Below, piece by piece: positions 1 through 64,000 of a DNA stretch of 64,000 nt. A program made the position numbers and the translations under genes. The notes beneath the pieces were generated by a model that was not told where the DNA came from, searched no databases, and saw only the letters and a list, made by a program, of their open reading frames with translations. Source of the stretch: Natrinema sp. CBA1119 (lineage in GTDB: Archaea; Halobacteriota; Halobacteria; Halobacteriales; Natrialbaceae); the NCBI RefSeq assembly GCF_002572525.1, contig NZ_PDBS01000001.1:2852001-2916000 (forward strand), given 5' to 3'. Each line of letters begins with the position of its first letter. Position 1 is the first letter of the stretch.

Positions 1-430
1 TTTTGTCCGTGTCGTAGGGGATTCGTTCCTCGTCGGGATCCTCGTAGTCGTAGAGCTTCGACGGGAAGTTGAGCAGGAACGCCGGCTCGTCGCTGATGGC
101 CTTGAAGCCGTGCCAGCAGTCCCCCGGAATGCGGATCGCCTTCTGGTTATGTTCTCCGATGATGAAGGTGTTTAGTTCTCCTTCCGTGGGGGAGTCCTCG
201 CGATCGTCGTAGATGCCGACCTTGATACGCCCTTTCGGGCAGATGAAATGGTCGATCTGGCCCTCGAGGTGGCGATGCCAGGCTCTGGTGATGCCGGGGT
301 AGGTCATCGAATAGTAGGACATCTCAGGATCCGGGTCGTAGAGTTCCCAGTCCTCGCGGAAGACTTCCACGAGATGACCGCGTTCGTCGGCGTTTATTTG
401 GAGGTCTTTGACCTCCACACCATGGATCAT
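1..430 (-). CDS. rmlC: dTDP-4-dehydrorhamnose 3,5-epimerase-like protein (RmlC family), 3' end cut by window
   Basis: About 143 codons are visible. The gene starts at the ATG at 430 and runs off the left edge, so the C-terminus is missing. The translation is a cupin-type sugar epimerase, with the family segments WHRHLEGQIDHF (active-site His region) and PGDCWHGFKAI. The family epimerises C3 and C5 of dTDP-4-keto-6-deoxyglucose in the cytoplasm for rhamnose-type sugars, which suits the glycan genes that follow. It is divergent from the epimerase gene at 1035, with an IS6 remnant between them. Haloarchaeal relatives may use other nucleotide sugars, so the exact substrate is inferred. Confidence 0.85.
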   Translation of the reverse strand, partial: MIHGVEVKDLQINADERGHLVEVFREDWELYDPDPEMSYYSMTYPGITRAWHRHLEGQIDHFICPKGRIKVGIYDDREDSPTEGELNTFIIGEHNQKAIRIPGDCWHGFKAISDEPAFLLNFPSKLYDYEDPDEERIPYDTDK

Positions 431-484
431 ATTCGTGGTATCTACTGTCGATGGTTATAATTTTGTTGAACTAATCAAATACGA

Positions 485-957
485 GGCACCGTCTAGTGGA
501 GCCAGTTTTGAGAAATGAGCAGGTCGTTAAGTAAATTAGTTAGAACACTTATAGATTTGCCCATCGAGAGATATGACACGGGTTTAGAAGAACCTTGGGA
601 GACCGAGCGGACGGCGACGCCCGTTAGGCCGTTCACCGTCCGCCTCCATCAGACCGGCTGTTCGCTTTGAGACAACAATGATTCTCTCTGAATTAGGCGT
701 TAAATGCTTTCATAGAGAGTCTGGAACGGGGGTGCCTCAGCTAGCTGACAGCGGACACGGCCCGCCTGAGGCGAAGCCGAAGCGGATTGCTGTCGACAAA
801 ACCGCTGTCAAGATCAACGGCGAGTGGTCTTGGTTGTACGCTGTAATATACATCGAGATAAAGTGATCCTCAATATCGCGTCGTTCGGTCGGCACGGTAC
901 TGACCCGGCGGCTGTATTTCTGCATAGACTCCGGGAGAAACACGATCTCTCGGGAAC
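485..957 (+). mobile_element. Degenerate IS6-family element (remnant)
   Basis: The stretch begins with GGCACCGTCTAG, close to the terminal repeat of the intact IS6-type element at 14660-15403. It continues with recognisable transposase pieces in shifting frames, for example VDKTAVKINGEWSWLYA near 795-845 and SFGRHGTDPAAVFLHRLREK near 880-940. Several frameshifts and stops, and loss of the 3' third, make it non-functional. It separates the RmlC-like gene from the epimerase. Confidence 0.75.
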
Positions 958-1034
958 CGTCGAAGTCAGTCCCAGATGAGACTCCGATTTCGGCGAACCG
1001 CACGTGTTTTATGTCGGCTGTCGGAAGGGAGAGC

Positions 1035-2021
1035 ATGCGAATCCTCGTGACGGGAGGGGCCGGGTTTATCGGCGGCCACCTCGCCGAGTCGTTCCTCGCT
1101 GACGGCCACGACGTGACGATCCTCGACAACTTTGAACCCTTCTACGCGGAGGGGATCAAACGCCACACGCTCTCGGTCCACCGCGAGGTGGCTAACGAGG
1201 TCGACGCCGAGTACCGGTTCGTCGAGGGAGACGTTCGGGACATCGAGACCGTCCAGAAGGCCGTCGCCGACGCGGGCGTTGTGGTTCACCAGGCCGCTCA
1301 GGCGGGCGTACGTGAGAGCGTGAAGCATCCTCGAAAGGTAACCGACATCAACGTCGACGGAACCGTGAACCTCCTTGAGGCGTCGAAAGAGGCGGACGTA
1401 ATGCGGGTGATCCTCGCGAGCTCCTCGTCAGTGTACGGCAAGCCACGCTCGTTGCCCTACGAGGAGGACCATCCGACCGAGCCCGTGAGCCCTTACGGGG
1501 TGACGAAACTCACCCAAGAACACATGGCGCGGGTGTACACAGAGCTACACGGCCTGCCGACCGTCTGCCTGCGGTACTTCACAGTGTACGGTCCGCGGAT
1601 GCGCCCCAACATGGCGATCTCCAACTTCGTCTCGCGGTGTGTTAACGGGGAGTCACCGGTGATCTACGGAGACGGACAACAAACGCGCGATTTCACGTAT
1701 GTAGATGACGTGGTGGACGCCAATCGGACGCTGTTGGAGTCGGACGCAGTCGACGGCGACGTGTTGAACATCGGGAGTTCGGATAATATCTCGATCCAGA
1801 TGTTGGCTGAGACGGTGCGCGACCAGCTCGCACCCGAACTTGAGATCGTGTATGAATCTGCGCGGGAGGCTGACGCCGAGCACACCCACGCATCCGTGGA
1901 GAAGGCTGGAGAGTTGATCGGGTACGAGCCCTCGCGGACGATCGCGGAGGGCGTCGGCGAGTTCATTGAGTGGTACCAGGCAAACCGAGAGTGGTACGAA
2001 CCATTGGTTCGGGCATCATAG
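1035..2021 (+). CDS. NAD-dependent epimerase/dehydratase (GalE-like sugar-nucleotide epimerase)
   Basis: This is an extended SDR of 328 residues. The N-terminal NAD motif GGAGFIGGH is at residues 7-15, the catalytic region has SSSSVYG, and the YxxxK motif appears as YGVTK. The start at 1035 (MRILVTGG) places the Rossmann motif at the usual distance from the N-terminus and follows a GGGAG stretch; an in-frame ATG at 1011 is less likely. The family inverts or oxidises sugar carbons on UDP/dTDP-sugars in the cytoplasm. The C-terminal two thirds closely resemble the truncated epimerase at 16525-17082, so the two are paralogues. Substrate not predictable. Confidence 0.88.
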   Translation: MRILVTGGAGFIGGHLAESFLADGHDVTILDNFEPFYAEGIKRHTLSVHREVANEVDAEYRFVEGDVRDIETVQKAVADAGVVVHQAAQAGVRESVKHPRKVTDINVDGTVNLLEASKEADVMRVILASSSSVYGKPRSLPYEEDHPTEPVSPYGVTKLTQEHMARVYTELHGLPTVCLRYFTVYGPRMRPNMAISNFVSRCVNGESPVIYGDGQQTRDFTYVDDVVDANRTLLESDAVDGDVLNIGSSDNISIQMLAETVRDQLAPELEIVYESAREADAEHTHASVEKAGELIGYEPSRTIAEGVGEFIEWYQANREWYEPLVRAS

Positions 2022-2067
2022 AAGTGAGGGCGCCGGTGAAGATAGTATTTAGATATATTGTATGTGT

Positions 2068-3495
2068 TTACCCCGAAGTCTCGACAGCCGGCACAGCGTG
2101 AGCCCGTAAGATCATCTCATTGTTGCTGACGACTCGACGAAGTTCTTCGTAGGGATTGCGTCCCTGCTGGCGCCATGTCGCCAGCAGGGACAAGAGCGTC
2201 TCGTGAACGAACATACCTCGGTCGTTACGGAGTGTGCCGATGATTTTCCGGAGAACGACTGGTTCACGCAGTGCGTTCTCAGCTGCGTTGTTCGTCTGGG
2301 AGACCGCTGGCTCACCGACGAAGGTGAGCCAGTGGTCGATCCCTCCTTCGATCTTCCCGAGTAGTGTTGCCACTGTTTCGTCGGTTACTGACCGCTCAAC
2401 GAGCGATCTAAGCCCGTTCTGGCATGATCGGTGCATCTGTGCTCTCTCACGAGGACTCGGGTCGGTCTCCAGCCACGACTGGAGACCGACGAACATCTGT
2501 TTGAGATACCGGTGAACCGGCTCTGCCTCCTCGTGGTCACTAGCAATGTCCTCGGCTTCCCGGAGAAGATGTGCCCAGCACCGCTGAAGATTACTGGTGA
2601 ACGCTGGATACGCCGTCCACCCATCGCAGATGACCGTTCCCGCGAAGTCCTCTCCGAGGACTTCCGCGGGGACATCGCTCCCACGACTTTCTCTTACGGC
2701 GTACAGTGTGTGCTCTCTCGTCCGAAACGTCCAGATCCACGCTTGCTCACCCTCGCGTTTGATACCAGTTTCGTCGACGTGAACGATCTCTGCTTGCTGA
2801 ATCTGTCTTCGAATCTGTTCATATTCGTAGCGACCGGCGCGCGCAGCGCGCTCGGTCGCGTGCCACGCGGACGCGCCTGAGAGTTCTAGCCCGTGCAGTT
2901 GCTCGAAGCGATCAGCGATTTTCCGGTAGGGAAGGCGGTGATCGTACCGAGAAAGTGCTGCTTGAGAGATGACGTTCACCCCGAACTGCCCCTCATTGGG
3001 GCAGTCGGGGTGTGTAGCAACAGTTTCTGTTCCACAAGAGTCGCACTGGTAGCAGTGGCGGTTGTACTGGGTGACTTCAGGAGGCTGCGGATCAGGAACC
3101 TCCTCAACGAGTCGGGGGCTGACGCCCACCGACTCGTCGAAGTGTTTGCCACATTCGGGACAACAGTCACGGGTGACTTCGATCTCTTTGTCGGGACCAG
3201 CTGTTACACGCCACTCTGGATCATGACCGTCCTTCCGTCCAGGAGTGCCGCCGTCGGTTCGAACATTCTCGTCTTCGTCGTCCTGCGAGGTCGGGGACTC
3301 GTCAGTCCCCGACCGTCGCTTACTGGGTGGCGTGTGCGGATTTTCGTACTTGCGAAGACGTGTTTCGAGTTCTTCTATCCGCTCGTCCTTCTGATCGACT
3401 TCCTGTTGAAGTTCTTCGACTTGTTGTTCAAGTTGAAGAAGTCGAGAAAGGAGCTCTTCTTTGGTGAAATCGTCTGCGTTCACAGACTCCACCAA
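2068..3495 (-). CDS. IS66-family transposase
   Basis: The protein has 475 residues. It opens with a leucine-rich coiled coil (about residues 10-50), followed by an acidic linker. A Cys4 zinc finger comes next (CCPECGKHF and CYQCDSCGTE, about 112-155). The DDE catalytic core shows Asp in HVDETGIK (about 242), Asp in VICDGWTAYP (about 290) and Glu in NNAAENALR (about 408). This is the standard single-ORF archaeal form; the accessory TnpA/TnpB ORFs of bacterial IS66 are absent. No frameshifts were seen, and the target duplication indicates it was active in the recent past. Confidence 0.93.
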   Translation of the reverse strand: MVESVNADDFTKEELLSRLLQLEQQVEELQQEVDQKDERIEELETRLRKYENPHTPPSKRRSGTDESPTSQDDEDENVRTDGGTPGRKDGHDPEWRVTAGPDKEIEVTRDCCPECGKHFDESVGVSPRLVEEVPDPQPPEVTQYNRHCYQCDSCGTETVATHPDCPNEGQFGVNVISQAALSRYDHRLPYRKIADRFEQLHGLELSGASAWHATERAARAGRYEYEQIRRQIQQAEIVHVDETGIKREGEQAWIWTFRTREHTLYAVRESRGSDVPAEVLGEDFAGTVICDGWTAYPAFTSNLQRCWAHLLREAEDIASDHEEAEPVHRYLKQMFVGLQSWLETDPSPRERAQMHRSCQNGLRSLVERSVTDETVATLLGKIEGGIDHWLTFVGEPAVSQTNNAAENALREPVVLRKIIGTLRNDRGMFVHETLLSLLATWRQQGRNPYEELRRVVSNNEMILRAHAVPAVETSG

Positions 3496-3518
3496 CGAGT
3501 TATGACAGCAGAGGCAAC

Positions 3519-3547
3519 GGGATGGGCTCCGCAGTGGAGCCCATCCC
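3519..3547. promoter_or_regulatory. Strong hairpin upstream of the IS66 transposase
   Basis: A perfect 12-bp stem, GGGATGGGCTCC paired with GGAGCCCATCCC, encloses the loop GCAGT. It lies inside the IS, 24 bp upstream of the transposase start codon. It could damp read-through transcription or translation of the transposase; that role is inferred. Confidence 0.5.
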
Positions 3548-3732
3548 TGAGAGTCGTATCCGATGTCTGCTGCCTGTTCATATCGTGTCCGTTGAACGCT
3601 TCCTACGAGACAGTACCGAAATTAGCTCGGGCTAAACACGTACGATATATTGATTCTCCGAACGAGATCGATTCATCGACAAGGCAGTTGGAGTACTGAG
3701 AGAGGTGGAGGTGGGTCAGTGTCGGCCGTTTC

Positions 3733-5214
3733 TCATTCGGACGTTCCTGTGAAGTTTTTAAGTACGGATACCGGATGCGGGCGGATGTATCGATACAGTA
3801 ACGTACTGAAGAGGAAATAGAAGAGAACTCCGGTCAAAATGCCTGCTAGTAATCCAACGATGTCCTCAGAGAGTATGGCTTGAACAGCGATCGCCATCAC
3901 ACCAGAACTGATACCTGGAATCACGGCTCTATTCGCGTACTGACTGTAACGAGCCGAGATGATACGTCGACTCACGACGAGCCAGACCGGGATGGTGATT
4001 CCAATACCGAGTGTGATACTGATCGCCGCACCTGTTATCCCCATGTAGTTCGTGAGCGGCCAGATCGTCAAGAGGATCGTTATCGCTCGAAGTAGGTTCA
4101 TTCTGAAGTCCCACTCGGGAGCCCCCGTGCCTCTAAAGATTGCTCCACCGGTAGCCGCAATCCCGCGGACAAAACCAGCTATCGCCATCACCTGTAGTGC
4201 CGGGACGATCGGCACCCATTCCTCGCCTAGTACAACGACGGTGAATTCGGGGGCGACAACCAGTATGCCGACAGCCATCGGTACAGTAAGGTAAAACGTA
4301 ATCTCGAGCGTGTTGAGGTATGCTCTCCTGAGTCGTTTTTTCTGGTTCTGGAGGACAGAGTAGGTCGGAAACGCGACTTTCGAAATGACTTTAGAGATCT
4401 CTGTAGCGGGCGCGTTGGAGAGGCGGAACGCCATCTGGTAGAAACCGAGGGCGTCCGCACCGAGCAGCCAGACGACGAATCCGTCGTCGCCCTGTGTCGA
4501 AACGAACGTCGTTATTCCGGACGCCCAGATCCACTTTCCGAATCCCATTAGCTCCTTTGCTTTCTCCGTATCCAATTCGAGCGACGGCCGAAACGGATCG
4601 ATACGGTACGATACAAGGAGTTGTGTGAGGTGCCTGGCAAGTATTCCGGCCACTAACGCCCAGACGTTCTGAAAGACGAAGCCGAACGCGATGGCGACAA
4701 TTACATCGACGAAAACCGAAGAGAACTTTAGCGAGAAGTACTTGCGGAAATTTAAGTTCTTTTCGAAGTAAATTGTGGCTGGATTCATGAATGCTCGTAA
4801 CAGATACGTGATCCCAATCACTTGGAGGATGGGTCCAGCCTGCGGTTCCCCTAAGAAGTCCGAAATAGCAGATGATGTCACATACAGGACAGAGATAATC
4901 AGAACGGCACGGACGATCTTCAGGCACCAGGCAGTCGAGAGGTATCGGTCGATGTCCTCCTTCTCCTCCTGGATCAACGCTTGGTCAACGCCGAGCTGAG
5001 AGAGTTGTTCCAGTGCCGCCAACGCGAGGAGTGCGATGCCCATTAGACCGAAATCCGAGGGAGAAAGCAGCCGTGCGAGGACGATCAGTTTGAACGTCTC
5101 TAGAAGTCGACTGAGGACGTTTAGAGAGCCAACCCAAGCCCCTCCACTGAGGACTTTACTGGTGAGCCCGTCTTCATCTTTGGGCGCTGGTACCAGCGAT
5201 CGTAGAAGATCCAT
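3733..5214 (-). CDS. Polysaccharide/oligosaccharide flippase (MOP superfamily, Wzx-like)
   Basis: A 493-residue protein with about 12-14 hydrophobic segments and the MOP/PST family N-terminus (LARLLSPSDFGLMGIA around residues 47-62). Family members flip lipid-linked oligosaccharides across the membrane. Here it probably moves dolichol-linked glycan to the outer face for the AglB-type transferase at 11.4 kb. It starts 12 bp after the stop of the upstream GT-methyltransferase gene on the same strand, so the two likely form an operon. The length is normal and no breaks were seen. The substrate is inferred from context. Confidence 0.88.
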   Translation of the reverse strand: MDLLRSLVPAPKDEDGLTSKVLSGGAWVGSLNVLSRLLETFKLIVLARLLSPSDFGLMGIALLALAALEQLSQLGVDQALIQEEKEDIDRYLSTAWCLKIVRAVLIISVLYVTSSAISDFLGEPQAGPILQVIGITYLLRAFMNPATIYFEKNLNFRKYFSLKFSSVFVDVIVAIAFGFVFQNVWALVAGILARHLTQLLVSYRIDPFRPSLELDTEKAKELMGFGKWIWASGITTFVSTQGDDGFVVWLLGADALGFYQMAFRLSNAPATEISKVISKVAFPTYSVLQNQKKRLRRAYLNTLEITFYLTVPMAVGILVVAPEFTVVVLGEEWVPIVPALQVMAIAGFVRGIAATGGAIFRGTGAPEWDFRMNLLRAITILLTIWPLTNYMGITGAAISITLGIGITIPVWLVVSRRIISARYSQYANRAVIPGISSGVMAIAVQAILSEDIVGLLAGILTGVLFYFLFSTLLYRYIRPHPVSVLKNFTGTSE

Positions 5215-5226
5215 ACGGTAGACGAA

Positions 5227-6684
5227 TCACGGTCCCATCTTTTTAAAGACCATTATATTCTTAGGAACGTGGTACAGGGAGTCAACAACGATCTCTTCTT
5301 TCAGTTTATCCGTAGTTTCACGGTCGTACTCCATTCCGTGGTCATCGAAGAGTCGGATCCAGTATTCCGGCGGTTTCTCGTTGACGTGATGTGTCCCGCC
5401 CTGTCCGGGAGGAGCAGCGGTTAATACGACGACCTCACCGGATTTGGCGAGCGTGTTCACGAAGGTTCGGGCATATCTCTCGGGAATGTGTTCCGCGACC
5501 TCAACGCTCAATACGAGATCGTAGTAGTCGTCGGGCTCGTACGGTTGTCGAAGGTCGTGTTGTTCTAGACGATCCTTCGGGACTACGGCGTGACGGAAGG
5601 CCGCAGAGTTTCCTTCGACGCCGTGGATCGTCACATCGAGTTCCTCGAACCGTTCTAGGTACGTGCCGATCGCACATCCGAAGTCGATGACACTATCGGG
5701 CTGGAACTGTTCCACGAGCGCATCCGCGATCTCATGTGATTCACTTCGAAACGGATCCTGTCTTCGTTTCGCGTAGTACTTCTCGGAGTAGATCTGGTCG
5801 GGCCCAATCACCCCGAGTTGATCGCCCATTTCTTTCACCTGAATATCGATAGTTCTTACGATCAACGAGATTGATTTTGACAGCAACGCCAGGAATCCCT
5901 GGTTCTTTAAAACATATTGTGATTTCACGGAATAAAGACCTGCCTTCTTTAAGACCCCCGGATCGGGATCCGTTCTTATCGACATCCAGTACGGCCAGAT
6001 TGATTCGAGATACCCGTTGGGACGATGTGGGTGAATGTCAAACTGAGGTGCATCCCGCACCGGATGAGGGATCAGGTTGTATTCAATATCATGCTTCCAT
6101 AACACGAACATCAGACTCAATTGGTCTCGACTCACACGCTCAGAAACTTCACGCCACCAGGACCACATTAAGTCTTTGATCTTGGGTTTTTGATGACGAC
6201 GGAAGAGAATGCGATTCTCTGAGAGGTCGCGATCATCGGGGAATCCCGCGTCGCGATAGTGTTTCAACTGTTCACGAACGGGACCCTCTTCCGCTTTGTT
6301 TTTCTCGATACATGCTTCCGCCTCCTCGAGGACACTGGTTCGCTTCGGATGCTTGTAGAGAGCGAAGTCCGCGGTCGATAGATAATCCTCGACGAGTGGT
6401 TCGATCGGCTCCAATATCTGGATGTTTCCGTCGATATAGACACTGATATCGTACTCCTCCAGATATTCGTGACTGAGAATCTTGATGCGGCGATTGGAGA
6501 GTGCCGGATTGGTCATCGGCGTCACATTTCTGATCTTCCAGATGTCGGACGTGAGCGTTTCATCGTCGGTAAAACAGACGTAATCGACGCCGGACTCGAT
6601 GACTTCCGGATCAATGAGTACATCGTAATCGCCGAAGATGGCGGTATACACGACGATATTAGAGTCCGCGGAGTCCAAGGACAT
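5227..6684 (-). CDS. Fusion of DUF616-type glycosyltransferase and SAM methyltransferase
   Basis: The first roughly 280 residues resemble DUF616/TOD1-type glycosyltransferases (VVYTAIFGDYD near the start, VYIDGNIQI as the DxD-like metal site, and a later QLSLMFVLWKHD block). From about residue 330 the protein becomes a class I methyltransferase, with motif I VIDFGCAIGTYLERF and LSVEVAEHIPERYA. The start at 6684 (MSLDSADSN) is preferred; an in-frame ATG at 6717 would add 11 residues. One polypeptide could add a sugar and methylate the glycan, as known for methylated haloarchaeal N-glycans. It is directly followed by the flippase gene. The domain assignments are from sequence recognition only. 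Confidence 0.78.
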   Translation of the reverse strand: MSLDSADSNIVVYTAIFGDYDVLIDPEVIESGVDYVCFTDDETLTSDIWKIRNVTPMTNPALSNRRIKILSHEYLEEYDISVYIDGNIQILEPIEPLVEDYLSTADFALYKHPKRTSVLEEAEACIEKNKAEEGPVREQLKHYRDAGFPDDRDLSENRILFRRHQKPKIKDLMWSWWREVSERVSRDQLSLMFVLWKHDIEYNLIPHPVRDAPQFDIHPHRPNGYLESIWPYWMSIRTDPDPGVLKKAGLYSVKSQYVLKNQGFLALLSKSISLIVRTIDIQVKEMGDQLGVIGPDQIYSEKYYAKRRQDPFRSESHEIADALVEQFQPDSVIDFGCAIGTYLERFEELDVTIHGVEGNSAAFRHAVVPKDRLEQHDLRQPYEPDDYYDLVLSVEVAEHIPERYARTFVNTLAKSGEVVVLTAAPPGQGGTHHVNEKPPEYWIRLFDDHGMEYDRETTDKLKEEIVVDSLYHVPKNIMVFKKMGP

Positions 6685-6862
6685 ATCCGTAGGTACATAC
6701 CGGCAGGTAAAAAGCATGCGAATGAGCTCAACCGCTCAACGCGTCGAATGTCCCGTTTGACCCACACAGATCGGCTCGTTTCGTTCGGAAAGACGTCCTA
6801 TTTCCAGTCGTGGATTTATAGAAGGTTTGATTACTCGTTTGGTTTGCGAAACCCATTTCGAC

Positions 6863-6994
6863 GGGACACTGTTAGTTGAGCCGGTTTGAGAAGAGAGCAG
6901 GTCGTTGAGTTGATTTGGACTAATGCTCACAGGCCTGCTCAGCGAAAGTTGGACGCGGACTTAGAAGAACCTTGGAAGAATGGGCGGTCTCGTA
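6863..6994 (+). mobile_element. 5' end remnant of an IS6-family element
   Basis: The sequence starts GGACACTGTTAGTTGAGCC, like the right-end repeat of the IS6-type element at 14660-15403. It matches the first about 110 bases of that transposase (GAGCAGGTCGTTGAGTTG, TTAGAAGAACCTTGG), then stops abruptly at the next element. Confidence 0.65.
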
Positions 6995-7495
6995 TTTAGC
7001 AAGTTCCACCAAACGGAGAAGGCTTGCAACCACGTTTCGGCGGTCTCCGGTTCGACGTGACTGAAACTATTACTAAACGAGGAGATTCGTCATTTTATCT
7101 CTTGGAATACACGATCGACAGCATTCCGATTTCCATGACGAACCGTCTTGAATCGGAGTCCTCCTCGATGCAAGCCGACAGCGAGATGCTGGGCGAGATC
7201 AATGAGAAACACCGCATTTTCGACCTCGTGTTTCTCCTGAGGCTCGTGCAAAAACCGCTGCGTCAATGCCGTTGTAGTCGTTGTATAGAACCGTAAGTGC
7301 AGGACTTCGTTGGTTCCTGGATCGGCGGTAGCGTACAGCTAATACTGCTGACCATTGATTCGGATCATGGTCTTGTCGAGCGCGATGTATCCGGGCTCGC
7401 ATCGCTGGCTGACTGTAACTCAGCCTTCTGTACCCAGTCGTGGACAACTTTTCGTGACTGTTTGACACCGGAATTGAAAATAATTCTAATGTAAT

Positions 7496-8434
7496 GGCTC
7501 TGGTGAATCGTTGGACGGCGTCGGTTTCGACCGTCAGAACTAGGAGTATGAAGCGGGAAACCGCCGATGCTCTATGTCGAAGATCTCCCGCTTCACGAGC
7601 AAAGTCGTTCAGTTAGCTAAAAATGCTGTTGGTGAGCGAGGCGAAGTCGCCGCCCCCGAAGGGGGTGGCGGCTTCGCCGAGTATGCGGTGGTGTCGCTGC
7701 ACTGTCTGCGGGTTTACCTGGAAAAATCCTACCGAGAAGCACTCGATTTGCTGAGCGAGATGCCACAAATACTCGGGGAGATCGGCCTTGAACCGACCGA
7801 TCTCCCCGATCACTCGACGCTAGTCAAGTGGTTTGATAGGATTAAGACCGCACTCTGGCGAGTGCTGCTGCGCCTCTCGGCGCAGCTGCACAGCCAGAGC
7901 GGTCACGCCGCCATTGACGCGACGTTTTTCGACCGCGAAAACGCTAGCAAACACTACTGCCGTCGGACGAATTACCGGGTTCAGACGCTCAAAGCGACAG
8001 CTCTTGTCGACACAGAAAGCCAAGCAATTCTGGACGTTCACTGTACGACCGAGAAACGCCACGACACACAGCTCGGCTGGCAGGTCGCCCGCCGCAACGC
8101 GGACGACCTCGCCAGCCTCGCTGCCGACAAAGGCTACGACTGGATGGATTTACGCGAAAAACTCCGCGAAGACGGCGTGAGACCGCTGATCAAACATCGT
8201 GAGTTTCGGCCCATCGATCACGCGCATAACGCGCGGATCGATGGGCCTCGATACCGCCAACGAGCGATGTGTGAGACCGTCTTTTCAACGATCAAGCGCA
8301 CGCTCGGCGACGCCGTGCGTGCGCGAACTTGGTACGGTGAATTTCGTGAACTCGTTTTGATGTGTGTGGTTCACAACACCAAGCGATCTCTAAAACAGTG
8401 AAATCAAGCTACGTCTGGCGATTCACCACGGCCA
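7496..8434 (+). mobile_element. IS5-family insertion sequence, complete
   Basis: The terminal repeats are GGCTCTGGTGAATCG (left) and GGCCGTGGTGAATCG (right, other strand). The direct repeat AATGTAAT at 7488-7495 and 8435-8442 is an 8-bp target duplication. The 939-bp element carries one intact transposase gene and is inserted in an older IS6-type transposase. Confidence 0.92.
7574..8401 (+). CDS. IS5-family transposase
   Basis: A 275-residue DDE transposase with AAIDATFFDREN (first Asp), LAADKGYDW (second Asp) and MCETVFSTIKRTLG (Glu region), in the correct order and at usual spacing. It ends with the family tail VLMCVVHNTKRSLKQ. The frame is continuous between intact terminal repeats, so it may be active. 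Degenerate C-terminal copies of this family occur at 17242-17465 and 18500-18716, so it has been repeatedly active in this cluster. Confidence 0.93.
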   Translation: MSKISRFTSKVVQLAKNAVGERGEVAAPEGGGGFAEYAVVSLHCLRVYLEKSYREALDLLSEMPQILGEIGLEPTDLPDHSTLVKWFDRIKTALWRVLLRLSAQLHSQSGHAAIDATFFDRENASKHYCRRTNYRVQTLKATALVDTESQAILDVHCTTEKRHDTQLGWQVARRNADDLASLAADKGYDWMDLREKLREDGVRPLIKHREFRPIDHAHNARIDGPRYRQRAMCETVFSTIKRTLGDAVRARTWYGEFRELVLMCVVHNTKRSLKQ

Positions 8435-8540
8435 ATGTAATCCAAAAATCATGGAAAGCGAGATGGTGGAGAATGCCGAGTTGCATTAGCGACTCCGATG
8501 TCTATTCTCGCTCCACAAATTCCAAGTCTATTCAGTCGCT

Positions 8541-8852
8541 ATAACCACTGAGGCAAGCATTTCTGCCAGAGATACTCAGAAAATCGCCTCGCCTCACTCT
8601 TTACCCTTAACTAAATACGACCGGTTATCTCCCCGGTGCTACCACGTAGTCCTCGCTGGGTTTGTTCTGTTTCTGTATAGTACCGATCAGATTCGTTCCT
8701 CAACATCATCTTCTATCTCCAATCGAAATCTCTTATCGTATTCCCTGCCACTACTCCTTGCAAGGGTAATTTATTCGCTCGTCGGTCAGGTTGACGACCG
8801 TCTTGGATATCCTCTGCTAACTAACACGGCCATATCAATTCCGGTGACTAAA
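8541..8852. other. Non-coding stretch between IS remnants and a broken glycosyltransferase
   Basis: No coding region, RNA gene or convincing repeat is visible here. The composition is moderately AT-rich, and it probably represents eroded flanking sequence. Confidence 0.4.
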
Positions 8853-9983
8853 CTAGTCGTCTGCGACAGTGGTAACGATTTCGTCTATTACCGGCGCTAA
8901 TGCGTCGTAACTGTACTGCTTGACGCACCGTTTTCGAGCCGCTTGTCCGATCTCTTCTCGCAGTGTCTCGTCGAAGAATAACCTGAGAATCGCATCCTGG
9001 AGCTGTGTCGGCTCTTCAGGTTCAACTATCAAGCCACAGCCATCCAAGATCGTCGGCAGGTCAGAGACGTTGGTGGCTATGATCGGCTTTGCCATCGCCA
9101 TCGCGTCGAACACCTTTGCAGGCAACTGTCCCCTCGTCGCCAGGGTATTACGCTGGGGAATAGCGATAGCGTCTACAGCCGCGATCCACTTCGGAATCTC
9201 GTCGAACGGCTGTTGACCTTTGATGGTTAGTGAGTTACCAGCAATTCGTTTCACTTTTTTATATATTTAGAATCGTGTGCTCCGATTACAACACCTTTGA
9301 TCTCTGGACGGTTGATCTGCGTTAGTGCTCTTGCAAGGTCATCCACACCTTTGTGCGACCTAGGCGTCCCAGAAAACATGATCAAGAATTTGTCGGTGGG
9401 AAGTCCCAATTTCCTTATAGCCTCTGCTTATCAAATCGATCGGGATCGAAAGACCTCGTGTCTCGAACGTGTGGATTACCGTGCCACCGAATTTCTCCCG
9501 AAGAAATCCATTTGATACCGCCCTAGCATCGGCGACATCCGTAATTAACTCAAATAGCCCTGTGTAATAGAACGAGTCCACATGAGCTAGAAACGGTATC
9601 CCTTTTAGATACGTGAATGTCCTCGATTCGCCATATGCCAGCCCGGATTCCCAATCATCTATATCTATAATAAGCGGATAATCCCCTTTGAGATTTTATA
9701 ATAAACTAATTATGTAACCATTCATTTTTGTCTTCGAGGCATAGACTACATCCCCGGTTATTTCCCCTAGTATTTCTGGAACCAAGGGTAAAAATCGATA
9801 AATCCTCTTGCTTGTTTTCACCTCTTTATATTCATACGCATCTCTCAGGGGCTTCCAAACTTCGCCGTCAAATTGCAGACCTATAATTTCAACCTCGTGG
9901 TTTCGCTCCAGTAATTGCGCCAGTATGTATGCTCGTCTGAGACAGTTATGTGAGAGATCCGGTGTGATGATTGAAACACACAT
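8853..9983 (-). pseudogene. Decayed glycosyltransferase family 4 gene
   Basis: The start at 9983 reads MCVSIITPDLSHNCLRRAYILA, a GT4 N-terminal donor-binding fold. The middle (about 9580-9260) continues in other frames (FELITDVADARAVSNGFLR, then MFSGTPRSHKGVDDLARAL). The C-terminal 133 codons (9254-8853) show the GT4 pattern AMAMAKPIIATNVSDLPTIL and GCGLIVEPEEP. At least three frame changes and stops near 9700 break it. It once transferred a sugar from an activated donor; no intact product is expected. Confidence 0.8.
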
Positions 9984-10181
9984 TTACTCATTCAGCCACT
10001 TGGCACCTCATAAGCCATAGGGATTCGTTGGCGTCGAGAAAATGATGGATCGTTGTGAACACTTATGATGACCAACTTCTATACGCTTCCATCGGTAATT
10101 TTCCGTGGCTCTTATCTCATTCCGTGTGCTCGGCGGGACAATGCTCACACTCGCAATTCGACTGGTAGACTATAGTAGAAG

Positions 10182-10673
10182 TTAGAAATAATTGCTCACT
10201 TGTGGTACAGAGAGCTGGTCAAGTGCGGTATCGATCGCCGTTGTTAACTCACCAAGTGAGTCGAAAAACCGATTGCTGAGAGCCGTTTGTAGCTGTCGCC
10301 AGCACTCTTCGACTGGATTGAACTCAGGAGAGTATGCCGGTAACGTGACGAAGGCGAGGTCGTCACGGGCCGCTAGGTCCGTGACGGCCGAAGCCTGAAA
10401 GTACGGTGCTCCATCTAACACAATGATCAAATCATCTTCGAACTCTTTGCATAATGCGAGAATGAAATGTTTCGCGTGTTCGGCGGTCACGTACTCCTCG
10501 AATCGAGAGAAAAAGCGATCACCGTCTTCGGTGATTGCGCCGAGTAAACATGTCCAATCGCGTTGTCCAGAGAGTTCAACTGCCGGCCGCGTGCCGCGAG
10601 GAAACCACGCGGCACGCGGCTCAACTTGCACGGATTTCTTGGTCTGGTCGATACAGACTACTGTGGCGTCCAT
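10182..10673 (-). CDS. IS630-family transposase, DDE part (ORF B)
   Basis: The 163-residue catalytic part has ATVVCIDQTKK (first Asp), IVLDGAPYF (second Asp) and AYSPEFNPVEECW (third acidic residue with the NPVE signature). It overlaps the helix-turn-helix frame by 16 bp on the same strand. At the overlap there is a run of seven A (minus strand, about 10690). The other copy has six A there and reads straight through. Ribosomal slippage could therefore make a fused product, or this copy may simply carry a one-base insertion. Confidence 0.85.
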   Translation of the reverse strand: MDATVVCIDQTKKSVQVEPRAAWFPRGTRPAVELSGQRDWTCLLGAITEDGDRFFSRFEEYVTAEHAKHFILALCKEFEDDLIIVLDGAPYFQASAVTDLAARDDLAFVTLPAYSPEFNPVEECWRQLQTALSNRFFDSLGELTTAIDTALDQLSVPQVSNYF

Positions 10674-11197
10674 CTCCCGCCGCTTTTTTTGAGTTCCTCG
10701 CGGAACGTTTCTTGCTCGTCAGCCTCTGATCCGGCGGCTGTGCGGCGTGGTTTTTGATAGCTCAATCCTGCTTCTTTGAGTAACCGCCGACAGCTCGGAA
10801 GTGAGTATTCAACATTGTAGGTCTCGTCAAGATACTGCTGGACGAGCGCCGGCGTCCACGCCGGCGCGTCAACTCCAACATTCTCTGGTGGTTCGTGGAC
10901 AGTTTCTTTGAATTTTATTTGCTCTTCTTCTGAGAGTTTTCGTTTTCTCCCAGACCGATGAGTATCAGTTACAGCCTGCTCAAGCGACTCGTCGGTGTCG
11001 AGTCGCTTGAGCCAACTGTAGATTGTTCGTCGGCCGATATTGTGCCACTCTGCTAGTTCGGTCTGCGTAACACCGTTTTTGTACGCAATTGCTGCTAATA
11101 ACCGCTGTGTCGGCTTGTTTCCCTCAACGTTGTTGAGAGCCTCTTGGAGTTCTTCGACGGAGATCTCGTCGAGATGGTCCATTAGTCTACGCAACAT
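10658..11197 (-). CDS. IS630-family transposase, helix-turn-helix part (ORF A)
   Basis: The 179-residue N-terminal part carries a helix-turn-helix (GVTQTELAEWHNIGRRTIYSWL, about residues 42-63) and a second winged-helix block (VQQYLDETYNVEYSLPSCRRLLKEAG). In this family these domains bind the terminal repeats. The frame ends just after EELKK where the other copy continues into the DDE domain, so the active enzyme needs a frameshift or the gene is mutated. Confidence 0.85.
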   Translation of the reverse strand: MLRRLMDHLDEISVEELQEALNNVEGNKPTQRLLAAIAYKNGVTQTELAEWHNIGRRTIYSWLKRLDTDESLEQAVTDTHRSGRKRKLSEEEQIKFKETVHEPPENVGVDAPAWTPALVQQYLDETYNVEYSLPSCRRLLKEAGLSYQKPRRTAAGSEADEQETFREELKKSGGRWTPQ

Positions 11198-11404
11198 TCC
11201 TTGGGTGGAAAGTTCTAACGGTTACTATAGTTGGAGTCAGCCACTGGCTAATAGGTCAGGCGCAGCATTGACCGTCGTCAAGAGTGTATCCATCATTTCA
11301 GTATCTCAGAGGACTGCAGTAGTGAACCGAGACGATCGCCTAGGCATCTCACGCCGTCGGCCGTGCGAAAGGACCATTATCCGCGGCGGGAATACCTCGG
11401 AGCG

Positions 11405-14400
11405 ATGGAAGCGAACGACGGCGCGGACGTCTACGAACGGGCTCGAGAGTTCGCGGCCGACCGCGAGAACGGGGCGGCCGCGCTCGAGGCCGCTCTTGCG
11501 GCCGACGCCGACGGCGAGCCCTGGTCGTTCGACGATGTCGCGCTCGATTCGGGCACGTTCGGCGAGCTGGTTTCCCGGGGGATCGTCGCCAAGGTCGACG
11601 GCGAGTACCGGCTCGCGGATCGGGACGCCGTGCGGCGCGCGCTCGAGGGCGACGATCCGGTTTCGGCGGAGTCGACTCAAGACGAGGAGGGAGTATTGGC
11701 GGGAGTTGACGTTCCCGGTGCGGGACAGGGAGTCGACGCCGTCCGCGCCGCGCTGGTCGGACTGGTTTCACTTCGCGCGATCGTGATCGGCCTCGCGCTC
11801 GCGTTCGTCGGGGCCGTGCGGACCGTGCTTATCTACGGCGACGTCCACCGGGACGGTGTCGTCGTCCTGCCTGGCAACGACCCCTATCGGTACCGGTACT
11901 GGGTCGAGCAGCTCGTCACGAGCGACCTGCAGCCGTGGAACCCGGGGGATCTCAGCGCGATGCCGAGCGAGGTCGCGGGCAACGACGTGTTCTACTATTG
12001 GCTCGCCTGGCTCGCCTCGGCGCTGCTGGGGAACTCCGTCGAGGCGGTGTCGACGGTCCTCACGTGGTATCCGGTCGTCGCGGCGATGGGGACGGCGCTC
12101 GCGGTGTACGCGCTCACGATGCGGTTGACCGGCGACTTCCGGATGGGGATCGCGTCGATACTCATGCTCGCGCTGATCCCGATCCACACGACGTACACTG
12201 CGCTCGGCTTTGCCGATCATCACGCGCTGGATTACCTCCTGTTGACCCTCGTTGCCGGGAGCCTCGTCCTGGTCGTGGATCGCGATCCCGAGGTTCGGAT
12301 CGGCGGGGCCGTACTTTCGGCCCGCTGGGTCGGCGTGATCGGATTCGGACTCGTATTGGCCGCGCAGAACGCCGCCTGGCGCGGCGGGCCGCTCTGGCTG
12401 GCCGGCATCGGTCTCTATGTTTTCGTCCAAACGATCGTGGACGTTACGAACGATCGGTCCCCTCTCGAGTTCGGGATTCCAGTGCTCTCGGCGATCGGGA
12501 TCACGGCTGCGGTGACGCTCGTCTTCTGGGGCTGGTTCGGCTGGCTCGAGGAGTCCCGTGCGGTTGCGCCCGTGTTGCTATTCGTCGGTAGCGGGGTCGT
12601 GCTCGCCGGTGGTGAAGGTGCTCGGCGGGTGGACGTATCGACTCGAGCCATGGGTGCCGGAGCAGTGACTCTGGCTAGTATTGCTGCAGTGACCGCTTGG
12701 TTGATAGTGCCGGTAGTTACTGAGAGCGTGACACGCGCAATATGGTATTTTGAGGAGACTGGATCTTCGGGAATTACCGAAACGGCATCGCTGTTCTCGG
12801 CTGATTTCAACGTGATCTTCGGGCCGCTGATGTATCTCGGTGGAGCCTTCGTCCTCGCGCTGCCGGTCATCGGGTGGGCGACGTGGACCGCTTTTCGATC
12901 GGATCAACGCGGGTGGGGCGTCGTCGCGACGCTCAGCTGGTACCTGCTCGTCTGGACTGTGATTCAGTTGCGGTTCGCGGCCGAGTTCGCCCCCTTCGTT
13001 GCGCTGTTCGCCGGGATCGGTTTCGTCGCTCTCCTGTCATGGGTCGATCTGGCGGAACCGACAACCCTTTTTGCCGGTGAAAGCGGCGGACAATCGCCGT
13101 CTGGCGCCCGGAGTACGGGACAGTCGCTGTCCGACGGTGGGAAGGGAGACGAGTCTTTGTCGAACGGCGTCATTAGCCGATCGAACCTTCCCGCCCCATC
13201 CAGAGCGGCGTTTATTGTTCTCGGCTTCCTCTTGATATCGAGTTTTAGCCTGATCTACGTCCCGAGTTACATGGGGGACGTGGTTTCTGATGAGTCGACG
13301 CACGAGACGGCGATGTGGCTCGAGGGGTACAGTGCCGAGCAAGGATACGAGTATCCCGAGAACTACGTCTTCAGCCCGTGGAGCGAGAACCTCCAGTACA
13401 ACTACTTCGTCAACGGGGAGTCGGCGTCGTATTGGTATGCACAGTCGAACTACGAGGATTTCATCACCTCGAGCGATCCCGACGGCTGGTACGATGAGTT
13501 GCGATCAGAGGGGCGGTTCGTCGTCACCCACGGGATAGACGGGAACTATTCTGACTCGAGTACGCAGGCGACGCTCCACGACAGACTCGGCAGCCGCGGG
13601 GACGACGCACCCGGGGCTGGTCAGTATCGAGCATTGCACGTCTCGGACGACCGAGATCGCGCGGCATTCGAACTCGTCCCCGGAGCCCGGATGACCGGTA
13701 GCGGACCGGTGAACGGGACGATTACGATCGAAACCCCAGTCGAAATCGACGGTGAGGAGTTTACCTACGAGCGGCAGGTCGAGACCAATCGCTACGGCGA
13801 CTACGGCGTGACGGTGCCCTACGCTGCAGACTACGAGACCGCAGGCGAGACGCGAACCGTCACGGCCGACGATGTTGAGGAGGGTGCGACCCTCGGATCA
13901 TCTCGAGCCCACTGGACGTTCGACGAGGGCAGCGGTGACACCGTCCGCGATCCAATTGGGGGCGATGAAGCGACGGTCGACGGTGCCGAATGGGTTGGCG
14001 GTGTCAACGGTACCGCATTACGGTTCGACGGGAACGGATCGACTGTTGTCCAGGACGATCGGGCGCAAGGAGTCGCTAACGGCTCGTTCTCTGTGTCGTT
14101 CTGGGTGAAAGGCGATCTCGCGGCAAGCGGTGCGGACTATCCCACGGTTCTTCGGCAAGGTGGTGAAGGAGGATACGGATTTTGGGCGCGATCTGGTTCC
14201 GGAGATTTCGGCATTCGAGTTGACGATGTCGAGGGGATCGGTGTCCGTGCCTTCGGAATTGGGACCACGACCTTCAAAGACTGGACACTGATTACGGCGG
14301 TTATCGATCGGGAACGAGATGAGGTCCGTCTCTATCGAAACGGGGAACTCGTGACGACTCGCGATGCAAGCAGCCTCGGGCCAATCGGAGGACAAGGGGC

Positions 14401-14536
14401 GTTATCTATCGGGGGACGACCAAGCGGGAACTTTGCGACTGCGTCCGTTGATAGCATGCGAATTTATTCAGAGGCGCTCAACGGAGAGACTGTTCAGCAA
14501 CTGTATGAGGAAAACTATGTCAATGCCCTTGTTTAA
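11405..14536 (+). CDS. aglB: STT3/AglB-type oligosaccharyltransferase with C-terminal LamG-like domain
   Basis: A roughly 1043-residue protein. An N-terminal charged region (1-110) precedes about 11-13 membrane segments (115-590). Conserved STT3 loops are present: GNDPYRYRYW (first external loop Asp) and GFADHHALDY. The external domain follows, then a concanavalin-like LamG region from about 840 (HWTFDEGSGDTVRDP, MRIYSEALNGE). The enzyme would transfer lipid-linked glycan to Asn of secreted proteins. The canonical WWDYG motif is not seen; the equivalent place reads FSPWSENLQYN. ATG 11405, preceded by GGAG, is preferred over the in-frame ATG at 11363. It may be a paralogue rather than the housekeeping AglB. 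Confidence 0.8.
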   Translation: MEANDGADVYERAREFAADRENGAAALEAALAADADGEPWSFDDVALDSGTFGELVSRGIVAKVDGEYRLADRDAVRRALEGDDPVSAESTQDEEGVLAGVDVPGAGQGVDAVRAALVGLVSLRAIVIGLALAFVGAVRTVLIYGDVHRDGVVVLPGNDPYRYRYWVEQLVTSDLQPWNPGDLSAMPSEVAGNDVFYYWLAWLASALLGNSVEAVSTVLTWYPVVAAMGTALAVYALTMRLTGDFRMGIASILMLALIPIHTTYTALGFADHHALDYLLLTLVAGSLVLVVDRDPEVRIGGAVLSARWVGVIGFGLVLAAQNAAWRGGPLWLAGIGLYVFVQTIVDVTNDRSPLEFGIPVLSAIGITAAVTLVFWGWFGWLEESRAVAPVLLFVGSGVVLAGGEGARRVDVSTRAMGAGAVTLASIAAVTAWLIVPVVTESVTRAIWYFEETGSSGITETASLFSADFNVIFGPLMYLGGAFVLALPVIGWATWTAFRSDQRGWGVVATLSWYLLVWTVIQLRFAAEFAPFVALFAGIGFVALLSWVDLAEPTTLFAGESGGQSPSGARSTGQSLSDGGKGDESLSNGVISRSNLPAPSRAAFIVLGFLLISSFSLIYVPSYMGDVVSDESTHETAMWLEGYSAEQGYEYPENYVFSPWSENLQYNYFVNGESASYWYAQSNYEDFITSSDPDGWYDELRSEGRFVVTHGIDGNYSDSSTQATLHDRLGSRGDDAPGAGQYRALHVSDDRDRAAFELVPGARMTGSGPVNGTITIETPVEIDGEEFTYERQVETNRYGDYGVTVPYAADYETAGETRTVTADDVEEGATLGSSRAHWTFDEGSGDTVRDPIGGDEATVDGAEWVGGVNGTALRFDGNGSTVVQDDRAQGVANGSFSVSFWVKGDLAASGADYPTVLRQGGEGGYGFWARSGSGDFGIRVDDVEGIGVRAFGIGTTTFKDWTLITAVIDRERDEVRLYRNGELVTTRDASSLGPIGGQGALSIGGRPSGNFATASVDSMRIYSEALNGETVQQLYEENYVNALV

Positions 14537-14659
14537 GCTGATCAACGCCTCACTCTTGGTGATGATGTTTCACTGCTTTTGCTTACTTGGCCCTGGTGAA
14601 TCGTTAGACGGCGTCGACATCTCGGGTGAGATTTTGTGGCTTGAGGCGCTACTCTAGGA

Positions 14660-15403
14660 GTCACTGTCTAGTTCTGCACCTTCTCAACCGGCGTTTTTCC
14701 ACCGAGAGATTGATGCGGTCTCTGGTGGTTGTAATAATGAACGAATTGTTCAAGCCACTCTCGGACGCTCGTCCGACTGCCCACCCATGAATTATGGAAG
14801 CGGTCGATTCGCATTTTGAGGGTGTGAAACCACTTTTCGATCAGGTTTCGCTCGGTGTAGTTGATCCGACCGCTTAATCCTAATCGAGAGAGGGCAGTCC
14901 GATAGCCGAATTGATCGACGAGAAACTCAGCATCTGAGAGATCGTGTTTCTCGCGGAGTCCATGCAGAAACGCAGCTGCCGGATCGGTACCGTGCCGACC
15001 AAATAACGCGACATCGAGAATCAACTTTGTCTCGGTGTCTATTGCAGCGTACAGCCAAGACCACTCGCCGTTAATCTTGACAGCAGTCTCGTCAACAGCG
15101 ACCCGCGACGGCGATGCCGTCGGCGGGTCGCGTCCGCTGTCAGCCAACCGATGTACCCAGTTCCAAACCGCTCCGTGAGAGCGTTCAACGCCTAATTCAG
15201 TGAGAATCGTTGTTGTCTCCCGAAGCGAACAACCGGTCTGATGGAGGCGAACGGCGAACGCCCTGACGGGCGTCGCCGTTCGCCCGTTCTCCCAAGATTC
15301 TTCTAAATCCGCCTCATAGCTCTCACTGAGCAGGTCTGTGAGCATCAACCAACTCAACAGTACGACCTGCTCACTTCTCAAACTGGCTCAACTAGACAGT
15401 GCC
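14660..15403 (-). mobile_element. IS6-family insertion sequence, complete
   Basis: Related ends GTCACTGTCTAGTT (left) and GGCACTGTCTAGTT (right, other strand) are flanked by the direct repeat CTCTAGGA (14652-14659 and 15404-15411), the 8-bp duplication usual for IS6. It is inserted in the IS5-derived MITE described above. Confidence 0.9.
14668..15381 (-). CDS. IS6-family transposase
   Basis: A 237-residue transposase with the catalytic triad in VAVDETAVKING (Asp), EFLVDQFGYR (Asp) and RNLIEKWFHTLKMR (Glu), and the tail HYYNHQRPHQSLGG typical of IS6 and related rve-type enzymes. The gene lies between intact terminal repeats. Four or more degenerate relatives (485, 6863, 6995 and 20349) show long-standing IS6 activity in the cluster. 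Confidence 0.93.
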   Translation of the reverse strand: MRSEQVVLLSWLMLTDLLSESYEADLEESWENGRTATPVRAFAVRLHQTGCSLRETTTILTELGVERSHGAVWNWVHRLADSGRDPPTASPSRVAVDETAVKINGEWSWLYAAIDTETKLILDVALFGRHGTDPAAAFLHGLREKHDLSDAEFLVDQFGYRTALSRLGLSGRINYTERNLIEKWFHTLKMRIDRFHNSWVGSRTSVREWLEQFVHYYNHQRPHQSLGGKTPVEKVQN

Positions 15404-15789
15404 CTCTAGGACAATTTAGCCACAATCCTGAAAGAATCCATGATAGCGGAGCGATTGGACGCTGTCACAGGCTCTCTAAAATCACTCAACCTACCGCTGC
15501 ATGGCGATTCACCAAAGCCGCTTACTTGGGTATGTGTTCTAGATGATTATAACAATACGTGGAGGCGGTAGCGGCCTGCAGTGATGACATCTCGTCAACT
15601 GCTGGCTGTTTGCGACTCGATTCCATCTCCGTCCCATAATTCATGTGCTGTAGAGCCAGTTACCGTCTATTTGTATGTCGTTAATCGAGGAATTTACTCC
15701 GTCGGTTCGAATTGATCTGCTTTCAGTTGCTGGATATACTAGTTATATCGGTACTAGGCTCGATTACTCTGGTCATGAACACCATATGG

Positions 15790-16624
15790 TAGAGAAGGGT
15801 AATATTCGGCAAAAAAGCCAATGTAATCGTTGTCGGGGAGGGGACCCACCTGAACCGTTGATCGAGGACAAACCGAAAGGGATGGTCAAGGTCGACTGGG
15901 AGCCAATCCTTATGCACTGTTTCGATCAGCTGGCCGCGCTCGGGGCAGACGACCTGATCACTGTCGTCGGCTACTTCAAAGAGAAGATCATCGACCACTA
16001 TAGCGATTCGTACGAAGGGTGCCGATCAACTACGTTCACCAGCGCGACCGGCTTGGGCTTGACCCCGCCGTTCTCCAGGCGGAACCACACGTCGACGGAA
16101 GCTTCGTGGTGGTGAATGGTGACAACATCTTCGGGACATCGCTCCGGCCGGTCGTCGAGGCGGCCGATCGGGAGGACACGGACGGAGCGCTCGCGGTCAC
16201 AACGGTCTCCCGAGAGGCCGCCACGAAGACGGGCGTGATCGAGACCGTAGACGGCTCGGTGACGGATATCGTCGAGAAGCCCACCGATCCCCCATCCACG
16301 CTGGTGAAGACCGGGTGTTACGTGCTCCCCGAAGACGTCTTTGAGGCGTGTAAGCTCGTTCAGCTGTCTGCGGAGGGCGAGTACCAGCTGAGCGAGGCCG
16401 TTGGATTGCTCGTGAGCGCGGGCTATGCGATCGAGACGGTGCAGATCGATGAGCGGGTAAACTTCAATCAACCGGACGATATCGATCGGGCTCGCGAGCT
16501 CGTAGCATCAGGGGACGAGCAAGTTTACGAGTTGACGACGAGAGGTTCGTACCAGTCACGGTTGTCTTCGTACCACTCGATGAACTCGCGGACATCTTCG
16601 CGGATATCGCGCGAGGGTTCGTAG
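15790..16624 (+). pseudogene. Decayed sugar-1-phosphate nucleotidyltransferase (RmlA-like)
   Basis: Pieces of an RmlA/RfbA-like nucleotidyltransferase appear in order: VIVVGEGTHLN (glycine-rich nucleotide site) near 15820, EDKPKGMVKVDWEPIL near 15865, then VVNGDNIFG and VEKPTDPPSTLVKTGCYV. The frame breaks near 15855 and near 16018. At the second break, one extra G would restore EGVPINYVHQRDRLGL. The gene once made NDP-sugars (probably dTDP-glucose) for the cluster. It converges on the truncated epimerase at 16525, and its tail runs over that gene's end. Confidence 0.8.
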
Positions 16625-17082
16625 CTGATCAGGCTATTCGCCTTCGAGATGTCGGCATGGGTGTGTTCGGCGTCGCCCTCGCGTGCCGTCGTGTACTCGA
16701 TATTGAGGCTAGGGTCGATTTCGTCACGCACGACTTTGGCCAGCGTCGCGATGTCGATGTTGTCTGTCGAGCCGATGTTCATCACTTCGCCGTCAGCGCT
16801 GTCGTCAGAAATGAGTGTGCGATTAGCGTCGACGACATCTGCGATGTAGGTGAAATCGCGAGTTTGCTCGCCGTCGCCGTACACCTGTGGGAGCTTACCG
16901 CGCATACAGCGCGAGACGAAATTCGAAATTGCCATGTTCGGGCGCATACGTGGTCCATATACGGTGAAGTAGCGCAGGGCGACCGTGGAGAGGCCGTACA
17001 CCTCGTTGTACACGCGAGTGTAGTGTTCGCCAGAGAGTTTGGAGACGCCGTACGGCGAGACGGGCTCGTTCGGGTGGTCTTC
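16525..17082 (-). pseudogene. N-terminally truncated NAD-dependent epimerase
   Basis: The open frame from 17082 to 16525 encodes the C-terminal 185 residues of a GalE-like epimerase, from DHPNEPVSPYGVSKL (containing YxxxK) through RDFTYIADVVDANR to EWYEDNRDWYEPLV. It closely resembles residues about 145-328 of the epimerase at 1035. The NAD-binding half is gone. Upstream the frame runs into unrelated sequence derived from an IS5-type end, so the long open frame from 17307 is artificial. No activity is expected. Confidence 0.8.
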
Positions 17083-17241
17083 TCTCTCTTTCTCTAAACT
17101 CTGCCTCGGCCACCCGGTGGACCGCTTCAGTCCGCGTTTCGTTCTGCTTCGTAGGACCGCTAGACGAGGCTTGATTTCGGCGTTTTCAATCACTACATAA
17201 CTCGGTGAAAACTGATACATAGCGGTCGTTTCTATGGATTC

Positions 17242-17465
17242 CTTACCGTTCGACGAAGATTGTAGACGGCACACTTCAGTACCATTTCTCGGAATTCGAG
17301 CTGCCAACTTCGCGCACGCACGGCAGAGTCGAACGTGCGTTTGATCGACGAGAAGACAGTCTCAACCACCTAGCGGCGGTTGTACTAGCGACTACTCATT
17401 CGGGCGTTATGCGCTCGATCGAGCGTGGAGACAATTCGGGAAGTACGATCACCACGGTGTGAGAA
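17242..17465 (-). mobile_element. IS5-family transposase C-terminal remnant
   Basis: The minus strand reads STLDRAHNARM, VETVFSSIKRTFDSAVRARSW and EFREMVLKCAVYNLRRTVRN with stops between them. This matches the last quarter of the IS5-type transposase at 7574-8401. It borders the truncated epimerase and probably marks the rearrangement that removed its N-terminus. Confidence 0.75.
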
Positions 17466-17481
17466 GAGTTCTATGACACCC

Positions 17482-18447
17482 TCAGATAATTGTATTGTAA
17501 CTATAATTCAGGGATCTATATTTATTTTCGATAATATCTCCAAATCTATAGTGAAAAGTAATTATATTAAGAACAACACACAAAATTATTGCTAATGGGA
17601 TCGGTTTCCACATATACTTATAACACATCATGCAATAATATAAAGAATATAAGTGGTTATGATCACGAAATTCGTTATACGCTCTTCTCTTTGTTATTCG
17701 ATATTTGAATTGATCAATATTTTTGCCACTAATATACCTATGTCCACTAAGTTTATCAGATATTTTGACATTGTCTATATACATCTGGCGGTAGTTATTT
17801 ATGGTATTGTTATCATGGATCCTTCGATCGGTGAGATTTTCATTGATCTTTCTGAAATCATATAAATTAGAAAGTCTTATCCACAAATCAATGTCAGCTG
17901 ATACAACAAAATCTTTATCAAATCCTCCTATTGAATCCCAAGCTGATTTCGGTACTGTAGCACAACTCATCGTACCAATTATGTTCCCAAATTCACAAAA
18001 TTGTTGGATTAACTTTGATCTGGTACTAGCTGGAATTGGACCTGATTCATTTTTTATTGTATCCCCATCGGCATCTATTGTTTTATAATCAGAAAAAACA
18101 ACCATCCTGTCCTCACGATTATGATAATATTTGTGCTTTTCTAACTTATTATCATGCCATCTATCATCCTGATCAATAAACGCGAGAACATCCCCCGTAG
18201 ATTTATCAACTGCTTTGTTTGTTGTCGTTGCTAATCCATGGTTTGAGTCGTTCTTAAATATCTTTATACACTCTAAATCACAATATTTGTCAATTATATC
18301 GGGTGTATTATCTTCACTCGCATCATCCACAATAATCAATTCAAAATTACTATGTGTCTGTTTTAGAATGGATCGGATAGCTTCTTCGACATATAGTTCC
18401 CCATTATAGGTTGGCAGAATGACTGAGAATTTTAGAGATTTGCCCAT
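17482..18447 (-). CDS. Glycosyltransferase family 2
   Basis: The protein, about 321 residues from the ATG at 18447 (MGKSLKFSVILPTYNG), has the GT2 fold: SVILPTYNGELYVEEAI, IIVDDASEDNT, and AFIDQDDRWHDN with the metal-binding DxD-like site, plus a later GGFDKDFVVSADIDLW block. Hydrophobic segments near the C-terminus suggest membrane contact. It would transfer a sugar from a nucleotide donor to the lipid-linked glycan. Longer in-frame starts (up to 18633) read into an IS5 remnant and are rejected. The gene is much richer in AT than its neighbours, which points to recent acquisition. Confidence 0.87.
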   Translation of the reverse strand: MGKSLKFSVILPTYNGELYVEEAIRSILKQTHSNFELIIVDDASEDNTPDIIDKYCDLECIKIFKNDSNHGLATTTNKAVDKSTGDVLAFIDQDDRWHDNKLEKHKYYHNREDRMVVFSDYKTIDADGDTIKNESGPIPASTRSKLIQQFCEFGNIIGTMSCATVPKSAWDSIGGFDKDFVVSADIDLWIRLSNLYDFRKINENLTDRRIHDNNTINNYRQMYIDNVKISDKLSGHRYISGKNIDQFKYRITKRRAYNEFRDHNHLYSLYYCMMCYKYMWKPIPLAIILCVVLNIITFHYRFGDIIENKYRSLNYSYNTII

Positions 18448-18499
18448 ATATGACATTACCAAAACATCCATATATAATTTTCGTCGAGTTCCGATCCCA

Positions 18500-18716
18500 T
18501 CAACTGCGGACGGAATGTGCGTGTCGGTGGGTCTCTGTATGGCTAGAAAGCACTGTCTGAAACCGTTTTCTCGGCGATCAAACAGACTTGGCCACGCGGT
18601 GTGTTCCCAAGCGAAGTACCGTGAATTTTGCAAAGTCGTCTTAAAATGTGTGGTCTACAATACTGAGCGATCAGTGAAACATGTAATTACTACCCATCTG
18701 GCGATTCACCAGAGCT
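18500..18716 (+). mobile_element. IS5-family transposase C-terminal remnant with right end
   Basis: The plus strand reads SRRSNRLGHAV and KYREFCKVVLKCVVYNTERS, the C-terminus of the IS5-type transposase, and ends with CTGGCGATTCACCAGAGC, matching that element's right terminal repeat. The rest of the element is missing, and it abuts the GT2 gene. Confidence 0.75.
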
Positions 18717-18791
18717 ATCTATTTGATTTTGTTCTTTAGATAGCGACCGATTCGTCCGAACTACACTGTGTCTCGACAAGCACTTAGATTC

Positions 18792-20210
18792 TTAAGACTG
18801 GCAAACCCAAGAAACAGAAGATTGTTCATTTTTATACACTAGAATTTCATCGGTTCCAGTTGGATATTCTCCAGAGTTACGTGGGATTTGATATCCAAAT
18901 TCTTTGCGACTCGTATAATAGTGGTTTGGGTTATTACTGATTAAGCACTCTTCATCCTCTAGGTTTGCATGATTGTGCATCCAGTTGAGCGACTGAATCT
19001 CACTTTCAGAAACATAATTATCATAAGGCTTCTGGCCCCCATCTAACATTGACCTATTCGAAGCAAGTCCACTGAATAATAATGATGATATCAAGAGAAA
19101 TACCAAGCAGTATCGTATTATATTTCTTCTTTTATTCCGTACTGTATAAGATACCCAGTAAAGTATACCGAATATTCCCGGGATAGCCAATACTCTCTTC
19201 AAAGTTGCTAATTCTTCTGTGTATATGAACATTATAGCAAGCATTCCAAATCCAAAACATATGGATAGAACATAATAGCTGAGTAGTGTCAATTCCTCTT
19301 TTTTCATGCCTCTATAAAATATGCTTAGAATCGCAGATAGTGTTAATAATGACACAAAAGCAATTCCTGAGATGTACAAGAACCAGACATTAAAATCGCC
19401 AAGATATGGGATGAATATCGAACGCCAGGTTGCTACCTTGGTTGAAGCACTGGATATAGTTTGATCGGTTGAACCAATATTTAGTATACGCCCTAGTAAA
19501 TATGAAACTGGAAAAGTAACCTTGTTAAAATAGATAGGTATTAGAACTGTAGGGATTAGTGATAGCATAGACACATAAACTATTTTACTGAGCTTTTGCG
19601 TTAATAATATAAATATGACAATAATCCCACCAAACACAATAGCCCATATAAAATTGTATAAACCGATAGAAAACAGAAGGAATGGGAGCAGAAGTTTTAT
19701 CCTATTTTCACTCCCAGTATTCATTCTAAAAGAACACCAAATAGCGAGTGCAAAAAGTGCGTAGGAATATGATATATGCGTTGATTCAAACAGTCTATTT
19801 ATAAATCCAGCAAAAATAAAGAAAGAGCTCGATATTATACCAAGAACCCAGATGTCGTGGTCAATTCTATTTTTGTTTGGGACCTCTCCAATATAGATCG
19901 TCATGAGAACTACCACAAATAAAATGATAGTGTGTATAGATACGAATCTATCAATTAATAATGTATCCCAGATATCTCCACCAACAACTCTTAGAATTAT
20001 TGTTTCAATAATAGTAAACCCGACTCCATTCGGATAGTCTGGTAATGAGGGGAGAATCCCCTCTGTGTAAGTATCATATATGTCACCAAAAACAAGTCTT
20101 TCATCCGTTGTTACTCTATATGGTAATTTGGCTTCCCAGTAAATAGCGTAAGAAAATATAAGAAAATAAATAGCTAATATTAGGCGCAAAAACCGTGAAT
20201 TGATAGTCAT
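18792..20210 (-). CDS. Multi-pass membrane protein of the glycan cluster
   Basis: About 472 residues from the ATG at 20210 (MTINSRFLRLIL), with roughly 11-12 hydrophobic segments and an external C-terminal domain (SLNWMHNHANLEDEECLISNNPNHYY). The layout resembles GT-C glycosyltransferases or glycan polymerases, with an early loop YRVTTDERLVFGDIYDTY that could hold acidic catalytic residues. No specific family was recognised. Like the neighbouring GT2 it is very AT-rich and full of Ile and Asn codons, unlike the GC-rich haloarchaeal background, so the pair was probably acquired together. An in-frame ATG at 20285 adds a basic leader. Confidence 0.75.
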   Translation of the reverse strand: MTINSRFLRLILAIYFLIFSYAIYWEAKLPYRVTTDERLVFGDIYDTYTEGILPSLPDYPNGVGFTIIETIILRVVGGDIWDTLLIDRFVSIHTIILFVVVLMTIYIGEVPNKNRIDHDIWVLGIISSSFFIFAGFINRLFESTHISYSYALFALAIWCSFRMNTGSENRIKLLLPFLLFSIGLYNFIWAIVFGGIIVIFILLTQKLSKIVYVSMLSLIPTVLIPIYFNKVTFPVSYLLGRILNIGSTDQTISSASTKVATWRSIFIPYLGDFNVWFLYISGIAFVSLLTLSAILSIFYRGMKKEELTLLSYYVLSICFGFGMLAIMFIYTEELATLKRVLAIPGIFGILYWVSYTVRNKRRNIIRYCLVFLLISSLLFSGLASNRSMLDGGQKPYDNYVSESEIQSLNWMHNHANLEDEECLISNNPNHYYTSRKEFGYQIPRNSGEYPTGTDEILVYKNEQSSVSWVCQS

Positions 20211-20348
20211 ACTTGTTTGATCACGTCGCCACCATTGCTTTTGTAATTTGATGTACGGGAAGAACCATGTGTGTTGAATAGTCAATCCGGAAAATCAATT
20301 TATGGTATGTTTATTAGTGCTGCTGACCTATAAGGGTTCGGTATTGGC

Positions 20349-21865
20349 GGCGTTGTCTAGTTCAGCATCTCCTCAGCTGGTGTTCTGCCATTCAGCGCTT
20401 GATTCGGTCGATCGTGGTTATAGTGGTGTCTGAAGTATCTGAGCCAGCGGCGTGCGTTATAGTAACCGTTAGAATTTTCCACTTAGAGAGTGTTACTGAA
20501 TGTAGTGGATCATCTCGACGGGATCTCTGGCCAGGATTTGCAAAACGCCCTCGACAACGTGGACGGAAAGAAGCCGACACAACGGCTCTTAGCGGCAATT
20601 ACGTACAAAACGGCGTCACGCAGACTGAACTAGCCGAGTGGTACGACGTTCAGGGCCGAACAATCTATAGCTGGCTCACCGACTCGACACCGACGAGTCG
20701 CTTGAACAGGCCGTAACTGATACTCACTGATCTGGGAGAAAACGAAAGCTCTCAGAAGCACAGCAAAAAGAATTCGAAGAAACTGTCTACGAATCACCCG
20801 GCGAAGTGGGGGTTGACGCACCAGTGTGGACGCCGGCGCTGGTTCAGAAGTATCTTGCCGAGACGTACGATGTTGAGTACTCGATCCCAAGATGTCGGTG
20901 GTTGCTCAAAGAAGCGGGATTAAGCCATCAAAAGCCACGCCGCACAGCCGCCGAATCTGACGCTGAGGAGCAAGAAACGTTTAGCGAGGAACTTAAAAAA
21001 CGGCGGGAGATGGACGCCACAGTAGTCTGTAGCGATCAAACCAAGAAATCCGTGCAAATTGAGCCGCGTGCCGAGTGGTTTCCGCGCGGCACGCGGCCTG
21101 CTGTTGACCTCTCTGGACAACGCGATTGGACGTACTGCTTGGCGCGATCACCGAAGACGATAATCGCTTTTTCTCTCGCTTCGAAGAGTATGTTACTGCC
21201 GATCACGCGAAACATTTTATTTCTAATGTCTGCTATAGCTGGACTGCCCCGCCAGAAGGAATGAAAGCGGTCGATCCGCATTGAGATAGTCTGAAACCAC
21301 TTTTCGAAGTGGTTTCGCTCGCTGTAGTTGAGTTGACTGCTCAATTCGTGACGAGCGAGAGCTGTCAGATAGCCACTAGCATCGACGAGAAACTTTGTCT
21401 CGTCGATTTCGTGTTTCTCGGTGAGACGATGCAAGAACGCCGCGGGACTGACCCCGCGGCGGCTGAAGACGTCGATTTCGAGCAATAGCTTCGATTCTGT
21501 GTCGATCGCGACGTACAGCCACTTCTTTTCGTCATCGACTTCGATCTGTTTCTCGTCGACCGCGACCCGCGACGGCGATGCCGTCGCGGGTCGCTCTGGG
21601 CCTCTGAGAGTTTGTGCGTCTAGTTCCAGATTGCGCCGTGAGAACGGTCAATACCGAGTATTTCCAGCACTACAACGACCTCTCGAACCGACAATCCCAT
21701 CGAATGTAGGCGCACCCCGAACATCCTGACGAGTGTCGGGGTGCGCTCGTTCTCCCAAAGCTCATCACAATCCACGTCCAAGGTCTCTCTGAGCAGGTCG
21801 GCGAGTTGTATGACCACTTCTCGCCACCACCTGCTCGCTTCTCAAACCCTCATCTAGACAGTGCC
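20349..21865 (-). mobile_element. Decayed IS6-family element split by an IS630 copy
   Basis: The left end GGCGTTGTCTAGTT and right end GGCACTGTCTAG (other strand) are IS6-type repeats. On the minus strand, transposase pieces run from 21817 (IQLADLLRETLDVDCDELWENER) through EIDVFSRRGVSPAAF and NHFEKWFQTISMRIDRFHSFWRGSP to about 21240. They then resume at 20450 with LRYFRHHYNHDRPNQALNG. The gap is filled by an IS630-type remnant. Internal frameshifts make it inactive, and no target duplication was found. Confidence 0.8.
20460..21235 (+). mobile_element. IS630-family remnant with internal deletion
   Basis: The left end TAGTAACCGTTAGAA and a right end ending TTTCTAATGTCTGCTATAG match those of the IS630 element at 10173. 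About 280 bp are missing inside. A transposase fragment at 20806-21120 reads VGVDAPVWTPALVQKYLAET through EELKKRREMDATVVCSDQTKK in one frame, without the break seen in the fuller copy. It is inserted at a TA inside the IS6 transposase. Confidence 0.78.
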
Positions 21866-21981
21866 TTTTTGTTCGATGTTTGATTTAGATAAACAATACC
21901 AACTATTACATTACCGAAGTCGAAACTTAGCAGAGGACGAATGAGAACACCTAATGGGGTCTCCTTCATACTCAGAGTAAC

Positions 21982-23142
21982 ATGGTAGAAGAAGATATTC
22001 TGGTTGTGAATTTCTGTGTATTTGAGGAAGAAGAATGCGAATACTTTACAAAGAACCAGATACGGGACTATAGTCATAGTTTAAGTGGTGAATTTAGCAA
22101 AGTTTGGTTAGTTGGAAATATCGTTCATCGAGAGGGGATCCTCACCTCTCGAATTGATTCAGATTCAGTAGAGGTAGTTCCCTATATAAATAATCAATCA
22201 AACTTTTTGACCTCCCTGTTGATTGGGATAGCAAGAGTGATACGAGCTTCATATGCAAGCTCAAGCGCAATTGTTAATGTTCCATCGCCTGGGTACGCTC
22301 CTCTAATAATACCGATTGCGCTTTTAACTAACCATCTATCAGTATATGTCGCAATGAACCCCCATGATGCAGTCGATCGTTCTCAAACAAGTTTTCGTGG
22401 GCGTATCACTACAAGGCTGAAGCATTTGCTCAATGTAGCACATACGACGCTTGCTCTCAGATTAAGTGACTCTGTCCTCGTACGTGGCGACAAATCGAGA
22501 TACGAATCGTACGGTAACGTACACGAATCCAGACCAATCATAAGTATAAGTGAGTCTGAGAAGGTCGGAAATACAAACGATAGTTTCGATTTTCTTTATG
22601 TTGGTGGATTTTACGAACGGAAAGGCCTAGATATTTTGCTCAAGGCTTTCGCACAAGTTGAGAAAGAATACGAAGAAGTTCGACTTCGCATTGTCGGTGA
22701 TGGTGAACAGCGAAAAGAATTAGAGAAATTGACTGAATATTTAGGGATAGATAATCAAGTTACATTTGAAGGGTATATTGATGACTCAATAGAACTCGCA
22801 AAAGTATACAACCAATCAGATGTTCTTGTTCTTCCCGCGAAACGTGGCGAGGGATTTCCGCGAGTGATCGACGAAGCACATCTATACGCGCTCCCTGTTA
22901 TAACAACGGATTTGGGCCATTTCAGTAACTCGCTGACTGATGGCGAAAACGCACTCCTTGCTTCGCCGGGGTCGGTTTCGTCCTTAGCAAACCAGCTGCA
23001 GAGGATTATTCAAAGTCCAAAAATCCGAGAAAAGCTAGCAGAAAATGGCTGTGAACGGGTCACTAGATTGAGAAACGAAACTGCCGCAGATCAGCACGCA
23101 GCAATAGTAAAGGGCGAATATACGTCGGAGACTTATTCTTGA
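21982..23142 (+). CDS. Glycosyltransferase family 4
   Basis: A 386-residue GT-B protein with an N-terminal acceptor-binding half and a C-terminal donor-binding half: FLYVGGFYERKGLDILLKAF (about 210-229), RIVGDGEQRKELEKL and VLVLPAKRGEGFPRVIDEAHLYALPVITTD with the EX7E-like region. Such enzymes use NDP- or GDP-sugars to extend lipid-linked oligosaccharides on the cytoplasmic face. The gene is moderately AT-rich. Its end overlaps by 10 bp the end of the convergent gene at 23133-24287. The sugar specificity cannot be told. Confidence 0.88.
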   Translation: MVEEDILVVNFCVFEEEECEYFTKNQIRDYSHSLSGEFSKVWLVGNIVHREGILTSRIDSDSVEVVPYINNQSNFLTSLLIGIARVIRASYASSSAIVNVPSPGYAPLIIPIALLTNHLSVYVAMNPHDAVDRSQTSFRGRITTRLKHLLNVAHTTLALRLSDSVLVRGDKSRYESYGNVHESRPIISISESEKVGNTNDSFDFLYVGGFYERKGLDILLKAFAQVEKEYEEVRLRIVGDGEQRKELEKLTEYLGIDNQVTFEGYIDDSIELAKVYNQSDVLVLPAKRGEGFPRVIDEAHLYALPVITTDLGHFSNSLTDGENALLASPGSVSSLANQLQRIIQSPKIREKLAENGCERVTRLRNETAADQHAAIVKGEYTSETYS

Positions 23143-24287
23143 TAGAGTTCAATACTGCGCTCAGCTATTTTCTGCCAAGATAATTCGGTTTGAGCGTACT
23201 CAATGGCTTTCTTCGAATATGAATTGATTCGATCTGGGTCAGAAATCAGTTGGGAAATTATTGACGCCAATACTTTTGAGTTACCCCGTTCGAAAGTCAT
23301 ACCATTCTCATTTGCGATCAAGAAATCCGTTGCAGTACTATGGCAGACTATAACCGGAAGTCCACAACCAATTGCCTCAATAATCGTGATTCCCAACTTC
23401 CCCGGCCAAATCCCGACATCAGCTAAATTGTAGTACTCTGAGAGCGATTCATGGGGAACCTCCCCGCAGAATTTCACTTGATCACTGAGATCAAGATCGG
23501 ACACAAGTTCTCTGATTTCTCGAAGATATTCATCGGGTCCGGGCCCAACGATGAGAAGCCTTATATTGGACTCTTCGTCCACTACCGAATCAAACGCTTG
23601 AAGCAAAACATCCAAATCTTTAGTCTTATTTAGGTTTCCAGCCGAAATCAGTACTTTCTCACCCTTGTTGATACCAAGTTCTTCCCGAAGTAAATCAGAA
23701 TTAACGTCCGGGGAAAATACTGCTGTATCCACTCCCAATGGAAGTAGGTTCACCATTGACGAGCGAATCCCCAGTTCGTCCGTCAGAAATTGCTCTGCGT
23801 AAGGGTTTACTGGCAGAAATGTATTTACTTGCCGTTTAAGAAACGGCAAGACCAGATAGCGATGAGCAGAATAGCCTATGTACTTAGATAGCGAGTTGAT
23901 GTGGAAATTATCGTTATCAATATGGACATCCACAAATAACTTTGCGTCATTCTGAAAGTTGTACCATAAGCTCTGAAGGACGTAGATCGAGTACAGGCCG
24001 TGTGAATGGATGATTTCAGGGTTAAACTGTTCCAGTTCTGCTTGGAGGCCCCGAAGACCAACACTTCCGATACTTGTTAGATTTGGGGAGGCCTTCAATC
24101 GTGTTGTGGGAACACCGTTGTATGTAAAATTCCCAGTTACGATGGTTTTTCCGTTTGATGTGCGTGGGAGATAGTCACTTGTGAAAATTCGTGCGTCGTG
24201 ACCAAGCTTACGTTGTTTAGCTGGGAGATGGTTTTCCTGATATCCTAATCCTAGAAAGTACGGATGCTGAATGTGGGCGATTTTCAT
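23133..24287 (-). CDS. Glycosyltransferase family 4
   Basis: A 384-residue GT-B protein starting MKIAHIQHPYFLGLGYQENHL, with PEIIHSHGLYSIYVLQSL in the acceptor half. The donor half carries VLISAGNLNKTKDLDVLLQAF, LLIVGPGPDEYLREI and GIWPGKLGITIIEAIGCGLPVIV, the last replacing the usual EGFG-type loop. It is convergent with the GT4 gene at 21982 and divergent from the GT4 at 24427, with about 140 bp between starts. It probably adds one sugar of the surface glycan; the specificity is unknown. Confidence 0.88.
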   Translation of the reverse strand: MKIAHIQHPYFLGLGYQENHLPAKQRKLGHDARIFTSDYLPRTSNGKTIVTGNFTYNGVPTTRLKASPNLTSIGSVGLRGLQAELEQFNPEIIHSHGLYSIYVLQSLWYNFQNDAKLFVDVHIDNDNFHINSLSKYIGYSAHRYLVLPFLKRQVNTFLPVNPYAEQFLTDELGIRSSMVNLLPLGVDTAVFSPDVNSDLLREELGINKGEKVLISAGNLNKTKDLDVLLQAFDSVVDEESNIRLLIVGPGPDEYLREIRELVSDLDLSDQVKFCGEVPHESLSEYYNLADVGIWPGKLGITIIEAIGCGLPVIVCHSTATDFLIANENGMTFERGNSKVLASIISQLISDPDRINSYSKKAIEYAQTELSWQKIAERSIELYQE

Positions 24288-24426
24288 GATAGTAGTTTTG
24301 AAATGGCCTTACGGAATACTCTTGAGGAAGGTGGTTCAAGGTTCCGACTTCGTTGACCGTGACTGCGAACAGACAACGCGATAACATACTGGAACACTTT
24401 TAACGCAGACGGCCGACGAATTCTAT

Positions 24427-25530
24427 ATGAAGATTGGAATGAATCTACTTTCCATTATTCCAGGCCATCATGCTGGGATATATGCCCATTCGAGGAATCT
24501 TCTTCATGAGCTAACCAAGATTGAACACGAACATGAAATCATCCTGTTTACGAATAAGGAAGGGTATGAGAATCTGAAGGTTCCGGAAGAGTACGGCCAA
24601 GTCAAACTGCCAATTAGTGGGCATAGCCGAGAACAACGGTTACTCGCCGAACAGATATTTCTACCAATGTACGCAGCCAGGGAAGGGATCGATGTTTTGC
24701 ATTCGGTTGATTATCTCGCGCCCATTATGGCGCCGTTCTCTACAACTGCTACAATTCATGATATGAACTATCAACGAGTTCCAGAAGGTTTCAGTTGGCT
24801 CAAACAAACGGCGATGAAAACTCTCGTTCCGCTGTCAGCAACATCCGCAGATACGGTATTCACTGTTTCTGAGTTCTCAAAACGGGAAATTCTAGACCTA
24901 ATCGATATTGAGTCCGAAAAGGTACAGGTGGTACCAAATGCGTTGCCGGACACGCTAATTGAGACGTCACCTACCTTTCCCTCGGAGCTAACTTCGGTGA
25001 GGAACAGTAAATATCTATTGTACGTCGGTACAACCCATCCACACAAGAATACGACAGCGTTGATTGAAGCAGTTGCTCAGATTGATCCGGTTCCTCCGCT
25101 TGTGGTTTGTGGGCCGAAGCGGAGTGATGCCGATGCGGTGGAACGGCTAGCGGTGGAGAAGGGTGTTAGCGATCAAGTGTATCTACCAGGGTATGTGGAG
25201 GATACCGAACTTGCGGGTTTATATGAGGGTGCTGCAGCGTATGTTCAACCCTCGTTATATGAGGGGTTTGGGATGCCGCTTCTGGAGGCGATGTATTTCG
25301 AAACACCAGTCGTAGCTTCCGATGTTGCCGCAATTCCCGAAGTGGCAGGGGGTGCGGCAGTATATTTTGATCCATATGATTCGACGGACATCGCTGACAA
25401 GATATCAAGAGTCATGGATGATGAGGAGTTGCGAGAGGAATTGGTTGATCAGGGCAGGCAAAGGCTTAACAAGTACTCGTGGGAAGACTCAGCACATAAG
25501 CTAATCCACCATTTGGAACAACTCAGATGA
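24427..25530 (+). CDS. Glycosyltransferase family 4 (mannosyltransferase-like)
   Basis: A 367-residue GT-B enzyme with TATIHDMNYQRVPEGFSW in the acceptor half and a classical GT4 donor half: YLLYVGTTHPHKNTTALIEAV, VYLPGYVEDTELAGLYEGA, and VQPSLYEGFGMPLLEAMYFETPVVASDVAAIPE with the EX7E motif. The pattern is closest to mannosyl- or rhamnosyltransferases of the WbaZ/MtfB kind. It begins a same-strand run of glycan genes extending to 31442 with short gaps, likely co-transcribed. Confidence 0.9.
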   Translation: MKIGMNLLSIIPGHHAGIYAHSRNLLHELTKIEHEHEIILFTNKEGYENLKVPEEYGQVKLPISGHSREQRLLAEQIFLPMYAAREGIDVLHSVDYLAPIMAPFSTTATIHDMNYQRVPEGFSWLKQTAMKTLVPLSATSADTVFTVSEFSKREILDLIDIESEKVQVVPNALPDTLIETSPTFPSELTSVRNSKYLLYVGTTHPHKNTTALIEAVAQIDPVPPLVVCGPKRSDADAVERLAVEKGVSDQVYLPGYVEDTELAGLYEGAAAYVQPSLYEGFGMPLLEAMYFETPVVASDVAAIPEVAGGAAVYFDPYDSTDIADKISRVMDDEELREELVDQGRQRLNKYSWEDSAHKLIHHLEQLR

Positions 25531-25623
25531 TGCTCTCCGGTGAGGACGTCGACGTTGAAGGCCTTGAGCTATGGAATTACGCACATCAAAGCATATCACT
25601 CGTAAAGACGATTGGCTAAGAAG

Positions 25624-26958
25624 ATGGTTGAAAATATCGTATTGATTACTGTCGATTCGCTTCGGTTCGATAGTATCCAATTAGAGTCTTCGAAACAAGG
25701 TGTTCTTAGTTCCTTAGGTGGGTCTTCGGTTTCATTTTCGAACGCATATGCCACTGGCCCTGGAACGACGCCATCATTCCCGGCGCTTTTGACAGGGACG
25801 CTGCCACTTTCATATGATGGCTTAGGAGCGCTAGCAGATGCTCGGCCTCGCGTGAGTGAACTCTTGAGAAAGGGAGGTCTCACGACAGCAGCGTTCCAGT
25901 GTAACCCATTCCTTTCAGCTCATTTTAACTATGATGATGGGTACAATAAATTCAAAGACTACCAAAATCCCTTGATGGGGATTGCTACCAAAGTCTTCCC
26001 GCGGGGAATAGAAATCAACAACCCGAAACTCCGCAGGATTGACGATACACTCCATTTAACGGATGCCATCAAAAAAACGTACCAGTTAGTCAAAGGTAAG
26101 CCGCGTCCTTACGTTAGTGCCGATATCATAACTGATGATACGATCAATTGGCTTTCCCAAACTGGCACTCCGTTCTTCTGCTGGACACACTATATGGACG
26201 TTCACCATCCCTGCTTCCCACCCGAAGAATACCGTGATCGACATGGCGTGAAAGACGTATCCCAGACCGAAGTCTCTGATTGGTACTCTGCGCTTCTCCG
26301 TAACCCGGAGACACTCTCAAACGAAGAAATTCAGGATCTCAAGGACCTATACAGTGCGGCCGTTGAGTTCACTGACGAACAGATCGGGCGTATCATAGAC
26401 CATCTGAAAGACTCTGAGCGCTACGAAGAGACACTCGTTATTATCACCTCGGACCACGGAGAGCTCTTTGGTGAGTACGGCAAGTATGGAAAACCCGAAC
26501 GGATGTACGACGAGTTGCTGCATGTTCCGCTCATCGTCGCTAACGGTCCAGAGTATCTCAACGACGCCAAGGATCAGTTAGTGAGCCTTCTTGATATTCC
26601 TCCGCTAATTCATAATGCACTCGGACTGGAAATTCCGGAGGAATACGAAGGACAAATTCCGGGGGTTAACGAGGCTCGTGAGTATATTATAGCGGAACAC
26701 GAGGTGGAGGGAGAGGTAATCGTTGGTGCTCGGTCGTCGGATTGGCTCTACGAGGGGGATGAAATCAACGACGAACACAGACTGTTCGATCTCCGTGATG
26801 GAAACTTCGAGCAGGTAGAGCGAGACCACGCTGAGGCCGAAACCGTCCGTAACGCCGTTCTCGAACGTCTAGACGAACTCGACGTGGAAGCACAATATCT
26901 ACAAGGTGAGATAAACGGCGGTGTTGAAAACCGGTTGGAAGACTTAGGATATCTATAA
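25624..26958 (+). CDS. Sulfatase-fold (alkaline phosphatase superfamily) protein
   Basis: About 444 residues from the ATG at 25624. The fold's metal sites are visible: NIVLITVDSLRFD at the start (Asp), IITSDHGELFGEYGK (Asp-His) and HYMDVHHP. The position of the sulfatase C/S-x-P-x-R motif reads TTPSFPALLTG, so the formylglycine residue and the Arg are absent and a Thr occupies the nucleophile position. Thr nucleophiles occur in phosphoethanolamine and other phosphotransferases of the superfamily, so it may transfer or cleave a phosphate-containing group on the glycan rather than a sulfate. It has no signal peptide. It follows the GT4 gene by 93 bp. Confidence 0.8.
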   Translation: MVENIVLITVDSLRFDSIQLESSKQGVLSSLGGSSVSFSNAYATGPGTTPSFPALLTGTLPLSYDGLGALADARPRVSELLRKGGLTTAAFQCNPFLSAHFNYDDGYNKFKDYQNPLMGIATKVFPRGIEINNPKLRRIDDTLHLTDAIKKTYQLVKGKPRPYVSADIITDDTINWLSQTGTPFFCWTHYMDVHHPCFPPEEYRDRHGVKDVSQTEVSDWYSALLRNPETLSNEEIQDLKDLYSAAVEFTDEQIGRIIDHLKDSERYEETLVIITSDHGELFGEYGKYGKPERMYDELLHVPLIVANGPEYLNDAKDQLVSLLDIPPLIHNALGLEIPEEYEGQIPGVNEAREYIIAEHEVEGEVIVGARSSDWLYEGDEINDEHRLFDLRDGNFEQVERDHAEAETVRNAVLERLDELDVEAQYLQGEINGGVENRLEDLGYL

Positions 26959-26992
26959 TATCGGAACACTATTATTCTCCTAATAAGGTAGG

Positions 26993-27232
26993 ATGAGGTG
27001 GACAATGTCAATTGGCTGGAGAAGTAGTACTACCTTTGTTACAGGCGGTGGGGGCTTAATTGGTTCATTCCTGACTGAAGAACTTGTCGACCGTGGTGCG
27101 GAGGTCGTAGACAATCTCTTAAGTGGGCACCGCAGACTCTCCCATATCGAGAACGAGATCGAGATTCGTCCGGTAGACCCCACAACCCATAACGGCTGTA
27201 TCGAAGCTACCGAAAGCATTGAAATCCACTAA
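26993..27232 (+). pseudogene. N-terminal fragment of a sugar-nucleotide epimerase
   Basis: The reading frame contains STTFVTGGGGLIGSFLTEEL (the NAD-binding GxxGxxG turn) and VVDNLLSGHRRLSHIENEI, the first 60 residues of a GalE-like epimerase. It then ends, with no catalytic domain. The fragment sits between the sulfatase-fold gene and the next glycosyltransferase and reads into the latter's start region. It is a relic of a deleted epimerase and is not expected to be functional. Confidence 0.7.
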
Positions 27233-27245
27233 CGCACATCTTCTG

Positions 27246-28487
27246 ATGACTGACGAAAACAAAGAGTACGTTCTTGTCACAGAGTATTTCCACCCCGACA
27301 CGGCTACGACCGGTCAACTCATCACTGACCTCGCAGTCGGGCTTGAAAATCGCGGGTTAAACATGACCGTTCTCACCGGACAGCCGAACTACCACAGCGG
27401 TGAGAACGAGAAACAACCTCTCGTGTCCACGCATGAGGGTGTCCAGGTCAAACGCATCCGTGCACCCCAGGTTCGCCAGTCGTCGCTTCTACGCCGCTTG
27501 TTTAACTGGGGTATTTTCACTATCTGGATGTTCTTTGTGATGCTATTGAGCCAAACCGAGAAAGAACGTGAGGTAGTCTTCGTCTCGAACCCTCCCTTCC
27601 TGCCCGTTGCAATATGGATAGTTTGTCGAATCCGTGGTTGGAACTATACCTATATCGTCCACGACTTATATCCTGATCAGCCGGTTGAACTCAATTACAT
27701 CAAAGAAGGCGATATCATTGATCGGGTTTGGGGATTTCTGGACAGACAAGCTCTCCTTGCCGCAAAGAACGTGGTCGCTCTCGGTCCGGTAATGAAGGAG
27801 CGCATCTGCCAGAACGCTGGCCCGAAATTTAATTCGTCAAAGGTCAAAATCATCCACAACTGGGAGGACGAAGAGTTTATCCAACCGCAAGATAAGGAGA
27901 ATAATTGGTTTAGTCAGGAACACGACCTCGTTGAGCCGTTTACGATCCTTTACTCGGGGAATATTGCGCATTTTCACGACCTCGAAACGGTTGTGGAGGC
28001 AGCAGCGGAATTCGAAGATGAGGATGTTCAGTTTCTAATTATTGGTGAAGGAGATAATAAAGAAACCATCGTATCTCGGGCCGAAAAGTTGGGACTCCGG
28101 GGAGGGACGGTTCGCTTCCTTCCCTACCAGCCGCGGGCAGATTTACCCTACAGTCTTACGTCAGCGGATGTCTCAGTTGTCACTGTTAAAAAAGGATTTG
28201 AGGGAGTTTGTGTGTCAAGTAAGTTGTATACTGCTATGGCTGCTGGGGAACCTGTATTGACAATAGCACAGCCAAATGACGACGAAGCGAGAATCATCGA
28301 TCAATTTGATGCGGGAATCCATGTTTCCCAAGGGGATATTGAGGGTGTCGTTGAGGCTATCGAAAGATGGCGCCAAAATCCCAACCTCGTGAAACAGCAG
28401 GGAGAAAATGCTCGACAGTCATTTGAGGAAAATTTCACAGCTGACGCGTCTATTGGTGAATACTACAAGTTATTGGCCACTAACTAA
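27246..28487 (+). CDS. Glycosyltransferase family 4 (WbuB-like)
   Basis: The 413-residue protein starts MTDENKEYVLVTEYFHPD, typical of WbuB/FnlA-type transferases, with GQLITDLAVGLENRG, TGQPNYHSG, YIVHDLYPDQPVEL, ILYSGNIAHFHDLETVVEAA and VCVSSKLYTAMAAGEPVLTIA. WbuB-type enzymes usually transfer N-acetylated amino sugars such as FucNAc, which fits the UDP-sugar dehydrogenase next door. A C-terminal piece of a close relative remains at 31500-31689. The upstream ATG at 27219 lies in the epimerase relic and is rejected. Confidence 0.88.
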   Translation: MTDENKEYVLVTEYFHPDTATTGQLITDLAVGLENRGLNMTVLTGQPNYHSGENEKQPLVSTHEGVQVKRIRAPQVRQSSLLRRLFNWGIFTIWMFFVMLLSQTEKEREVVFVSNPPFLPVAIWIVCRIRGWNYTYIVHDLYPDQPVELNYIKEGDIIDRVWGFLDRQALLAAKNVVALGPVMKERICQNAGPKFNSSKVKIIHNWEDEEFIQPQDKENNWFSQEHDLVEPFTILYSGNIAHFHDLETVVEAAAEFEDEDVQFLIIGEGDNKETIVSRAEKLGLRGGTVRFLPYQPRADLPYSLTSADVSVVTVKKGFEGVCVSSKLYTAMAAGEPVLTIAQPNDDEARIIDQFDAGIHVSQGDIEGVVEAIERWRQNPNLVKQQGENARQSFEENFTADASIGEYYKLLATN

Positions 28488-28573
28488 GTCCTTATTAGAA
28501 TTACCTGAAGTCAGAAGAATCACTCTCCGTTCTAGAAGGAAAACATAATATGGCTATAAAATAGAAAGAGGGT

Positions 28574-29863
28574 ATGGATATTGGTATTATCGGTGGAGGG
28601 GGTCATGTCGGTCTACCAATGGGAATTGTGCTTGCTGACGCCGGGTTTTCCGTCACACTGATTGACAAAGATGGAGATAGACTCGATACTATTGAGAACG
28701 GTGAATTGCCGTTCAATGAGCCCGGTGGAAAACCACTCCTTGAAGATGTTTTAGCGGAAGGCAGATTGGATACTACCACTGAGATCAATTCGATAGCGGA
28801 TTATGATGTCATATTCTTCGTCATCGGCACCCCGATTGACGAACATCACAATCCACAGATGGATACACTGCTTGCTGTAGTTGACGACGTCATCTCCAAC
28901 CTTACTGACGATCAATTGTTGATATTCCGTTCAACAATCTATCCGGGGACCACGAACCTTGTTTGTGAACTTCTTGACGAGGCAGGTTATACGGTCGGAG
29001 AAGATGTCTACGTTTCATTCGCACCTGAACGGATTTCTCAGCATAAGGCCTTTGAGGAGATCGTTAGTCTTCCCCAGCTTATCGGTGCACCTGACGATAA
29101 AAGCTATCAACGTACCAAGGGAATTTTTGAAAGCTTCCTTGAAGAGGAGTGTCTCCGCCTGAATCCGACAGAAGCAGAACTCGGTAAACTGTTCACGAAC
29201 ATGTGGCGTTACTTGACGTTCGCAGCGGCGAATGAATTCCATCTCATTACAGAATCATTTGCAACTCATCACGATGTCAATGTGAACAAGATACTCGATA
29301 AAACGGGGCACAACTATCCCCGATTTGATGTGCCATCCCCAGGTGCAAACGTCGGTGGTCCCTGCTTGACCAAAGACGGGTGGTTCCTCGTAGACAACAT
29401 TCCGTTCAATGAGCTTGTTTCGACAGCGTACCAGATTAACGAAGGGATGCCAGCACAGATTATTGACCGGATGGCTCGGAAGTCCCCGAATCCGGACAAG
29501 ATAACGATTCTCGGGATGACATTTAAAGCAAATTCCGACGATACCCGGAATTCTGTCTCGTTTAAAATGGAGAAGCAACTCAGGATGAAGGGATACCGAA
29601 ATATTGTCGAAATTGAACCTAACACAGAAGGGTTCGACGATTTCAACGATATCCAAGGTAGTGACTGGGTGATTCTTATGACACCACACGATGAGTTCGA
29701 AGATTTTGAGGCAATTAGCCGCCAGGTGGATAACAGTGACTGTCTCTACTGTGATCTCTGGGGGACATGGGACATTGCCAGGTATAATTCAGACAATGGT
29801 TATTTCTTCCAGTGCGAAGTAGATCAAGAAGAGATGACGATAGAAACGGAGGTAGCACAATGA
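28574..29863 (+). CDS. UDP-glucose/UDP-HexNAc 6-dehydrogenase family (nucleotide sugar dehydrogenase)
   Basis: The 429-residue protein has an N-terminal NAD-binding motif GIIGGGGHVGLPMGIVLA, the conserved VIGTPIDEHHNPQM, the middle-domain ERISQHKAFEEI, the catalytic Cys in GANVGGPCLTKDGW, and a C-terminal UDP-binding domain (ILGMTFKANSDDTRNS). It oxidises the C6 hydroxyl of a UDP-hexose to a uronic acid with two NAD+; similarity to WecC-type UDP-ManNAc dehydrogenases is plausible. Its stop overlaps the next gene's start (ATGA at 29860), so the two are translationally coupled. Confidence 0.9.
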   Translation: MDIGIIGGGGHVGLPMGIVLADAGFSVTLIDKDGDRLDTIENGELPFNEPGGKPLLEDVLAEGRLDTTTEINSIADYDVIFFVIGTPIDEHHNPQMDTLLAVVDDVISNLTDDQLLIFRSTIYPGTTNLVCELLDEAGYTVGEDVYVSFAPERISQHKAFEEIVSLPQLIGAPDDKSYQRTKGIFESFLEEECLRLNPTEAELGKLFTNMWRYLTFAAANEFHLITESFATHHDVNVNKILDKTGHNYPRFDVPSPGANVGGPCLTKDGWFLVDNIPFNELVSTAYQINEGMPAQIIDRMARKSPNPDKITILGMTFKANSDDTRNSVSFKMEKQLRMKGYRNIVEIEPNTEGFDDFNDIQGSDWVILMTPHDEFEDFEAISRQVDNSDCLYCDLWGTWDIARYNSDNGYFFQCEVDQEEMTIETEVAQ

Positions 29864-30849
29864 GAGTTCTCGTTACGGGAAGCGAAGGGTCTCTTATGCA
29901 GTGGACCACCAAGCATCTTCTTGAGAATGGTCACGAGGTCGTCGGTGTGGATAACCACGCTCGATACGACGACTATAAACACACGCGAGTTGTGGACCCT
30001 AAAAAGTACGAGTTCCATAAGGCCGATCTCACGGAGTATGACCGGGTTATGGACTTGGTTGCAGATATAGATGCCATAATTAATGCCGCAGCACTAATCT
30101 ATGGCGTGAAGGGATTTCACGAGTATCCCGCAGACATCCTCTCGAACGACCTCACTATCCATCGGAACATCTTGGAGGCAGCTGCCAAACACGACGTTGA
30201 CAGAGTTGCATACCTCTCTTCGTCGATGGTGTATGAACAGGATGAGCCCCCGCATAATGAAGACGATGTCTGGGAAAGCAATGTACCGTCCACGGACTAC
30301 GGTCTCTCGAAAGTAGTTGGTGAACGACTCAGTATGGCGTTTAAGGAACAATATGATATTGACTACACTATTTGGCGACCGTTCAATATAATCACTCCAT
30401 ACGAAAAAAGTGAGGAAGAGGCAGGTATCAGCCACGTGTTCGCCGACTTCTTACGGAAGATTCTAGTGGAAAAACAGAATCCGATGGAGATATTTGGCGA
30501 GGGAGAACAGGTGCGGTGTTTCACGTGGATTGATGAAGTGGCTGGTGCAATTGCCACACAGTCATTCGCTGATGCGACTACCAATGAAGCGTATAATCTC
30601 GCAAATCCCGAACCGGTAACGATGAAAGAACTCGCTCAACGAATATTTGAGAAGGGCAAAGAACGCGGTATCGTTGAGGGGGATACACTTGAGTTTGACC
30701 ACGTTTCAATATATGATGACGACGTCAAGAAACGAGTTCCCTCCGTCGATAAAGCAGAAAACGACTTCAACTGGAATCCAGAAATAAAACTCGACGATTC
30801 CCTAGAGCGTTGCATGGACAATATGGCTCAGATTTACGACGACCTCTAG
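29860..30849 (+). CDS. NAD-dependent epimerase/dehydratase
   Basis: A 329-residue extended SDR. The N-terminus MRVLVTGSEGSLMQW is a variant of the GxxGxxG motif, ending GSL rather than GFIG. The active site has LSSSMVYEQ, the YxxxK motif is YGLSK, and RCFTWIDEVAGAI follows. The start at 29860 overlaps the dehydrogenase stop (ATGA) and follows GGAGGT at 29848-29853, a clear ribosome-binding site. It likely acts on the uronic or 6-deoxy sugar nucleotide made by its neighbour. Confidence 0.88.
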   Translation: MRVLVTGSEGSLMQWTTKHLLENGHEVVGVDNHARYDDYKHTRVVDPKKYEFHKADLTEYDRVMDLVADIDAIINAAALIYGVKGFHEYPADILSNDLTIHRNILEAAAKHDVDRVAYLSSSMVYEQDEPPHNEDDVWESNVPSTDYGLSKVVGERLSMAFKEQYDIDYTIWRPFNIITPYEKSEEEAGISHVFADFLRKILVEKQNPMEIFGEGEQVRCFTWIDEVAGAIATQSFADATTNEAYNLANPEPVTMKELAQRIFEKGKERGIVEGDTLEFDHVSIYDDDVKKRVPSVDKAENDFNWNPEIKLDDSLERCMDNMAQIYDDL

Positions 30850-30911
30850 TGTAGACATGAGTAGCTCTAAGATTGTTTTAAGTTTTTGTTGGTCCCACGT
30901 GTATTAATAAA

Positions 30912-31442
30912 ATGGACGATAGCTGGAACTTTCTATCAGAAGAGACGGTGTTCCAGTGCCCTTGGTTCTCCGTCGGCTACGATAAGGTAAAGACACCGGA
31001 TGAAAGCGTAAAAAATTACTATTGGATTGATCGGCCTGAGAACGCGCTTGCCGTCGTCGCGATTCAGAACGATAATGTCGTCATGGTTGAACAATATCGT
31101 CCTAAGTTAGATCATACTTTCATAGAATGTCCTGGCGGCCATGTGGAAAAAGACGAAACCTATCCTGAAGCAGCTGCACGCGAGTTACGAGAGGAAACAG
31201 GGATATCTGCTGAAAAACTCACACACCTGACTACATACTATCCTACAGCCACAACCCGCTACGAACGTGCGGTAGTTGTTGCTCAAAATTTATCTGAAGG
31301 GGAATCAGAGCCAGATGAGGGTGAGTATATTGAATGGGATTATATCCCGGCAGAAATCGCCTTCAAGATAGCTATGAACCAGCCAACAACGGGTTGGACT
31401 CTCACCCCCCTACTATTGGCACGTGAAGAAGGCTACATTTGA
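30912..31442 (+). CDS. NUDIX hydrolase (ADP-ribose/nucleotide-sugar pyrophosphatase type)
   Basis: A 176-residue NUDIX domain with the full Nudix box GGHVEKDETYPEAAARELREETGI (read as G-x5-E-x7-REUxEExG) and a preceding VVMVEQYRPKLDHTFIECP, typical of ADP-ribose pyrophosphatases. It hydrolyses a nucleoside diphosphate linked to another group and may recycle or limit nucleotide sugars for the cluster. It is the last intact gene of the plus-strand run, 62 bp after the epimerase. Confidence 0.88.
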   Translation: MDDSWNFLSEETVFQCPWFSVGYDKVKTPDESVKNYYWIDRPENALAVVAIQNDNVVMVEQYRPKLDHTFIECPGGHVEKDETYPEAAARELREETGISAEKLTHLTTYYPTATTRYERAVVVAQNLSEGESEPDEGEYIEWDYIPAEIAFKIAMNQPTTGWTLTPLLLAREEGYI

Positions 31443-31499
31443 ACATAATTAAGAGATTATCTAATAGAAGGACACAACAAACGACAACAACTCACGAAT

Positions 31500-31689
31500 T
31501 GTTGAACAATTTGACTCCGGGGTTCACGTCTCACAGGGCGATGTGGACGGTATTGTCGATGCTATTGAGCGTTGGAAGTCGAACCCTGAACTCGTGGAGA
31601 AACAGGGGAAGAATGCACGTGAGGTCTTTGAGGAGAACTTCACCGTGGACGAATCGATTGACGACTACTATCGGATGCTCACGAAGTAG
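31500..31689 (+). pseudogene. C-terminal relic of a WbuB-like glycosyltransferase
   Basis: Read in the frame ending with TAG at 31687, the stretch encodes EQFDSGVHVSQGDVDGIVDAI, KSNPELVEKQGKNAREVFEENF and a tail DYYRML. This parallels the last 63 residues of the glycosyltransferase ending at 28487 and is clearly a diverged relative. Nothing upstream encodes the rest, so a tandem duplicate has been deleted up to its last 190 bp. Confidence 0.8.
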
Positions 31690-31740
31690 CGCTCAGAGGT
31701 TTCAAGCGCGCCGAAAAATCTCTTCATAGCCCGATTTGAC

Positions 31741-32205
31741 TTATTCATTTTCACTCTCAAAGGCCTCCATCTCCCAGAACCGAGCATCGCCTGCATCGGA
31801 GCCAGGTTCCCCTTTCGTCGCGCTTCGTTCGACGCGATAGATGATGACGAGGACGTTCGCCCGTTCGCCCGCAGTAACGAATGCAGTATCAAACAGCTCT
31901 ATATCTTCTTCTGAAGCCGTTACACCGGTCTCTTCTTCGAGTTCTCGGACTGCACCGAGAGCTGGAGGTCCGTCGTACTCTAGAAACCCGGCAGGGACGC
32001 TCCAAGATCCCACACTGGGAGGTTGCGTGCGCTTCACCAGCAATAACTGGGCGTCGTCCATGACGAGTACTCCCGCACAGGGTTTGGAATTTCGGTAGAT
32101 CGGAGCCCCACACGTCGCACAGTACGCTCGGAGTTGGCCCTCGATCTCTTGAGAACTCAAACTGGCGCCACAGTCCGGGCAGTACTGGTGCGTCTGTTCG
32201 TCCAT
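31741..32205 (-). CDS. NUDIX hydrolase with N-terminal zinc ribbon (NudC-like)
   Basis: About 154 residues from the ATG at 32205 (MDEQTHQYCPDCG). A four-Cys zinc ribbon (CPDCG and CATCG) is followed by a Nudix domain with the box GFLEYDGPPALGAVRELEEETGV. This layout occurs in haloarchaeal proteins related to NADH pyrophosphatase and to nucleotide-sugar hydrolases. It is transcribed toward the glycan operon on the opposite strand. The in-frame ATG at 32262 is less likely because it adds a non-conserved leader. Substrate unknown. Confidence 0.87.
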   Translation of the reverse strand: MDEQTHQYCPDCGASLSSQEIEGQLRAYCATCGAPIYRNSKPCAGVLVMDDAQLLLVKRTQPPSVGSWSVPAGFLEYDGPPALGAVRELEEETGVTASEEDIELFDTAFVTAGERANVLVIIYRVERSATKGEPGSDAGDARFWEMEAFESENE

Positions 32206-32262
32206 ACGCTCAATAGAGCGCGCTTTGGTAAGCAAGTTGCCGTGGACGAATTTCTGGCCCAC

Positions 32263-32699
32263 TTGACCGAGTGTTCCTCGCAGTTACAGACATCACATCT
32301 TCGAACGTTGATTACGTCGTCTAGACCGACGAGACGGCATTGTCTGCGAATGCCCACTTGGTAACTGATGTCCCGACCAGTTCTGCAGTCCACATCGCTT
32401 CGATCAGTGACGGCCTAGATCACGTCTTGATTTGACTAGTCCCCTCCATTTATTACCCCTGCACCGTACTGCATATTTAGCGAATCGCCAGACGGCGAGG
32501 AGGGCGTAACGCACCGTGACGATATCCATTCGCGGTCCGCCGAGTTCTTTATAAGGAACCTGGCGCCGTCGTGTGGATACGAATCGTCGTGGTTCGTGAC
32601 GGTACTTGCAGGGCCCTGAGATGGAAAAATTAGATCTTCGATACATTGTATTCGGTTATACACTATATTCTACTCTGAAGGCTTCAATCACTCGTTCAG
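32263..32699. other. Eroded region without intact genes
   Basis: No complete gene is visible. On the minus strand near 32480-32560 a piece reads IVTVRYALLAVWRFAKYA, reminiscent of the C-terminus of some haloarchaeal transposases, but it is too short to assign. The rest looks like decayed flanking DNA. Confidence 0.35.
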
Positions 32700-33240
32700 G
32701 CAATATCTATAGTGATCGTTCTGGTTGGTAAGTATCCAAAACGAGTAACGCCACGAGATCCGGTAGCGGATGACCGATCGATTCGGCAATTTCTACGAGA
32801 GCCAGTTGGATGGGGACCTTCCAGTCGCTCGCCTAGCGTTCTCCCGGGAGCACTGTCCCTAGGAATAACTCCTGAAACAGGTCGAGTAAGTCACTAGTGA
32901 CCACTAATGTCAGCAGAACCGCTACGACGAACAGTTCGAAGCTTGCTGGATTACTCGTCTGGAACGTCTCGAGCCAGCACACCGGTTTCAGCTCACGGAA
33001 CAGCAATTCTGCCGTCCACTGCAGTCCGTTCAGGGCTGCGGCCTGTCGGGGAGTGAACTCCTCGGGCTGATTCGTGACGTAGGGATGGTAGTTGTCGGAG
33101 TATTCGTTGCGGACACCGATGACACGGACCTCTGTCGTGTTGGTTGACTCCGTCCCACCGTAGGGCCATCGCTTATACTCGATCTTGACAGTCTCATCAA
33201 TAATCCTCCGCTTCAGGCCACCCAGAACGTCCTGGAGACG
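32700..33240 (-). mobile_element. ISH8-type (IS4-family) transposase C-terminal remnant
   Basis: The minus strand from about 33235 reads GGLKRRIIDETVKIEYKRW, RVIGVRNEYSDNYHPYVTNQP, GLQWTAELLFRELKPVCWLE and GTVLPGER, then after an in-frame stop WKVPIQLALVEIAESIG. These are the successive C-terminal blocks of ISH8 transposases. The N-terminal half is missing, and it abuts the broken glycosyltransferase at 33241. Confidence 0.78.
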
Positions 33241-33708
33241 ATGACCGCCATTCTCGTTCTCCCTGACGCGTCCCTCGGTATCATTGGAAACGTGCCGGAA
33301 CGCGACCGTCTCGAGCAACAGGCCCAAACCATCGAGTACGCCGACCGCGTAACCATGCTCGGTTTCCTCAAGGAGTACGACGACGTGCTCGCTCACATGC
33401 GCGCGGCGGATGTCTTCGCCTCGCCCTCGACCCGCGAAGGGTTCGGGATCACGTTCGCGGAGGCAATGGCTGCGGACTGTACCGTTATCGCAGCGGACCA
33501 TCCCGAGTCCGCTGCGTCCGAGGTCATTGGCGACGCGGGGTTTCTCACGTCCCCAACTGTGGACGACCTCGCAGCGGTGCTCGAGCGGGCACTAGCAGGT
33601 GACCGTCCTAGTACGGACCCCACCGCTCGAGCGCAGCGATACGACTGGGATACCGTGGCCGATCAGGCGGCGCAGTGTTACCGCCACGCGATCGACGGGA
33701 CGTGGTAG
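33241..33708 (+). pseudogene. Glycosyltransferase family 4, C-terminal half only
   Basis: The open frame encodes a GT4 donor-binding domain: LGIIGNVPERDRLEQQA, RVTMLGFLKEYDDVLAHM, and DVFASPSTREGFGITFAEAMAADCTVIAADHPESAASE with the EX7E motif. The acceptor-binding half is absent and the frame runs at its left end into the ISH8 remnant, so the transposon (or a deletion at it) removed the N-terminus. Codon use is GC-rich, like the host. Confidence 0.8.
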
Positions 33709-34192
33709 CGTTTCGAGCGACCAGATTACAGAAAAACTCATCACTCCTCAGTGCCGTCGTTTTCGTCGAGAAATTTCGCCTCCTGTTTCGCGCTGTCACT
33801 CTCCCCGCCGAGCGGTGTGACCGTTCTTTCGCATAGTCGCGGCCGCGCGGGTGTTCTAGGAGCCCCAGTACAGGAGCGCCCGGTGGAGACGCAATCCCAG
33901 ACGCTTTCGGAGGTCCATACGGCATTCTCGCGAGTGAGCCACTTACGGATCGTCCCGACTAGCGCAACGAGACTATACTAGGTCCGGTCCTAGTACTAGG
34001 GTCGGCATCTCACACTGTATCCGCGAGAGCTGACCGACCGAACCACCGCGGGTGGGACTGAAAGGGGCGACGGCTCTCGAGGTGCGAGACGAAGTAAGCA
34101 CCGCAGCGAAGCGAGGCGCGCAACAAGTCGCAGCGCTCGAGAGCCGTCGGGGCTTTCTGGAAAGTAATCTCGGAGAACAGTTCCGTTCGAGG
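33709..34192. other. Intergenic region with one structured element
   Basis: No gene is evident. The notable content is the long inverted repeat at 34068-34149, listed separately. A minus-strand frame near 33740-33830 reads TPLGGESDSAKQEAKFLDEND, which may be the end of a lost gene; it was not recognised. Confidence 0.4.
34068..34149. repeat. Long hairpin with perfect 14-bp arms
   Basis: CGACGGCTCTCGAG at 34068-34081 is perfectly complementary to CTCGAGAGCCGTCG at 34136-34149, with a 54-base loop. The left arm follows GGTGGGACTGAAAGGGG. No open frame covers it. It could be a small structured RNA, a MITE-like repeat or a terminator-type structure; it resembles repeats I associate with haloarchaeal intergenic regions, but I cannot confirm this here. 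Confidence 0.5.
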
Positions 34193-34432
34193 CTATTCGT
34201 CGGTCTCGAGTTCGCTTACGTCGAGGTCTCCCTTGAGATAGGAATCCCCCGTTTCTGTTAACTGATAGAGACCAGTATCAACTGACTCTAGGAGTCCAGC
34301 ATCGGACAGTGCGCTACATCGTCTGCTCACGTACTGACGGTCGTACTCGATATTCACCGCGAGCACTTTTGGGGAGACCAGAATCGGGTGCACATCGAAA
34401 AAGAGCATAATCTCGTAGTCGACAGGAGCCAT
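34193..34432 (-). CDS. Small winged-helix DNA-binding protein
   Basis: The 79-residue protein from the ATG at 34432 (MAPVDYEIMLFFDVH) contains a winged helix: ILVSPKVLAVNIEYDRQYVSRRCSALSDAGLLESV followed by a beta wing YQLTETGDSYLKG, and ends in an acidic tail. The pattern is common in haloarchaeal PhiH1-repressor-like regulators on plasmids and proviruses. It marks the start of the plasmid-like region. The target is unknown. An ATG at 34453 is also possible. Confidence 0.75.
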   Translation of the reverse strand: MAPVDYEIMLFFDVHPILVSPKVLAVNIEYDRQYVSRRCSALSDAGLLESVDTGLYQLTETGDSYLKGDLDVSELETDE

Positions 34433-34687
34433 CCAAGATACTCGCTCTACCATCTGTTGGTGAGTACCTGCCAGCAGTGCAGAAAAAGTAGCACTATTGG
34501 CAGGGAGAGTGTATACAATCGTTGTTTTATTCGATCAACGCCCGTTGTTAAGATTTATGTCAGTGGAGGATATTTTCTCTGGTACGGAAGCATACACGAC
34601 TCTCTCGGTTGCAGAGTCGTAGAATAGCGGACCGGTGTTTGCGGCACCGAGTCCGCGAGCAGCTCCCGTAAACCACCTACGGAAGCC

Positions 34688-35254
34688 ATGATGAACGACG
34701 ATTCGCGGGGTCTTGAAAGCCCCGACCGACCGCACGCATCGACGCCGAACGACAGAGTCGCTTGTGACGGCGGAACGACCGACGAGTCCGTCCGCGAGCG
34801 CCTCGAGACGATCACCGAACTCACGAACAGCATCCTCGAGGAGGTGCGGAACCCTGACACCGCGAGCGATCTCGAGGACATCTCCGACGAGACGCGCCGT
34901 GGCGCGACGCGTCGGTTGCGAGAGATCGATGCGGAAGCGAGGCGCGTGGGCCTCGAACTGTTCGGGCCGGGGATGCTGATTCCGAGGCGGTCGGCCGAGA
35001 AAGTCGACGACGACCGCCAGACCGACGACCTCCCGACGGTCGTCGGCTGTGATTCGCTCACGACGACCTTTCGGGGACCGATCCCGGGTGCCCTCGAACA
35101 CGCGACCGGCGACCGCAAGCCCGCTAGTATTGATGAACTCCTCGACGGAGAGATCGGAACCGCCGACGACTCCAACCACGCAGACACCACCAACCACGAC
35201 GACACCACCAATCGCACTCCCAACGAAGACAACGGTGATCGCGATGGGGAGTGA
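34688..35254 (+). CDS. Hypothetical acidic protein upstream of the coiled-coil gene
   Basis: A 188-residue, highly charged protein. A helical block at about residues 35-100 (RERLETITELTNSILEEVRN and RRLREIDAEARRVGLELFGPG) is followed by a low-complexity tail rich in Asp, Thr and Asn. No family was recognised. It overlaps the next gene by 11 bp and is probably translated together with it. The second paralogous locus at 43.4 kb lacks this gene, so it is not obligatory for the coiled-coil protein. Confidence 0.65.
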   Translation: MMNDDSRGLESPDRPHASTPNDRVACDGGTTDESVRERLETITELTNSILEEVRNPDTASDLEDISDETRRGATRRLREIDAEARRVGLELFGPGMLIPRRSAEKVDDDRQTDDLPTVVGCDSLTTTFRGPIPGALEHATGDRKPASIDELLDGEIGTADDSNHADTTNHDDTTNRTPNEDNGDRDGE

Positions 35255-36140
35255 CTCGAGCGCGAGCTCCGACCATCCCAAACCCCTCGCACGCGAACTC
35301 GAGGCCCTCCGCGATCAGATCACGACCCTCGAGGACCGAGTTGCGGACCTCGAGGCGGAGTGCGGGCAGAAGAACGATCGAATCGGCTCGCTCGAGGCGG
35401 AGTGCCAACAAAAAGACGACCGAATCGCGGACCTGGAACAACGACTGACCGAGTGCGAGTCCCGGACAACCGAAACGAACCGCGCGGCCGACGCCGCGCT
35501 CAAGAAGGCGGACGCCAACAAGGATCGCGTCCGCGAGCTTCAGGGTCGCGAACTCGAGAAGGGCGCGCACCTTCGAACGGAGACCGTCGATCCCCACGAG
35601 ATCCACATCACGAGCGATCGCCTCGAGAAGTTCACCAGGGACGACGGACGAACGTACTACCGCGTTCCGGACTCGAGCGATCCGCTGGATCGAACCGACG
35701 GTGTCGCGCTCGCCCACGGGGACCTCCTCCCGATCCAGCAGCTCGCGCGGATGGACGCGGACATGCGCCGCTCGAGCGCGAACTCCCTCCCCACCCGACT
35801 GGCCGCGAAACTCTGGCAGGCCAGGACCGACCCCACGATAGGAGACGATCCCTGGACGGACGGCTGCAAGTCCGTCGCCGAGTACGTCACCGCGGGCGAT
35901 CTCAAACACTGGATCCGCAGGCAGGAAGACGGGATCAGCGAGACGTATGCCAAGAAACTCGTCTCGAGGACGATCGACGCGATCCTCGACCTCTCCAAAC
36001 ATCGCCTCGCGGTCAGCAAACGCACCCAGCGAAAGAACGGGCTCGAGTACACCGAGCGCCGACTCCTCCTCCCGACGGGCGCCGAGATTCCCGGGGAGAC
36101 GACGAACCCGGCTGACTCCGAAGCGATGAGTGCCCCCTAG
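35244..36140 (+). CDS. Coiled-coil protein of unknown function, paralogue A
   Basis: The 298-residue protein starts MGSDSSASSDHPKPLARELE. Residues about 15-110 form a heptad-rich coiled coil with a repeated motif (LEAECGQKNDRI, LEAECQQKDDRI). A conserved globular part follows, with ELEKGAHLRTETVDPHEI, LPIQQLARMDADMRRS, LKHWIRRQEDG and SRTIDAILDLSKHRLAV. The globular half is strongly similar to the protein at 43352-44242, and both genes are followed by the same conserved non-coding element. This suggests a plasmid maintenance or DNA-binding role, but the family was not recognised. Upstream in-frame ATG codons (from 35049) are rejected because they overlap the preceding gene out of frame. Confidence 0.8.
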   Translation: MGSDSSASSDHPKPLARELEALRDQITTLEDRVADLEAECGQKNDRIGSLEAECQQKDDRIADLEQRLTECESRTTETNRAADAALKKADANKDRVRELQGRELEKGAHLRTETVDPHEIHITSDRLEKFTRDDGRTYYRVPDSSDPLDRTDGVALAHGDLLPIQQLARMDADMRRSSANSLPTRLAAKLWQARTDPTIGDDPWTDGCKSVAEYVTAGDLKHWIRRQEDGISETYAKKLVSRTIDAILDLSKHRLAVSKRTQRKNGLEYTERRLLLPTGAEIPGETTNPADSEAMSAP

Positions 36141-36320
36141 AGAACGGCTCGAGCACCGAAGCGAAGACGGCTGCAAACGAGACGGCTACGAGCGAGGCGG
36201 CCCCCGGAGACAGCTGACGTCTTCGGGCAGCCGTGGACGGGCTCCGTCACCCCCGCCTCGAGAGCGCGACACCGCGCGCTTGGCCACCAACCGAGACGAC
36301 GCGAGGGCCGGCGAGCGAGG

Positions 36321-36415
36321 ACGGCTAGCCGTGGGTCTCCCTCCTCGAGCAGTCCTCGGCAGTCGACGGCGAGACGGCCTCGAGTGGCCGTCCGGAGACG
36401 ACAGCTGTCCACGGA
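36321..36415. repeat. Conserved non-coding element downstream of paralogue A
   Basis: About 95 bp share block-wise identity with 44328-44416: CGGCTAGC, GAGCAGTCCTC, GCAGTC, GACGACAGCTGTCC. This copy contains the perfect palindromes ACGGCTAGCCGT and GACAGCTGTC. Each copy lies 90-190 bp after a paralogous coiled-coil gene and contains no convincing reading frame. It may be a binding site, an origin-like iteron region or a structured RNA; the role is inferred. Confidence 0.6.
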
Positions 36416-36477
36416 GAAAGACGATCGAGTAGGTGCTTGAAGAGAGACGACCACGACGACCGGAGCGGTGTCCCTGA

Positions 36478-36870
36478 TCAGTCGAGGAGATCGGCCGGTG
36501 CCAGTGCCCCTGCCGTTTCTAGTTCCGTGTCGAAGGAGACGAGCTCGGCATCGTGGCCCTGTGAACATGCGAGGATGAGACAATCGAGTGGATACAGTAA
36601 CGTCTCTTGCTGCAATCGATTCGCGTCCATCATATCTGATGCATCGGGGATAACGACGGCGACGTCCTGCGTGATCTCGGTCTGAATGGTGTTCGCTCGA
36701 GAAAGCTCGAGGCGCTGCTTTTTCGTCAGGACAGTTCGGAGCTCCATGAGATTGAGCGTCGATGTGAGGAATTCGTGGTCAGCGCTCAGCAAGGCAGCCG
36801 CGATCTCCCCCGTTTCCGGTTCATCAGTGACGGCGGCGACGAAAACGTTCGTATCGAGAAAGAGCCTCAT
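36478..36870 (-). CDS. vapC: PIN-domain ribonuclease toxin (VapC family)
   Basis: A 130-residue PIN domain. Acidic metal-binding residues appear in MRLFLDTNVF (Asp 6), TLNLMELRTVL (Glu), PLDCLILACSQ (Asp) and VSFDTELE (Asp). VapC toxins cut tRNA or rRNA when freed from their antitoxin. The start codon overlaps the stop of the upstream 60-residue gene (ATGA at 36867-36870), the standard TA layout. The gene lies just after the conserved element of paralogue A. Confidence 0.88.
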   Translation of the reverse strand: MRLFLDTNVFVAAVTDEPETGEIAAALLSADHEFLTSTLNLMELRTVLTKKQRLELSRANTIQTEITQDVAVVIPDASDMMDANRLQQETLLYPLDCLILACSQGHDAELVSFDTELETAGALAPADLLD

Positions 36871-37046
36871 GTCTGTTCCCGAACGCTCCGGACCTCGTCG
36901 ACGGAATTGACATCGAGTTCGGACGCCATTCCGCGGAGCCGCTCGCCTAACGGGGCGCGGTCGTCGTCAGCGTCATTCGACCGGGTGAATTCAGTCACGT
37001 CATCGACGTACACTCCCATATCCGAGAGCATGAGCGCCACGGGCAT
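36867..37046 (-). CDS. vapB: Antitoxin partner of the PIN toxin
   Basis: About 59 residues from the ATG at 37046 (MPVALMLSDMGVYVDDV), acidic, with no clear ribbon-helix-helix; it is assigned as antitoxin because it is short and directly coupled to the toxin start. The C-terminal part (RLRGMASELDVNSVDEVRSVR) could be the toxin-binding helix. An ATG at 37064 would add six residues. Confidence 0.7.
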   Translation of the reverse strand: MPVALMLSDMGVYVDDVTEFTRSNDADDDRAPLGERLRGMASELDVNSVDEVRSVREQT

Positions 37047-37261
37047 AACAGTTCGGCGGAACACACGGACGGTGTTCGAACAGGGAGCGAACGATCGGAG
37101 GCTCGAGATTCTGAGCGACGCTACCGATCGAGATGAATTCTCGGTCGCGGAACGAAAAGACGAACTCCGCTCACGAACCGAGAGGGATCTCGGTCAGTGT
37201 TCGACGACACGGACGTTCGATATGCTGTTCGTTCGATTCGTATGCCAGCGGATCTGAATCG

Positions 37262-37453
37262 ATGATATCGGATCTCGACGTTAGCGTGGGGGTCACCGAC
37301 GAGAATTCATCGGCCGGCCCGCCGAGGGGAACGGTTACTGGTTCATACGAGTCGAAAAATTCCGGATTGCTATTCGACCGCACTCCACCGGACGACGGAG
37401 CGATCGATCGCGTCCTGACCCACGTCGCGACCGACCGCCGTGAGTCCCCCTAG
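37262..37453 (+). CDS. Possible small acidic protein
   Basis: A 63-codon frame from ATG 37262 has GC-rich third positions and an acidic product (SDLDVSVGVTDENSS and RTPPDDGAIDRVLTHVATD), consistent with a haloarchaeal gene. No family was recognised and it overlaps the end of the next gene by four bases on the opposite strand. It may be the tail of a broken gene. Confidence 0.3.
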   Translation: MISDLDVSVGVTDENSSAGPPRGTVTGSYESKNSGLLFDRTPPDDGAIDRVLTHVATDRRESP

Positions 37454-37575
37454 CCGTCGACGTTCTCTCCGCACTCGAGACAGAAATCGTCCTGCCAGGG
37501 GACGGTGATTCGCACCTCTCGGTCGGCGTCGCAGTTGGGACAGTAGGTTGTTTTCGTCTTTGTGTCGTTGCTCAT
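37450..37575 (-). CDS. Small CPxCG zinc-ribbon protein
   Basis: A 41-residue protein with two Cys pairs, TYCPNCDADRE and CLECGENV, forming a treble-clef or zinc-ribbon motif. Such mini-proteins are common in haloarchaea and some regulate motility, biofilm or stress. It starts at the ATG at 37575 inside a longer artificial frame. Function unknown. Confidence 0.75.
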   Translation of the reverse strand: MSNDTKTKTTYCPNCDADREVRITVPWQDDFCLECGENVDG

Positions 37576-37849
37576 ATCCCCACACCCCCGGATCGTCGCG
37601 AGACGATGGGCGCTACGCTGAGACGCAACGTCACAGAAGTTAACAGTTTGGGAACCTTGAGTTATACTCCTGAAAATACCAACGGTTACTACCGTGAGCG
37701 GACTATTCCTTCCATTTTCCGTCGAGAGAAGCGATCGAAGACGACCCAGTCGACAGCGACGACGCGGTCGACTCGAGGGCTCTTCGAGGAAAGCCTTCGT
37801 GTCTCCCGCCTCGAAGAGTGGGTAACGCGGCTCGACGTTGAAACCGAAT

Positions 37850-38116
37850 ATGAGCGACTCAAACGCGCGTGAGCACCTCGACGCGAAGCACGAACGGAAC
37901 CGTGAGCAACGCATTGAAGGCATCACGCGCTGGGTCGAATACATCAGATCCGAGCCGCCAGAAACGTGGGGGCCACAACAGAACGCGGTCGTCAATGGCC
38001 ACCTCGATGCGGCCAAAAGCGTCCGGACTTCGGCTGCACACCAGCAGCACGTGAAAGACGTAGCGGCGGAGATCATCGAAGTGCGCGACAGGTTCAACAA
38101 CGACGATTCGAATTGA
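37850..38116 (+). CDS. Small helical hypothetical protein
   Basis: The 88-residue protein from ATG 37850 (MSDSNAREHLDAKHERN) is predicted to be helical and charged, with RIEGITRWVEYIRSEPPETWGPQQNAVV in the middle and a C-terminal helix KDVAAEIIEVRDRF. No family was recognised. Codon use is host-like and the gene has no obvious partner. It lies between the zinc-ribbon gene and a decayed nitronate monooxygenase fragment. Confidence 0.65.
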   Translation: MSDSNAREHLDAKHERNREQRIEGITRWVEYIRSEPPETWGPQQNAVVNGHLDAAKSVRTSAAHQQHVKDVAAEIIEVRDRFNNDDSN

Positions 38117-38199
38117 CGTTCTCCCCTCCCTCAATACGCCGAAGGCGTGTAGGATCGGGTAGGGACACGGGGATGAGTGAGAGGCTGCCTTGCGTGGCG

Positions 38200-38400
38200 A
38201 TGGTATTGACCCTGGCTTCGAGAATCACCTCGAGATACTCGTTTCTCTCTCCCATCATCGTCGCGCCGCGTGACCGCGAGGTTACCGAGGCCGCCGGCGT
38301 TCGAGACGGCCGTTGCGAGTTCTGGGGCCGTCGCGCTGCCGACCGATGTCTAGGCGATTGGAAACGACACCTCGAGGAGCGCTCTCGCCGTTCGAACGGT
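38200..38400 (-). pseudogene. N-terminal fragment of a nitronate monooxygenase-like gene
   Basis: The minus strand contains TSVGSATAPELATAVSNAGGLGNLAVT, the FMN-site beginning of 2-nitropropane dioxygenase-type enzymes (shown here in two parts: SVGSATAPELATAVS and NAGGLGNLAVT). A stop precedes it and the frame is lost afterwards. A C-terminal fragment of the same kind of enzyme lies at 39198-39329, so the two relics flank the vapBC pair. Confidence 0.55.
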
Positions 38401-38485
38401 GTCGGTCAGTCCGATCATCGGATGGGTGACTTGTGACCGCTGTCGATCTACTACCACCAGTCTCTACTTCCCGTAAATGATTTTC

Positions 38486-38501
38486 GTATGGGTACCCATA
38501 C
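38486..38501. promoter_or_regulatory. 16-bp perfect palindrome, probable VapB operator
   Basis: GTATGGGTACCCATAC is fully self-complementary and lies 8 bp before the antitoxin start at 38509. VapBC operons are usually autoregulated through such a site, so this is a good operator candidate. Confidence 0.65.
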
Positions 38502-38508
38502 ATCTAGC

Positions 38509-38736
38509 ATGAGCAAGAACATCTCGATCTCGGACGATGTCTATCGAGAGCTAAAACGAGAGAAGGGCGACCGGAGTTTCAGTGACGTCATTCGAGACAA
38601 TCTCGAGGAGCGGCGGAAACTGGCCGACGTCACGGGGGCTGGAGTCCTCGACCGGGAGACGCACGAAGACGTGAAAGACGATATCAAGCAGCTGAGCCGC
38701 GGGACGCTCTCGAGAATGGACGATGAAACTCTGTGA
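38509..38736 (+). CDS. vapB: VapB-type antitoxin
   Basis: The 75-residue protein begins MSKNISISDDVYRELKREKGDRSFSDVIRD, a DNA-binding antitoxin N-terminus of the archaeal DUF217/VapB type. A C-terminal tail (IKQLSRGTLSRMDDETL) would wrap the toxin. The gene overlaps the toxin gene by 14 bp and is preceded by a 16-bp palindrome. The in-frame ATG at 38488 lies within the palindrome and is less likely. Confidence 0.88.
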   Translation: MSKNISISDDVYRELKREKGDRSFSDVIRDNLEERRKLADVTGAGVLDRETHEDVKDDIKQLSRGTLSRMDDETL

Positions 38737-39133
38737 CACGTCCGTCCTCGTCGATATTGATCGCGGTGGCGTCGCTGATCGAGTGACGAAACTCGACGAC
38801 GAGGGTCACCACGCAATCAGTAGCGTCACGGTCACCGAACTCCGCCACGGCGTCGACAAACGGTATGAAGACGATTCGTCACGAGAGGGCGCTCTGGAGG
38901 ACCTCGACCGACTCCTTGCCCGATTCGAACTCGTCGAGATCGATCGAGCGGTCGCGACCGCGGCGGCGGATATCATCACCGACCTTCAGCGGCGTGGAAA
39001 GCCGTTACACGATCTCCACGACGTCTACGTCGGCGCGACTGCAGCGGTCGAACGTCTCCCGGTACTGACCGCGAACGTCGATCACTTCGAGCGGATGGAC
39101 GATGTTTCCGTCGTCGACTGGACGTCGTTTTAG
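38723..39133 (+). CDS. vapC: PIN-domain ribonuclease toxin (VapC family)
   Basis: A 136-residue PIN domain: MKLCDTSVLVDIDRG (Asp 5), TVTELRHGVDKRY (Glu), LHDLHDVYVGATA (Asp) and LTANVDHFERM (Asp). Such RNases are held inactive by VapB and released under stress. It is translationally linked to the antitoxin by a 14-bp overlap. The pair is flanked by two fragments of a nitronate monooxygenase. Confidence 0.92.
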   Translation: MKLCDTSVLVDIDRGGVADRVTKLDDEGHHAISSVTVTELRHGVDKRYEDDSSREGALEDLDRLLARFELVEIDRAVATAAADIITDLQRRGKPLHDLHDVYVGATAAVERLPVLTANVDHFERMDDVSVVDWTSF

Positions 39134-39197
39134 CTGAATATCGTGCGACGTCCGCTTCTCGAGGAGCAGGAACGCGGCGCATACTCGCGGCGACCGA

Positions 39198-39329
39198 TCA
39201 GCCGTGACGGACTGCCGGCAACCCCGAGACCGTCTCGATCGTCTCTGCGACGAACTCCTCGAGCAACGCTCCCACCGGCCGAACATCGTCGGTCAGCCCG
39301 CCGCTCTGGCCGGCGAACAGCGCCATGTC
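39198..39329 (-). pseudogene. C-terminal fragment of a nitronate monooxygenase-like gene
   Basis: The minus strand reads MALFAGQSGGLTDDVRPVGALLEEFVAETIETVS, typical of the C-terminus of these FMN enzymes, where the conserved LFAGQSxGL precedes the last helix (quoted parts: MALFAGQSGGLTDDVRPV and LEEFVAETIETVS). Nothing upstream continues the frame. Together with the fragment at 38200 it is a relic; the order of the two pieces is inverted relative to a normal gene. Confidence 0.6.
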
Positions 39330-39348
39330 ATGTGACAGGTCACATGAC
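39327..39348. repeat. Perfect 10-bp inverted repeat with 2-bp spacer
   Basis: GTCATGTGAC, then AG, then GTCACATGAC. It lies at the upstream edge of the nitronate monooxygenase relic. It could be a regulator site or the scar of an excised element. Confidence 0.45.
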
Positions 39349-39732
39349 GCTCCCGGGCGAGGGTCGAAACCCGCCCCGCTGACCTCGGGAGAGTGAGTCC
39401 TGAAACTGACCGGTAGCAAGCCGGATTCCCTTCGTGTGGGGAAGTCATGCCGATCACAGCGCAGAAGATATTACTCGATAAAAACGTATTACAGTCAACA
39501 GCACTGTCAGACGGTGAGAACGGCGACGCGGGCGTATCGTGCTGCCCGCCAGCCAGTGACAAACGCGCCGAGTGTACCGATACTGACTACGATCAGAGGC
39601 CCGGCCGCGTAGATACTCAGGGGTGTTCGCCCATTGAGAACGTTCGAACTGATGGCTGCGCACAGATACCGAACGACAGAGCAATACCCGTGAGAGGCGA
39701 ACAATTACTTGATAGGTGAAGGTATACCAGCC
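39349..39732. other. Intergenic stretch before the SDR gene
   Basis: No complete gene is seen. On the minus strand at 39510-39700 a short hydrophobic frame (PLIVVSIGTLGAFVTGWRAA) could be the last membrane helix of a lost permease; the evidence is weak. Confidence 0.35.
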
Positions 39733-40506
39733 ATGGAGATGGACGGACGAACGGCGCTCGTCACCGGTGCGAGCAGAAATATCGGACGAGCGATCGCAGT
39801 GAAACTAGCCGAACAGGGAGCAGATGTCGGCGTTGTCGCCCACACGAACCGGGAGGGGTGTGAAGAAACCGCCAGACGTGTTCAAGCGGCGGATGGCGAA
39901 GCGGCCATCGCACTCGGTGATTTAGGGGTGCCCAGCGACGTCGAGGAGCTGGTTCACACGATCCGTTCGGAACTCGGGCCGATCGACACACTCGTGAACA
40001 ACGCAACCTATAGACCGATAAAACCGCTCCTCGACCTGACCGTTGACGATATCGATCGGGCGATGAACGTGAACGTCCGCGGGACCCTTCTCACGGCCCA
40101 GCACGTCATTCCCGACATGCTGGATCGTGGTGGCGGTTCGATAGTCAACGTGATCGGTGCGATGGTGTATCTGGGTCGTCCGAATCACGCTCACTCGTAC
40201 GGAACGAAGTTCGCCATCGAGGGCCTGACCAGACAGTTGGCGAGCAAGTTCGGACGAGACGGCGTCCGCGTCAATGCCGTCTCACCCGGATTCATCGAGG
40301 TCGGTCGGGACCAAACCGACGACTGGAAACGGGCGCAGGACGCGATTTTCGAGGCGACGCCGCTCGGTCGAATCGGAACTGTCGACGAGATCGCCGACGT
40401 CTGTTCATTTGTAACGTCCGATCGAGCGCCGTTCATTACCGGGCAGGTAATTCACGCCAACGGTGGAACGTATCCGATTCCGCGGATCTTACCGAATGGG
40501 TCGTAG
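39733..40506 (+). CDS. SDR-family protein with altered catalytic residues
   Basis: The 257-residue Rossmann protein from ATG 39733 (MEMDGRTALVTGASRNIG) has the classical SDR NAD(P) motif TGASRNIG, the structural NNAT box and the C-terminal GQVIHANGGTYP. At the active site, the catalytic Ser position reads Gly (NVIGAMVYLG) and the Tyr of YxxxK reads Ser (HAHSYGTKFAIEG), with the Lys kept. It resembles FabG-type oxoacyl reductases but may lack their chemistry, or use the Tyr shifted by one position. It is monocistronic. Confidence 0.8.
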   Translation: MEMDGRTALVTGASRNIGRAIAVKLAEQGADVGVVAHTNREGCEETARRVQAADGEAAIALGDLGVPSDVEELVHTIRSELGPIDTLVNNATYRPIKPLLDLTVDDIDRAMNVNVRGTLLTAQHVIPDMLDRGGGSIVNVIGAMVYLGRPNHAHSYGTKFAIEGLTRQLASKFGRDGVRVNAVSPGFIEVGRDQTDDWKRAQDAIFEATPLGRIGTVDEIADVCSFVTSDRAPFITGQVIHANGGTYPIPRILPNGS

Positions 40507-40754
40507 ACCACGGCAGGCGATTTACCCGCCAACGCCCTCCAGACACCGCTATCTGACTCGATTGCGTCGCTCGAGCAGCAGGCAGCGGTTCGAGGGTCGA
40601 TATACTGTCGCGTATCCGAGAGCTGATCTGCAACCGGCATCCAAGGGGAATGACTACTCCGTTGGCGGACGGAGATGCCACCGCTCGAGAGACGACCAGC
40701 GCCGCGACGGTCCCACCACCCCGCTTTGTATCGCAGCGGGTTGAACGACGAACC

Positions 40755-41102
40755 ATGAGCCTCGCCCTGACACACTTCGCGGCCGGCGCGACCGGTGCAA
40801 CACTCCTTCTGGCGTACCTCCCCGTCCGGACGCGATACGACGCCACCATCGTCGTCGCGAGCGGCTGCTGGGCGTTGTTGCCCGACGTCTGGCGCGTGAC
40901 GCCGATCTATCGCGGGGCCGTCCGAGACCTGAGTCACTCGGCGCTGGGGAACGTCTGTTGGCTCCACGCCGTCTTCGACCGCGCCGATCCCACCGACTCG
41001 GCTCGACTCGCGGCCGTCGCGCTCGGCGTCTATCTGTTGGTCACCGTCATCTACGCCGAACGACGCGGCGACGGTCCGGGCGTCGACCGCGAGCGGCGGT
41101 GA
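40755..41102 (+). CDS. Small membrane protein
   Basis: The 115-residue protein from ATG 40755 (MSLALTHFAAGATGATLLL) has about three hydrophobic segments: residues 5-22, a middle segment (TIVVASGCWALLPDVW) and a last one (VALGVYLLVTVIYAERR). A DLSHSALGNVCWLHAVFDR loop carries His and Asp residues reminiscent of YdjM-like metal-dependent membrane hydrolases, but the match is weak. Function unknown. Confidence 0.65.
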   Translation: MSLALTHFAAGATGATLLLAYLPVRTRYDATIVVASGCWALLPDVWRVTPIYRGAVRDLSHSALGNVCWLHAVFDRADPTDSARLAAVALGVYLLVTVIYAERRGDGPGVDRERR

Positions 41103-41344
41103 GGGTGCCCGCTGGCGCGGGACTCGTCTGGGGATCGGCGGGAACGAGACGTGCCACCTCGAGCGGCGAGGAGCGCGCGCACGATCGTCGATCGACCGGT
41201 TCCCAGGTCAGTCCGTCGTCGGTGCTCCCGTTTCGGCGCTCGACGACCCGGCGGCCGTCGACGACGACCGGGATCGCCATCGCGTCGACCGCTTCGGCGA
41301 GTGAGCAGCCCGCGAACTCGGTCGCCCGGGGCTCTCCAGCGGGA
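41103..41344. other. Intergenic, possibly the end of a decayed gene
   Basis: On the minus strand, 41340-41130 is open and reads ATEFAGCSLAEAVDAMAIPV and VVERRNGSTDDGLTWEPVD, which looks like host-type protein but has no recognised family. It may be a small gene or a relic. Confidence 0.3.
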
Positions 41345-42364
41345 TCAGTCGTCGGCGATCCGGACGAGTTGTTTCCCCACGTTCGTCCCGTCGAACAGCC
41401 CCAGGAACGCGTCGGCAGCGGTCTCGATGCCGTCACTGACTGTCTCGCGATACTGGAGCCGGTCAGCCTCGACCCACCGCCGCAGCCGCGCATTGATGTG
41501 GTCGAACCGATCGGCGTGATCGCTGACGATAAACCCCTCGACGCGCGTGCGGGTCCGCTGGTGGAAGTGCCGCGGCCCGTCCAGTCGGTCGTCGCCCGCT
41601 TCCGCGTTGTAGAGGGCGATCTTCCCGCAGACGGCCACGCGAGAGTGATCGACGAGGTGGTCCATGACGGCATCGGTTACCTCGCCGCCGACGTTCTCGA
41701 AGTAGAGGTCGACGCCGCGCGGGCAGGCGTCGGCGACCGCCGCGGAGAGGTCGTCGGTCGTGCGGTAGTTGATCGCCGCGTCGAAGCCGCAGTCGCCGGT
41801 GAGCCAGTCGGCCTTCTCGTCCCGGCCCGTGATCCCGACCACGCGGCAGCCGGCAATCCGAGCGATCTGGCCGGCGACGGAGCCGACCGCGCCGGCCGCG
41901 GCGGAGACGACAACCGTATCGCCGGGTTCGACCCCGCCGACGTCGACGGTGCCGACGTAGGCGGTCCGGCCGGGCATTCCCAGGACGTGCAGCGCCGTCG
42001 AACCCGGTGCCGTCCCCGTGTCGACCGGCTCGAGGGCCGTGCCGTCGACGGCGGCGTACTCGGCCCAGTACAGGTGGCCCGAGACGGTGTCGCCGGCCTC
42101 GAACGCGGCGTGGTTCGACTCGACGACCGTGCCGACGGCCCGTGCCCGCATCGGCTCGCCGACTGGCCACGGGTCGGCGTAGGACTCGCTGTCGCGCATC
42201 CGCCCGCGCATGTACGGATCGACGGAGAGGTACTCGGTCCGGACGAGAACCTCCATCGGTCCCGGCTCGGGGATCGGCTCCTCGGTCAGTTCGAACTCAT
42301 CGGCCGTCGGTTCGCCGGTCGGTCTGCTCGCAAGTCGCCACTGCTGGTTGCGTGTTGTTCCCAT
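41345..42364 (-). CDS. NADP-dependent oxidoreductase (MDR superfamily, prostaglandin-reductase/YncB type)
   Basis: A 339-residue medium-chain reductase: N-terminal EVLVRTEYLSVDPYMRGRM is the LTD/CurA-type signature, the cofactor motif is VVSAAAGAVGSVAGQIARIAG (AxxGxxG), and GVDLYFENVGGEVTDAVMDHL and ALYNAEAG follow. It lacks the zinc-binding Cys residues of alcohol dehydrogenases. Members reduce alpha,beta-unsaturated ketones or aldehydes with NADPH in the cytoplasm. The length is normal and the codon use is very GC-rich. Confidence 0.9.
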   Translation of the reverse strand: MGTTRNQQWRLASRPTGEPTADEFELTEEPIPEPGPMEVLVRTEYLSVDPYMRGRMRDSESYADPWPVGEPMRARAVGTVVESNHAAFEAGDTVSGHLYWAEYAAVDGTALEPVDTGTAPGSTALHVLGMPGRTAYVGTVDVGGVEPGDTVVVSAAAGAVGSVAGQIARIAGCRVVGITGRDEKADWLTGDCGFDAAINYRTTDDLSAAVADACPRGVDLYFENVGGEVTDAVMDHLVDHSRVAVCGKIALYNAEAGDDRLDGPRHFHQRTRTRVEGFIVSDHADRFDHINARLRRWVEADRLQYRETVSDGIETAADAFLGLFDGTNVGKQLVRIADD

Positions 42365-43351
42365 GGCTCTCGACCACTTCGGCGGCCTCGGTCATGACAG
42401 TGCTGATAGGAGCAACCGGGGCCGTGACGCGCCACGCCCGTGCTCGCAGCGCCACTGTGCGGGCACCAACCCTTGGCCCAGCCGCCGCCACGGCGGCGGC
42501 CCTGCGCCGACTTCGACGCGGCAAGTCCGATCACGGCCATCACCGCGGCATCGCGCTCGAACGCCGTGCCGCTGGTTCCGGAGATCGGCGACCAGGCTCA
42601 TTGTCTCGGCACGGAACCCGGTGGTCACATCAGTGCGCATTGCAGGCGTGTACGGGGCCGTTTCAACGACCGGTGTCGAGAGACCCTCGCGGACTGCCCA
42701 ACCAACAACCATCACGCCACAGGCGGACCCCCTCGTGGGCTGGCGGGCCACTCTCACAGGTCACCCGCGTTCGAGCACCACCTGCTGCCACCGGGAAGAC
42801 GCACAGGGCCGCCGCACGCGGGGGCACACTCGAGACTTCGCACGGCGAGACATCATGTTTCCGAGAGGCGATACCGCCCTCCCGCTGCGACAGTCTCTGA
42901 GAGCGACCACGTCGGGCCTGACTCGAGACCGCGTCACTCACTGCATGTAGCAGCGTCACCGTCGCCCAGCTCGCGGTTGGTCCGACACGCCGGACAGCCG
43001 TCGACCTCCCCCTCGACGCCGAACACACGGATTAATTCCGACCGATTGGGGACGATAGCGAAAGCGAACACAAATCCGAGACAGGGGGTGAGTAACGCAG
43101 GGCCTCTCCTGCTTACCGTTATCTGCCAGACAGGATTCCGGTAGCTAGAGTTGGGCTCTGCTGTGCAAACTCGAGCGTGTGAACCCCCTCGAGTAGGCTC
43201 TTCTCCATCCCTGTGAGCTAGGCAGCTACCCTATCTATAGTCCGAACAGCGGGGTACACGTCCTCACTGTCGGGTTCTCGTTCCCAGTTCCCAACGCTGT
43301 CTCTGCCATCGTATCGCCTGATCACCGCACTCATGAGCGACATCAATCACA
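42365..43351. other. Gene-poor region with decayed fragments
   Basis: No intact gene was found in nearly 1 kb. A minus-strand stretch at 42580-42700 (STPVVETAPYTPAMRTDVTT and FRAETMSLVADLRNQRHG) looks like part of a former protein but was not recognised. A truncated copy of the zinc mini-protein gene is present at 42934-43036. The last 200 bp before 43352 show nothing clear. Confidence 0.45.
42934..43036 (-). pseudogene. Truncated copy of the zinc mini-protein gene
   Basis: This is nearly identical to the last two thirds of the genes at 45442-45585 and 53853-53996 (IRVFGVEGEVDGCPACRTNRE), but the 5' third with the first Cys pair is replaced by unrelated sequence. It is a third, broken copy of that repeat. 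Confidence 0.75.
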
Positions 43352-44242
43352 ATGACCGACGATACCGAGACCTCAGATTCGACCCGATCAATCGACCAGT
43401 TTGCGACCGGACTTGAGCACCTCCAGGAGCGCATTGAGTACCTCGAGACGGAACTCGAAACCAAGGACGACCGAATTGACGACCTCGAGCGCGACCGCCT
43501 CGAGAAAACGACCGCCGCTCTCAGAGAGCGCCTCGAGGAGTGCGAACAAGCGCGAACACGCTGTGAGAACGCCGTCGACGCAGCGCTGAACAAAGCCGGG
43601 ACGAACAAAGACCGAATCGAAGAGCTCCAGGCGAGAGAACTCGAGAAAGGTGCCCACCTGCAAACAGAGACCATTGATGAACACGAACTCGAGGTGCAGG
43701 GCGATCGACTCGAGCGGATCACCAAAGACGACGGCAAGGCATACTTCCGGCTTCCCGACAGTGCTGACCCCCTCGACGGCGGGAGTGTCTCGCTCGCCTA
43801 CGGTGATTTGCTGCCCGTCCAGCAACTCGCGCGCATGGACGAAGACATGCTTCGCTCGACGGCGAACGCGTTGCCGACGCGCTTAGCTGCGAAGCTCTGG
43901 AAGGCACGAGCTGACTCGAGTTTCGGTGATAATCCCTGGGAGGCGGGATGTAAAGGTATCAGGGAGTACGTCAAGGCAAGCGATCTGAAACACTGGATCC
44001 GCCGGCAGGAACCAGGGACGAGCGAGGCGTATGCAAAGAAGCTGGTTTCGCGGACGATCGACGCCATGCTCGATCTCTCGAAGCATCGACTGGCAGTTCG
44101 GAGACGGACTGAACGAAAGAACGGCCTCGAGTACACTGAGCGACGATTGGTCCTACCGGAGGATGCTGAGATTCCGGGAGAACCGTCGAACTCGAGTGGC
44201 TCAGACGACGACGCTCCAGAGACAACTGGCGTCCTCGGCTAA
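43352..44242 (+). CDS. Coiled-coil protein of unknown function, paralogue B
   Basis: The 296-residue protein starts MTDDTETSDSTRSIDQFATG. Residues about 20-110 form a coiled coil (HLQERIEYLETELETKDDRI). The globular part matches paralogue A at 35244: ELEKGAHLQTETIDEHELEV, LPVQQLARMDEDMLRS, LPTRLAAKLWKAR, LKHWIRRQEPG and AMLDLSKHRLAV. The family was not recognised. A conserved non-coding element follows at 44328, as for paralogue A. The repeated gene-plus-element unit suggests a plasmid maintenance module or a DNA-binding protein acting on that element. Confidence 0.82.
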   Translation: MTDDTETSDSTRSIDQFATGLEHLQERIEYLETELETKDDRIDDLERDRLEKTTAALRERLEECEQARTRCENAVDAALNKAGTNKDRIEELQARELEKGAHLQTETIDEHELEVQGDRLERITKDDGKAYFRLPDSADPLDGGSVSLAYGDLLPVQQLARMDEDMLRSTANALPTRLAAKLWKARADSSFGDNPWEAGCKGIREYVKASDLKHWIRRQEPGTSEAYAKKLVSRTIDAMLDLSKHRLAVRRRTERKNGLEYTERRLVLPEDAEIPGEPSNSSGSDDDAPETTGVLG

Positions 44243-44327
44243 CCAGGGACAGGCCCTAGTAAGTCCCCTCGAGAGAGGCCACATCTCGTAATAGAACTCA
44301 ATACAGACGCGAGAAGCGGTTAGTTGC

Positions 44328-44416
44328 TAGGTCGGCTAGCTGTAGGTACACTCCTTGAGCAGTCCTCAGCAGTCCATTCAGAGACGACCTCGAAGGTTTC
44401 TCTGGGGACGACAACT
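44328..44416. repeat. Conserved non-coding element downstream of paralogue B
   Basis: About 89 bp matching 36321-36415 in the same order: CGGCTAGC, TTGAGCAGTCCTC, GCAGTCC, ACGACCTCGA and GGACGACAACTGTCC. The palindromes of the first copy are imperfect here. No reading frame is shared between the copies. Confidence 0.6.
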
Positions 44417-44432
44417 GTCCATAGTGCCCATT

Positions 44433-44452
44433 GATTCTCAAATTAGAGAATC
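44433..44452. terminator. Small hairpin
   Basis: GATTCTC and GAGAATC flank a 6-base AT-rich loop. It lies 190 bp after paralogue B, just beyond the conserved element. It may be a terminator-like stem or an operator. Confidence 0.3.
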
Positions 44453-44705
44453 CAATCGGCGTCGCAGTCCATCGTGTTCAAGGTCAGCCACGATCCGATG
44501 TCCGTGGTGAGGCCCGCAACGTAACGACCGCCCTGGGCACCAAACCCGAGGTCCCGATATCGAACGCTATGGAACTAAGGTTTCCCATATACCCCTATGC
44601 GAGAAGAAGATGGCTAAGTCAGGATGTATGATTTCCAGACTTCCAATATTCAGAGTGAGATGGCAAGGGAGTAGATTTATATCTATGACCCGCTTAGTGG
44701 TCGAT

Positions 44706-44852
44706 ATGTCAACCGAATTCGCTCGAGAACCCGCCCAGCAGGAAGGGGACAGTGAGCCACACGTCCCGGTGGAGGTCCTCGAAGCGATTGATAACCTTGC
44801 AAAGGGCAACACCGCTAGCAAGGAAGAAATCGAAGCCGTTCTCAAGTTTTAA
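44706..44852 (+). CDS. Small putative antitoxin
   Basis: The 48-residue acidic protein starts MSTEFAREPAQQEGDSE and ends VLEAIDNLAKGNTASKEEIEAVLKF, two short helices. It precedes a 149-residue gene by 34 bp on the same strand, a size and order typical of type II TA pairs. No family was recognised. The assignment rests on context alone. Confidence 0.5.
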   Translation: MSTEFAREPAQQEGDSEPHVPVEVLEAIDNLAKGNTASKEEIEAVLKF

Positions 44853-44886
44853 ACTTTTAAGTCTCATTACTGCTTTTTGAGGACGT

Positions 44887-45336
44887 GTGGCGTATATTCC
44901 CTTGGGCGGGTCGGAAGAGACACACGTTATCTTTGATGGTGGAATCCCTACTCACCTCGCCGATCTGAGTGCTTCCGAACAGCGGGATTTGCTGACGAAG
45001 CTCAGAAACATCGCGAGAGAAGATGCGCCCCCCGATGGATACGTTTACGAACAAATCGGCAATTTAGATATAATCAAATTCAGTGGAACGGGTCGCACAT
45101 ACACAAAAGTAGTCACGTTTATCCCCGAGAGAAATACCCACTATCACATCATTTACGTTCTTTACGTTGACGAAGACCACGACTATGACCAAGGGGGACT
45201 AGGGAAGTTGAGCCAGCAAGCTCAACAGACGCTGGAGATGATCACAAATTTGGAATCTGTTAAAGATGTTGAAACGTATCTTGAAGACCAGAATTCGCTA
45301 ACAGCCGACGACTTGGACGACCTTCTCGACAGATGA
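44887..45336 (+). CDS. Putative toxin-like protein, RelE/ParE-type fold suspected
   Basis: The 149-residue protein starts at a GTG. A central segment has HLADLSASEQRDLLTKLRNIA, then YEQIGNLDIIKFSGTGRTYTKV and a beta-rich HYHIIYVLYVDEDHDYD. The order helix-helix-beta sheet and the IKF...GR phrase recall RelE/HigB/ParE toxins, but the similarity is only structural impression. The acidic tail (LTADDLDDLLDR) is host-typical. With the short gene before it, it could form a new TA pair. Confidence 0.5.
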   Translation: MAYIPLGGSEETHVIFDGGIPTHLADLSASEQRDLLTKLRNIAREDAPPDGYVYEQIGNLDIIKFSGTGRTYTKVVTFIPERNTHYHIIYVLYVDEDHDYDQGGLGKLSQQAQQTLEMITNLESVKDVETYLEDQNSLTADDLDDLLDR

Positions 45337-45441
45337 TATCCACTCCGGCGTGAACGCCAGGGTTTCCTCGCACTGGGAATCTCGGCTATGACGAGTCCAG
45401 AGAGCTGAGAGCAACCGCGTCGAGCCTGACTCGAGGCCACG

Positions 45442-45585
45442 TCACTCACTGCGTGTGGCAGCGTCACCATCGCCCAGCTCGCGGTTGGTCCGACACGCCG
45501 GACAGCCGTCGACCTCCCCCTCGACGCCGAACACGCGGATGAAGTCCCGCGTCACGAACTCGCCACAGTTACTACAGGTCGGCAT
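45442..45585 (-). CDS. Zinc mini-protein (haloarchaeal two-CxxC, DUF7563-like)
   Basis: The 47-residue protein has two Cys pairs, TCSNCGEF and CPACRTN, separated by a short basic-hydrophobic segment (VTRDFIRVFGVEG). It is one of three copies in the window (53853 is intact, 42934 broken). Such proteins bind zinc and may regulate transcription; no function is known. A longer frame from 45681 is artificial. Confidence 0.8.
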   Translation of the reverse strand: MPTCSNCGEFVTRDFIRVFGVEGEVDGCPACRTNRELGDGDAATRSE

Positions 45586-46015
45586 ATATGATAGTATTTC
45601 ATAATAACACGTCATAATCGTGGCGGTCACCGTGGGCCGTGGACCGGTCGGCGGGAGCGCCGTCGCAGCCCCGATCGCCACACCGAGTCACTCAGGCCGG
45701 TGGCGCGCCGCCCGCGCCACGAGACCCACGTCAACACACGACACAGCGGTCGCTTCACACCGCCGTTCCATCGCGCCAACCGAGTGGCTCGGACGGACAG
45801 CGCGGCCGCCGCGCCGTCATGGCACTGCTGCGGAGCGGGGCGGCTGGTCGAGGCCGGCCTGTCCCCGATAGTGTCGCCCGGAGCCAGCCGCTGCCGTGAC
45901 GACGGGGGACTCCACGTGATCGGCACGCGCAGCCCACGCTGAGTCGAACCGCTGGCTGACCCAGGCCCGTGCGCCCCTGTCCGTCACTGGCTGCACGCTG
46001 GGGCCGCCGTCACCG
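45586..46015. other. Non-coding part of the segmental repeat
   Basis: Conserved almost base for base with 53997-54427 but without a convincing gene. Frames on the minus strand (for example RAWVSQRFDSAWAARADHVE) are shared by both copies and may be a decayed gene. The 5' side near 45590 is AT-rich (ATATGATAGTATTT) and probably holds the mini-protein promoter. Confidence 0.4.
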
Positions 46016-46915
46016 TCACGCCCCGTCGGTGCGATTCGGTTCAGCGCCATCAGCTCCACCACTAGTGGTTGGGGGGTCCGCGGTGTCATCGACGGGTGGG
46101 TTGGCCGGGCCGTCGGCCGGCTCACCGGTGGGTGACTCGGTTGGGTCGTCGGGCTCATCACCACTGGGTGGGTCGGTCGGCTGGTCGGGCTCCTCATCGG
46201 GTGGATCATCACCGGGCGGGTCCGGCGGTTGGTCTGCGGCGATCTCCTGTTCGAGAACGACGGTGCCGCTGGTATCGCGCACGATCACGACGTCGCCCTC
46301 CTCGTGCCAGATCTGGAAGTCGCCGCTGTACCCCCAGTAGAGCGTGTCGGCCGTCGGCTCACCCGTGCCGGTGGAGATGGTCACCGTCGCTCCTGGTTCC
46401 AGCGTGAATCCGCGCGGGAACTCGAACGGACTGGCGCTATTGCCCACTCGGCCACCGTCTCTTCGGTCTCGGATGGTCCAACCGGACAGCTCGAGCGGTC
46501 CGTCGCCGGTGTTCCGGAGCGTGAGATACTCCGCGCTGGCTTGCTCGCCGAGGATGTGGTAGTCAGCGAGTGCGAGGGAGACCGGATCACTAGGACTCTC
46601 ATCGTCTTCGTCATCGTCGTCATCGCCGGCCGAATCATCGGTATCATCTGATGACTCGTCGTCCTCCGCAGCCGAGTCCTCGCCGGTGGGCGGTGCATCC
46701 CGAGGCGGTGCGGACTCGGGCTCGGCCACCGCGTCGGGGGTCCGGTAGACCGTCAGGCGGGCAGACTCGGTGGCGAGATCCGTGACGATGGTACTCCACG
46801 TCCCCCCGTCGGCAGCGATTGCCCCGCGTCCGGGGCCGACGTCGTGCGACGCGCTCCAGATCGGCGCTCCCTCGTCGACGACGACGAACGCACCCGCACC
46901 GCGGTCCGCGGTCTC
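46016..46915 (-). pseudogene. Beta-propeller/lamin-tail-domain protein, N-terminally truncated copy
   Basis: In frame from about 46915, the stretch encodes the end of a PQQ-like propeller blade (DRGAGAFVVVDEGAPIWSA), then a very acidic linker. A lamin-tail domain follows (LADYHILGEQASAEYLTLRN, LSGWTIRDRRDGGRVG, TISTGTGEPTADTLYWGY, DVVIVRDTSGTVV), with a Pro/Asp-rich tail. In the copy at 54428 more of the N-terminal part exists. Here it has been replaced by a TnpB element, so longer starts are artificial. Lamin-tail proteins are usually secreted and may bind DNA or the cell surface. Confidence 0.75.
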
Positions 46916-47065
46916 AGCATAATTCGAGGTGGAGCCTCCGACCTCAAGGAGCGAGTGAAGCGAGCGAGTAGGTCGGAGAGGAAACCGACAATGGACGACG
47001 CAACCGCACGACAGCAGCCACTCGACTCCCAAGCGTATAAGTACCATTAGACAGTAATCTGAAAC

Positions 47066-48316
47066 ATGGAGGTTCGTCGAACCGCCCCGGTCAAACTCAT
47101 TGTTCCCGATGAGCGCCACACCGACCTCCACGAATCCGCCCGTCAGTTCCTCCACTGTGCGAACCGCGCCGCCGAGTTTTGTTGGTCCAACGCCTCTCCC
47201 ACAGAGTGCATCACGGCCAACACGACCGCACGGGACGCGCTATACGACGAACTCCGCGAGGAAACCGATCTCACCGCGAACCTCGTTCAAGAAGCCATTC
47301 GACGCGCTGTCCAAGCCGTCAAGGGATGCGTCGAACGGTGGAAGGACGGGAAACGAGTGAGCCAGCCGGAGTTCACGTCATGGAGTATCCTCTATGACAA
47401 GCGAAGCGCGACCTTTTATCGCGACCGCGTGTCCCTCTCAACCGTCAACGGGCGCGTCGAGTGTGACTTTGAACTTCCCTCGGACAGCCCCACACCATAC
47501 GAACGGTACGTGCTGTCCGAGGAGTTCGAATTCCGGGCGAGCACACTGCAATACGATAAGGCGACTGACGAGTTCTACTTCCACATCACGACTCGGAAGC
47601 ACGATTCGGACGATGACGAGTCCGAGGTTTCGGAAGATACTGAGCTCCAAACAGTCCTTGGTATCGACCTCGGCGTCAACAGCCTTGCAGTCGCTTCGAC
47701 CGGGCGCTTCTGGAAGGGAGACGACTACGACCATTGGTGCCGTGAGTTCGAGAAGCGACGCGGTGATCTGCAACAGCGTGGGACGCAAGCTGCGCACAAC
47801 GCGCTTGTTCGCCTCGGCAAGCGCGAAGACGCGTGGCGAAAGCAGTACATCCACACGGTCGCCAACGAAATCGTCACCGAAGCCGTCGAGAACGGATGCG
47901 ACGTGATCGTGTTCGAGAACTTAACGGACATCCGCGAGCGGCTTCCACAGGCGAAGTGGCACCACTTATGGGCGTTTCGTCGCCTGTTCGAGTATGTCGA
48001 GTACAAGGCCGCCGAACGCGGTGTCGCGGCGAAGCAGGTTGCGCCGAACCACACGTCCCAACGCTGTTCTCGGACAGACTGTGGGTTCACGCACGAAGCG
48101 AACCGTGACGACGAACACTTCAAGTGCCAGAAGTGCGGCTACGAGGTGAACGCAGACTACAATGCGGCGAAGAATATCGGGCTCCGGTACGCCCGGAAGC
48201 GGAAACACAGACTCCGTTCCTCGCCCACGTCGGGGAGCGGAGACGCACCAGTAGACGTGCGTGTGAATGGTGGGATGTTGAACGGCGAGAGTCACCGGCC
48301 TATTGCCGGAGACTGA
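47066..48316 (+). CDS. tnpB: TnpB, RNA-guided nuclease of IS200/IS605-type elements
   Basis: A 416-residue OrfB/TnpB. The split RuvC domain shows Asp in GIDLGVNSLAV (about 205), Glu in VIVFENLTDIRE (about 291) and Asp in CGYEVNADYNAAKNIG (about 370). Between the last two lies a four-Cys zinc ribbon (CSRTDCGF and CQKCGYE). TnpB enzymes use an omega-RNA made from the element's right end to cut DNA that matches the adjacent flank. All catalytic residues are present, so it is probably active. Confidence 0.92.
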   Translation: MEVRRTAPVKLIVPDERHTDLHESARQFLHCANRAAEFCWSNASPTECITANTTARDALYDELREETDLTANLVQEAIRRAVQAVKGCVERWKDGKRVSQPEFTSWSILYDKRSATFYRDRVSLSTVNGRVECDFELPSDSPTPYERYVLSEEFEFRASTLQYDKATDEFYFHITTRKHDSDDDESEVSEDTELQTVLGIDLGVNSLAVASTGRFWKGDDYDHWCREFEKRRGDLQQRGTQAAHNALVRLGKREDAWRKQYIHTVANEIVTEAVENGCDVIVFENLTDIRERLPQAKWHHLWAFRRLFEYVEYKAAERGVAAKQVAPNHTSQRCSRTDCGFTHEANRDDEHFKCQKCGYEVNADYNAAKNIGLRYARKRKHRLRSSPTSGSGDAPVDVRVNGGMLNGESHRPIAGD

Positions 48317-48396
48317 TTGCCGGGAGTCCACATCAAAGCCCTCCCCTCAAGGACCGAGGCGCGTATGCGCTGAGGGAGTAGGGGAGGGTAGTTTAC
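48250..48396 (+). ncRNA. Predicted omega-RNA scaffold of TnpB element 1
   Basis: The 3' end of tnpB and the right-end hairpin (stems near 48338-48390) are where TnpB omega-RNAs lie. The guide would start at about 48397, just beyond the element. A related fragment without a tnpB gene occurs at 61165-61196. The position is inferred by analogy. Confidence 0.5.
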
Positions 48397-48452
48397 ATGT
48401 CTGAGCACACCAAAACATACAAGTCATTATTGCAGTAATCATTAGGCAAAGT

Positions 48453-49847
48453 ATGACCTTCTATGACCGGAGCGACGAGTTGGAGTCATTACAGACCGCC
48501 TTTAGGGCGTCTGGTCACGCGTTCTACGTCGTCTATGGACGCCGACGCGTCGGAAAGACAGCGCTTCTCAAGGAATTCTGCGCTGACCGCCCGCATCTCT
48601 ACTATCTCGCCGCTCAAGAAGCGGAGTATCGCCAGCGTGAGAAATTCGTCGAGCAAATAGCTGAGTCGTTCGACGACCGTGTTCCACGAATCGATGGGTG
48701 GGACGATGCGTTCGACTATCTCGGTGACAAACTCTCCGTCGAAGACCGAATCGTCGTCATTGACGAATTCCCGTATTTAGTCGAGGAGAACGACTCACTC
48801 CCATCCTACATCCAGGGGTTCGTCGACGAACAACTCACAGACACTGACTCGATGCTCGTCCTCTGCGGATCGAGTGTGAGTACGATGGAGTCCGAGGTCC
48901 TCGGCCACGAGAGTCCGCTGTACGGCCGCCGTACCGGGCAGATAGATCTCCAACCGTTTTCGTTTCAAGAGGCTCGAGCCGTTATCTCCTATAATATTGC
49001 AGACACGATTCGATCGTATTCAGTCACCGGAGGGACGCCGATGTACCTGACTCTCTTCGACTACGGGCAATCGCTCGCCGAGAACATCCAGACACACATC
49101 CTCTCGCCGACAGCAGTACTCTACAACGAACCGGAATTCCTGCTTCGAACCGAACTACGAAATCCCGCTCGGTACCTGAGTATTCTTGAAGCAGTGGCGC
49201 TGGGTCACACGACTCCGAACGAGATTTCGGGAGCAACTGGAATCGATTCGGGGCCACTGTCGAAGTATCTCCAAACGCTTCGCCAACTCCGACTCCTCGG
49301 CCGTAGTGTCCCAGTCACAGCGTCCAAGCAGAAGTCCAAACGCTCCCGATATCGCGTTGCTGATGAGTTTCTCCGATTCTGGTTCCGCTACGTCGAGCCG
49401 AATCGCTCCAGCATTGAAGAAGCACCGTCAGTCGTTTTCGACGGTACCATCGAGCCAGATTTACCGATGCACGTCGCAGCGACGTTCGAAGACATCTGTG
49501 AAGAAGCCATCTGGGAGTTGATCAGACGAGGTGACCTTGCGTCGTACTCCGACGTCGGACGCTGGTGGTACGGTGAAGAGGAGATCGACATCGTCGGTCT
49601 CGCCCCCGCTGATGACCGTATCCTCCTCGCCGAATGCAAATGGACCAGTGACCCGGTCGGCCATGGACTCGTTGCAGACCTTCGAGCAAAGGCAGACAGC
49701 GTCCGATGGGGCCCAAACGATCGCTCCGAGCAGTTCGCCCTCTTTTCGAAAAGTGGATTCGTCGATGGTCTCGCTGACGACCTCGACGGCAATTGGTCAC
49801 TGTTTGACCTCGACAATCTCAATCAGTTGACCTCCTCTCCGCCCTGA
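48453..49847 (+). CDS. Archaeal ATPase with DUF234/PD-(D/E)XK domain
   Basis: A 464-residue protein. The N-terminal AAA-like ATPase has Walker A GRRRVGKTALLKEF (about 31-44), Walker B RIVVIDEFPYLVEE and sensor VLCGSSVSTMESE. A winged-helix linker follows (NEISGATGIDSGPLSKYLQTLRQL). The C-terminal DUF234 domain has a PD-(D/E)XK-like nuclease core (EEIDIVGLAPADDRILLAECKW). This family is abundant in archaea and its role is not settled; nuclease activity and defence or DNA-repair functions have been suggested. It starts 56 bp after the TnpB element. Confidence 0.88.
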   Translation: MTFYDRSDELESLQTAFRASGHAFYVVYGRRRVGKTALLKEFCADRPHLYYLAAQEAEYRQREKFVEQIAESFDDRVPRIDGWDDAFDYLGDKLSVEDRIVVIDEFPYLVEENDSLPSYIQGFVDEQLTDTDSMLVLCGSSVSTMESEVLGHESPLYGRRTGQIDLQPFSFQEARAVISYNIADTIRSYSVTGGTPMYLTLFDYGQSLAENIQTHILSPTAVLYNEPEFLLRTELRNPARYLSILEAVALGHTTPNEISGATGIDSGPLSKYLQTLRQLRLLGRSVPVTASKQKSKRSRYRVADEFLRFWFRYVEPNRSSIEEAPSVVFDGTIEPDLPMHVAATFEDICEEAIWELIRRGDLASYSDVGRWWYGEEEIDIVGLAPADDRILLAECKWTSDPVGHGLVADLRAKADSVRWGPNDRSEQFALFSKSGFVDGLADDLDGNWSLFDLDNLNQLTSSPP

Positions 49848-50305
49848 CGGACGTAGAATCCCACCATGGGATTTCCGCCACATGTGGTGTTCGATGTTCC
49901 AACCCGCACTCAAGGGGAAGCGGTAGGATACCGGGAGAAAATCTCGTTTCTTCCCCTATATAGGGCTGTGGTCCGATCTGAGGATAGTGTTGATATTTCA
50001 GACCGCACGACGGGTGGCGGTCAGCGTTCCCTCGGGCACTCTGACTGAGAGCTATGATTGGTCAATCGCCTCGGGGTCAAGCCCCGAGGCTTGTCAGTGG
50101 ACTCCCGCTCTAACCGAGCAACTCGGTAGGTCGAAATCGACCATTCGCATTCAACGTCCCTGACTTGAGGCTGAGTTCATGGACAAGCCCCACCCTCAAC
50201 GAGCGAACCCGTCAGGGTGAGCGAAGTAGGGTGGGGTCGTTGACAACCAACGTGATCGATGAGATCTAGCAGATTCACGGCGGCCACGGACGCGGTGACC
50301 GACAC
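49848..50305. other. Gene-free region with two transposon-end remnants
   Basis: No gene is visible. A stem-loop CCTCGGGG-TCAAG-CCCCGAGG lies at 50069-50089. Then 50150-50238 matches the right end of TnpB element 2, including GAGTTCATGGACAAGC and the CCCCACCCT...AGGGTGGGG hairpin ending GTTGAC. Both look like solitary IS200/IS605 ends (palindrome-associated elements). Confidence 0.6.
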
Positions 50306-51106
50306 TCAGGACTCATCGCTCGTTTCCCACTCTGGACGTGGTGTCGGTGACGGGAGTTCGGTAACCGTAGTTCGGAGTTCCTCTTCCGTTGCCCATGGGA
50401 AGCACCGGCCGTGTAATTCGAATTTACGGAACTTGTTGAGATGGACCCAACTATACGTCGCTGGTTCCTCCCCCTCTTCTGCTCGTTCATCAACAACATC
50501 CCATACCTCGTCTTCAGTAACATCAATACCAGTAGCCTGCGCACTGTCAATGAGCGATTCGATTTTTGAGTGAGTCTCAGTCTCTGTCAAACCGTCCGTG
50601 AACGCCATTTCGAGGGCAGCTTGGATGACGTGCTGTTTCGACTCGAGATTCGTATCAGTCACCCACGCGTAGTCGCGGGGGAATACATACGCTTTATCGA
50701 AAAACGGCGGGTCATCGATCTCACCTAATTCCGGTGCTTCACCACCGCTTTCTTTCTCGAAGACACCGACGATGTAGTCGCTGTACGTTGCCAACAGGGA
50801 AAACATGATATCGAACGTATTGAGCCGGTCAGTCGGGAGCTCAAGGAGATCGCCCATGATGAACGGGTAGGCGCCAAGTTGTTTCGTGAGTTCGTTCTGT
50901 ACAGCGCGAAGACGCCGGAGGTAGGGATCACGATAGCTGCCGAGAATGAAGTACGACGTCCGTTGACTCCGAAGGTACGGCAGTTCGCGCTGCGTGAACC
51001 GCCAAATCTCACGTTTCTCCGCTGGCTCGAGTTCGATATCCCCGACTGCCTCGTGGACCACCGCCATACTATCCGTAGCGTCGGGTGGGGGACTCGGATC
51101 ACTCAT
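50306..51106 (-). CDS. Hypothetical protein with a TIR/nucleotide-binding-like N-terminal part
   Basis: A 266-residue acidic protein. Residues about 45-140 (SYFILGSYRDPYLRRLRAVQ, FIMGDLLELPTDRLNTFDIM, ATYSDYIVGVFEKESGGEAPELGEI) follow the order of a flavodoxin-like nucleotide or TIR-type domain: a strand, an Arg-Asp helix, and a late SD-x-x-VGV-x-E strand before an E-LG helix. The C-terminal part is helical. No family was firmly recognised. It is divergent from a winged-helix gene with 114 bp between starts, and it sits among TA loci, so a defence or stress role is possible but inferred. Confidence 0.6.
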   Translation of the reverse strand: MSDPSPPPDATDSMAVVHEAVGDIELEPAEKREIWRFTQRELPYLRSQRTSYFILGSYRDPYLRRLRAVQNELTKQLGAYPFIMGDLLELPTDRLNTFDIMFSLLATYSDYIVGVFEKESGGEAPELGEIDDPPFFDKAYVFPRDYAWVTDTNLESKQHVIQAALEMAFTDGLTETETHSKIESLIDSAQATGIDVTEDEVWDVVDERAEEGEEPATYSWVHLNKFRKFELHGRCFPWATEEELRTTVTELPSPTPRPEWETSDES

Positions 51107-51220
51107 CAGCTGGTGATTAAGCTGGAATTCCTTATCACTTCTGAACGACTTTGGTATTTCCGCTAATTACCAACTTGGATAGTCCTAACCATTATAGTGC
51201 TGCTGCTCGTAGAGCCACGT

Positions 51221-51709
51221 ATGAGCGAGAGTCACAGCAGAACAGCCGATTCGGGGCCGTTTGCGGAACAGCAGCGACTGTTTAAGTTGCTGTCCCAGGA
51301 TACGCGCCACCTCATCATCCAAGAACTTCTCGGCCATCCTGCCCACCTGATGTCGCTCGCTGAACTCGAGTACATGACTGGAAAGAGCCAAGCAGCCATC
51401 AAAGACCAACTCGAGAGGCTAAGCGAGGCCGGAATCCTCGCATGCTACACGTACGAACCGAGCGAGGGGAAACGCGATCTTCCTTCGCAGTTCTACGGCT
51501 TCACGGAGCGGGGCGTCGAGATCCTTCACGATTATAAGTATCTGCGCGGCCTCCCAGTCGCCCGCGCCCTCTATGAGAATACCCGGAAAACTGAAAAAAT
51601 CGAACGCCACGAATCAGCACCGCGACCTGCGCTTCCCGAAGCTGTTGCGGAAGCGCTCGAGTTTGAGGAGCCGGATCTTGATATCGTTGATAGTAGCACA
51701 ACTCGGTGA
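51221..51709 (+). CDS. Winged-helix transcriptional regulator (ArsR-like)
   Basis: A 162-residue protein starting MSESHSRTADSGPFAEQQR. The N-terminal winged helix is RLFKLLSQDTRHLIIQELLG, LAELEYMTGKSQAAIKDQLERLSEAGIL and a beta wing QFYGFTERGVEIL. The C-terminal part is charged and ends in an acidic stretch (LEFEEPDLDIVDSS). The pattern is common in haloarchaeal ArsR/TrmB-like regulators. It is divergent from the gene at 50306-51106 and may control it. The ATG at 51197 is rejected in favour of 51221. Confidence 0.82.
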   Translation: MSESHSRTADSGPFAEQQRLFKLLSQDTRHLIIQELLGHPAHLMSLAELEYMTGKSQAAIKDQLERLSEAGILACYTYEPSEGKRDLPSQFYGFTERGVEILHDYKYLRGLPVARALYENTRKTEKIERHESAPRPALPEAVAEALEFEEPDLDIVDSSTTR

Positions 51710-51918
51710 CATCCTCTCCGCCCTAAACAGTAGTTGCCGATTCGACGCGACGGCCGAGCGAAGTCGTAGTTGATGAAGCGATTTGGATTGTGAAGCTGCG
51801 ATGCTCTCGGCGATACAGAGATGGAAGGAGCGAAGAAACGCCGCCAGCACGGCGTTTCTGAGCGTTTCCACTCAGTTATGGCGTGCTGACCGATAAGTTC
51901 GGTCGGATCAATCAACCG
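51710..51918. other. Intergenic, ISH3-type end possible
   Basis: Near 51835-51870 an inverted motif (GAAACGCCG and CGGCGTTTC) forms a small stem that may belong to the ISH3 remnant's end. There is no gene. Confidence 0.35.
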
Positions 51919-52480
51919 CTATCCGTAGTCAGTCACAACGACGAATTCCTGGAAGAGACGCGTCGAGATCGGCGATTTCTCTGGTACAGCACCAGCTGAG
52001 ACAAGCACATTTGCGAGGATCCACAGATTGTACATCGCAACCGCGAACAGGAAGTAGAACAGCCGCACCGAGAACGTCGGCGACGACGTTCTTGGGAGAA
52101 AATCACCGATCTGCCGATAGGAGGTTTCAATTCCCCAGCGGCGGCGGAACGCCGCCGCGTACGCTCTCGCCGACTCGTCGGCGGTCGCTGGCTCGGCGCT
52201 GGCTGTCTCGCCCGCGTGTCGGGTTTCCCCGCTCGACGACGACGACACATACGTAGCGTCCGGCATCCCGCCGATGGTCATGATCATCTTTTCTTTGACG
52301 CCCGCATCTAGATTCCCATCGACCTCGAGGCGCTTGCGCACCTCAGCGATTCCCTCATCGAGGTCCGTCGTCGCAGCTTCGGCGCTGTCGCCCGCGCGAT
52401 TGCGCGTGTCGATCTTGACGGGATCGTGATCGCAGGAGCTCAGCCCATGTAGCTTTCCGTTGTCGGCGATCCAGGCCCGG
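51919..52480 (-). mobile_element. ISH3-type transposase C-terminal remnant
   Basis: On the minus strand the frame ends with AYAAAFRRRWGIETSYRQIG, LPRTSSPTFSVRLFYFLFAV and MYNLWILANVLVSAG, the conserved end of ISH3-like DDE transposases (YRQIG carries the Glu-side motif region). The N-terminal half with the first Asp residues is absent; the frame begins in unrelated sequence at about 52480. Confidence 0.75.
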
Positions 52481-52620
52481 ACGTCCTCGAGAGGGTGCAG
52501 CGATCGCAGCGCCCTCACCGTGCCGAAGCCACCGTGGGTCTGCCCGTCGCTGCATCGCCGAGACCCACACCGGTATCTCATCGATGCCGTCTCCTGGTCC
52601 GCAGCTGCCCGCCAGCGTCA

Positions 52621-52642
52621 CCTGGTGGAAACGTTTACCAGG
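52621..52642. promoter_or_regulatory. Dyad upstream of the TA pair, probable operator
   Basis: Arms CCTGGT and ACCAGG surround a self-complementary AAACGTTT core. The dyad lies 21 bp before the antitoxin start, a likely autoregulation site. Confidence 0.5.
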
Positions 52643-52663
52643 TTTCGAACGTAACTAGGTCGT

Positions 52664-52939
52664 ATGGCAACAGCGGTCAAAGTCGATGAAGATGCAAAAT
52701 CACGACTCGAGGAGCTCCAGGCGGAGATCCGGCTTCGGGCGGGGGCAAGCGTCACCCAACAGGAGCTCCTCACGCGCCTCATCGATGACGCCTACGAATC
52801 GCACGACGAGATTATTGACTCGTTTCGGGAGACGACGGTTCCGCTCTCGGACGCCGAGAAGGAGGCAATGCGTCGCAATCGCTTCCAATCCGGCCTCGAG
52901 ACTGATGAGGACGACATTGACGACGTACTGTACGGATGA
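52664..52939 (+). CDS. vapB: Antitoxin of a PIN-domain TA pair
   Basis: The 91-residue protein has an N-terminal ribbon-helix-helix-like segment (ATAVKVDEDAKSRLEELQAE, then SVTQQELLTRLIDDAYESHDE) and an acidic C-terminal tail (LETDEDDIDDVLYG) that would bind the toxin. It overlaps the toxin start by four bases (ATGA at 52936). A dyad operator lies just upstream. Confidence 0.85.
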   Translation: MATAVKVDEDAKSRLEELQAEIRLRAGASVTQQELLTRLIDDAYESHDEIIDSFRETTVPLSDAEKEAMRRNRFQSGLETDEDDIDDVLYG

Positions 52940-53367
52940 CGGTCCTTGTCGACACGGGTGTGCTGTACGCGGATCACGATCGCGACGCGTCTCGACATGA
53001 CGCTGCGAGCGACACACTCGAGGCGGTCTACAGTGGGACCTTCGGCCAGCCGTACGTGAGCGATTATCTCTACGACGAAGCCGTGACACTGACGCTCAAG
53101 CGAAGCGGATCGTTCACGCCAGCAAAGCATCTCGGCGAGAAACTCCGCGGTGTCGCATCGTATCCCCAGACATATGAAATGCTCCGCGTATCAGCGGCCG
53201 TGTTCGCCGATGCCGTCGAAATCTTCGAACAGTACGACGATCAAGCGCTGAGCTTCACTGATGCAACGTCCGTCGCGCTGTGTCGGCGTCACGATCTCGA
53301 CGCGATCATGAGTTTCGACGATGACTTCGATGGCATTGTCCGCCGAATCGATCCTGCAGCAGTCTGA
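52936..53367 (+). CDS. vapC: PIN-domain ribonuclease toxin (VapC family)
   Basis: A 143-residue PIN domain: MTVLVDTGVLYADHDRDASR (Asp 6), SDYLYDEAVTLTL (Glu), LSFTDATSVALCRRH (Asp) and IMSFDDDFDGI (Asp). It cleaves structured RNA when released from the antitoxin. It is translationally coupled to the upstream gene. Its 3' end is 23 bp before a decayed AbrB-type antitoxin. Confidence 0.9.
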   Translation: MTVLVDTGVLYADHDRDASRHDAASDTLEAVYSGTFGQPYVSDYLYDEAVTLTLKRSGSFTPAKHLGEKLRGVASYPQTYEMLRVSAAVFADAVEIFEQYDDQALSFTDATSVALCRRHDLDAIMSFDDDFDGIVRRIDPAAV

Positions 53368-53389
53368 GCAGAAACCAGCCGTAGTGTCG

Positions 53390-53661
53390 CTCTGCGAGAC
53401 CATCCAGTGGGACGAACACCACCTCGTCGTTCATGGCGGTTCGCCCCACGTATCGAGCCGGAGATCGATCGCGAGCAGTCCAAAGGAACTCCGCGAGAAA
53501 TACGACCTCCAGCCCGGTGACGAGGTGGTCTGGCTCGATACGGATGATGACATCGCCGTGAAAAAACGGACGCGTACCGGCGGTCGGGAGCTGTTGTTCT
53601 AGACGAGACGTGTGACGCGGTGGCTGCGGAACTCGGATACCGTCTCTGCCGACCGTTGTGA
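53390..53661 (+). pseudogene. AbrB/MazE-type antitoxin, frameshifted
   Basis: From about 53400 the sequence encodes an AbrB swapped-hairpin domain: SSPKELREKYDLQPGDEVVWLD, then KKRTRTGGRELLF. A stop at 53600 is followed in another frame by LDETCDAVAAELGYRLCRPL, the likely original C-terminus. The N-terminal strand is not in frame with a clear start. No toxin follows, so the partner is lost. Confidence 0.6.
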
Positions 53662-53852
53662 CCGCAACTACGAGGAGCCGTGAGATGCCGACCTCCAGAG
53701 CCGAGCAGTTGCCCTGTTAGGCTCCCTCGTCGATGCACTGCCGGCGCAGGCCGGCACCGTGTTCGCTGAAGCGGAAGCCGGAGAACCAGTTCTGCAGGCA
53801 CAAGTACAGCCCCGTCTGAGAGCGACCGTGTCGGGCCTGACTCGAGGCCGCG

Positions 53853-53996
53853 TCACTCACTGCGTGTAGCAGCGTCACCGTCGCCCAGCTCGCGGTTGGT
53901 CCGACACGCCGGACAGCCGTCGACCTCCCCCTCGACGCCGAACACACGGATGAAGTCCCGCGTCACGAACTCGCCACAGTCACTACAGGTCGGCAT
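53853..53996 (-). CDS. Zinc mini-protein, second intact copy (DUF7563-like)
   Basis: A 47-residue protein identical to the one at 45442 except for Asp instead of Asn near residue 6 (TCSDCGEF). It has the same two Cys pairs and the same upstream sequence, so it is probably co-regulated. Function unknown. Confidence 0.8.
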   Translation of the reverse strand: MPTCSDCGEFVTRDFIRVFGVEGEVDGCPACRTNRELGDGDAATRSE

Positions 53997-54427
53997 ATAT
54001 GATAGTATTTCACAATAACACGTCATAATCGTGGCGGTCACCGTGGGCCGTGGACCGGCCGGCGGGAGCGCCGTCGCAGCCCCGACCGCCACAGCGAGTC
54101 ACTCAGGCCGGTGGCGCGCCGCCCGCGCCACGAGACCCACGTCAACACACGACACAGCGGTCGCGTCACGCCGCAGTGACATCGTGCCAACCGAGTAAAT
54201 CGGGCGGACAGCGCGGCCGCCGCGCCGTCATGGCACTGCTGCGGAGCGGGGCGGCTGGTCGAGGCCGGCCTGTCCCCCGATAGTGTCGCCCGGAGCCAGC
54301 CGCTGTCGTGACGACGGGGGACTCCACGTGATCGGCACGCGCAGCCCACGCTGAGTCGAACCGCTGGCTGACCCAGGCCCGTGCGCCCCTGTCCGTCACC
54401 GACTGCACTCTGGGGCCGCCGTCACCG
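53997..54427. other. Non-coding part of the segmental repeat, copy 2
   Basis: Matches 45586-46015. No convincing gene; it shares the same residual minus-strand frame. The promoter of the mini-protein probably lies just above 53997. Confidence 0.4.
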
Positions 54428-55583
54428 TCACGCCCCGTCGGTGCGATTCGGTTCAGCGCCATCAGCTCCACCACTAGTGGCTGGGGAGTCCGCGGTGTCA
54501 TCACTGGGTGGCTCGGTCGGCTCACCGGTGGGTGGCTCTGTTGGGTCGTCGGTCTCATCACCAGATGGATCGGTCGGCTCGTCGGGGACATCATCATCGG
54601 GTGGGTCGGTCGGTTCGTCGGATCCGTTGCCAGCCGATTCGTCGGGGTCCTCGTCACCGGGCGGCTCCGGCGGTTGGTCTGTAGCGATCTCCTGTTCGAG
54701 AACGACGGTGCCGCTGGCATCGCGCACGATCACGACATCTCCCTCCTCGTGCCAGATCTGGAAGTCGCCGCTGTACCCCCAGTAGAGCGTTTCGGCCGTG
54801 GGCTCACCCGCGCCAGTGGAGATAGTCACCGTCGCTCCTGGTTCCAGCGTGAATCCGCGCGGGAACTCGAACGGACTGGCGCTATTGCCCACTCGGCCAC
54901 CGTCTCTTCGGTCTCGGATGGTCCAACCGGACAGCTCGAGCGGTCCATCGCCGGTGTTCCGGAGCGTGAGATACTCCGCGCTGGCTTGCTCGCCGAGGAT
55001 GTGGTAGTCAGCGAGTGCAAGGGCTGCCGGATCACCTGGCCCCGCGTCATTTTCGTCGTTTTCGTCGTCATCGCCGGCCGAGTCATCGTCACGGTTAGCT
55101 GACTCGTCGTCCTCCGCAGCCGGGTCCTCGTCGGCGGGCGGTCCATTCCGAGGCGGTGCGGACTCGGGCGCGGCCACCGCGTCGGGGGTCCGGTAGACCG
55201 CCAGGTGGGCAGACTCGGCGGCGAGATCCGTGACGATGGTACTCCACGTCCCCCCCGTCGGCAGCGATTGCCCCGCGTCCGGGGCCGACGTCGTGCGACG
55301 CGCTCCAGATCGGCGCTCCCTCGTCGACGACGACGAACGCACCCGCACCGCGGTCCGCGGCGAAGACACACGACCCGTCAGCGGAGACGCTGAGGTCGGC
55401 GGCGGGCCACATGCCGATGTCGGCCCTCCATCGCACCTCGCCCGTGGGGGCAGCAATCGCGTACAACGTACCGTCTGTGTCCGCAGTAACCACCGTCCCA
55501 CCGTCGTCGGAGAGCACCAGCCAGCCCCCGATGGCGGCCGTCTCCCAGACGACCTGGCCTGCGACGTCGAGGACGATAGTGTG
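54428..55583 (-). pseudogene. Beta-propeller/lamin-tail-domain protein, frameshifted and fused to an Orc1 relic
   Basis: From 55583 the minus strand encodes PQQ-like propeller blades (VVWETAAIGGWLVLSDDGGT, AADLSVSADGSCVFAADRGA). A one-base insertion follows: seven C on the plus strand near 55250-55256, where the other copy has six. The next frame gives the acidic linker and the lamin-tail domain (YHILGEQASAEYLTLRN, LSGWTIRDRRDGGRVG, LYWGYSGDFQIWHEEG) with a Pro/Asp/Thr-rich tail to 54428. At its upstream end the propeller is joined in frame to the Orc1 relic at 55584. The intact ancestor was probably a secreted or envelope protein. Confidence 0.75.
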
Positions 55584-56215
55584 GACCGCGTCGAGGCCAG
55601 CGGCGTCGTACGGCGGGAAGCAGACCGCCGCGTCGCTCATCGCGCTCGCGACGTGGCTGTCCAGTCGGAGGTCGACCTCAACCAGCTCGTTGTTGACCAG
55701 CCAGACCGAGAGACCGATGCCGTGGGCGAGTTTCCCCTCGCCGCGCAACAGCCGATAGAAGAAGTCGCTGGGGTCGTCGTTCGGATCCTGCTGGACGTGA
55801 TCGAGTTCGGCGAGCAGGAGGACGGTCCACGCCCAATACGCAGCGAGCGCATTCCAGATCCCGGTGAAGACGCCGTCGAGCCCCTCGTAGTCGCCCTTTT
55901 CACCCCTGTCAACGCGGCGAGACTCTCGGTAGCCGCGCTAAACAGCGTGCGACACTCCTTCAGATTCACGTACTCGGCGGCGAGCTGGTCGTGGCGCTGT
56001 GCGAATTCCCAAAGACCCACCGCGTCGTGAGCGTCTTGCCCATGCCGGGCGGGCTATACACCGAGACCGTCGGCGGGAGGTAGCCGTTGTTGGCCCCTGT
56101 CAAATCGTCGCGAGGTCGCGAGCACCGGTGGGAGTGGTGTGCCAGCAACGACCGTCTCGTACACCGGTTCGATAGCCACACTGGTGGTACTCGGTCGAAT
56201 CCGTATCGCACGCGT
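55584..56215 (-). pseudogene. Orc1/Cdc6-family replication initiator, decayed N-terminal part
   Basis: Pieces in order on the minus strand: RDDLTGANNGYLPPTVSVYS with Walker A SPPGMGKTLTTR (about 56080-56020), then AQRHDQLAAEYVNLKECRTLF and FSAATESLAALTGVK (about 56000-55900). After another frame change comes WTVLLLAELDHVQQ with RLLRGEGKLAHGIGLSVWLV (about 55820-55690), and SAMSDAAVCFPPYDAAGLDAV to 55584. The C-terminal winged helix is missing, replaced by the propeller gene. At least two frameshifts inactivate it. Orc1/Cdc6 genes normally sit beside replication origins, so this may mark a dead or moved plasmid origin. Confidence 0.75.
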
Positions 56216-56240
56216 TCGATCGGGTCACAGGCGACCAGCG

Positions 56241-56708
56241 TCAGGACGACTCCGCGAGCAGCGCAATCCCTTGCTCCACGATTGCATCGGTAATAAACAA
56301 GCTCGTCTCTGCCTGGAGCGCTCGCATGTGGCCGATCGCCGCTGATTCACTGAGCGCGCCACGGCTATACGCGAGCACGAGAATCCCGATCGATCCATGC
56401 ACCTCGACACCGCGCTCCGTAGCGGCGTTCCGGGCTGCGAGGTCGTCGGTCAGAAACACCGCTGAGCGTTCAGCCGCGACCGCAAGCGCGGCTGTCTCGC
56501 CGGCATCCAACTCCACATCGAGTGCGGCCGCGTCGGCCTCGACGAGTTCGTACTCGATGGCGCCGAGCGCAGGCGGAACCGTGCCCGCCGCAAGTTCATC
56601 ACACACCGTCTGTGGAAGCAGGACGTGATCGATGGTCGAGAGCAAATGGAGCGCATCGATCTCGTCGAGATGGATAATAGGCTCCGTGTCAGCGACCGCG
56701 AGCGTCAC
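56241..56708 (-). CDS. PIN-like toxin (DUF3368 type)
   Basis: The 155-residue protein starts at GTG 56708, which overlaps the antitoxin stop (GTGA). It reads TLAVADTEPIIHLDEIDALH, LLPQTVCDELAAGTVP, LDAGETAALAVAAERSAVFLTDD and LAARNAATERGVEVHGSIGIL. These are the conserved blocks of DUF3368 PIN-like nucleases, with acidic residues in ADTEPII, DAGE and LTDDLAAR. The neighbours at 58422 and 60558 belong to the same family. It likely cleaves RNA unless bound by its partner. Confidence 0.82.
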   Translation of the reverse strand: MTLAVADTEPIIHLDEIDALHLLSTIDHVLLPQTVCDELAAGTVPPALGAIEYELVEADAAALDVELDAGETAALAVAAERSAVFLTDDLAARNAATERGVEVHGSIGILVLAYSRGALSESAAIGHMRALQAETSLFITDAIVEQGIALLAESS

Positions 56709-56956
56709 GCATCGAGTCCCCACTGCACATCGTCGGAAACCGCCTGCAGCTCACGTTCTGCACGCTTGACCCGGTCCCGACCGACGAGTTCGATCGCCGT
56801 CTCTCGGTCGATTTCGTCGTTCACGTATCGCGACAGGACGACCTCGATCCAGAGGTCTTCGACGCCGCGCTCAAGGGCGTGTTCGAGGATCTCCGATTCG
56901 GGTTTTCCTCGTGCGTCGGCGATCTCTTGCACCCGCTCGGTGAGATCCGTGGCCAT
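56705..56956 (-). CDS. UPF0175-like antitoxin
   Basis: The 83-residue helical protein from ATG 56956 starts MATDLTERVQEIADARGKPE, with a DNA-binding-like segment SEILEHALERGVEDLWIEVV and the C-terminal part LVGRDRVKRAERELQAVSDD. It overlaps the toxin start by four bases. A long upstream extension to 57169 is non-conserved and is not used. UPF0175 and related small proteins are regular partners of DUF3368 toxins. Confidence 0.8.
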   Translation of the reverse strand: MATDLTERVQEIADARGKPESEILEHALERGVEDLWIEVVLSRYVNDEIDRETAIELVGRDRVKRAERELQAVSDDVQWGLDA

Positions 56957-57029
56957 GTCCGAATACTTGCTCCGTACGACCTTAAACATCAGTGGATCCG
57001 TCATCGTGTCCGACGGTGTCGGCCGTTCA

Positions 57030-57113
57030 GGTTCGGACTCGACAGCGATTGATTCCGCAAGCGAGGGTGCCCTCGCCGTGCAGCAAGCGGGAGAAGAAAT
57101 CGTCTCTGTCGTC
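57030..57113 (-). pseudogene. Tiny second Orc1/Cdc6-like fragment
   Basis: The minus strand reads DDFFSRLLHGEGTLACGI, parallel to SDFFYRLLRGEGKLAHGI in the Orc1 relic at 55584. Only about 28 codons remain. It may be part of a second initiator or a copied piece. Confidence 0.45.
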
Positions 57114-57133
57114 GCTCGGCACAGATTTATCAT

Positions 57134-57151
57134 ATTGGTCAGTGTACCAAT
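57134..57151. promoter_or_regulatory. Dyad upstream of the DUF6516 relic
   Basis: ATTGGT and ACCAAT arms with a 6-bp spacer lie 8 bp before the ATG at 57160, a likely former operator of the TA unit. Confidence 0.4.
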
Positions 57152-57159
57152 AGGTGAGG

Positions 57160-57496
57160 ATGGCCTCACTGATCGACGACGACCTCGATGGCGTGAGCGA
57201 GGGGCGAAAGTACCCCGATGGGACTGTCGTCCGCGTGTTTTGCATGCAGACAGACCGTGACGCGTACCCGTCTGGGTGGGCCTACAAGCTCACTACGGCG
57301 CGACGGAGCCGGACCCGCCCCGCACGCTTGACGATGGGACGATTCGTCGGTACGACACTCGCACGAGGACACCAAAGGGCACGAACTACACGTTGCACCG
57401 GACCCCAACCCAGACATCATCAAGTTCCCCGGGATGGTCGAACTCTGGAAACGGTTCTGGAGCGAAATCCCGAAATCCGAGTTCGAGGTCAAGTGA
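57160..57496 (+). pseudogene. DUF6516-type toxin gene with two frameshifts
   Basis: ATG 57160 opens MASLIDDDLDGVSEGRKYPD and reaches SGWAYKL. After a one-base loss near 57285 the next frame gives HYGATEPDPPRTLDDGTIRR, and after a second shift near 57355 the third frame gives HEDTKGHELHVAPDPNPDII and MVELWKRFWSEIPKSEFEVK. Joined, they make a 110-residue DUF6516 protein, a family usually encoded next to HVO_A0114-type winged helices. It is inactive as it stands. Confidence 0.75.
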
Positions 57497-57520
57497 GGCC
57501 ATCACACCACGGTGATACGC

Positions 57521-57970
57521 ATGAACGATACCACGCCGCCGCTGCACCCGATGGAGCGCGAACAGCTTCGGGCCGAATCAACCCTCGTCGTGACCGTGAG
57601 GTCGTCCAGTGAGTTCCACGACGGCGTCACCGACGGGATCGAGGCGCTCGAACAGGGGGACACGGTGGATTCCACGCCGACGCTCTCGTTCACCAGCTAC
57701 GATGATCTGATGGAGACGCTGACGCCGCGCGTCCTCGATCTCATCGAAGCCATCCGTCAGGAAGAACCAGCCAGCATCAACGAGACCGCACGGGTCGTTG
57801 ACCGGGACGTGAAGAACGTCCACGGGGAACTTAGCCGGCTCGCCCAGCTGGGCATCATCTTCTTCGAGGAAGACGGCCAGAGTAAGCGCCCGGTCGTCTG
57901 GTTCGACGAACTCGTGATCACCCTCCCGTTCGATCCAGAGGCTGGCGACACGGCCACTGCCGCGCCGTAA
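57521..57970 (+). CDS. HVO_A0114-type winged-helix protein (putative antitoxin/regulator)
   Basis: The 149-residue protein from ATG 57521 has an N-terminal beta segment (AESTLVVTVRSSSEFHDGV), a helical linker and a C-terminal winged helix (RQEEPASINETARVVDRDVK, NVHGELSRLAQLGIIFFEED). It follows the broken DUF6516 gene by 24 bp and would be its partner, acting as autorepressor and possibly antitoxin. The antitoxin gene remains intact while the toxin is dead. It ends 22 bp before a solitary transposon-end hairpin. Confidence 0.82.
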   Translation: MNDTTPPLHPMEREQLRAESTLVVTVRSSSEFHDGVTDGIEALEQGDTVDSTPTLSFTSYDDLMETLTPRVLDLIEAIRQEEPASINETARVVDRDVKNVHGELSRLAQLGIIFFEEDGQSKRPVVWFDELVITLPFDPEAGDTATAAP

Positions 57971-57992
57971 CTGTATTAAGTTCATTGACAAG

Positions 57993-58013
57993 CCTCGGGG
58001 CTTGACCCCGAGG
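57993..58013. repeat. Solitary IS200/IS605-type end hairpin
   Basis: CCTCGGGG-CTTGA-CCCCGAGG, the reverse complement of the stem-loop at 50069-50089, including the flanking GACAAG. This points to palindrome-associated element remnants. Confidence 0.55.
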
Positions 58014-58060
58014 CGGTTCACCTGTCTGAACGGAATGTGGGCTCCTGCCCCTCACCAAAA

Positions 58061-58077
58061 TTCATATATTGTATGAA
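58061..58077. promoter_or_regulatory. AT-rich dyad before the UPF0175-like antitoxin
   Basis: TTCATA and TATGAA arms around TATTG. The dyad lies 21 bp upstream of the antitoxin ATG (58099); a promoter or operator candidate. Confidence 0.4.
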
Positions 58078-58098
58078 GCCCATATCTTGAGTGGAGGC

Positions 58099-58425
58099 AT
58101 GTCCCGAACCACCGCCACCATCCCGGACGATCTCACCGATCTCATGGAGGGAGCCGTTAGAGCGGGAATCTTCGAAAACAAGAGCGACGCCATTCGCCAC
58201 GTTCTCCGCGAGTATTTCGAAGAGAACCAGAACGCGCGGGTTGCAGCTGCGGTCTCGTTGTACGAAGACGGCGAGATTACCCTCGGAACGGCTGCCCGCC
58301 TTGCCGGCATCAACCGGTTCGAGATGCGGGACATACTGCGAGAAGAAGGTGTGGAACTGCGGTTCGGCCCTGAAGACATGGATGCCGCGAGAGACGAGAT
58401 TGAGGCAGCCCGCAACCTCGAATGA
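58099..58425 (+). CDS. Ribbon-helix-helix/UPF0175 antitoxin
   Basis: The 108-residue protein from ATG 58099 has a ribbon-helix-helix N-terminus (SRTTATIPDDLTDLMEGAVR, SDAIRHVLREYFEEN). A UPF0175 C-terminal domain follows (VSLYEDGEITLGTAARLAGI, RFEMRDILREEGVELRFG). It is the antitoxin of the toxin gene that starts at 58422 with an ATGA overlap. The upstream ATG at 58069 lies inside the AT-rich dyad and is not used. Confidence 0.87.
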   Translation: MSRTTATIPDDLTDLMEGAVRAGIFENKSDAIRHVLREYFEENQNARVAAAVSLYEDGEITLGTAARLAGINRFEMRDILREEGVELRFGPEDMDAARDEIEAARNLE

Positions 58426-58580
58426 CCGGCCCACCGACAAACGCGACGGTTCTCAACACCACCGTTCTTTCGAACTTCGCGCAGGTAGACCACGTCGAGT
58501 TGCTGCTGGATCTACCTCGCCTCGTGACAGTAGATGCTGTTCAGGAAGAACTCGAATTAGGCGCTGAAACCCACCTGTAC

Positions 58581-59985
58581 AGTCAACTACCCCACCCTAC
58601 TTCGCTCACCCTGACGGGTTCGCTCGTTGAGGGTGGGGCTTGTCCATGAACTCGGCCTCGAACCCATCTGGGTGGGCAGTAAATCCGCCGCTCGGCGTCA
58701 CCGTTCCAGACTGTAGGGCAAGCTGACTGTTGCCCGTCCGTCGAGACGACTGTTGGCCCCGACGGACGTACCGCATACCGATGTTCTTCGCCGCATTGTA
58801 ATCCGCGTTCGCTTCCGACTTACATTTCTGACAGCGGAAATCGTTACGATTCGGGCGATTCTCGTCTGCCGTGAACCCACACTCGGCGCACCGCTTCGAT
58901 GTGTACGCCGACCCGACTTGCTTCACCGAGATGCCGACCGCTTCGGCTTTGTATCCCACCTGTTCATAGAGTGTCCTGAACGCCCATTTATGCCCCCACG
59001 ACGCACCTGTTCGGTCGCGGATGTGTGTCAAGTCCTCGAACGCTATTACGTCGCACTCATACCGGAGTGCTTCGCCTACGATGGCGTTCGACGCTCGGTG
59101 GAGTACATCGCGGACGTATCGAAGCTCGCGGCCACTTGACTGCTCGAGCGTTCGGTGGGCGCTTCGGGTCCCGGTCTGTTGGAGTCCGGCGCGCACCTTC
59201 TCAAACTCGCGGAGGTCGTGGGTCATCTCCCGCCCGCTGAAGAAGTAGGCGGTGCTTGTGACGGCGAGGTTTTCGATACCGAGGTCAACCCCGAGGACCG
59301 TTCCGTCCTCGACGGTGTTCTGCTCGGTGTCGTTCTTGGGTCGGCGGAAGCCGATATGCAAGAAGTAGTCGCCGTCACGGGCGGTGAGCGTACTTTCCGT
59401 GATGCTCCATCTGTCTGAATTGAGGTACTGTCGTTGGTAGCCATCGTCAGCGTCGGGCAGAGCAAGTTCACACCGGACGCGACTTTCCGTTGTGGTGAGT
59501 GACACCGTATCGTCGTCAAACAGTGTCATGGTCCGGGTATCGTACTTCACCGTGGATGCGGTAAAGGTCGGCTTGCTCACCTTCTTGCCGTTGGACCGGC
59601 GTTCGATACAGCCGGTGATGGCTTGGGCGGCCTGGTGGGTGGCGAGGATCGCGTGCTGACTACCGAGGTCAGTGTGTTCGCGCACGTCGTCGTAGGCGAG
59701 GGGCTGTACGTCGCTTTTGGCGTTGCACTTGCCCCACGCCATGTCGGTGGCGATTTGGCAACCACGCTTCCACTCGGAGATAGCCTCTTCGAGAAGGTCG
59801 CGTTGCTCGTCCGTGACTTTGAGACGAGTGATTGCCGTCCGACGCACGTAGTCGTCTGCCACTGGTTCAATGTGGTTCCGCTGCTACTTATAGTACGGTG
59901 TTTGTTCCCTGTGCGAACGCGCTCCTCCTCTCCCTACTCACTCGCTTCGCTCGTTCCTTGAGGAAGGGGACTCCGCGCTACCGCT
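58581..59985 (-). mobile_element. TnpB-only IS200/IS605-type transposon 2
   Basis: The element lies on the minus strand: its left end (59925-59985) has the hairpin region around CTCACTCGCTTCGCTC, its right end (58581-58650) the hairpin CCCCACCCT...AGGGTGGGG ending at 58581. The 1405-bp element is precisely bounded, because the two halves of the toxin gene rejoin in frame without it. No target duplication is present, as expected for this family. There is no TnpA. Confidence 0.87.
58606..59862 (-). CDS. tnpB: TnpB, RNA-guided nuclease of IS200/IS605-type elements
   Basis: The 418-residue protein has the RuvC residues in VLGVDLGIENLAV (Asp), VIAFEDLTHIRDR (Glu) and SEANADYNAAKNIG (Asp), and the zinc ribbon CAECGFTADE with CQKCKSE. 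It shows the same organisation as the TnpB at 47066 but a clearly different sequence, so it belongs to another subgroup. By family rule its omega-RNA guide would read minus-strand DNA beyond the right end, from 58580 downward, which is the toxin gene itself. Confidence 0.92.
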   Translation of the reverse strand: MADDYVRRTAITRLKVTDEQRDLLEEAISEWKRGCQIATDMAWGKCNAKSDVQPLAYDDVREHTDLGSQHAILATHQAAQAITGCIERRSNGKKVSKPTFTASTVKYDTRTMTLFDDDTVSLTTTESRVRCELALPDADDGYQRQYLNSDRWSITESTLTARDGDYFLHIGFRRPKNDTEQNTVEDGTVLGVDLGIENLAVTSTAYFFSGREMTHDLREFEKVRAGLQQTGTRSAHRTLEQSSGRELRYVRDVLHRASNAIVGEALRYECDVIAFEDLTHIRDRTGASWGHKWAFRTLYEQVGYKAEAVGISVKQVGSAYTSKRCAECGFTADENRPNRNDFRCQKCKSEANADYNAAKNIGMRYVRRGQQSSRRTGNSQLALQSGTVTPSGGFTAHPDGFEAEFMDKPHPQRANPSG

Positions 59986-60336
59986 TCAGTTGAACACGCG
60001 CTGGCTGTCCTCGAAGAGGAGATACCCGTTATCACCCCATCTGCGTCGGCGGAGAAGTTGGAAGAGCAACTCCTTGAAACGCTAGACCCTGGAGAGGCAC
60101 AGGCTCTGGCCGTCGCAGAGGTCGCTGACGGAATGGCCGTTACCGACGACGGTGATGCGCGTGCGACTGCAAAGCAGCGTGGTGTTGGCCTAACCGGCTC
60201 TATCGGTCTCTTGGTACGGTTCGTTGAAGACGGCCACATTTCGGCTGAGACGGCTGACAGGTATCTTAAGCGCTGGATCGATGAGGCTGGATTTCGGTCA
60301 CCCGCCCGCGACTTTGACGTGTTTCTTGAGGATTGA

Positions 60337-60557
60337 GTCGTCGTTAGGATTGCACGTCATCTATCTCTTTTAGTCAATTTTGACCCATATATTGCACCAC
60401 GCGGGGCAAGAATTTAGGGAAACGCACCACTTGGTGCAGAATAAAGAGCAGGAACCTGATATGAATAGTTCCTGTGGCCGACAACAACCACGCAAGAAAA
60501 CGACTCAAGATGACACGAACGAAACAGAACCGACTTCCGGATTTGACCCGCTTTCAA
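60337..60557. other. Short intergenic stretch
   Basis: No convincing gene. Repeats of GCACCACGC and GCACCACTTGG near 60393-60440 and an AT-rich patch suggest a promoter or a binding region, without clear assignment. Confidence 0.3.
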
Positions 60558-60764
60558 CTACTGAACATTGACGATGTCCATCCCGCCAGCATCGCGTACG
60601 GATCGAAGTGCATCGACACCGTCCTCGCCTGCGAGCAATTCGTTCCACACCTGCTGCGGGACGGTAACAGTCGAGAACTGTTCCCCCACGAGGTCAAGCC
60701 GGTCGATCAGCGCGAGGTTGAGAAGCGGGGACGTGTCCGAGACGACGAGGTCACCGTTGCGCAT
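60558..60764 (-). pseudogene. DUF3368 PIN-like toxin, truncated
   Basis: The 68-codon frame from ATG 60764 reads MRNGDLVVSDTSPLLNLALI and VPQQVWNELLAGEDGVDALR, the N-terminal half of a DUF3368 toxin (SDTSPL carries the first Asp). It then stops at 60558. The missing C-terminal half leaves it inactive. It is preceded on the same strand by a frameshifted antitoxin. Confidence 0.75.
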
Positions 60765-60998
60765 ACTCGAGGTCGTCGTCAAGGTCGTCGCTCGTGCAGT
60801 GACGTTCGATCTACCGGTCGCCGAGCAGTTGGTGGAACTCTCGGTGAGAGAGGGTGCGAGTTCTCGAGCCTTTCCGAACGAGAGGATGCCTTCGCGGTAC
60901 AGCGAAATCGCCAATTCGTTGCGCAAGACGTCGTCCCGTTTGTCGTCCGGGACGTTGAGGGCATCGTAAACGTCTGATGGAACCTCGATCGTTCCCAT
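60758..60998 (-). pseudogene. UPF0175-type antitoxin, frameshifted
   Basis: ATG 60998 opens MGTIEVPSDVYDALNVPDDK and ISLYREGILSFGKARELA, a classical UPF0175 N-terminus. The next family block LSHREFHQLLGDR appears in another frame, indicating a one-base change near 60850. The following residues ERH.. lead to the toxin start at 60764. Both members of this third UPF0175/DUF3368 pair are dead. Confidence 0.75.
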
Positions 60999-61164
60999 AA
61001 TAGACGTTCAGCGACCAGTACAAAGTGTTTCGGTGGCTCGAAGCCGACAGCACCGACGATGAGATACGTACCGTCGGATTGGTGGACATCAGTCACACGA
61101 TTTGTGAACGTCGTTTATCCAAGATCCGAACATAATCGGTCGCATCGCTGTATCACATCGCCAA

Positions 61165-61196
61165 AAACTGATTGCCAAGAGTCCACATCAAAGCCT
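61165..61196 (+). mobile_element. Right-end remnant of a TnpB element (type 1)
   Basis: ACTGATTGCCAAGAGTCCAC and CATCAAAGCCTCCC match 48313-48345 of TnpB element 1 at the end of its gene. No nuclease gene accompanies it. It lies about 75 bp from the CRISPR array's distal end. Confidence 0.65.
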
Positions 61197-61269
61197 CCCG
61201 GCCAATCGGAGTCGATTCACGGTATAATCAAGTTAACTTGCCAGTGTCACGTAACAGGGGAGTAACATG

Positions 61270-61748
61270 GCGAATCCGCTCTTCTCGACGTCTGCTGCGT
61301 CGCGACGTCGTGACCAGTTCGGTCGCACCGGCCAACGCTTGCGTTTCAATCCCGGTGTGGGTTTCTGCTGCGTCGCGACTCTCGTTGCCAACACCCGACA
61401 CCCCGAGTACAAGCAGTTTCAATCCCGTTCTGGGTTTCTACTGCGTCGCGACATGTACGTCTCGCTCGTGTCCTGCTGGATAGCGATGTGTTTCAATCCC
61501 GTTCTGGGTTTCTGCTGCGTCGCGACCCAGCTACGCAACTGAGCTCAGCGTCCTTGGCGCACTGTTTCAATCCCGTTCTGGGTTTCTGCTGCGTCGCGAC
61601 CGGTGAACCGCTCCCCCAACTCCTCCTGTTGGCGGTGTTTCAATCCCGTTCTGGGTTTCTGCTGCGTCCAGATCAAACACAGCGCAGTACACGACGGATT
61701 CTACGGGCGGTGTTTCAATCCCGTTCTGGGTTTCTGCTGCGTCAGGGG
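61270..61748 (-). CRISPR. CRISPR array, 7 repeats (1 badly degenerate), 6 spacers
   Basis: Repeats of 37 bp start (plus strand) at 61343, 61416, 61490, 61564, 61637 and 61712. They begin GTTTCAATCCCG and end CTGCTGCGTCGCGAC. A degenerate copy at 61270-61306 keeps only the last 16 bases. Spacers are 36-38 bp. On the minus strand repeats end in ATTGAAAC, the usual crRNA 5' handle, so transcription runs leftward and the eroded copy is the leader-distal end. The two right-most repeats lose the terminal GCGAC block (CAGAT and AGGGG instead). Cas6 next door would process the transcript. Confidence 0.95.
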
Positions 61749-61860
61749 GTGTTTTCTGGGGGATAGCACCTATAGTTTTCTCTGGAGACGCGAGAATGGG
61801 GGAGTCGTTCGTGGACCCCAGCTGTACATGGCTTTGAAAAGGGTTGACGAAAATTGGCAC
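61749..61860 (-). promoter_or_regulatory. Probable CRISPR leader
   Basis: A 112-bp gap between the csa3 relic's stop (61861) and the first leader-proximal repeat contains AT-rich tracts (TTTTCTCTGG, TTGAAAAGGG) suited to a leftward promoter. The position is inferred from repeat polarity. Confidence 0.55.
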
Positions 61861-62306
61861 TTACGTCTGGAGTCGGCCGGCAAGTGTCGGTACGACGTAG
61901 CGGGTTTTGCCCTCCATCCACGTCTCGACGGCGCCATCGGATTCGAGCGCGTCGAAGTGTCGACCGACAGTACTCCTCGATTTCCCGGTCTCGTCAGATA
62001 TTTCAGGAAGTGTCGTACTCTCGTCGATAGAGACGAGATACCGGAGCGTGTCAAGAGTCGCGTCGGACGGGCTGCTCATCAGGTCCGGGAGGCCGATCTC
62101 TTCGATTTTTCGTCGATGTCCCTGAACTGGAGTGCGAGGTCAACGACGTTCGGCCGAACGATCGCGGCGACGGTTAGCGGGAGAAAGATCTCCCGCGGAC
62201 CCCCGTCGAAGTTGAGTACCACCGTCCCCTCGGCAGCTTCAAGCACGTCGACACATAGTAATCGCGTAAAAAGATTCAAGGTAGTGACGGGTCCAGATGT
62301 GATCAT
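61861..62306 (-). pseudogene. csa3: CRISPR regulator Csa3-like (CARF plus winged helix), broken
   Basis: From ATG 62306 the minus strand reads VDVLEAAEGTVVLNFDGGPR and EIFLPLTVAAIVRPNVVDLA, the second half of a CARF domain with its GG turn. The frame ends at 62079. Shifting one base in an A-run near 62108 gives EEIGLPDLMSSPSDA and the winged helix SIDESTTLPEISDETGKSRS, VGRHFDALESDGAVETWMEG. The N-terminal half of the CARF is absent; the cas6 start lies only 36 bp upstream. Csa3 normally senses cyclic oligoadenylate and controls cas genes. As two ORFs (overlap TGATG), a separate HTH protein of 72 residues could still be made. Confidence 0.75.
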
Positions 62307-62310
62307 GAAG

Positions 62311-62333
62311 CGACATACGATTGTATACTGTCG
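62311..62333. promoter_or_regulatory. Imperfect dyad in the csa3-cas6 divergent promoter
   Basis: Arms CGACA and TGTCG with an AT-rich middle lie 9 bp before the cas6 start and next to the csa3 relic, a possible Csa3 operator. Confidence 0.4.
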
Positions 62334-62342
62334 AGAGGTGTT

Positions 62343-63191
62343 ATGCGTCGAATCGACCTAACGGTTAAACCAGAGGGCTCGTTCCCGGTGCCGACCGCGA
62401 ATGGCTACCAGATCTACGGCGCGGTTCTCTCGGCGCTCGATGGTGTCGACGAGGACGTGAGCACGCGCGTCCATGATTCCTCGATCGGGAGTCTGACGAA
62501 CAGCGGCCTCCTCGGGACGTTCGACGGAAGCAATCGCGACCACCACAAACGCGTAATCCGCGACGAGACGTACGATCTCAAGTTGGGCGTCGCCGATCCC
62601 CGCGACCAAGAGGTCTTCCAAGCACTCGCCGACGCGTTCGTCTTCAGCGACGATACTCTCGAACTCGCGGACGGCGACTTCCGCGTGCGCGACTTTGCGA
62701 GCACGAACACAACCCACGAGGACCTCCTCACTGAAGCCTCAGAGATCGCCGCCCGGTACCACAACACCTTCGAAATTGAGGTCCGCTTCGAGACGCCGAC
62801 GTGCATCAAAGAGAGTAGCAATATAACTAACATGTTTCCCGCGAGGCAACACGTATTCGCCTCGGTACTGCGAAAATGGAACGCGACGATCCCGGACGAG
62901 CGGGCAGACGAGTTCGAGATTGCGATGACCCGTGAGGACTTCGGGACGAACCTCATCGAGAAACCCGACGCGGACACCTACGAGACGGATAGCGTCCTCG
63001 TCAACCGCGGCGAGGATGGCGGCCCGATCCTCCGCCAGGGGTTTACCGCCGACTGCACGTACAAGTTCAAGGACGCGAGCGAAGCCATCCGGACCGCGGT
63101 GACAGCGCTTGCGCTCTTCAGCGAGTACGCCGGCATCGGCGCGTTCGTCTCGCGCGGCTGTGGGACGGTCTCTGTGGAGGTGAAAGAATGA
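62343..63191 (+). CDS. cas6: CRISPR RNA endoribonuclease Cas6
   Basis: The 282-residue protein starts MRRIDLTVKPEGSFPVPTAN after GAGGTG. It has the RAMP-type layout with TANGYQIYGAVLSAL in the first ferredoxin-like domain, RFETPTCIKESSNITNMFPA in the middle and the Gly-rich C-terminal loop YAGIGAFVSRGCGTVSVEV, as in haloarchaeal Cas6. It cuts pre-crRNA at the 3' repeat stem, leaving the 8-nt ATTGAAAC handle. It is followed by a 121-bp gap with a repeat-like unit and then cas10d. Confidence 0.9.
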   Translation: MRRIDLTVKPEGSFPVPTANGYQIYGAVLSALDGVDEDVSTRVHDSSIGSLTNSGLLGTFDGSNRDHHKRVIRDETYDLKLGVADPRDQEVFQALADAFVFSDDTLELADGDFRVRDFASTNTTHEDLLTEASEIAARYHNTFEIEVRFETPTCIKESSNITNMFPARQHVFASVLRKWNATIPDERADEFEIAMTREDFGTNLIEKPDADTYETDSVLVNRGEDGGPILRQGFTADCTYKFKDASEAIRTAVTALALFSEYAGIGAFVSRGCGTVSVEVKE

Positions 63192-63312
63192 GGGTCCAGA
63201 ATGGGTTTTTAGATAACAGGATCGGCACTGCCACTATTTCAATCCCGTCTCGGACCCTGATGGGAAATGATGGGGCACACCCATATGGGAGATCGACCAA
63301 GGAGAAGCTGAA
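63192..63312 (-). ncRNA. Solitary CRISPR-repeat-like unit between cas6 and cas10d (CreTA-like candidate)
   Basis: 63237-63248 (TTTCAATCCCGT) equals bases 2-13 of the array repeat. On the minus strand this gives a degenerate repeat ending ACGGGATTGAAAT, followed by a spacer-like stretch (63235 to about 63192). AGGGTCC and GGACCCT arms (63191-63197 and 63252-63258) could pair. A palindrome CCCATATGGG lies at 63280-63289. In haloarchaeal I-B operons the toxin-antitoxin RNA pair CreTA sits between cas6 and the next cas gene. The position and repeat relic match; an RNA product is inferred. Confidence 0.5.
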
Positions 63313-64000
63313 ATGACCCACGACACACCCGCCTCAGCGGCCCGCTACGCACACCGGTACATCGTGGATACGCCGCTCATCGGGAACGTCCTCGAGCACG
63401 CGGGCGAGTACGACGCGAAGACGGAGCCGGAAGAGACGACGTCGCTCGCGGCCCACATCATCAACGCGATGACGGTCGGCGTGAACACCTTCGTGTACAA
63501 CGCCGTCGACGGCGGCCGCGACATCATGGAACTCGAAGAGGAACTCTCGGTGCTCGCGGCGGCGCTCGCGCTCCACGACACGAACAAGTACGTCCGCGAG
63601 GCGTACGGTGTCGAGACGGACGGGAACACGAACGAGGCCTTCGACGCCTACTTCGAGAACGGCGACGACTTCGGCGTCGAGGAATTCCTCGGCGAGGGCT
63701 ACCGCGACGACCTCCACTATCTCGTCCAGCGGACGGAGGTGAACGAGGACAGCCGTGAAACCCGCGGAACGCAGACAGAGTTCGCCGGTCTCGATCGGTA
63801 CTGTCAGATTGGCGATCAAGTTGCATCAGTTGTCCTCCGAGACGGTATCAAGGGTGGGTTCGGCAAACTACGCAAGAAACTCGACGACAACGAGGTCCAC
63901 CTCCTCGAATTGACACAGATTGAACAGCCGATCCTCAACGACGAACTCCTCGGCGCGACGAAGGAAGTCATGTCCGGTAAGGACGGTGGCGAGGAGTACG
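63313..64000 (+). CDS. cas10d: Type I-D CRISPR protein Cas10d (Csc3), N-terminal part, cut by window
   Basis: 229 codons are visible from ATG 63313 (AAGGAG upstream); the gene continues beyond the window. The N-terminal HD nuclease domain is seen as SLAAHIINAMTVGVNTFVYN (first His, about residue 48) and AALALHDTNKYVREAYG (His-Asp, about residues 91-92). In subtype I-D this large subunit carries the HD nuclease that Cas3 has in other subtypes, and it recognises PAM and target as part of Cascade. The HD at the N-terminus argues against Cas8b of I-B. It forms an operon with cas6. Confidence 0.82.
   Translation, partial: MTHDTPASAARYAHRYIVDTPLIGNVLEHAGEYDAKTEPEETTSLAAHIINAMTVGVNTFVYNAVDGGRDIMELEEELSVLAAALALHDTNKYVREAYGVETDGNTNEAFDAYFENGDDFGVEEFLGEGYRDDLHYLVQRTEVNEDSRETRGTQTEFAGLDRYCQIGDQVASVVLRDGIKGGFGKLRKKLDDNEVHLLELTQIEQPILNDELLGATKEVMSGKDGGEEY

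Follow-up and report, generated by a model that had tools for sequence, protein, structure and literature searches.

A haloarchaeal module linking a winged-helix protein, a cis site and a structured leader RNA, with a possible role in replication initiation

In a 64,000-nucleotide stretch of the Natrinema sp. CBA1119 genome (contig NZ_PDBS01000001.1, positions 2,852,001 to 2,916,000; hereafter the window), two genes for coiled-coil proteins are each followed by the same non-coding element. This arrangement raises the question of whether the protein acts on the adjacent site and, if so, for what purpose.

Gene A (35244–36140, + strand; 298 residues) and gene B (43352–44242, + strand; 296 residues, open reading frame intact) encode proteins that are 63% identical across 274 residues (E = 6e-122), with a dN/dS of about 0.2. 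Their sequences thus bear out the sequence-only reading, which had described them as paralogous coiled-coil genes. Genome-wide, homologues in this genome are limited to these two. The structure prediction and profile searches that the same reading had proposed led to a predicted winged helix and to no initiator family. The protein consists of an N-terminal coiled coil and a predicted C-terminal winged helix, in which helices 209–219 and 225–242 are followed by strands 249–256 and 259–269, the helix–helix–strand–strand order of that fold. The winged helix is predicted with a pLDDT of 92–96 in most blocks and a pTM of 0.72. Its structural matches are all weak (Z < 6) and include generic winged helices only; in a comparison with iteron initiators of the RepE/TrfA type, RepE54 and Rep recurred among the Foldseek rows, but at E > 0.1. 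Neither the protein nor its globular part matched IncFII RepA in Pfam at E values up to 1, no initiator gave a sequence match or a significant structural match, and searches against defence-system and solved-structure profiles returned coiled-coil noise only. The AAA+ domain of Orc1/Cdc6 is absent. The 3′ tail of gene A is read in a frame that differs from the one used by most homologues. The family, annotated so far merely as hypothetical, is widespread in Natrialbaceae and is found on many of their plasmids too.

The elements downstream of the two genes are identical at 73 of 97 positions (36315–36411 versus 44326–44421; E = 2e-13), and the window holds no third copy. The element of about 90 bp that had been noted behind each gene is therefore real and present in both copies, but it is part of a longer conserved non-coding region of about 210 bp that extends from the stop codon on, at 36204–36414 for site A and 44216–44424 for site B, both on the + strand. 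Each site comprises a left dyad (36204–36226; 44216–44238), a direct repeat of GCAGTC (36349–36354 and 36359–36364; 44359–44364 and 44369–44374) and a right dyad (36390–36414; 44400–44424). BLAST searches that used the two window elements as queries, run ahead of any model iteration, already placed the element 3′ of homologues at many further haloarchaeal loci, always on the + strand. After iteration, the element was found within 400 bp past the stop codon in 79 of the 82 full-length homologues from related haloarchaea, at a median distance of 107 bp and in constant orientation relative to the gene; the homologues without it in that interval are L035:8766, L086 and L087. The linkage persists to homologues of about 45% identity on plasmids and extends to tailed-virus genomes. 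Absence of the element beside other homologues, which had been named as grounds for abandoning the idea of a protein–site pair, is thus not what we observe, nor does the element prove to be coding. Many copies have a left dyad that overlaps the stop codon but is read in differing frames, and in copy A and L084 the dyad lies beyond the stop, so that it is conserved as nucleic acid and not as protein; on these grounds the element as the end of a coding region was rejected.

The strongest covariation within the site falls in the direct repeat, at a spacing of 10 bp (z = 18.6, 13.6 and 9.9), where the variable bases are the same in both halves in 99, 90 and 94% of cases. On the protein tree the repeat changes in concert, with counts of 9/9/joint 9 at position 3, 7/6/joint 7 at position 2 and 5/10/joint 10 at position 1; at position 3, all nine inferred changes coincide. 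In these sequences, concerted change of this kind points to recognition of double-stranded DNA by a protein, not to base-paired RNA; tandem-repeat homogenisation could in principle be another source. Candidate protein residues for setting repeat specificity were rejected, as the best columns (212, 254 and 176) could not be separated from the effect of a single large clade. Over 104 copies, the AT content is 0.38–0.40 inside the site and 0.45 just past it, followed by a plateau; the site has no AT-rich unwinding element.

The covariance analysis suggested by the sequence-only reading therefore did reveal strong covariation, but in a same-base direct repeat, with little RNA pairing, and the notion of the site as an RNA partner loses ground accordingly. 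A 3′-UTR-derived small RNA, or an antisense target bound by the protein, would agree with the constant spacing and orientation of the element relative to the gene and with two CCG-GAC-N7-GTC-CGG inverted repeats, some with G-U variants. Against this, the RNAalifold consensus has merely 7 pairs (−5.8 kcal/mol), the main covariation is same-base rather than complementary, and a 9-mer beside the stop codon is flipped between classes; its occurrence in either orientation is incompatible with a hairpin. We rejected the 3′ element as an RNA structure for its weak pairing and same-base covariation, and an RNA function is the least probable of the readings that we weighed. That the protein acts on the site, as had been proposed, is the best reading of a gene and site that travel together and of the predicted winged helix.

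The structured RNA of the module is located in front of the operon rather than at the 3′ element. The module of copy A starts upstream of gene A, near 34193, and comprises, in order, a divergent, variable winged-helix gene of repressor type, a leader of about 108 nt, one or two small overlapping open reading frames, the gene for the coiled-coil/winged-helix protein and the site. The repressor-like gene (34193–34453, − strand; start at 34432 or 34453) encodes about 80 residues with weak Pfam matches to HVO_A0261_N, Mrr_N and MarR_2; at most homologous loci a − strand gene of similar size is found in the corresponding position, and its sequence is highly variable among them. A TATA-like box, AAGATTTATGTC (34550–34561, + strand), whose motif recurs in several class-1 leaders, marks the putative operon promoter. 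In the leader (34583–34690, + strand), the covariance model places the 5′ strand of P1 at 34583–34591, P2 at 34597–34619, P3 at 34627–34656, the 3′ strand of P1 at 34662–34670, a second copy of the P1 5′ strand at 34678–34686 and the start codon at 34688–34690; TACGGAAGC is present twice. The model scores this leader, itself a training member, at 114 bits (E = 1.8e-21). Across 41 leaders, double-sided changes occur at 15 of 26 pairs, with 96 double-change cells against 33.8 after shuffling (0/500). The leader is predicted to fold into two near-isoenergetic states, with the start codon within the alternative pairings. The RNA is absent from Rfam, where neither it nor the 3′ element has a match above the gathering score. 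The first small open reading frame (34688–35254, + strand; 188 aa) extends past the start of gene A and belongs to no Pfam or NCBIfam family; most homologous operons have such an overlapping frame. A structured leader thus precedes a small frame that overlaps the main gene, as in R1-type systems, and may likewise exert translational control. Haloarchaeal transcripts are mostly leaderless, and a structured mRNA leader is a rarity in this group.

Homologues of the protein occur on plasmids of haloarchaea and in temperate tailed viruses; four were found in IMG/VR, including a 49.4-kb plasmid-virus, and none in the INPHARED virus collection at E = 1e-5. In 12 plasmid-type loci, a 2.35-kb module is about 90% identical while the flanks on both sides differ; its right edge is the end of the site, and some similarity persists beyond the module edge. 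A transposon with fixed ends was considered for this block and rejected, as no target duplication was identified. All 18 plasmids searched for Orc1/Cdc6 carry a homologue and all 17 searched for ParA encode it, usually far from the module; ParA lies more than 10 kb from the module gene in each case, and on none of the 17 does it adjoin the gene as in ParABS. The module was accordingly rejected as sole replicator and as ParA partner, and no replicon dependent on it alone was found. Plasmid pHTUR03, listed in a published table with neither orc nor rep genes (PMC3528665), carries the module but does not exemplify dependence on it alone, because it also contains a full-length Orc1/Cdc6 frame.

We propose, with a probability of roughly 0.4, that the module is a self-contained maintenance operon whose likeliest purpose is to initiate replication at the site. 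The divergent winged-helix protein would probably repress the operon promoter. In one state of the leader, a single strand would pair with the 5′ end to form a three-way junction and leave the start codon free; in the other, the same strand would pair with the second copy directly before the ATG and occlude the start codon region. This switch would govern how the first small frame is translated, and the overlapping genes would pass control on to the coiled-coil protein. Dimerisation of that protein would be mediated by its coiled coil, and binding to the site of about 210 bp directly 3′ of its own gene by its winged helix. Much as RepA acts at oriR1 in plasmid R1, the protein may then use the site as an origin that supplements the Orc1/Cdc6 origin or offers an alternative to it. 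Replication is favoured by the gene–site linkage, the covariation of the repeat and of the leader, the predicted winged helix, the divergent repressor with overlapping frames and the conserved 2.35-kb block. It is also favoured by two viruses that encode an Orc1/Cdc6-like ATPase upstream of the module gene and on its strand, by the part order of R1 and by the site of pRN1. Against it stand the plasmids' own, usually distant Orc1/Cdc6 and ParA, the site's lack of an AT-rich element, the missing initiator match and chromosomal copies whose nearest orc match above the cut-off is about 195 kb away. On three complete plasmids, plots of cumulative GC and keto skew did not consistently indicate an origin at the site.

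The closest parallel is R1/IncFII (copB-copA/copT-tap-repA-oriR1), in which a repressor, a structured leader, a small leader frame translated ahead of the rep gene, the rep gene itself and a cis region of about 200 bp with protein sites span about 2 kb in all, with toxin-antitoxin genes nearby (PMC4344636, PMC5883639). The haloarchaeal module shares the part order, the size of about 2 kb and the toxin-antitoxin neighbours; it differs in its host, in its divergent and variable repressor and in a protein unrelated by profile search. The Sulfolobales plasmid pRN1 (orf56-orf904) likewise combines a repressor, a replication gene and a cis element, which is required and falls within the 166 bp that follow the rep gene (PMC4234260), but there a single 100-nt stem-loop accompanies the large ORF904, whereas the module has direct repeats and dyads with a small protein. 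Linked protein–site evolution has been reported for Orc1/Cdc6 and its ORBs (PMC3528665). Haloarchaeal Orc1/Cdc6 origins also place a winged-helix protein beside its own repeats; the module lacks the AAA+ domain and the AT-rich element, and its plasmids encode Orc1/Cdc6 separately. Tentatively, the module may represent a new class of archaeal replicon on plasmids and tailed viruses, with an initiator without known relatives, an adjacent co-evolving origin, an exchangeable immunity-type repressor and a bistable leader. We found no description of it in the literature.

Single-protein partition systems of the pSK1 Par type combine a coiled coil and a DNA-binding domain with an adjacent site and no dedicated ATPase. 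A comparable stability module, whose protein would bind the site as a centromere and tether the plasmid or pair its copies, would account for the predicted domains, the cis site beside the gene and the nearby toxin-antitoxin genes on plasmids that already have replicators. We consider this rather unlikely, given a domain order different from pSK1 Par, ParA elsewhere on the same plasmids, two-level expression control of a tightness more typical of initiators, and chromosomal copies that would lack a purpose. An early regulator acting in superinfection immunity or early–late control, for which the site at the end of the operon would be a barrier to transcription or to replication forks, draws on the variability of the repressor, on the gene's location where the early region of one virus ends and on a replication terminator protein among many weak winged-helix resemblances. 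These fold matches fall far under significance, the module is kept on large plasmids where no further viral gene is seen close by, and we regard this role as highly improbable.

Slightly less improbable is a recombination or cassette-boundary site, at which new toxin-antitoxin and defence cassettes would join. L073, with six sites, and also L047 and L031 contain arrays built of units of cassette, gene 3′ fragment and site; the genes between the sites are Fic/Doc-, HicA-, PIN- and DUF433/DUF5615-like. Sites that have no intact gene score no lower than the others (53 versus 52 bits), identity ends sharply at the right end of the site, and 143-bp repeats surround unit B. Yet the module has no recombinase, the gene fragments vary in length, as fits homologous recombination and decay, and toxin families are only modestly enriched behind the sites (Fisher p of about 0.01, a conservative bound). 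Replication at the site remains our leading interpretation. If it holds, the module would offer a new haloarchaeal vector system and an instance of R1-like control in archaea; if the module is not replicative, it would still provide a clean protein–site specificity system with natural variants, among them the repeat classes GCA, GTG and TCG. In either case, one family links three conserved features: a protein, a DNA site whose halves change in concert and a leader RNA.

Within the window, which is chromosomal, copy A is the complete module and copy B a truncated relic. A possible remnant of the upstream frame's C-terminus precedes gene B (43251–43340, + strand; tblastn, 33% over 30 aa, E = 0.003), and the covariance model search detected no leader RNA there. 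The left 143-bp repeat flanking unit B (42897–43039), at the 3′ end of a truncated zinc-ribbon gene, is 92% identical to the right one (45405–45547), within and after an intact zinc-ribbon gene. Two toxin loci are neighbours and not part of the core: a PIN-domain toxin with a short partner frame just past site A (36478–37046, − strand; PF01850, E = 1.6e-19), and a VapB-like antitoxin with a PIN toxin between the copies (38509–39133, + strand; PF02697, E = 4.6e-14; PF01850, E = 2.1e-11).

Genes A (35244–36140, +) and B (43352–44242, +) encode proteins that are 63% identical across 274 residues (dN 0.31, dS 1.49), and the elements at their 3' ends, site A (36204–36414) and site B (44216–44424), match at 73 of 97 aligned positions, which bears out the sequence-only reading of two related genes, each followed by the same element. 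A search with either element found no third copy in the window, and a genome search recovered no family member besides A and B. The nearest homologues occur in Natrinema, Haloterrigena, Natrialba and Natronorubrum, as befits a Natrialbaceae-like haloarchaeon. In a haloarchaeal species sample, strong matches (E < 1e-50) were present in 17 of 22 listed genomes of the same genus and sporadically in genomes from other families; many matches at E ~1e-4 were rejected as coiled-coil noise. The family also matches 44 plasmid records. One contig labelled as a Syntrophomonadaceae MAG (L065, PUKV01000091.1) is probably mis-binned, since its gene and site copies are haloarchaeal.

The element is linked to homologues elsewhere as well. 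BLAST with the two window elements alone located elements behind homologues in many loci, on the + strand in all, and an iterated profile identified 108 elements in 81 sequences. Among intact genes with enough 3' sequence, 79 of 82 have a site within 400 bp (median 107). In the two most distant homologues, from Haladaptatus (L086) and Halorussus (L087), the site does not score above the profile threshold, yet the corresponding position shows a pair of direct repeats. The conserved region has inverted repeats at both ends: it starts at the stop codon with CCG-nn-GAC-N7-GTC-nn-CGG, continues through a CCTCGAGAGAG block and the core CTCGA[GCA]GTC-(C)TCG[GCA]GTC, and ends with the second inverted repeat. 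Three homologous loci carry same-orientation site arrays (L073, 2105–11999; L047, 4156–8630; L031, 6703–11690), in which toxin-antitoxin-like cassettes and 3' gene fragments lie between sites that are well conserved even where the gene has decayed.

The site could act as DNA or as an RNA partner. In a mutual-information scan of 111 site copies (effective number 73), the strongest signals were three column pairs at a spacing of 10, each pair carrying the same base. At the third repeat position, both repeats agree in 79 of 79 copies, and the protein tree places nine changes in each repeat, all coincident; more distant homologues also vary in those repeat positions that are constant elsewhere (ACGGCT twice, TCGGGC twice). 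There is little complementary pairing (7 pairs), and the 9-mer adjoining the stop codon is inverted in some classes relative to others. Together, these features disfavour an RNA partner and favour recognition of double-stranded DNA by a protein, through two identical half-sites spaced by one helical turn, although the concerted change might instead stem from homogenisation of neighbouring repeats. The main protein (the product of the A/B family) is predicted to comprise a single long helix (residues 4–98) followed by a globular part with a C-terminal winged helix (pTM 0.72 for the globular part). Searches of Pfam, NCBIfam, PDB sequences and folds gave no significant match besides coiled-coil noise and generic winged helices.

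Upstream of the main gene, most loci examined contain a divergent winged-helix gene of ~80 aa, then a small ORF or a pair of them, as a rule overlapping the main gene start. The repressor-like divergent genes are very diverse, and among 57 products of upstream ORFs, 7 have a match to a TnpB-type zinc ribbon. Before the first ORF of the operon sits a structured leader (34583–34690, +, in copy A), consisting of a 5' strand, two hairpins, a 3' strand and a second 5'-strand copy immediately before the ATG, a plan that recurs in other sequence classes. Without one or the other 5'-strand copy, the window leader folds with similar energies (−41.8 and −42.1 kcal/mol). A covariance model built from 19 leaders matches 41 leaders across the loci, including 22 from outside the training set. 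In the 41-leader alignment, which is fitted to the structure and thus biased in its favour, both partners vary in 15 of 26 pairs, with 96 double-change cells against 33.8 in shuffled alignments (0/500 as high) and 14–26 with slid partners; the unfitted 19-sequence alignment gives a lower value in the same direction (16 against 7.1, 0/500). The leader matches no Rfam family. In four loci (L014, 1210–1317; L015, 2468–2569; L027, 1094–1203; L035, 1445–1554; E 5e-4 to 1e-18), the same RNA is also found several kb before the main module, immediately ahead of other genes of ~130–150 aa, suggesting either second modules or wider use of the leader.

The order of parts matches that of the basic replicon of the IncFII plasmid R1, in which oriR1 is located behind repA. 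R1 combines a rep promoter repressor, a target in the leader, a leader ORF on which RepA translation depends, repA and an oriR1 of 188 bp, and a toxin-antitoxin system is encoded nearby (PMC4344636, PMC5883639). Because of this match, replication initiation is our leading, still tentative, reading of the module's role (probability roughly 0.4); partition ranks next and appears unlikely. Sequence analysis establishes the gene–site linkage, the architecture, the leader structure and the concerted repeat change. In the proposed replication mechanism, the divergent winged-helix protein would repress the operon, the leader RNA would switch, the main protein would bind the site, and replication would initiate. 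No AT-rich element marks the site. ParA was present, away from the module, on 17 of 17 plasmids searched, and an Orc1/Cdc6 homologue, usually far from the module too, on 18 of 18.

Twelve plasmid-type loci share a 2.35-kb block, leader through site, at ~90% identity and differ on both sides of it; the right edge of the block is the site end. One module-bearing Natrinema plasmid, of 49.4 kb, has genes for terminase, portal, integrase and ParA, a gene content that makes it a plasmid-like temperate virus. The main gene is also present in a 45.6-kb IMG/VR genome, and both this genome and the plasmid have an Orc1/Cdc6-like gene upstream of it in the same orientation; the Orc1/Cdc6 homologue of the 49.4-kb plasmid scores below the curated cut-off. 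Plasmid pHTUR03 (NC_013746.1) contains a full-length Orc1/Cdc6 frame at 97685–98788; it is listed as lacking orc and rep genes (PMC3528665).

In the window, copy A has all module parts, while copy B retains gene and site and has lost the leader and all but a remnant of the upstream ORF. Unit B and a small ORF pair behind site B (44685–45336) are flanked by 143-bp direct repeats (42897–43039 and 45405–45547; 92% identical), which suggests that integration, or recombination between copies, brought the unit here. Each repeat consists of 3' sequence from a zinc-ribbon gene; the left gene copy is truncated and the right one full. The ORF pair (55 and 149 aa) is arranged like a toxin-antitoxin pair and has no Pfam match. 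The window has toxin-antitoxin genes behind site A and also in the interval separating the two copies, and there is a moderate enrichment of toxin families behind the sites of other loci. An Orc1/Cdc6-like gene fragment at 55587–55874 (E 2.8e-6) may be a further remnant of an integrated replicon. The window also encodes, at 46016–47155, a Lamin Tail Domain protein (PF00932, E 2e-13), which is unusual for archaea.
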